From NCBI GenBank assembly GCA_019314425.1, contig JAFCZI010000070.1:1-9242 (forward strand): 9,242 bases of DNA. Reading direction: 5' to 3'. The position numbers were made by a program, and so were the translations under genes. Of the stretch, positions 1 through 9,242 are shown piece by piece. The DNA is from Deltaproteobacteria bacterium (GTDB taxonomy: Bacteria > Desulfobacterota > DSM-4660 > Desulfatiglandales > Desulfatiglandaceae). The first letter of the stretch is position 1. The number at the start of each line of letters is the position of its first letter. The notes under the pieces were generated by a model. That model worked only from the letters and a program-made list of their open reading frames with translations, ran no database searches and was not told the origin of the DNA.

Positions 1-1296
1 ATTCAGGCACGGCGGTTTGAGAAAAACTTCTTTCTTTACAACACCAACCTGGATGATGCCCTCGAAAACGTCTACCAGGCCAAGGCCATCTTTGATCGAA
101 ATATCGGGGAACTGGAGCAGGTCCTTGGTCGGGACAATTATAAAAAAATGTTATCCAGCCTCAATCACTACGGGGAAATCCTTGAGCATCTTTTGGCGGG
201 CGATTCGAATCAACCGTCCGTTAACAAGAAAAAAGCCGGTAAAGAACGAATGGAAATCGAGGTCAGGAAAACCGGGCGTGAGCTGGTTTCCCTGGCCCAG
301 GATCTCATGGAGCGGGAAAGAAACAGCCTAAGCAAAATGCTCACCCGATCCAGACAACTCCATTTTTATTCCCTCATTTTTCTCCTGGTGTTTCTGGCGG
401 CCAACGCCACCTTCCTGGGGAGCCGCATTTTGAGCAATGTCAAACGCTTTGCCGACTATGCCAGGCGAATTGCCTCGGGCGACTTCACCCCCATCACCCC
501 GGCCAGGCGTTACCGGGACGAGTTTACGGAACTTGCCCTGGCCATCAATCAGATGATTCAGGAGCTGGAAAACCGGGAAGCGGTCCTGGTTCAATCCCAC
601 AAAATGAGAGCGGTGGGGACCCTGACCGCGGGAGTGGCCCACGAGCTCAACAATCCCTTAAACAACATCACCCTCACGGCCCACATGCTTCTGGAGGATT
701 ATGAAGAACTGGACGAGGACGAAAAAAAGGATATGATCAAAGATGTGGTTCAGGAGGCCGGTCGATCCAAGAAAATCATCAGCAACCTTCTGGATTTTGC
801 CAGGGAGAGCAGTTCGGAACTGGAGCCGCTTGCGTTGGATGAACTCCTCGAAGGCACCATCGTCCTGGCCTCCAATCAGATCAAGCTTTCCGGAATTAAA
901 ATTTCATTTCAGTCCGCCGGGAACCTGCCCCGGGTACATGGTGACGGCCAGCAGCTGCAGCAGGTCTTCCTGAATCTCATCCTCAACGCCATCGATGCTT
1001 CTCCCAAAGGAAGCAATATCGAAGTTCTGGTGCTTCCCGCGGACGACCCCACGTATGTAGCGGTGAAGGTCATTGATTCCGGAATCGGCGTTCCTGAGCA
1101 CATTCTTCAGTCCATTTTCGATCCTTTTTTTACCACGAAACCGAAGGGAAGTGGCACCGGGCTGGGGCTCAGTGTATCTCAGGGGATCGTGGCAAAGCAC
1201 GGGGGGCGAATCCGTGTTTCCAGCCAGGAGGGAAAAGGCGCCACTTTCACGGTCACCCTGCCCGTTACCACCATCCCCGCTCAGATCGAAGCGTGA
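1..1296 (+). CDS. Sensor histidine kinase, HAMP/HisKA/HATPase_c (5'-truncated by window edge)
   Basis: The reading frame is open from base 1, so the true start lies upstream; the in-frame ATG at 148 falls inside the sensor region. Visible are the end of an extracytoplasmic helical sensor region, one hydrophobic membrane segment (about codons 120-140, LHFYSLIFLLVFLAANATFL), a HAMP linker, and a dimerisation domain with the H-box AHELNNPLNN, its phospho-acceptor His encoded at 640-642. The ATPase domain has an N-box (NLILNAIDA), G1 (DSGIG), F-box (FDPFFTTK) and G2 (GSGTGLGLS). All catalytic elements are intact, so it should autophosphorylate at the inner membrane and pass phosphate to a response regulator. 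No receiver domain is fused and no response regulator lies in the window; the partner is probably upstream. The gene converges on hrpA with a 28-bp gap. The family call is firm; the stimulus is unknown. Confidence 0.95.
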   Translation: MQARRFEKNFFLYNTNLDDALENVYQAKAIFDRNIGELEQVLGRDNYKKMLSSLNHYGEILEHLLAGDSNQPSVNKKKAGKERMEIEVRKTGRELVSLAQDLMERERNSLSKMLTRSRQLHFYSLIFLLVFLAANATFLGSRILSNVKRFADYARRIASGDFTPITPARRYRDEFTELALAINQMIQELENREAVLVQSHKMRAVGTLTAGVAHELNNPLNNITLTAHMLLEDYEELDEDEKKDMIKDVVQEAGRSKKIISNLLDFARESSSELEPLALDELLEGTIVLASNQIKLSGIKISFQSAGNLPRVHGDGQQLQQVFLNLILNAIDASPKGSNIEVLVLPADDPTYVAVKVIDSGIGVPEHILQSIFDPFFTTKPKGSGTGLGLSVSQGIVAKHGGRIRVSSQEGKGATFTVTLPVTTIPAQIEA

Positions 1297-1315
1297 GTGT
1301 GGGGTTTGGTTGGAG

Positions 1316-1337
1316 ACGGATGTGTTATACCATCCGT
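1316..1337. other. Stem-loop between convergent kinase and helicase genes
   Basis: ACGGATG (1316-1322) pairs perfectly with CATCCGT (1331-1337) around an 8-nt loop that contains the hrpA stop codon. Neither strand has a U-tract after the stem, so it is not a textbook intrinsic terminator. It may still act as a bidirectional mRNA 3'-end hairpin for the two converging genes. It could also be chance. Confidence 0.3.
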
Positions 1338-4300
1338 TCCAATTCCCGCATCTTTTCATCCAATCGCTTGGCTGAAACCGGTATGGAAGTCTTCAGTTCC
1401 TGGGCAAAAACAGAGATCTTATATTCTTCCACCATCCAGAAGAATTCTTCAAAAGCACGTCTTTTTTCAGGGGAAGCCCCCGAAGTGATGTGCGAGAGGT
1501 CCCTTATGAGGACGGCCTTCAGGGGTGTAACGCGCGCCTCCTTTTCTCGATCTTTGTCCGGGTTATAGGCGCCCCGTTCGGCCCTGATTTCAAGGGCTCT
1601 GAGATAGCGTGGCACATGGGCCAGATGGGCCATGTCATAGCGTTCCAGAAAATCCTGAGGCACCAGTGCCCCCATCTCCGTCAAAAGGCGTTTGCACAAG
1701 ACTTCCGCAGGGGGGGTGTTTTTGTTTTTAATCTCCGTTTGATGGATGAACTGTATCGCGTGATGGTAAGCGGAAAGGACCTGGCCCGTAAGTTCCATTA
1801 ACCGTTTACCTGTGGGAAAAATTTCAAGGGCAGTGGACTGGGCGGTCTCTTTGAAGGCTGTTTCAGTTCGAATATCGCGATCAAAAAAACGGACCATAAG
1901 CGTTTCGAACATGGCGGCTTCCACGGATTTCGGCCCCCCGAAATCAATGGTTTTCGAAGATAGATGCGCGGGTATCTTCAGATCTTTTTTGAGTTGCTTC
2001 AGATCTTTTTTAAAGTGGAGCATGAACAACTTTCTAATGCCGCGCCGGTGGGATTCAAGGGCTTTCTGCCGATTTCTGAAAAGGCGGATCTCAACACTGT
2101 TTTCAGCCGGTGAAAGGGCGGGAAAGGCCACCAGGCCGGGGGGCAGGGAAACGGTTTCCGGAAGGGTTTTGAAAGACCAGGATACGATGTTCTGTTTTTC
2201 CCACTGAGCCGTCGCTTTTCGCCAGACGTCGGGTTGTTTTCCAGACTGTTTTTTGTCGACTTCCGGCAATCTATTCAGGATCGACGCATCCCTTGCGGAT
2301 TTCAGTTCCCGGTTTCGATGGTCCCTGATGGAAACCCGCATTTGCAGGTGTTCGGGAATATCCGAATCCGCCCACGCGACCGCCGGGATATCCACTCCGA
2401 AGCGTTTATAGATAAAGCGTCCAAGGGTCGAAATCAACGGGTCTGAGGATTTTTCCATCTCGGATAGGATGATTTCCACGGTGCCGGAGACGGGCACAAG
2501 CGGCTTTCGATAGCGCTTGGGCAGCCCTTTAATGAGGGCGGTGATTTTTTCCCGAAAAAGACCCGGCACCATCCAGTCCAGTTGATGGGGAGACACTTGG
2601 GAGGCTTGATCCAACGGCACGCTGAGGGTCACCCCGTCATCCGGTTTGCCAGGTTTAAACTTATAAGAGAGCTGGAAGGCGCCGTTTCCGACGTTCATTA
2701 CATCCGGGTACTGGGCGACCTCTCCCGGGTCCGGAATTTCGGCGATGATATCGGATTTCGTCATTTTGAGAAAATCATCATTTCCCCGTTTTCTGATGTG
2801 TTTCTCAAGTGTGCGGATGTCGTATATGCCCGGGAGCCGCGACGAATAGAATGCTTCCATACGTTCGTCGCTGACCCGAATGCCCCGCCGTCGAACTTTC
2901 TCCTCCATTTGGGTGATGTCTTCGATGAGGGTTTGGTTATGAACCAGGAAACTGAACTTTTTATTCATGTTCCCTTCGACCAGGGCGGATCTGACGAAGA
3001 TGGCGTGAGACAGGGACGGATCGATGGGTCCATAGGATACGGGACGATTGGAAACGATGACCAGACCGTACAGGCTGACCTGCTCATATGCCCGGACCTG
3101 TCCCGCTTTTTTTTCCCAATGGGGATTGGCGTAGGTGGATTTGCACAGGCTGCCGCCCAGGGTTTCCAGCCATTCCGGATCTATTTTTGCGGCGGTTCTG
3201 GCAAAGAGCCTCGATGTTTTGACCATCTCCACCGCCACGATCCAATCCGGACTTTTGTTAAACAGGGTGGAGCCGGGAAAAAGCATGGCTTCCCTTCCCC
3301 TGGCCGCCAGGTAAATATTTTTCTCCTTTTTAACGGCGATATTGGACAAATAACCGCTTAGAACCGACTGGTGGATGGCGGCATAACGGTCTTTTATGTC
3401 CTTCTGTTTGTTTTCATTTCTGATTCCCTGGGATTTCAGAATATTGGAGATCTGTTCGTGGATGTGGTGCCATTCCCGCATGCGGACAAAAGACAGGAAA
3501 TGGTTTTTGCAGAATTTTCGAATCTTGTTCTGGGTCCGCAGGGTTTTAAAGGAACGGTGATAATGGTTCCAGATATTGAGCAGTGTGATAAAGTCAGAAC
3601 CCGAATCCTTGAATTTCGCATGGGCCTGATCCGCCTGGGCCGCTTTTTCAAGGGGCCTCTCCCTGGGGTCCTGAATACTCAGGGCCGATGCGATAACGGC
3701 CACATCATATACGCAGCCCTTGCTTTCCGCTTCGAGGATCATGCGGGAGATTTTCGGATCAATGGGCATTTTGCTCATCATCCGGCCTCTTCGTGTCAGG
3801 ACCGGTTCACCCTTTTTTCGAATTACGGCCCCCAGCTCCACCAGCAGGTCAAATCCGTCTTTGATGCTCCTGGGGTTGGGCTTATCAAGGAATGGGAAGG
3901 CCGCAATTTTTCCGAGCTTCAAGGAAATCATGCGAAGGATGACCTCCGCAAGGTTGGATCGGAGGATTTCGGGGTCGGTGAATTCCTGTCGGGATTCGTA
4001 GTCTTCCTCTGAATAGAGTCGGATGCACATACCCTTTTCCAGACGACCGCAACGGCCTTCACGTTGATCCGCACTGCTTCTGGCAATGGGGCTTATGGGT
4101 AGGCTGGTAGAACGGGTTCTTGGAACATACCGTGAGATCCTGGCCAGCCCCGTGTCCACCACATATTTGATGCCCGGAATGGTCAGGGAAGTTTCCGCCA
4201 CGTTGGTGGATACGATGACCTTACGTCCGTTTGCGGGTGCAAATACTCTGGCCTGCTGGGGGCCCGGCAACCTTGCAAATAGGGGCAAGACGGTGATATT

Positions 4301-5122
4301 TTTGAGCTTTCGTTCCGACAGCCTTTCACAGGTTTCAAGAATATCCCGCTCCGTTGGTATGAACACCAGAATATCCCCGAACGCGCCGGATCGGAAAATG
4401 TCTTCCGTGGCTTTTATCGCTGCATCCACATAGGTCATATCCCCTTTTTCCTGAAGTTCCGGGTCAACCGGCCGGTATTGGACCGAGACCGGATATCGCC
4501 GCCCGGATACCTGTATCACCGGTGCATTGTCGAACTCTTTAGAGAATTTTTCCGTGTCAATGGTGGCGGACGTGATGATTAGTTTCAGATCTTTTCGTTT
4601 TTTGAGCAGTTTTTTCAGAATCCCTAAAATAAAATCAATGTTCAAGCTTCGTTCGTGGGCCTCATCAACAATGATGGTATCGTATTGGGTTAGATGTGGG
4701 TTTTGTTGCGTCTCCGCCAGCAACATGCCATCGGTCAGCACCTTGATATAGCCCTGTTTGCTGGTGCGGTCTTTAAAGCGAATTTTGTACCCGACCGAAT
4801 TTCCGATGGTTTCTCCCAGTTCATCTGCGATTCGGGCCGCAATAGTGGTGGCGGCAATGCGACGGGGCTGTGTGCAGGCAATTTTGCCATCAATGCCCCG
4901 GCCGGCTGCAAGGCACATCTTGGGTATCTGGGTGCTTTTCCCCGAACCCGTGTCGCCGGAAATAATCACCACCGGGTATTTTCTAATGGCGTCAACGATG
5001 TCGGTTTTCTTTGCAGTAATCGGGAGATTTTCAGGGAAGGACACTCTTGGGCGTTGTCGAAAACGCCGTTGTTTCTCCGCCGTGGATGCCTTAATATTGC
5101 TTTTGATGGTGAATGAAGTCAT
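1325..5122 (-). CDS. hrpA: ATP-dependent DEAH-box RNA helicase HrpA
   Basis: The 1265-residue product is close to the usual ~1300 of bacterial HrpA. Helicase motifs appear in order: Walker A GDTGSGKS (56-63), Ia TQPRR (84-88), DEAH (153-156), SAT (185-187), motif V STNVAETSLT (305-314) and motif VI QREGRCGR (353-360). An HA2/winged-helix region follows (about 400-520), then an OB-fold region and the long C-terminal DUF3418-type region (about 690-1265) that separates HrpA from shorter DEAH helicases such as HrpB. The family uses NTP hydrolysis to remodel RNA; E. coli HrpA has been linked to mRNA processing and ribosome rescue. The start at 5122 is the first Met of the frame and leaves a basic ~30-residue N-terminus before the helicase core; the ribosome site is weak (AAGAA next to ATG). 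The gene stands alone and is divergent from tRNA-Phe. The sequence appears intact. Confidence 0.96.
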   Translation of the reverse strand: MTSFTIKSNIKASTAEKQRRFRQRPRVSFPENLPITAKKTDIVDAIRKYPVVIISGDTGSGKSTQIPKMCLAAGRGIDGKIACTQPRRIAATTIAARIADELGETIGNSVGYKIRFKDRTSKQGYIKVLTDGMLLAETQQNPHLTQYDTIIVDEAHERSLNIDFILGILKKLLKKRKDLKLIITSATIDTEKFSKEFDNAPVIQVSGRRYPVSVQYRPVDPELQEKGDMTYVDAAIKATEDIFRSGAFGDILVFIPTERDILETCERLSERKLKNITVLPLFARLPGPQQARVFAPANGRKVIVSTNVAETSLTIPGIKYVVDTGLARISRYVPRTRSTSLPISPIARSSADQREGRCGRLEKGMCIRLYSEEDYESRQEFTDPEILRSNLAEVILRMISLKLGKIAAFPFLDKPNPRSIKDGFDLLVELGAVIRKKGEPVLTRRGRMMSKMPIDPKISRMILEAESKGCVYDVAVIASALSIQDPRERPLEKAAQADQAHAKFKDSGSDFITLLNIWNHYHRSFKTLRTQNKIRKFCKNHFLSFVRMREWHHIHEQISNILKSQGIRNENKQKDIKDRYAAIHQSVLSGYLSNIAVKKEKNIYLAARGREAMLFPGSTLFNKSPDWIVAVEMVKTSRLFARTAAKIDPEWLETLGGSLCKSTYANPHWEKKAGQVRAYEQVSLYGLVIVSNRPVSYGPIDPSLSHAIFVRSALVEGNMNKKFSFLVHNQTLIEDITQMEEKVRRRGIRVSDERMEAFYSSRLPGIYDIRTLEKHIRKRGNDDFLKMTKSDIIAEIPDPGEVAQYPDVMNVGNGAFQLSYKFKPGKPDDGVTLSVPLDQASQVSPHQLDWMVPGLFREKITALIKGLPKRYRKPLVPVSGTVEIILSEMEKSSDPLISTLGRFIYKRFGVDIPAVAWADSDIPEHLQMRVSIRDHRNRELKSARDASILNRLPEVDKKQSGKQPDVWRKATAQWEKQNIVSWSFKTLPETVSLPPGLVAFPALSPAENSVEIRLFRNRQKALESHRRGIRKLFMLHFKKDLKQLKKDLKIPAHLSSKTIDFGGPKSVEAAMFETLMVRFFDRDIRTETAFKETAQSTALEIFPTGKRLMELTGQVLSAYHHAIQFIHQTEIKNKNTPPAEVLCKRLLTEMGALVPQDFLERYDMAHLAHVPRYLRALEIRAERGAYNPDKDREKEARVTPLKAVLIRDLSHITSGASPEKRRAFEEFFWMVEEYKISVFAQELKTSIPVSAKRLDEKMRELERMV

Positions 5123-5139
5123 TTCTTATAAGTTTATGC

Positions 5140-5168
5140 TTGACCGAATCATTTCTAACCGCTATATT
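5140..5168 (+). promoter_or_regulatory. Sigma-70 promoter of tRNA-Phe
   Basis: TTGACC (5140-5145) is followed after exactly 17 bases by TATATT (5163-5168), a strong housekeeping promoter reading into the tRNA. Transcription should begin near 5175, just before the mature tRNA 5' end at 5183. The bases after the -10 are GC-rich (GCGCC), a discriminator type associated with stringent (ppGpp) control of stable-RNA promoters. Spacing and hexamers are seen directly; the stringent control is inference. Confidence 0.75.
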
Positions 5169-5182
5169 GCGCCAAATCTGTT

Positions 5183-5258
5183 GCCGAGATAGCTCAGCCG
5201 GTAGAGCAGGGGACTGAAAATCCCCGTGTCCGCAGTTCAACTCTGCGTCTCGGCACCA
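5183..5258 (+). tRNA. tRNA-Phe (anticodon GAA)
   Basis: A full cloverleaf of 76 nt can be drawn. The acceptor stem GCCGAGA (5183-5189) pairs with TCTCGGC (5248-5254). The D stem is GCTC/GAGC. The anticodon stem GGGGA/TCCCC (5209-5213 and 5221-5225) closes loop CTGAAAA with anticodon GAA at 5216-5218. The T stem CGCAG/CTGCG (5231-5235 and 5243-5247) closes TTCAACT. The discriminator is A and the CCA end is encoded (5256-5258). It is a single-gene unit between its own promoter and terminator. No second copy of the tRNA 3' end occurs in the window, so there is no sign of an integrated element using it as an attachment site. Confidence 0.98.
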
Positions 5259-5267
5259 CGTAAAATC

Positions 5268-5303
5268 AGGGACTTAGGCTTTTTTAGCCAAGTCCCTTTT
5301 TTT
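5268..5303 (+). terminator. Intrinsic terminator of tRNA-Phe
   Basis: The stem AGGGACTTaGGCT (5268-5280) pairs with AGCCAAGTCCCT (5286-5297) with one bulged A, around a short T-rich loop, and runs straight into a stretch of seven T (5297-5303). This is a classic Rho-independent terminator 10 nt after the tRNA CCA end. Confidence 0.9.
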
Positions 5304-5493
5304 ATCTCTACGGATTTTTGCCTTACCCCAGTCTCACGCATTGATATACTCCGATTCTCACCCCGTGCCCGGCGAAAACTTGGCTGGCGTTTGTTTTCAA
5401 GGCCAAGTGGTTATTTCCTATACCCTCCGGGCCTGCCTCGCTTTCGCAATGGCCCCATAACTTGACCCATCCCGGCGCTTGAATTTTGTTGGA

Positions 5494-5561
5494 AAAAAGT
5501 CCCATCTACTGCATTTCAGTGATTTTTCAGAATCTCAACCTACGACCTGTATGCCTACGAT
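5494..5561 (+). repeat. Hairpin repeat copy A
   Basis: This shares almost all of its 68 bp with copy B (6051-6119) in the same orientation. The common parts are an AAAAAGTCCCATCTACTGC left part, a small hairpin, a TTTTTCAGAATCTCAAC right part, and then CGACCTGTATGCCTACGAT. Copy A differs by a G-to-T change in the hairpin (TTCAG for TTGCAG context), a missing C before the T run, and two substitutions. The left outer bases found in copies B and C (GATGG…CGT) are absent here. Family identity is unknown; it looks like a REP- or MITE-type element. Confidence 0.85.
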
Positions 5562-5604
5562 CCTAAAAAACCACTACGCCTTGGATTTGGAACCTTTTAC
5601 AATG

Positions 5605-5651
5605 CCATCTACAAATGGATTTGTGACTTTTTACGAGTGCATCAAATTTTG
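5605..5651 (+). repeat. Left arm of 47-bp perfect inverted repeat
   Basis: This arm is the exact reverse complement of 5998-6044, with no mismatch over 47 bp; similarity stops abruptly on both sides. It contains an internal palindrome ACAAATGGATTTGT. Its plan (CCATCTAC, hairpin core, GTGACTTTTT) matches the hairpin repeats A, B and C, so the arm looks like a diverged member of that family with a different core and right flank. The arms are separated by 346 bp. Confidence 0.95.
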
Positions 5652-5894
5652 CAAGTGTCTCTTTTATCGAAGGGTTCAATTTTTTCGAACCAAAACATTT
5701 GTGAGCACAAGTCCAAACGGCGCCGATGTGAAAATATCGACCAGGTTTTGAGCATTCAGGGCCTCTGTAACGGACACGAAGGGGAATCTCCTTGACTGAT
5801 TTCCTTTGCTAATTTTGGGAACCATGGTATATTTTAACGGAAATTTCAAGCGTTTATTTTCCCGAAAGAGGCAGAATTTAAAAATTCCTTAAAC

Positions 5895-5911
5895 TTGGCA
5901 TGAAACCTGCG
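5895..5911 (+). promoter_or_regulatory. Sigma-54 (-24/-12) promoter
   Basis: TTGGCATGAAACCTGCG matches the sigma-54 consensus YTGGCACGRNNNTTGCW except at three positions. The invariant GG (5897-5898) and GC (5909-5910) have the required 10-bp separation. Transcription would start near 5922 and read rightward into the sigma-54 activator gene at 6161, through a leader of about 240 nt containing two large hairpins. The promoter lies wholly between the two 47-bp inverted-repeat arms. The match is seen directly; activity and autoregulation by the downstream activator are inferred. Confidence 0.72.
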
Positions 5912-5997
5912 TTAGATGCGTCAGAATAACTGCGGAAGGGGGGGCTTAATTAGTGCCTGAACGAAAACTAGGATTTTTCGTCAAGGTCAAGGAGAAT

Positions 5998-6044
5998 CAA
6001 AATTTGATGCACTCGTAAAAAGTCACAAATCCATTTGTAGATGG
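5998..6044 (-). repeat. Right arm of 47-bp perfect inverted repeat
   Basis: This is the exact reverse complement of 5605-5651. It abuts repeat copy B, so that the two together build an imperfect palindrome of about 69 bp (6017-6085). The arm also covers the ATG at 6007 that follows a ribosome-site-like AAGGAG. Confidence 0.95.
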
Positions 6045-6085
6045 TGCCGTAAAAAGTCCCATCTACTGCATTGCAGTGACTTTTT
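6017..6085. repeat. 69-bp imperfect palindrome at the arm/copy B junction
   Basis: AAAAAGTCAC (6017-6026) pairs with GTGACTTTTT (6076-6085), and TAGATGG (6038-6044) with CCATCTA (6059-6065), both about one axis near 6051. Each half also holds its own small hairpin (ACAAATCCATTTGT; CTGCATTGCAG). The RNA or DNA could therefore fold as one long structure or as two short ones. It lies in the predicted leader of the sigma-54 activator gene, ending 75 bp before its start codon. Confidence 0.8.
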
Positions 6086-6119
6086 CAGAATCTCAACATG
6101 CGACCTGTATGCCTACGAT
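6051..6119 (+). repeat. Hairpin repeat copy B
   Basis: This 69-bp copy is nearly identical to copy A over its full length. Its left flank (GATGGTGCCGT, 6040-6050) is close to that of copy C (GATGGCGTCGT). The hairpin CTGCATTGCAG lies at its centre. It ends 41 bp before the sigma-54 activator start codon and lies inside the predicted leader RNA. Confidence 0.85.
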
Positions 6120-6160
6120 TTTATCAGAAAAAATTATTTCTTGAATGAGAAGGAGAACCC

Positions 6161-7546
6161 ATGAAACCGGTTCGGGAACTGATGAATCAGAACAAATTCT
6201 TGAAGGGGTTATTTTCAGCGATACCATGTGGGGTGCTGATTGTCGATCGTGAGCGAAGAGTTCTTATCATCAACCGCGTTATTGAGCGTATCTTTGGCGT
6301 GTCTGATGCCGATGTGACCGGTAAGAGCGGCGGGGAGGTACTTCGGTGTGTCCATGTTGATGATAGCCCGGGCGGCTGCGGTTTTGGTGATCACTGTCGG
6401 GCCTGCCTGGTGCGAAAAACAGCCCTTGACGCCATCGGCGGTCAACAGATTAACCGGAATCGGACGGATATGGAATTGCTGGTCAAGGGGAAACCCCGAA
6501 ATCTGACGCTTTTGGTCAGTGCAGCGCCTTTTGACCACGAAACAGAACGGTTGGCGGTGGTGCTTGTGGAGGACATTACTGAGCTTTCAACCCTTCGTGC
6601 GCGTTTGAAAACCGAGCACTCTTTTGCGGGCATTATCAGTCAGGATGATCGTATGCTCGAACTGTTTGAAACCATAAAAGAAATTGCGGATGTGAATATC
6701 CCGGTTTTGATACAGGGGGAAAGTGGAACCGGCAAAGAGCTGGTGGCCTCGGCAATTCATAACGAAGGGCAGAGATCTTCGGAACCCTTCGTGCCCGTCA
6801 ATTGCGGGGCTTTGCCGGAAGGGCTTCTGGAGAGTGAGTTGTTCGGCCATGTGAAGGGTGCTTTTACGGGGGCTATAAGGGATAAAAAAGGTCGCTTCGA
6901 ACTGGCGCACCGGGGGACGCTTTTCCTCGATGAGATTGGCGATATGCCCAAATCCGTGCAGGTCAAATTGTTGCGTGTGCTTCAGGAAGGAACATTCGAA
7001 CGCGTCGGAGGTGAGCGAACCCTGTCCGCAGATGTGCGCCTGATCAGCGCCACGAACTGCGATTTGAAACGCGAAGTGGGCAGTGGTAATTTTCGTGATG
7101 ACCTTTATTACCGTGTTAATGTGGTTCCGGTTTTTCTGCCGTCGTTAAAGGAGAGAAAACAGGATATTCCATTGCTGACGGAACATTTCTTGAAAATTGC
7201 CGGGGAGGAAGGACAGAAAAACGGGGGAATTTCCAGAGATGCTCTGGCCATTATGATCGATTATGCCTGGCCTGGAAATATCCGTGAGTTGCAGAGCGCA
7301 ATCCGTTTTGCCATTGTAAAATCACGGGGGCGGATGATACAGCCGGGGCATTTACCCCTCGAGTTGAAATCAGACGAAAACAGGAATCACTCCCGTGGCC
7401 CCAAACGAAAGTTAAATGGGCCGAATGTGAGCAGGGCGCTTATCCAAAGCGGCGGTAATAAAGCCAAAGCAGCCAGAGTTCTGGGTGTGGGACGTGCGAC
7501 CCTCTATCGATTTCTGGCCGACCGGCCGGATTTAATCCCCTCCTGA
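6161..7546 (+). CDS. PAS-domain sigma-54-dependent transcriptional activator
   Basis: The 461-residue bacterial enhancer-binding protein has three parts. An N-terminal PAS domain (about 15-140) carries a Cys cluster C63, C73, C79, C82 (GGCGFGDHCRACLVR). A complete AAA+ domain follows with Walker A GESGTGKE (186-193), GAFTGA sigma-54 contact loop (233-238), Walker B LFLDEI (254-259), arginine-finger region FRDDLYYRVN (311-320) and sensor II PGNIREL (371-377). The C-terminus is a Fis-type helix-turn-helix (about 420-455). The intact GAFTGA means it should activate sigma-54 polymerase by ATP hydrolysis. With no receiver domain, control is probably by a ligand or redox state sensed in the PAS part. 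AAGGAG (6150-6155) lies 5 nt before the ATG. The gene lies downstream of a sigma-54 promoter (5895-5911), pointing to autoregulation. Target genes are not known; the HD/ferredoxin operon downstream has an Fnr-like site rather than a -24/-12 promoter. Confidence 0.95.
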   Translation: MKPVRELMNQNKFLKGLFSAIPCGVLIVDRERRVLIINRVIERIFGVSDADVTGKSGGEVLRCVHVDDSPGGCGFGDHCRACLVRKTALDAIGGQQINRNRTDMELLVKGKPRNLTLLVSAAPFDHETERLAVVLVEDITELSTLRARLKTEHSFAGIISQDDRMLELFETIKEIADVNIPVLIQGESGTGKELVASAIHNEGQRSSEPFVPVNCGALPEGLLESELFGHVKGAFTGAIRDKKGRFELAHRGTLFLDEIGDMPKSVQVKLLRVLQEGTFERVGGERTLSADVRLISATNCDLKREVGSGNFRDDLYYRVNVVPVFLPSLKERKQDIPLLTEHFLKIAGEEGQKNGGISRDALAIMIDYAWPGNIRELQSAIRFAIVKSRGRMIQPGHLPLELKSDENRNHSRGPKRKLNGPNVSRALIQSGGNKAKAARVLGVGRATLYRFLADRPDLIPS

Positions 7547-7585
7547 TGCAACGGTTTATCCCAGGCTAAAATCGGATGAAGAATA

Positions 7586-7824
7586 GACGCACAAAACAAC
7601 ACAGAAGTTGATGATCCGGTATTTGACGGACAATGCCTGGAGACTTCTGAACGGAGAATTTATTTTTGTCTCGGGACCATGCGAAAGCATCTGATCTTGA
7701 ACCGGGTCGATATGTCAGGGTTTCAGTGCTTGATGCGGGGGTGGGCATGGACGATGCGACCCGAATGAAGATTTTTGACCCGTTTTTTACAACGAGGCCC
7801 GTGAGAGATGTTAGACCCACCTGA
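7586..7824 (+). pseudogene. Decayed histidine-kinase ATPase-domain remnant
   Basis: Two adjacent frames together spell part of a HATPase_c domain. The frame at 7605-7658 reads [18 protein letters not shown], resembling the N-box region of PAS-type kinases. The frame at 7651-7821 ends in [19 protein letters not shown] followed by [11 protein letters not shown], which contains G1- and F-box motifs, then stops at 7822-7824. The frame changes near 7650-7658. The G2 box (GTGLGL) is missing, as are the dimerisation domain and everything upstream. No ribosome site or plausible start is visible. The left boundary is approximate. It is not related closely to the kinase at 1-1296; the linker and F-box style differ. 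It may be the remains of a kinase that once sat beside the sigma-54 activator. The likeness to the family is clear; its history is inference. Confidence 0.75.
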
Positions 7825-7898
7825 GACAACGCCCTTTATCCGGCAAGAATAAGGGTTTCACGCAAAGGCGACAGGTTTTGGGAAAGTATTTCTTTTTT

Positions 7899-7940
7899 CT
7901 TGACCTAGATCAAGGTGTTTTCATTTTTTCAGGTCATAAT
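7899..7940 (+). promoter_or_regulatory. Crp/Fnr-type operator with -10 element
   Basis: CTTGACCTAGATCAAG (7899-7914) is a 16-bp palindrome with one mismatched pair. It differs by one base from the Fnr consensus TTGAT-N4-ATCAA. A -10-like CATAAT lies at 7935-7940, which puts a start site near 7947-7948 and the palindrome centre at about -41, the class II activation position for this family. The transcript would run through repeat copy C into the HD/ferredoxin operon. The palindrome and spacing are seen directly. Which regulator binds (Fnr, HcpR or another Crp/Fnr member) is not determined. Confidence 0.7.
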
Positions 7941-7969
7941 GGGGTCAAATGTTGAGAACCTCAAGTTTG

Positions 7970-8037
7970 ATGGCGTCGTAAAAAGTCCCATCTACTGCGT
8001 TGCAGTGATTTTTCAGAATCTCAACATACGACGCCAT
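7970..8037 (+). repeat. Hairpin repeat copy C with terminal inverted repeats
   Basis: This shares the core of copies A and B (AAAAAGTCCCATCTACTGC, a GTT-loop hairpin, then the CAGAATCTCAACAT right part). Unlike them it is closed by a perfect 11-bp inverted repeat, ATGGCGTCGTA (7970-7980) and TACGACGCCAT (8027-8037). The inner hairpin ACTGC-GTT-GCAGT is perfect. It looks like the most complete form of the element, 68 bp long with no coding capacity, and lies in the predicted leader of the HD/ferredoxin operon. Confidence 0.88.
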
Positions 8038-8145
8038 TTACCTAAGGTGGCAAATCCGCAGTTTTAGGTTTTAAGTTTTTCGGCCAATGAACTTCTTGTT
8101 TTTTATAACAGAAAACTAGGTGATTAGGACCTAAAGGAGGATATC

Positions 8146-8874
8146 ATGAAATGCCCGGGACAGGATAGCCAGTATTGGAAACCGGGGGCGGTCTTTGATG
8201 TTAAATGCCCGGAATGCGGGAACGAAGTTGAGTTTTTTAAAGACGACCCCACAAGGAAATGTAGCCAATGCGGACACCGCTTTTTAAACCCGGATCTGGA
8301 TTTCGGGTGTGCATCCTATTGCCCGCATGCGGAGCAATGCATCGGGAACCTCCCACCCGAGCTTCTTAAAGGAAAAGAAGATTTGCTTAAGGACAGGGTG
8401 GCCATTGAAATGAAACGTTATTTCAAACAGGATTTTAAAAGAATCGGTCACGCAAGCCGTGTGGCACGATATGCGGAACAGATTGGACGGGAAGAGCAGG
8501 GAAATCTCGCTGTCATCCTCTCTGCGGCGTATCTTCACGACATCGGAATCAGGGAGGCGGAAAGAAAACATAACAGTGCCGCTGCCCGATATCAGGAAAA
8601 AGAAGGACCTCCCATCGCCAGGGAAATTCTGGTCAAGCTGGGGGCTGCCGAAGAAATTATTGACGAGGTCTGTCATATCATTGGCCATCACCACCATCCC
8701 GAAAAAGAGGAAACCGTTAATTTCAAGAGCCTTTTTGATGCGGATTTGATTGCCAACCTGGAAAAAGCACAAAAGCAGGAATCTTCTGACAGGGAACACT
8801 TGGAGCACATCCTGCAAAAATCATTTCTGACGGATAGTGGCCGAAAACTTGCTGAAAAAACACTGTTGAAATGA
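8146..8874 (+). CDS. HDIG-domain protein with Cys-rich zinc-ribbon-like N-terminus
   Basis: The 242-residue protein starts after a strong ribosome site (AAAGGAGG, 8133-8140, 5 nt before ATG). The N-terminal 65 residues have eight Cys, including CPEC (21-24) and CSQC (39-42), a zinc-ribbon pattern, plus C3, C55, C59 and C65, which could bind a second metal. Residues about 95-225 form an HD phosphohydrolase domain: H102 (GHASRV), HDIG (131-134), a GHHHHP segment (180-185) and D198/D200 (FDADLIANL). All metal ligands of the HD family are present, so it should be an active metal-dependent phosphohydrolase; the substrate is unknown. No GGDEF, receiver or membrane segment is seen. It shares an operon with the ferredoxin-like gene (17-bp gap), which suggests a job in redox or nitrosative-stress physiology. 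The domain call is firm, the role inferred. Confidence 0.9.
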   Translation: MKCPGQDSQYWKPGAVFDVKCPECGNEVEFFKDDPTRKCSQCGHRFLNPDLDFGCASYCPHAEQCIGNLPPELLKGKEDLLKDRVAIEMKRYFKQDFKRIGHASRVARYAEQIGREEQGNLAVILSAAYLHDIGIREAERKHNSAAARYQEKEGPPIAREILVKLGAAEEIIDEVCHIIGHHHHPEKEETVNFKSLFDADLIANLEKAQKQESSDREHLEHILQKSFLTDSGRKLAEKTLLK

Positions 8875-8891
8875 GGTAAAGGAGAAAGTCC

Positions 8892-9242
8892 ATGAAAATT
8901 ATGCGTAAGATAATCGAAATAGACGATGCACTTTGCGATGGATGCGGTGAATGCGTTCCTGCCTGTGCTGAAGGCGCCATCGAGGTGATTGACGGAAAAG
9001 CCCGCGTGGTGGCGGAAAAATACTGTGATGGTTTGGGCGCCTGCATGGGTGATTGTCCCAATGGCGCACTCCGGATTGTGGAGCGCGAAGCAGAGGATTT
9101 TGATGAAGAAGCGGTGGAAGTGTATTTGAAGGAAAAGGTAAAGAAATCGGAAAATGCGCTTCCGGCTGCCGGTTGTCCGTCATCTCAGACCCAGACTTCT
9201 ATTCCCACAGGTGTGAAAGACGGAGGCTCGTCGAATCTCTCT
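8892..9242 (+). CDS. Two-cluster [4Fe-4S] ferredoxin-like protein (3'-truncated by window edge)
   Basis: The ATG at 8892 follows AAAGGAG (8878-8884) by 7 nt, and the frame stays open for 117 codons to the window end. The first cluster motif is canonical: C15-x2-C18-x2-C21-x3-C25 followed by AEGAI. The second, C45-DGLGA-C50-MGD-C54-P, has an enlarged first gap in place of a canonical CxxC start. An acidic/charged linker ([16 protein letters not shown]) and a CPSS segment follow, showing this is not a small free ferredoxin but a longer iron-sulfur protein. From family knowledge, relatives with a CDGLGAC second motif run to well over 200 residues and often occur near hydroxylamine reductase/hybrid-cluster protein genes in anaerobes; the rest lies outside the window. 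It is co-transcribed with the HDIG protein. It probably carries electrons in the cytoplasm; no signal peptide is present. Confidence 0.92.

Follow-up and report, generated by a model that had tools for sequence, protein, structure and literature searches.

The window analysed here is a stretch of 9,242 nucleotides that makes up contig C462 of a metagenome-assembled genome (MAG; 2.81 Mb in 475 contigs, 80% complete, 5% contamination). A gene encoding a DEAH-type helicase and a tRNA gene are separated from the gene of a sigma-54 activator by a segment that lies between two inverted 47-bp arms and carries a predicted sigma-54 promoter (Table 1). None of the 25 best NCBIfam models reached its cut-off with the activator protein. 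An earlier note on this DNA had reported the arms as a perfect inverted repeat, and this was confirmed: each sequence is the exact reverse complement of the other, 346 bp separate the two, and a match of this length had a chance expectation of 0.00 in 200 shuffles. A repeat finder stretches the match to 64 bp at 91% identity (5588-5651/5998-6061).

Table 1. Features of the window discussed in the text (positions are those of the whole stretch)
Feature	Position	Strand	Remarks
DEAH-type helicase gene	1325-5122	-	Assigned from domains; the name HrpA is a reading of those domains
tRNA gene	5183-5255		On the other side of the segment from the activator gene
Target-site duplication of copy A, left (AATTTT)	5482-5487	+	By eye
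MITE-1 copy A, 157 bp	5488-5644	+	Full length, left tip eroded
Left arm	5605-5651	+	Made up of the copy A right end, the 6-bp target duplication and one more base
Target-site duplication of copy A, right (AATTTT)	5645-5650	+	By eye
Inter-arm segment, 346 bp	5652-5997	.	A single full-length occurrence in the MAG among 11 scored of 62 candidates
Predicted sigma-54 promoter, TGGCATGAAACCTGC	5896-5910	+	Exact match to TGGCAYGNNNNYTGC
MITE-2 fragment (left part; rest missing)	5951-6004	+	Second repeat family; adjoins the reversed end of copy B
Right arm	5998-6044	-	Final bases of the MITE-2 fragment and the reversed right end of copy B
MITE-1 copy B, rearranged and truncated	6005 to ~6117	.	Right limit from the orthologue alignment beginning at 6118
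PAS / sigma-54 activator (AAA+) / Fis-type HTH regulator gene, 461 aa	6161-7546	+	
MITE-1 half copy	7970-8033	+	Downstream of the activator gene

Both arms are the right-hand ends of a MITE-like repeat family of about 157 bp, here called MITE-1. Two opposed repeat copies had been the fallback of the earlier note, and this is what the arms turned out to be. We searched the MAG with positions 5480-6130 as the query and scored 40 of the 259 first-look candidates, which makes the resulting count a lower bound: the element at 5494-5651 was found in at least 39 other places at 87-94% identity and at full or near-full length. A pattern of the 25-bp right end, allowing up to three mismatches, matched 89 sites in the MAG including both arms, and its reversed control matched none. 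Twenty-nine dispersed copies were fetched and 27 of them aligned, L008 and L012 having been excluded beforehand as they end at contig ends. This alignment placed the borders of the element at GATGG...GTAAAAAGTC and GACTTTTTAC...CATC. Exact target duplications of 5-7 bp flank 15 of the 27 copies, whereas 500 random re-pairings of left with right flanks gave 1.15 on average and 6 at most; the other 12 copies showed no exact duplication of 5 bp or more. Short, non-coding and dispersed (at least 40 scored places, 89 right-end sites), bounded by terminal inverted repeats and associated with target-site duplications, MITE-1 is a MITE-like element by its sequence features.

No parent transposase of MITE-1 was identified at the one candidate inspected, C125, where the ends lie 1.1 kb apart. 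This candidate was rejected: its single ORF of at least 80 aa encodes a ParA/MinD-like ATPase as judged by eye, not a transposase. A literature search found no paper on the repeat. Some family members deviate from the usual form. At L143, L144 and L147, short derivatives have the left tip fused directly to the right end, apparently through deletion between CCATCTAC repeats. A half copy of about 65 bp in L148 (G000:C42:8150-9150, at about 770-860) is flanked by a 13-bp direct repeat, GAAAAAAGAACAT (by eye), which is longer than the usual duplication of 5-7 bp.

The diverged related repeats that had been noticed near the arms are further MITE-1 copies or halves (5494-5650, 6041-6113 and 7970-8033). 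The flanks of copy A were judged by eye, outside the script applied to the 27 copies. Copy B consists of a reversed right end (6005-6044) fused at GATGG to a left half in plus sense (6040 to about 6117). The junction is unique in the MAG at up to three mismatches, and C96:6836 (L141) has a similar arrangement that is more diverged. As copy B lacks its other end, a target duplication is not readable there. From 6118, just past copy B, the sequence is again homologous to the same-genus genome G002.

MITE-2, the family to which the neighbouring fragment belongs, is of variable length (about 100-190 bp by eye), with ends reading TAGTGYCTGAAC... and ...GTTCGGGCACTA; the end sequences TAGTGYCTGAACGAAAACT and AGTTTTCGTTCGGGCACTA are present in most of the 18 copies or fragments fetched. 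Eleven of 18 other MITE-2 copies read ATCAAAATTTT where copy B begins, and AAAATT is common among MITE-2 copies at the point of contact. The stretch 5947-5993 occurs in at least 10 other places in the MAG. Matches to the inter-arm segment were found in at least 18 of the 61 genomes searched, its own included, with up to 11 candidates scored per genome.

As claimed before, the segment contains a sigma-54 site, an exact match on the plus strand that is directed at the activator ORF. The exact pattern occurs nine times in the MAG and its reversed control not at all, and RpoN is present. Four of the eight other sites are located 51, 73, 80 and 92 bp ahead of a mechanical ORF start, three are inside mechanical ORFs, and one is not followed by any ORF of 90 aa or more within the extracted stretch. 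The site in the window lies 251 bp before the ATG, but only about 84 bp once 5951-6117 is removed. We consider it probably real and infer a native promoter that the repeats have moved further away from the gene. At 10 related loci (three same-genus and seven more distant ones, out of 30), the 450 bp ahead of the gene contained no exact site. On a home-made sigma-54 score with a maximum of 21.5, the site in the window reaches 19.5, while the best values at these 10 loci range from 12.5 to 18.5. The two candidates scoring 18.5 lie 231 bp upstream in G066 and 287 bp upstream in G004, the latter within apparent coding sequence (by eye). The predicted fold of the leader RNA (5922-6175) was no more stable than that of shuffled sequences (z -1.17; 25 of 200 shuffles were equally or more stable).

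From the perfect identity of the arms beside diverged related repeats, a recent exchange between them had been proposed. This argument was only partly upheld. The 41-bp right end has 28 sites in the MAG within three mismatches, and six dispersed MITE-1 copies are mutually identical over the same 41 bp. Therefore, the identity of the arms alone is no evidence of exchange, and we rejected it as proof. The last six arm bases (ATTTTG) were discarded as evidence as well, since the outer six bases of the 47-bp identity are due to the target duplication of copy A on one side and to the commonest MITE-2 sequence on the other.

What does speak for an exchange is a substitution: both arms carry an A where all 26 other close copies carry a G. 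The exact 25-mer of the arms is restricted to these two among the 89 right-end sites. An A at this position is found in 4 of the 87 other right ends, three of which (C23, C229 and C254) have a different sequence background. The fourth, C422:49-73, shares CAAATGGATTTGTGA with the arms but departs from them at two later positions, so the arms are not quite alone in having this variant. Because the A is common to both arms and absent from the 26 close copies, insertion of two copies independently of each other may not fully account for the arms. The shared substitution hints that one arm served as the template for the other, with odds against coincidence of about one in twenty. It does not count as evidence that the segment inverted repeatedly. 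The number of right-end pairs expected within 401 bp is 1.1 in any orientation and 0.56 in opposed orientation, and the pair in the window is the only one that close among the 89 listed sites.

The main proposal of the earlier note, an on/off switch, was not supported by our analysis. The arms are ends of a dispersed transposable element, which is why they were rejected as a recombinase recognition site, and about one close pair of such ends is expected by chance. No inverted orientation of 5652-5997 was found in the MAG among the 11 of 62 candidates scored. The activator gene has orthologues of 84-87% identity in three same-genus genomes (G002-G004). Nothing in these genomes aligns to the arms at the orthologous locus, and a search for MITE-1 found no match in them at E <= 0.001, with 10 out of 17-23 candidates scored per genome. 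A fourth same-genus genome, G001, has three MITE-1 matches and no close activator orthologue (best E 8.4e-87). No relative carrying the arms was found among the related genomes examined.

In agreement with the earlier note, there was no recombinase among the six window ORFs scanned, and a serine recombinase (PF00239) was not found in the MAG either. The PF00589 places in the MAG comprise XerD, which scored over its NCBIfam cut-off, an XerC-like protein that is cut by a contig end and stayed under the cut-off, and an intact integron-type integrase on C392 (L234), which scored over a subfamily cut-off. A cognate invertase was thus not found in the window or in the MAG; at a completeness of 80% and a contamination of 5%, the MAG could lack a recombinase gene. 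A broken integron-type integrase in two adjacent pieces is located on G000:C220 (L235) of the same MAG. Rare homologous inversion through arms of 47 bp is possible, and it could occur at this locus as a side effect.

Taken together, the arms are opposed ends of a multicopy MITE-like element. We regard it as likely that they came to flank a predicted sigma-54 promoter by repeat insertion and rearrangement in the leader of the activator gene, and they probably do not constitute a dedicated inversion switch. As they are the matching ends of two MITE-1 copies, the arrangement is likely an ordinary by-product of these processes that involves no switch. MITE-2 would have inserted into the leader, downstream of the native promoter. 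Subsequently, either a MITE-1 would have inserted into MITE-2 and then undergone internal inversion and truncation, or a reverse copy of 47 bases from copy A would have been made between the short shared sequences CAAAATTT and GATGG. The distance from promoter to start would thereby have grown from roughly 84 to 251 bp. The second of these options supposes that template switching or gene conversion placed a local copy of copy A's right end at the B site, between the two microhomologies. It concerns the way in which the arms became identical and forms part of the preferred explanation rather than a competitor to it. Our opinion on it is evenly balanced. The arm identity ends abruptly on both sides, the junction of copy B has no second occurrence in the MAG, and the shared substitution is missing from the close copies and rare among right ends in general, all of which would be consistent with copying. 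But the CAAATGGATTTGTGA variant recurs at C422:49-73, and a coincidence of roughly 5% is not rare. Moreover, AATTTT-like targets at other copies (L003, L022) mean that the flank match can be a target preference, and the related but more diverged arrangement at C96:6836 also counts against copying.

Three further readings were weighed against insertion and rearrangement. The assembler could have joined unrelated repeat-bearing fragments, given a MAG of 475 contigs with many repeats and with some MITE-1 copies at contig ends (for example C362:11751-11898 in a contig of 11898 bp). However, the genes on both sides (helicase and tRNA to the left; activator, HD-domain and ferredoxin to the right) align in the same order to one same-genus contig (L031), and 47 bp is less than the usual length of a short read, which makes such an artefact very improbable. 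Alternatively, the sigma-54 match could be accidental and the activator gene transcribed from elsewhere, as the lack of an exact site upstream in the 10 related loci and the three matches within mechanical ORFs would allow. We think this unlikely in view of the nine exact sites against none in the control, the four sites 51-92 bp ahead of an ORF, a range that fits the presumed original spacing, and the weaker candidate in G066.

The remaining reading is a phase-variable promoter, in which 5652-5997 is inverted by RecA or by a trans-acting recombinase, so that the promoter alternates between the activator gene and the helicase-tRNA side. It would draw on the perfect arms and the substitution they share, a sigma-54 site that is probably real in a genome with RpoN, and a segment close in size to the 314-bp fimS. 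According to the excerpt of PMC5903667, invertases can be encoded far from their sites, and Correia elements, a MITE family, are reported to invert in that of PMC10969869. Yet the arms are the ends of a MITE that occurs in dozens of dispersed places, the scored candidates held no second orientation, the tyrosine recombinases found are of Xer or integron type and no serine recombinase accompanies them, three same-genus loci lack the arms, and chance alone provides about one close pair of ends. We therefore consider this reading highly improbable. The chances are equally slim that mobile-repeat ends became a flip switch in which the promoter alternately drives the gene of its own enhancer-binding protein and points across the tRNA gene to the HrpA-type helicase gene. 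Should inversion occur, the locus would represent a phase switch of a regulator that is based on a MITE and driven by sigma-54; a literature search with a single keyword combination found no precedent for an invertible sigma-54 promoter with phase variation.

On L031, the space between the tRNA and activator genes is occupied by a different stretch of about 3.4 kb (2538-5959) with an ORF of 828 aa, by eye a response-regulator/histidine-kinase hybrid, and the activator gene is followed by a kinase-like ORF of 906 aa (7442-10162). Positions 7684-7803 of the window, past the activator gene, align at 75% to part of the latter ORF (9458-9577), which suggests a decayed kinase gene.

The locus illustrates how families of repeats can place perfect inverted arms on both sides of a promoter with no need for a switch, which calls for caution in inverton scans that rank candidates by arm identity. 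It resembles the Clostridioides difficile switches (PMC5903667, as excerpted) and fimS of Escherichia coli in that a promoter, here one predicted from an exact consensus match, lies within a few hundred bp between inverted repeats beside the regulated gene. For site-specific invertible segments, the same excerpt gives repeats of typically 10-20 nt and an invertase that is usually encoded nearby and sometimes elsewhere. In contrast, the 47-bp arms described here are ends of a dispersed mobile repeat, no invertase-type recombinase was found, and one orientation was seen. Another parallel is provided by the Correia elements of Neisseria, for which the excerpt of PMC10969869 describes inversion and one element just downstream of a promoter. 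MITE-1 differs from them in its sequence and host group, the promoter lies outside the MITE-1 element, and the locus is known here in one orientation, whereas inversion has been reported for Correia elements in that excerpt. Like Correia elements as described there, MITE-1 is short and non-coding, has inverted ends and target duplications, exists in many copies and is found near a promoter. Its probable nesting with MITE-2 is reminiscent of the pneumococcal BOX, RUP and SPRITE repeats, which are inserted in one another according to the same excerpt (PMC10969869).
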